From contig JALGZU010000279.1 of NCBI GenBank assembly GCA_025774735.1, positions 1-8,209 of the forward strand: a stretch of 8,209 bases of DNA, given 5' to 3'. The position numbers were made by a program, and so were the translations under genes. This DNA comes from a candidate division LCP-89 bacterium. GTDB lineage: Bacteria; Electryoneota; B3-LCP. Below are positions 1 to 8,209 of this stretch, in pieces. Under the pieces are notes generated by a model that had not been told where the DNA came from, made no database searches, and worked only from the letters and a program-made list of their open reading frames with translations. Position 1 is the first letter of the stretch. The number at the start of each line of letters is the position of its first letter.

Positions 1-171
1 TCGCTGTCGTTCGGCATCGGCCTGCTGATCAGTTTCATCTACTTCGCCCTCCAGCAGACCGGCCGCGTGATCGGTTTCAACGGCATGCTCTCCCCCCTGG
101 CCGCCGCCTGGCTGGGAAACACCGTCTTCATCTTGATCGGCCTCTTCCTCTTCTGGCGCGTGGAGAAGTAG
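1..171 (+). CDS. LptF/LptG-family LPS export permease, C-terminal fragment
   Basis: The window opens inside a reading frame of 56 codons ending in TAG at 169-171. The visible tail holds two hydrophobic segments (about residues 3-16 and 41-53 of the fragment) joined by a short loop, and ends in a basic/charged tail (RVEK). The loop pattern, with a glycine/asparagine turn followed by LSPLAAAWLGN and then a final membrane helix, is what I recognise from the last two helices of the YjgP/YjgQ (LptF/LptG) permeases. These pair with LptB in the inner membrane to extract lipopolysaccharide and pass it to the Lpt bridge. I cannot tell LptF from LptG from this tail. The gene starts outside the window. 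No clear terminator follows, and the tRNA promoter begins 34 bp downstream. The alternative is another polytopic permease. Confidence 0.72.
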   Translation, partial: SLSFGIGLLISFIYFALQQTGRVIGFNGMLSPLAAAWLGNTVFILIGLFLFWRVEK

Positions 172-205
172 TCTCCTGGCTAAAGAGGCTCCACCCTGCA
201 AGGGC

Positions 206-234
206 TTGACAACGCATTATAGATATCGTATATT
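206..234 (+). promoter_or_regulatory. sigma70-type promoter of the tRNA-Pro gene
   Basis: A perfect -35 hexamer TTGACA (206-211) is followed by exactly 17 bases and a -10 hexamer TATATT (229-234, five of six matches to TATAAT). Initiation would fall near 241, about 9 bases before the mature tRNA 5' end at 250. This is the typical geometry for a stable-RNA promoter. It is the best promoter in the window and indicates that the host uses a conventional housekeeping sigma factor. Confidence 0.78.
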
Positions 235-249
235 GTAAAGTTATATTTT

Positions 250-325
<76 letters not shown>

Positions 326-353
326 AGCTTAATTCTTAAATTTTAAATAGTTG

Positions 354-398
354 CCCCAATTTCTGCCGAGAGACAGCTCGGTAGATTTTGGGGTATTT
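354..398 (+). terminator. hairpin downstream of tRNA-Pro, probable intrinsic terminator
   Basis: Bases 354-370 pair with 377-393 around the six-base loop AGACAG. There are four G-C and two A-T pairs at the base, a 2x2 T/T internal mismatch, then nine further pairs including one G-T. A short T-containing tail (TATTT, 394-398) follows. The tail is weaker than in a textbook terminator, but a strong hairpin 30 bases after a tRNA fits termination of the tRNA transcript. Confidence 0.55.
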
Positions 399-738
399 AA
401 AGTTTGAGTTGTTGTAAACTAACGATTTAAGTTAACTCTTTCGCGCAAAGTAGCCTGAAGGCATCACGGAAAGTTTCAAGCTTACAGAGATAACACGGTA
501 TTCTTACGGATCGTTTACATCCCTGATAAACATATTCTTTTTCCAGATGAGTCTGAACCTATTCTCGGGTTGCTTAAGGAAAACAAAGCATTTCTGGTTG
601 CATGTTTTAAATACATTTCTTATATTCCAAATCTATCCGAACGACCGGATTATTCGATTCGCAAACTCCCTCGCCTCGCATACGTATCACGAAAACTTAC
701 CGGGAATATCAGACTAAAAAACCAATGGAGATGACGAG
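394..738 (+). other. intergenic stretch with no convincing gene
   Basis: These 345 AT-rich bases separate the tRNA terminator from the first envelope gene. I find no start codon with a ribosome binding site opening a sensible protein on either strand. One forward frame is free of stops from 459 to 734 (92 codons) but has no ATG, and its only TTG start (570) lacks a Shine-Dalgarno sequence. It may be a decayed gene or chance. A small inverted repeat, GCCTGAAGGC, lies at 453-462. A promoter candidate for the downstream gene lies at 598-626. Confidence 0.5.
598..626 (+). promoter_or_regulatory. candidate promoter for the 739-4918 operon
   Basis: TTGCAT (598-603), 17 bases, then TATATT (621-626). 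The -10 is a five-of-six match and the spacing is ideal, but the -35 shares only TTG with consensus. Initiation near 633 would give a leader of about 105 bases before the ATG at 739. It is the best promoter-like pair I see upstream of the operon. Confidence 0.38.
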
Positions 739-1215
739 ATGTCCAGAATATTAACTCTACTAATAGCCGGAACGCTGTTGCTCTGCTCTGCTGCTTCGGC
801 GCAAGACTACCTCCAGTTGGATGATCAATACATCGAACTGATGAGATCCGATATCAGAACACAGAGGGTCGCATTGATTACGGACATGATGCAGTTCAGT
901 GAGGATGAGGCGTCCGTGTTTTGGCCGATCTTCCGTGAATACGAGGTGGAACTGGCCAAGATCTATGATGTGCGAATCGAGGGGATCAAGTGGTTTGCCG
1001 CCAATTTCGATGAATTGACGGATGAAAAGGCGAAAGACCTAGCCCGGAAAACAATAAAATTCGAGAAGGATAAAACCAAGCTGACGGAGAAGTATTATAA
1101 GAAGCTTTCAAAGGAACTTTCTCCAACTCTGGCTGCGAAATTCTTCCAACTCGAACGATGGCTCAATCTGATGGTAGAACTGCAAGTCACTTCGATGTTG
1201 CCATTTATACAGTGA
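739..1215 (+). CDS. small helical periplasmic protein, Spy/CpxP-like
   Basis: A 158-residue exported protein. The signal peptide is clear: Arg3, a hydrophobic core of about residues 4-17, and an ASA|Q cleavage site after residue 21. The mature part is almost entirely charged amphipathic helix, with FWPIFREYE around residues 61-69, a Lys/Glu-rich stretch at 95-125 and a final ELSPTLAAKFFQLE segment near 126-139. Small periplasmic helical proteins of the Spy/CpxP (LTxxQ) type share this layout: a signal peptide, about 130 residues of helix, and an 'L(S/T)P..A..F..LE' turn near the end. I infer a periplasmic chaperone or envelope-stress role from resemblance only. The ATG is preceded by GGAG at 727-730, eight bases away. 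The gene leads a probable operon and sits 46 bp before the DUF4136 lipoprotein gene. An uncharacterised helical secreted protein is the alternative. Confidence 0.85.
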   Translation: MSRILTLLIAGTLLLCSAASAQDYLQLDDQYIELMRSDIRTQRVALITDMMQFSEDEASVFWPIFREYEVELAKIYDVRIEGIKWFAANFDELTDEKAKDLARKTIKFEKDKTKLTEKYYKKLSKELSPTLAAKFFQLERWLNLMVELQVTSMLPFIQ

Positions 1216-1231
1216 ACGTAACTGAATCCAA

Positions 1232-1257
1232 AATAGAGGTCAATAATAGAGGTCAAT
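1232..1257 (+). repeat. perfect 13-bp tandem duplication containing the ribosome binding site
   Basis: The unit AATAGAGGTCAAT occurs twice back to back (1232-1244 and 1245-1257) with no mismatch, just before the ATG at 1262. Each copy carries an AGAGGT Shine-Dalgarno-like core. The copy nearer the gene lies nine bases from the start codon and is the usable site; the other is a spare 13 bases upstream. Confidence 0.95.
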
Positions 1258-1261
1258 CATC

Positions 1262-1942
1262 ATGCTAAAAGGGCGAAAAGCTTTACTCTCCAGACAGTTT
1301 CTCTGGCTGGTGCCTGTCATCCTTGCCACATCCTTTCTCTTTTATTCCTGCGCACCGGATTCAGGCTTCAATTCTGTAGACGACTATGATGTCGTGATAA
1401 CCCTCTACGAATCTGGTGTGGATTTCGCGACTTTCCTGACGTTTATCATGCCGGATTCGATCGTCCACCTGGGAGATTCCACGGACATCAACATGGACTA
1501 CGACGGCCTGATCCTGACAGAGGTGGAGGATCAATTCGAGGCCTGCGGCTACACCGTTGAGTTGAATCCTGACGTGAACCCACCGGACTTCGTCGTGCTG
1601 GTTTCAACCGTATCCACCGACTGGCTCGTATATTACGGGTATGACTGGTGGTATTACTGGGGCTGGTATCCTGGATGGGGTTATTACCCGTACTACGGTG
1701 CAGGCTGGGGGATGTACTATCCTCCCTATTGGGGGGGGTACACCACAAGTTATTCCACCGGGACAATCCTAATAGAAATGGTAAATGCTTCGGATCCGAT
1801 TGAAGAGAACGAACTGTTACCGGTCGTCTGGACCGCAGCCATCAACGGTCTGCTGGAAGGCACGACGTCGCAAATGCAGTCACGGATCGAGGATAGCATT
1901 TCTCAAGCGTTTGCTCAATCTCCCTACCTGAAAATCAATTAA
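1262..1942 (+). CDS. DUF4136-type lipoprotein with aromatic-rich insert
   Basis: A 226-residue predicted lipoprotein. The N-terminus has basic residues (K3, R5, K6, R11), a hydrophobic core at about 13-28, and a cysteine at position 30 in FYSC, a loose lipobox because the -3 residue is Phe rather than Leu. The body begins with a beta-strand-rich DYDVVITLYES-like segment, and the C-terminus (about 185-224) reads VVWTAAINGLLEG...RIEDSISQAFAQSPYL. That ending, with a Trp, a small helix and a conserved F..SPYL, is characteristic of DUF4136 proteins, which are usually outer-membrane-anchored and of unknown function. Residues 121-160 form a low-complexity run in which 22 of 40 residues are Trp or Tyr and most of the rest Gly or Pro. 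An eight-G run (1731-1738) lies inside this part. The AGAGG at 1248-1252 supports the start. The next gene follows after 17 bp. Confidence 0.87.
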   Translation: MLKGRKALLSRQFLWLVPVILATSFLFYSCAPDSGFNSVDDYDVVITLYESGVDFATFLTFIMPDSIVHLGDSTDINMDYDGLILTEVEDQFEACGYTVELNPDVNPPDFVVLVSTVSTDWLVYYGYDWWYYWGWYPGWGYYPYYGAGWGMYYPPYWGGYTTSYSTGTILIEMVNASDPIEENELLPVVWTAAINGLLEGTTSQMQSRIEDSISQAFAQSPYLKIN

Positions 1943-1959
1943 CCGGGAAGGAACTTAAA

Positions 1960-2544
1960 ATGAAATATATCTGGACCATTATCTTAATGCTTCTCCTCTG
2001 CTCGAGTGTGCAGGGTCAAGATCCCTGGGTTGGTTTAACCTGGGATATCGGTTTCCCGACCGGAGATATGGAAGAGTACATCGGCGAAACCAGCTTTCGC
2101 GGTTTCAGGATCGATGCTCGCTATATCATGCAACCCAAATTATCGATGGGATTATTGTGGGGGTGGAATACCTTCCACGAGCTTTCCGATGCCCTGATAG
2201 AGATCGAGAACGGCGCCGTAAGCGGGCATCAGAACCGTGCCTTCTACGTGTCACCGATTATGGCCAGCACCCATTACTATGCTATCGATTACCGGAGACA
2301 ACGGTTCGTGCCCTTTATCGGGCTCAATTATGGAGTTTACTGGATCTCCCAGGTACTCGAAATCGGAGTGTTGGAAATTGAAGACAACGACTGGCACTTC
2401 GGCCTCGCTCCTGAAATCGGGGTGGCGGTCTTAATGGACTATGACACCTATTTCAGAATTAGCGGAATCTATAACAACGCCTTCGCCGGAGGCGATGACA
2501 TCAGCTGGTTCAGTTTGAACGTGGGATTCAGTTACCTCCCTTAG
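1960..2544 (+). CDS. predicted outer-membrane beta-barrel protein
   Basis: A 194-residue exported protein with a signal peptide (K2, hydrophobic core 4-16, cleavage near VQG|Q at 19/20). The mature part alternates short amphipathic strands with glycine- and aromatic-rich turns: WVGLTWDIGFPTGDM at the start, then FRIDARYIM, SMGLLWGWNTF, FVPFIGLNYGVYW, WHFGLAPEIGVAVLM and finally FSLNVGFSYLP. This is the pattern of a small eight-stranded outer-membrane barrel of the general OmpA/OmpW/PF13505 type. No C-terminal peptidoglycan-binding domain is present. AAGGA (1948-1952) precedes the ATG by seven bases, and only 17 bp separate it from the DUF4136 lipoprotein gene, so the two are surely co-transcribed. 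The function is unknown; it may be structural, or the partner of the lipoprotein next door. Confidence 0.85.
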   Translation: MKYIWTIILMLLLCSSVQGQDPWVGLTWDIGFPTGDMEEYIGETSFRGFRIDARYIMQPKLSMGLLWGWNTFHELSDALIEIENGAVSGHQNRAFYVSPIMASTHYYAIDYRRQRFVPFIGLNYGVYWISQVLEIGVLEIEDNDWHFGLAPEIGVAVLMDYDTYFRISGIYNNAFAGGDDISWFSLNVGFSYLP

Positions 2545-2567
2545 AGGTGACGTTGTTCAAATCCCAC
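2521..2567 (+). other. composite stem-loop spanning the stop codon of the 1960-2544 gene
   Basis: An outer perfect 8-bp stem pairs GTGGGATT (2521-2528) with AATCCCAC (2560-2567). Inside it, after an asymmetric internal loop, bases 2531-2538 pair with 2544-2551 (eight pairs, one G-T) around a five-base loop. The stop codon at 2542-2544 lies at the tip. No T tract follows, so it is not a standard terminator. It may protect the 3' end of the upstream message, mark a processing site, or dampen read-through into the 2629 gene. Confidence 0.6.
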
Positions 2568-2628
2568 ATACAGACCATACTGCACTCGCACCCGTACCTT
2601 TAATCGAGTCAATAGAAAGGAATCCCGG

Positions 2629-3312
2629 ATGTTTTCGCTCAGATTCGGAGCATCTCTCCGTAAGAATACTCCCGTGCGCTTTGTCCAATATGGCTTGTCA
2701 GCAATCGTTCTGATATTACTGATCGGAGCTCAGACGGGCCGGGCGCAGAACATACGCGGCATCGAAATCGCCCCCTTCTACGGATATCAATACGGAGGAC
2801 AGTTCACGGTTTACGACGGGGAAATCAACATCGTTGATGCCGATAATTTCGGCATCGTCATTAGTGCGCCGGTACCCTATAAGCCGGGTCTGAGGACGGA
2901 GCTGTTTTACAGCCGTCAAGAAACGACACTCGAATACAGAGAATACTCATACAGTGAGGCGGATGCACTCTTCGACATTATCGTCGAATACTTCCATGCG
3001 GGCGCTCAAATGGAGCAGAAGCTCAATGATAAGGTGTTCCCTTTCGGTACCATTACCCTCGGAGCGACTCACTTCAATCCCAGGGGCTCGGCCATCGACA
3101 GCGAGTGGCGTTTTTCATTCAGCCTGGGATTGGGTACCAAGATATTCTTCAACGATCGCATCGGACTCCGGGCCCAGGCCCGCCTCCTCATGCCTTTCCA
3201 GTTCACCACCGGGGGCATTTTCGTCAGTCCTGAAGGGACAGCCATAGGGCTTAGCGGCGGCTCGGCGATCCTGCAGGGTGATGTCACCGCGGGATTGATC
3301 TTCAGAATTTAA
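2629..3312 (+). CDS. predicted outer-membrane beta-barrel protein
   Basis: A 227-residue exported protein. The N-terminus is unusually long and basic (R5, R11, K12, R17) before a hydrophobic core at about 22-34 and a probable cleavage GRA|Q at 39/40. The mature part is strand-rich with alternating hydrophobic residues and glycine turns: IRGIEIAPFYGYQYGGQF, FGIVISAPVPYKPGLRTELFYSRQETTLEYRE, FPFGTITLGATHFNP, FSFSLGLGTKIFF, IGLRAQARLLMPFQF and the terminal VTAGLIFRI. Periodic R-x-E-L-F-Y-S-R-Q strands and an 'F..G.G.K.F......GLR..AR' segment are common in small FCB-group barrels of the outer membrane. AAAGG (2616-2620) lies eight bases before the ATG. It lies 84 bp after the previous barrel gene and 46 bp before the sulfatase, in one probable operon. 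The function is unknown. Confidence 0.85.
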   Translation: MFSLRFGASLRKNTPVRFVQYGLSAIVLILLIGAQTGRAQNIRGIEIAPFYGYQYGGQFTVYDGEINIVDADNFGIVISAPVPYKPGLRTELFYSRQETTLEYREYSYSEADALFDIIVEYFHAGAQMEQKLNDKVFPFGTITLGATHFNPRGSAIDSEWRFSFSLGLGTKIFFNDRIGLRAQARLLMPFQFTTGGIFVSPEGTAIGLSGGSAILQGDVTAGLIFRI

Positions 3313-3346
3313 TACAGAGTAGAGTAAGTGCATGTGAAACAATAAT

Positions 3347-3353
3347 AAGGAGG
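3347..3353 (+). promoter_or_regulatory. strong Shine-Dalgarno fixing a TTG start for the sulfatase
   Basis: AAGGAGG is a perfect anti-16S complement, five bases before TTG at 3359. The ATG at 3354 touches the Shine-Dalgarno and is followed by a stop after two codons (ATG AAT TGA). The sulfatase frame runs into a stop at 3335-3337 upstream and offers no other start before a complete signal peptide. TTG is therefore the start. Confidence 0.87.
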
Positions 3354-3358
3354 ATGAA

Positions 3359-4918
3359 TTGAAAAAAACAATTCCAATTTTAGCTGTGTTTGTGGTCCTG
3401 ATTTTAACCATGAGCGCGGCCCAAGCCCAGGACAAGCCCAACTTCCTGGTGATCTGGGGTGATGATATTGGCTGGTCCAATATCAGCGCTTACAATCACG
3501 GAATGATGGGCTATCAAACCCCGAACATTGACCGCCTGGCTAATGAAGGCGCCATGTTCACACATTACTATGCGCAACAAAGTTGTACTGCGGGAAGAGC
3601 CGCATTCATTACCGGGCAGCATCCTTTCCGGACAGGCTTGCTGACAATCGGTATGCCGGGCTCAGAGCACGGTATTCCAGACTGGGCACCCACTCTGGCT
3701 GACCTTCTCAAGGAAGAAGGATACGCTACAGCACAATATGGCAAGAATCACCTGGGCGACCGTGATAAACATTTGCCAACAGCACACGGTTTCGACGAGT
3801 TCTTTGGTAATCTCTATCACTTGAACGCAGAAGAAGAACCTGAAGGCTATTATTACCCGAAGGATCCTAATTTCCGTAGGAATTTCGGACCTCGAGGTGT
3901 TCTTAAGAGCACCGCAGGAGGGAAAATCGAAGACACCGGTCCGATGACACGCAAACGTATGGAGACGGCAGATGAGGATTTCCTGAAGGCTGGTATGGAC
4001 TTCGTTGAGCGTTCAGTCAATTCCGGCAAACCATTCTTCATGTGGTTTAACACTACCAGAATGCATGTCTGGACCCGTTTGAAGGAAGAATCGATTGGAA
4101 CCACCGGCATTGGTCTCTATCCTGATGGCATGGTTGAGCATGACAGTCATGTTGGTATGCTCTTGGACCAATTGGACAGACTTGGCATCGCCGACAACAC
4201 AATCGTGATTTACAGCACCGATAATGGTGCTGAAACGGCGACTTGGCCGGATGGCGGCATCACTCCTTTCAAGGGTGAGAAAGGCACTACCTGGGAAGGT
4301 GGGTTCCGCGTTCCTTGTGTCGTACGGTGGCCCGGTACCATTGAAGCCGGCACGGTCGTTAATGAGATCATGGCTCACGAAGACTGGGTGCCGACGTTAA
4401 TGGCTGCTGCAGGCGAACCGAAGATCGCAGACAAGCTGAAGAAGGGTTACAAAGCCAACAGTAAGGAATGGAAGGTTCATCTGGATGGTTATAACTACAC
4501 ACCTTTCTTCAAAGGTAAAGCGAAAAAAGCTCCTCGTGAAGAAATTTTCTATTTCAGCCAGGGTGGTGATCTGGATGCGGTCCGTTGGAATGACTGGAAA
4601 GTCAGCTTCAATGTAATTGAAGGTAATATCGCCACAGGGATAAGAACCACGCCGAGCTGGCCTATCATTACCAATCTGAAAGCTGATCCGTTTGAAGTGA
4701 TGCATGAGCATTCCACGATGTATATCCGCTGGTATGGTGATAATATTTGGTTATTCGTTCCCATCCAGCAGAAAATCAAGGCCTTCCTGAGCACAATTGA
4801 AGGCTATCCGTTCCAAGCTGGAGCTAGTCTGAGTGCAGCCGGTATCAACTACCGCTCTATCAAGGCGCTCCAAATTCTAAAGCAGATGGAGCAGGGTGGA
4901 CTAATTCCTGGACAATAG
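3359..4918 (+). CDS. secreted type I arylsulfatase (formylglycine-dependent)
   Basis: A 519-residue sulfatase that would hydrolyse sulfate esters in the periplasm or at the cell surface. The signal peptide runs to AQA|Q (23/24). The alkaline-phosphatase-fold sulfatase domain then shows the metal-binding DD (35-36), the active-site motif CTAGR (76-80), where Cys76 must become formylglycine, GYATAQYGKNHLG (121-133) with Lys129 and His131, His236 in TRMHVW, the metal pair DNG (288-290), and Lys308 in GEKGTTWEGG. All the residues expected from family knowledge are present. The C-terminal part (DAVRWNDWKVSF, NLKADPFE, WLFVPIQQ, about 410-480) is the usual small domain of bacterial arylsulfatases. 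The motif is the CxAxR variant rather than CxPxR. The maturase (FGE or anaerobic sulfatase-maturating enzyme) is not in the window. The substrate cannot be told. It is the last gene of the operon, closed by the terminator at 4955. Confidence 0.95.
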   Translation: MKKTIPILAVFVVLILTMSAAQAQDKPNFLVIWGDDIGWSNISAYNHGMMGYQTPNIDRLANEGAMFTHYYAQQSCTAGRAAFITGQHPFRTGLLTIGMPGSEHGIPDWAPTLADLLKEEGYATAQYGKNHLGDRDKHLPTAHGFDEFFGNLYHLNAEEEPEGYYYPKDPNFRRNFGPRGVLKSTAGGKIEDTGPMTRKRMETADEDFLKAGMDFVERSVNSGKPFFMWFNTTRMHVWTRLKEESIGTTGIGLYPDGMVEHDSHVGMLLDQLDRLGIADNTIVIYSTDNGAETATWPDGGITPFKGEKGTTWEGGFRVPCVVRWPGTIEAGTVVNEIMAHEDWVPTLMAAAGEPKIADKLKKGYKANSKEWKVHLDGYNYTPFFKGKAKKAPREEIFYFSQGGDLDAVRWNDWKVSFNVIEGNIATGIRTTPSWPIITNLKADPFEVMHEHSTMYIRWYGDNIWLFVPIQQKIKAFLSTIEGYPFQAGASLSAAGINYRSIKALQILKQMEQGGLIPGQ

Positions 4919-4954
4919 TGGTTCGAAGAGTTTTGAGAGAATAGGGTGTGCTGG

Positions 4955-4990
4955 GGGCCGCGGGTCGGTATAACCCGCGGCCCTTTTATT
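4955..4990 (+). terminator. rho-independent terminator after the sulfatase
   Basis: An 11-bp perfect G+C-rich stem (4955-4965 with 4973-4983) closes a seven-base loop and is followed directly by TTTTATTATTT. It lies 37 bp after the stop codon and marks the end of the 739-4918 transcription unit. Confidence 0.93.
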
Positions 4991-5311
4991 ATTTAAGAAG
5001 AGAAGCGTTTTGCGAATTTTGCAATTTAGTGCTTGATAAAAAGTGCACAAATTTATACATTTGCGTACTTAAGTGTAACGTACAGAGATAGACACGTTTT
5101 AGCTGTACCAACTGAAAAGTGGAAACTCACAGCCAGAAATTACCGAGTCCTGAGGGCGATTTAGGTCATTGAACAGCTTGAAAAGATGTGTTCCCAACGA
5201 AACTAACCTATTTAGCGAATCATAAGTTGTTAGTGCGTTTAGGGCCGCCGGATTGAATAGCCCTGCGGCCCTTCGTTTCCATGGTGAATAAACGTTAAAA
5301 AGGATCGCTTC
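4991..5311 (+). other. non-coding stretch, possible small RNA or leader
   Basis: I find no credible protein gene here on either strand. A weak promoter-like pair, TTGATA (5033-5038) and TATACA (5054-5059), is spaced at 15 bases, shorter than ideal. The overlapping TACATTTG (5056-5063... ending near 5063) also fits a Bacteroidota-type TAnnTTTG element. A terminator-like hairpin at 5241-5272 lies near the end. If both work, they would bound an RNA of about 200 bases. Alternatively this is the leader of the barrel gene at 5312, whose binding site AAAAGGA is at 5297-5303. Confidence 0.4.
5241..5277 (+). terminator. weak terminator-like hairpin
   Basis: AGGGCCGC (5241-5248) pairs perfectly with GCGGCCCT (5265-5272) around a 16-base loop, followed by TCGTTT. 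The stem sequence resembles that of the strong terminator at 4955 (both contain GGGCCGC and GCGGCCCTT). The T tail is interrupted, so it may be an attenuator or the end of a small RNA rather than a full stop. Confidence 0.45.
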
Positions 5312-6324
5312 ATGAAGAAGACAATCTACTTGATGGTAGTAATCAGCGTGTTGGTTGCTACTCTTTCTCCCGCCTATGCTCAGAATCCCGATATGGTGCT
5401 GTCACAATCTGAAAGGGACAGTATTCTGAAGGATTACAACAACATCTTCCCCATCTGGGGGCGGAAGGCAATCGAACCTGGGGGCGGAAGGCAATCGAAC
5501 GGGGATTCGATATCCCATATTCGTTCGGCATCGGTGTGAATACGATATACATGAACCAGGGGATTCTGATCAGCGACCTCATGCTGGGTGTCAATCAGGG
5601 TGATATGCAAACGATTGATTTTGTATCGTTCGGAGACAATACGAGCCAAGTAACCACAGCGAACCTGCGCTTAGATCTCTGGTTGTTTCCTTTCCTGAAT
5701 GTTTACGGAATGTACGGCAAGGGTTTTGCCAATACGACTGTCGAGTTAACAGAACCAGTATCGTTTGAATCCAGCGTTGACCAGTCAGGGACCTACTATG
5801 GATTTGGATTAACTGGAGCGGCAGGCATAAAAAAGAACTGGCTATCAGTGGATTTCAATATGTCCTGGACGGATCTGGAAAAACTTGAGGAGCCAGTTCG
5901 AGCCTCAATTCTGGGTTTGCGCTATGGCCGTACCTTTAACATAGGCGGCAGTAAAAGGTTGGCAGTTTGGGTAGGCGCCATGCATCAAAAGTTTAAAACT
6001 GAAACCGATGGCAGCATTTTGTTATCTGAAGCGATTCCGGTGGAAATAGTCGATCAGATTCAGAATTATCAGGACTCAGACTGGTACCAGGATCTTTCCA
6101 TACCACAGCAAGCTCTGGTTGACGAGTTTTTCAGCAGAATCGAGGAAGGAAATATCGGTGATACTGTGGTTAAGTATGGCATAGATAAAGCACCGGAAGA
6201 TCCCTGGAACCTTCTTGTTGGAGCGAATCTTGATCTGAATAAACATTGGGCAATCCGGGCTGAAGCCGGCCTTATTGGGAGGGTTTCGATCTTGGGCGGT
6301 TTGAATTTCAGGTTTAATTTATAG
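5312..6324 (+). pseudogene. outer-membrane beta-barrel gene frameshifted by a 23-bp tandem duplication
   Basis: The reading frame starting at ATG 5312 (binding site AAAAGGA eight bases upstream, signal peptide ending AYA|Q at 23/24) stops at 5537-5539 after 75 residues. A second frame is open from the duplicated unit to TAG at 6322-6324. Removing one copy of the repeat (5455-5500) joins them into a 329-residue protein, reading ...FPIWGRKAIE then RGFDIPYSFGIGVNTIYMNQG..., the expected N-terminal region of a recognisable family of outer-membrane proteins. The rest has barrel strands, a helical segment at about 170-210 (IVDQIQNYQDSDWYQDL), then WNLLVGANLDLNKHWAIRAEAGLIGR and a terminal FRFNL. 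In the second frame a GTG (5536) overlaps the TGA, so coupled restart is conceivable, but the product would lack a signal peptide. It may be a pseudogene, an 'off' phase variant, or an assembly error. Function unknown. Confidence 0.85.
5455..5500 (+). repeat. perfect 23-bp tandem duplication inside a barrel gene
   Basis: Two identical 23-bp units, 5455-5477 and 5478-5500, stand head to tail. The unit begins CTGGGGGCGG and ends AATCGAAC. Since 23 is not a multiple of three, the extra copy shifts the frame. The unit has no stop codon in any of its three forward frames, so only copy numbers of 1, 4, 7 and so on keep the gene in frame. Confidence 0.97.
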
Positions 6325-6325
6325 G

Positions 6326-6344
6326 TCTCTTCATTCGGAAGAGA
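6326..6344 (+). other. short hairpin between two barrel genes
   Basis: TCTCTTC (6326-6332) pairs with GAAGAGA (6338-6344) around a five-base loop, starting one base after the stop of the 5312-6324 gene. No T tract follows. It may stabilise the upstream message's 3' end. The next gene's binding site AAGAGGA (6361-6367) is free of it. Confidence 0.4.
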
Positions 6345-6375
6345 ACTCGGTACTTGAATTAAGAGGACCAACGCT

Positions 6376-7015
6376 ATGAAGAAGCTCCTGATACTCGCTC
6401 TCATCACTACGATTCTCCTCCCCGGCATCGCCTATAGCCAGGCGGCTATATTAGTGCTGCTGTTTGGAGATAAGGTCGCCAGCGAGAACTTTTACTTCAG
6501 CCTGAAGATGGGAGGCAATTACTCGACCCTGTCCGGCATCGATGATGCCAGCTACAAGCTGGGACTGAGTTTCGGACTTGTGGCGACCATCAAGCTCAGC
6601 GACAAATGGTACATCGTGCCAGAGTTCTCGGCGATTTCGAATAAGGGTGCCGAAGACGTCCCGCTACTCCCCACCGGAGATCCAAACCTCGACGCCCTCT
6701 TGCAGCGAAAAATTCGGCGTGGGAGCTGGACCCCAACTCAGCATCCTGACCGGTGGCGTGGATCGATATGAGGCTGAGCTTCCGGATAGTAAAGACCTCA
6801 TCTATGAAAACGACATCAAGTCGGATCTGAACTCAATAGACGTCGCCGCGGTATTCGACGTCTATTACTCGCTGTCGGATGCGCGCAAGGGCAAAGGGCT
6901 GAACATTCACGCCAGGTATGAACTCGGTTTGACCGACATTGTCAAGGACAATCCGGGCGATGCAGTTATGAATTCGGCCTTCCAGATTGCCCTCGAGTTC
7001 CCGTTCATCGAGTAA
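6376..7015 (+). pseudogene. PorT-like outer-membrane beta-barrel gene, frameshifted with probable internal deletion
   Basis: The first part (6376-6771, 131 codons) has a signal peptide ending AYS|Q (21/22) and typical barrel text: FYFSLKMGGNYSTLSG, YKLGLSFGLVATIKLSDKWYIVPEFSAIS. After residue 110 (near 6705) the frame turns to Arg/Trp-rich nonsense. In the +1 frame, barrel sequence resumes at once: EKFGVGAGPQLSILTGG from 6707, then VAAVFDVYYSLSD, GLNIHARYELGLTDIV and FQIALEFPFIE, ending with TAA at 7013-7015. This is one broken gene. In PorT-like (OMP_b-brl_2) proteins a strand with a pattern like YxxIPxLxKY normally precedes the 'F.VGAGP' strand, and here it is missing. I infer a deletion of very roughly 15-25 codons at the GAAAAA run rather than a single-base slip. 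AAGAGGA (6361-6367) lies nine bases before the ATG. Function unknown. Confidence 0.8.
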
Positions 7016-7046
7016 TTATTCGGACAGGATCGAAACGCTGGTCACG

Positions 7047-7098
7047 ACCTGACCTCAATCTCGAAGCTGACACTGAGGCCAGGTTATCACTGAGATTG
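7047..7098 (+). promoter_or_regulatory. inverted repeats upstream of the 7185 gene, possible operator
   Basis: ACCTGACCTCA (7047-7057) pairs with TGAGGCCAGGT (7074-7084) at ten of eleven positions around a 16-base loop. A second perfect pair, CAATCTC (7056-7062) and GAGATTG (7092-7098), shares bases with the first and reaches into the -35 box at 7096. The two helices are nearly exclusive. No T tract follows. They could be protein-binding half-sites or an end-of-transcript structure after the 6376-7015 gene. Confidence 0.4.
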
Positions 7099-7124
7099 TC
7101 AAACTGGTAGCTGTGGCATAGAAT
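7096..7124 (+). promoter_or_regulatory. promoter of the 7185 barrel / 8027 lipoprotein operon
   Basis: TTGTCA (7096-7101), 17 bases, TAGAAT (7119-7124): five of six matches in each hexamer with ideal spacing. Transcription would begin near 7131, about 54 bases before the chosen ATG at 7185. Confidence 0.6.
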
Positions 7125-7184
7125 CACACCAATAAGAACAACCTCGTAAAATGCGTCTACACCTTGATGATAGGGAATGACACC

Positions 7185-8015
7185 ATGCTCAAGAAAGCCA
7201 TATTAATCATGATGCCCCTGATATTCATCTCTGGTTTGACATCACCAGGTAAGGTCTGGGCAGCTTCATATTCGGATAGTCCCTCGGCAAACTCACTGAC
7301 CGTCTATTTCTGGAGCTCTGATCTCACGGGCAACGTCACGATACAGGGGAACACGGCGGAATTTGACGCAGACTACAACGATGTCCTCAAGTTCGTGGAT
7401 TATTCTTTTAAGCTTCGTTACGAACACTGGAAGAGGGACTTGGGATTTATCGCTGATATCCGCTACGTGAACCTGGGGAAGAAGATGCGCTTCACTGAAG
7501 GTCCGGTAGATGTGGATGTCAATATCGCCAACTACCAGTTCATAATGGATTTGGGTGTGGGATACCAGTTCGCCAAAATTCCGCTGGGTGGAAACAGAAT
7601 TAATCCCTACACATATCGGCCGCCTCACCTGGGGCTCGACGTGATGGTAGGGGGACGATACGCCTACTTCGAGACGACCTTGGACTACAACATTGACGTG
7701 ACAGCTCCCACCACCGACGAGAATTTCAAAACCACCAACGACTGGTTCGAAATGTTCATTGGAGGCCGGGCGCGACTACAGGTTTCGTTCAACCTGGGAT
7801 TTACGCTCCAGGGTGATTACGGCGGCTTCGGCATCGGATCGGATCATACCTGGAATTTTGCCGCCAGCGCAAATTACAAGCTGTTGTACTGGTTGACCAT
7901 CAGCGGCGGTTACCGCATCAGGGACATCTACGTCCAGCAGGGTAGCGATGAAGATGAATTCAGGTACGATGTCCAGATGCACGGTCCCGAATTGGCGTTT
8001 AAACTGCACTTCTAA
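7185..8015 (+). CDS. predicted outer-membrane beta-barrel protein
   Basis: A 276-residue exported protein. I chose ATG 7185 because it begins a standard signal peptide (KK at 3-4, hydrophobic core 5-18, cleavage near VWA|A at 26/27) and has an AGGG (7172-7175) nine bases upstream. In-frame TTG 7164 and ATG 7167 add polar residues and lack a binding site. The mature protein opens with LTVYFWSSDLTGNVTIQG, then alternates amphipathic strands: VDYSFKLRYEHWKRDLGFIADIRYVNLG, YQFIMDLGVGYQF, LDVMVGGRYAYFETTLDY, WFEMFIGGRARLQVSFNLGFTLQGDYGGFG and LLYWLTISGGYRIRDIYV. It ends in LAFKLHF with a terminal Phe, the usual barrel-assembly signal. It resembles widespread uncharacterised barrels with a 'W....LTG.V.V.G....D.....' start. 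A DUF4136 lipoprotein gene follows after 11 bp. Function unknown. Confidence 0.87.
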   Translation: MLKKAILIMMPLIFISGLTSPGKVWAASYSDSPSANSLTVYFWSSDLTGNVTIQGNTAEFDADYNDVLKFVDYSFKLRYEHWKRDLGFIADIRYVNLGKKMRFTEGPVDVDVNIANYQFIMDLGVGYQFAKIPLGGNRINPYTYRPPHLGLDVMVGGRYAYFETTLDYNIDVTAPTTDENFKTTNDWFEMFIGGRARLQVSFNLGFTLQGDYGGFGIGSDHTWNFAASANYKLLYWLTISGGYRIRDIYVQQGSDEDEFRYDVQMHGPELAFKLHF

Positions 8016-8026
8016 AGAGGTAAACG

Positions 8027-8209
8027 ATGAAAAATCTATCTGTCATCCCCGCAATTGCACTGCTGATCTTGGTATCAGGATGCGCCTCGGTCGTTGATGT
8101 GCGGCACGACTACGATCCCGAGTTCGATTTCGGCGGCCTGGAAACCTATAGCTGGCTGCCGGTCAAGGCAAGGCCGGGAGTGAACCAGATGCGCATCAAC
8201 CGGTTTATG
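8027..8209 (+). CDS. DUF4136-type lipoprotein, N-terminal part (cut by window edge)
   Basis: Sixty-one codons are visible. The N-terminus is a clean lipoprotein signal: K2, hydrophobic core 4-15, lipobox VSGC with Cys19. The mature start has the DUF4136 hallmark, a DYDPEFDFGGLETYSWLP segment (about residues 29-46): an Asp-Tyr-Asp-Pro, a short link, and a TYSW strand. Such proteins are usually anchored to the outer membrane and have no known activity. AAGAGGT (8015-8021) precedes the ATG by five bases, overlapping the stop of the barrel gene, so the two genes form an operon. This is the second DUF4136-type gene in the window. Its N-terminus looks more canonical than that of the 1262-1942 gene, whose middle is aromatic-rich. 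Whether it too has an aromatic-rich insert lies beyond the edge. Confidence 0.88.
   Translation, partial: MKNLSVIPAIALLILVSGCASVVDVRHDYDPEFDFGGLETYSWLPVKARPGVNQMRINRFM

Follow-up and report, generated by a model that had tools for sequence, protein, structure and literature searches.

The window, by which we mean the whole 8,209-nt stretch of DNA analysed here (contig JALGZU010000279.1 of a candidate division LCP-89 bacterium, probably from a metagenome), carries a gene for a predicted outer-membrane barrel that is divided between two reading frames at a perfect 23-bp tandem duplication. A second barrel gene, matching the Pfam family OMP_b-brl_2 and likewise broken, follows it, and another perfect tandem duplication lies at 1232-1257 (Table 1). 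Upstream of the pair, an open sulfatase gene occupies 3359-4918 (PF00884, E 8.4e-52; best relatives at 82-83%), and a strong hairpin resembling a terminator comes after it at 4953-4985. The few sulfatase matches with a named source are scattered among several groups. Within the sulfatase gene, at 4238-4325, ARAGORN predicts a tRNA-Glu; since Rfam places a tRNA at 250-323 only, this call is probably false. The remaining open reading frames of the window appear open, with the full-length comparison to relatives covering the sulfatase only. A similar neighbourhood is found in a locus labelled Gemmatimonadetes (L003, 1988-8957), where relatives of five window genes, namely the DUF3826-like, omp1960, DUF4136, partner and barrel genes, lie within about 7 kb.

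Table 1. Features of the broken barrel genes and of the two tandem duplications, in window coordinates.
Feature	Position	Strand	Remarks
Further perfect duplication, two 13-bp units in tandem	1232-1257	+	Intergenic; preceded by the gene at 739-1215 and closely followed by the DUF4136 gene, which starts at 1262
N-terminal fragment of barrel gene	5312-5539	+	75 aa; putative signal-peptide-like start; family N-terminus by comparison with relatives
Repeat copy 1	5455-5477	+	Read in the N-terminal (signal-peptide) frame
Repeat copy 2	5478-5500	+	Motif carried in the C-terminal (barrel) frame
C-terminal part of barrel gene	5479-6324	+	Own frame, open 5413-6324; Pfam PF13505, 24.9 bits
Partner OMP_b-brl_2 gene, broken	6376-7015	+	Frame change at about 6701-6706; about 23 residues absent relative to P0122

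Tandem Repeats Finder describes the array at 5455-5500 as 2.0 copies of period 23 with a 100% match, and a second repeat search agrees. The unit ends flush, with 0 nt of ambiguity to the left and to the right, and no microhomology is found at the ends of the duplication (0 nt shared on both sides). The 13-bp duplication is built the same way, with flush ends and no microhomology. Chance is ruled out as the origin of the 23-bp repeat by dinucleotide shuffles of the window (n=300): a perfect tandem array with a period of 10-80 is absent from 296 of them, and 4 have a single one. A special strand structure at the repeat was also considered and rejected, the local value being nothing unusual (z -0.90). 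The original prediction had reported a perfect duplication at this position, and the two repeat searches and the flush ends bear this out. Its further points that the unit contains no stop in any forward frame and that in-frame copy numbers would be 1, 4 and 7 are likewise correct, all three forward frames being open across both copies. The argument that perfect identity marks a recent event holds in part: identity is compatible with a recent origin, and also compatible with an artefact. The prediction listed neither the 13-bp duplication nor the break in the downstream neighbour.

The reading frame of the barrel gene switches between the copies, the signal-peptide frame running in copy 1 and the barrel frame in copy 2. 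From its own start, the gene follows the family N-terminus to the end of copy 1 and then continues out of frame until a TGA at 5537-5539, yielding only 75 residues and no barrel. The C-terminal frame has no start codon that would include a signal peptide; the first one in it is a GTG at 5536, overlapping the TGA that ends the N-terminal fragment. Both frames spell WGRKAIE across the repeat. A tblastn search with the relative P0002 (328 aa) recovers the gene as two pieces in two frames, 5333-5482 (56%) and 5479-6321 (62%), which meet in copy 2, and the protein search returned for this contig P0001, a 257-residue C-terminal fragment. A functional restart at GTG 5536 was rejected as the source of a working barrel: a protein begun there would be missing the signal peptide and some of strand 1, and inspection by eye shows no ribosome-binding site for this codon. 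A programmed ribosomal frameshift at a G-run, considered from sequence only, is rejected because the site lies in a single frame in relatives.

The nature of the encoded protein was approached through its relatives. A structure model of P0002 that drew on 28 further sequences (mean pLDDT 88.2, pTM 0.77) has 12 strands, with the duplicated motif in a short helix that immediately precedes strand 1. The top Foldseek matches to this model are outer-membrane barrels, including autotransporter domains, FapF, omptins and others, at TM-scores of 0.48 or less among the best 50 matches listed. The gene product is described here as a predicted 12-strand outer-membrane beta barrel, whose run of long strands appears to match solved barrels. 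By sequence, the search of solved structures returned nothing meaningful (best E 0.034). The window fragment scores 24.9 bits against PF13505 (OMP_b-brl), whose curated cut-off is 28.7, and all five barrel relatives scanned fall below that cut-off as well; precomputed database annotation nonetheless gives PF13505 for 8 of the 120 listed homologues, P0001 included. None of the five scanned relatives matches an NCBIfam family.

Relatives of the barrel protein are numerous and distant. The homologue search found 151, and motif counts were taken from the 120 listed, among which the best identity to the window protein is 61%. The motif FPxxGxxxxxxG stands near the N-terminus in a single copy in 117 of these 120; the other three, P0117, P0120 and the window's own fragment P0001, lack it and are all N-terminally short. 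At the DNA level, the comparison set comprised 80 loci from GTDB genomes, some of them ending at contig ends. The site is covered in 78 (L046 and L048 start downstream of it), and 77 of the 78 carry a single copy in one frame, a count that includes L044 and L071, which align at the site with 2 and 3 extra residues. The remaining covering locus, L074, is broken at the site and elsewhere by several frame changes and has no repeat. Over the stretch of the gene present in each locus, 77 of the 80 loci keep one frame, the exceptions being L064, L068 and L074; no tandem repeat was found in these three broken genes (about 7950-9080; scanned over 7900-9100). Three frame-broken genes among 80 relatives indicate that loss is tolerated. 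Intact barrel genes are thus widespread, loss of the gene does occur, and none of the relatives covering the site has a repeat at it.

Two points of the original prediction turn on this comparison. The first, that an outer-membrane barrel gene has been put out of frame by the duplication, is upheld by the 12-strand model of a relative and by the single-copy, one-frame relatives. The second, a two-copy frame shared by all relatives, had been raised as an outcome that would speak against the prediction, and it did not occur: two copies are present in none of the 78 covering loci and in none of the 120 listed proteins. Scans for a closer genome matched 5 out of 395 in one phylum and 1 out of 40 in another, at a best identity of 49%; an earlier genome scan with a single-sequence query gave no match. 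A phage or viral origin was considered and rejected: the window has no DNA match in the phage collection, and no relative was confirmed in viral contigs.

The partner gene is broken in a different manner. Its Pfam OMP_b-brl_2 match is split across two open reading frames that are not in the same frame, and neither part reaches the cut-off. Compared with P0122, a protein from a 7004-bp JGI contig that is itself N-terminally short, the gene agrees at 98% (41/42 residues) in its first part and 93% (97/104) in its second, and the window has nothing to match the 23 residues that P0122 carries between these parts. Of the seven mismatches in the second part, two sit at the junction, and four of the other five are clustered within 7 residues. 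A partner match of any kind is present in 28 of the 80 GTDB loci, each in a single frame (partial in L074), against the split over two frames in the window.

The two genes keep company well beyond this contig. A relative of the partner lies less than 300 bp from the barrel gene in 21 of the 80 GTDB loci, in either order and divergently in L004 (L001-L004, L006, L010, L012, L014, L016, L019, L020, L022, L023, L026, L027, L035, L040, L041, L043, L045 and L068). The gaps were counted by hand, and the pair counts leave out L081-L089, which came from later searches. Loci in which the pair stands side by side are labelled as members of Gemmatimonadota, Ignavibacteria, Bacteroidota, Calditrichaceae and Aminicenantes. 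No named function was found for the gene pair. Given this adjacency in 21 of 80 loci, the barrel and its partner are a conserved pair, both members of which are broken in the window.

The locus is best read as a module of two genes in decay, one of which lost its function through an ordinary duplication, and we hold this reading with slightly better than even confidence. The 23 bp that encode a highly conserved motif near the N-terminus would have been copied once, head to tail. Ribosomes would keep the frame through copy 1, lose it in copy 2 and terminate at 5537-5539, so that the outcome would be an exported peptide of ~50 residues or nothing, and presumably no barrel. The remainder of the gene could be started only at GTG 5536 or later, and its product, having no signal peptide, could not reach the outer membrane. 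The partner gene would have been broken by a separate change, which suggests a lineage that can do without the pair and is losing it. Slippage that removed one copy might in principle revert the duplication, as it might at any short perfect repeat; this would be reversibility by chance and not an evolved switch. We infer in this account that the DNA is real, that the duplication is recent and that the events took the order given. Decay is favoured by breaks in both genes of the conserved pair in a window whose other open reading frames appear open. On the other side, its basis is two genes on a single contig, the closest listed homologue of the barrel protein stands at 61%, and three small structural scars in 8.2 kb are unusual and could mean a faulty assembly.

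Misassembly, or an artefact of the library, is the main rival and a serious possibility, though the less probable of the two. Pieces with a 23-bp overlap might have been joined unmerged, or a mixture of strains badly joined, and either fault might explain the 23-bp duplication, the 13-bp duplication at 1232 and the gap at about 6705 together. Perfect arrays are rare in the loci of the 80 relatives: 1,099,550 nt hold 17 of period 10-80, of which 8 have a period of at least 13 and 3 of these exactly two copies. At the rates of the 8 and of the 3, the chance of at least two such arrays per 8.2 kb is 0.0017 and 0.0002, respectively. Because the window was chosen for its 23-bp array, the fair figures are those for at least one further array, 0.06 and 0.02, and they are a rough yardstick only, since the background consists of GTDB genomes of other groups and not of raw metagenome contigs. 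This imperfect comparison softens the case; even so, so many scars in so short a stretch speak for a fault in the contig, and the patchwork-like junction in the partner gene, with about 23 residues absent and four of the five substitutions beyond it gathered within 7 residues, points the same way. Gross chimerism is harder to sustain. Both halves of the barrel gene fit the same family about equally, at 56% and 62% to P0002, which argues against a gross chimera at the repeat, and the gene set is paralleled in L003, where the five relatives found together make gross chimerism unlikely. An array of only 46 bp, moreover, should be spanned by an ordinary read.

The original prediction had named a slippage-mediated ON/OFF switch beside a very fresh mutation and an assembly artefact; the latter two remain plausible. 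In such a switch, gain and loss of copies would toggle a surface barrel within the population. Some features suit this idea: the repeat is perfect, lies early in a gene for a surface protein, leaves all frames open and has a unit of 23 bp, which is not a multiple of three. Simple sequence repeat (SSR) contingency loci share the non-triplet repeat within the reading frame of a surface protein (PMC4235727). Those loci, however, are described there with many short units, whereas the window has two copies (2.0) of a long one, and a tract kept in relatives is found in none of the 78 covering loci or the 120 listed proteins, which are at most 61% identical. Low copy numbers form a "proto-mutable" class in Table 1 of that scheme, where the units shown are 10 nt or less (PMC4235727). 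The absence of terminal microhomology and the ordinary strand structure also speak against a switch. So does the broken partner gene, given that repair of the barrel gene alone would not restore the pair. A slippage-driven switch is therefore not supported by what the locus and its relatives contain, and we regard it as improbable.

Two-copy tandem duplications that silence genes are nevertheless known, in one case with loss of the duplication again. In Bordetella pertussis, a 30-bp tandem duplication inactivates BP3410, and its loss under selection restores function (PMC8546581). The window resembles this case at the level of sequence, with two 100% identical copies of a unit of similar length inside an inactivated reading frame. 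It differs in that the BP3410 unit is a multiple of three and its loss was observed (PMC8546581), whereas here the frame is shifted and a partner gene is broken too. In pneumococcal capsule genes, a tandem duplication within the reading frame turns a surface trait off (Waite 2001, 2003, as cited in PMC4022640); the title of the 2001 paper speaks of high-frequency phase variation, whereas the present case is known from the sequence of one contig. Microhomology-mediated tandem duplications in ssp1 of S. pombe are two-copy, potentially reversible and located in a coding region, as here, but they arise between microhomologies and are described in fungi (PMC13207564), whereas the ends of the 23-bp unit share 0 nt on either side.

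Least probable of all, to the point of being nearly negligible, is the footprint of a mobile element, whose insertion would have produced a long target-site duplication and whose departure would have left both target copies in place. The flush, microhomology-free ends of the 23-bp and 13-bp duplications are explained equally well by a staggered cut with fill-in and by slippage. The copies abut directly, however, without any remnant in between, and the differing lengths of 13 and 23 bp would call for two elements.

Loss of function in a decaying pair thus remains the preferred reading, and as found its meaning is modest: it concerns one contig, in which either a gene is broken or the assembly is wrong. 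The locus also carries a lesson, that a perfect two-copy repeat alone is insufficient to call a phase-variable switch. A bolder proposal, which we consider a long shot, is that short, reversible tandem duplications and deletions silence a two-gene barrel module, found in several phyla, in a fraction of an uncultured population. If true, it would mean that surface variation by de novo duplication, which pathogens show, also occurs among uncultured environmental bacteria. With its larger member passing no Pfam cut-off and matching no NCBIfam family in the sequences scanned, the conserved barrel pair itself is the more useful lead.
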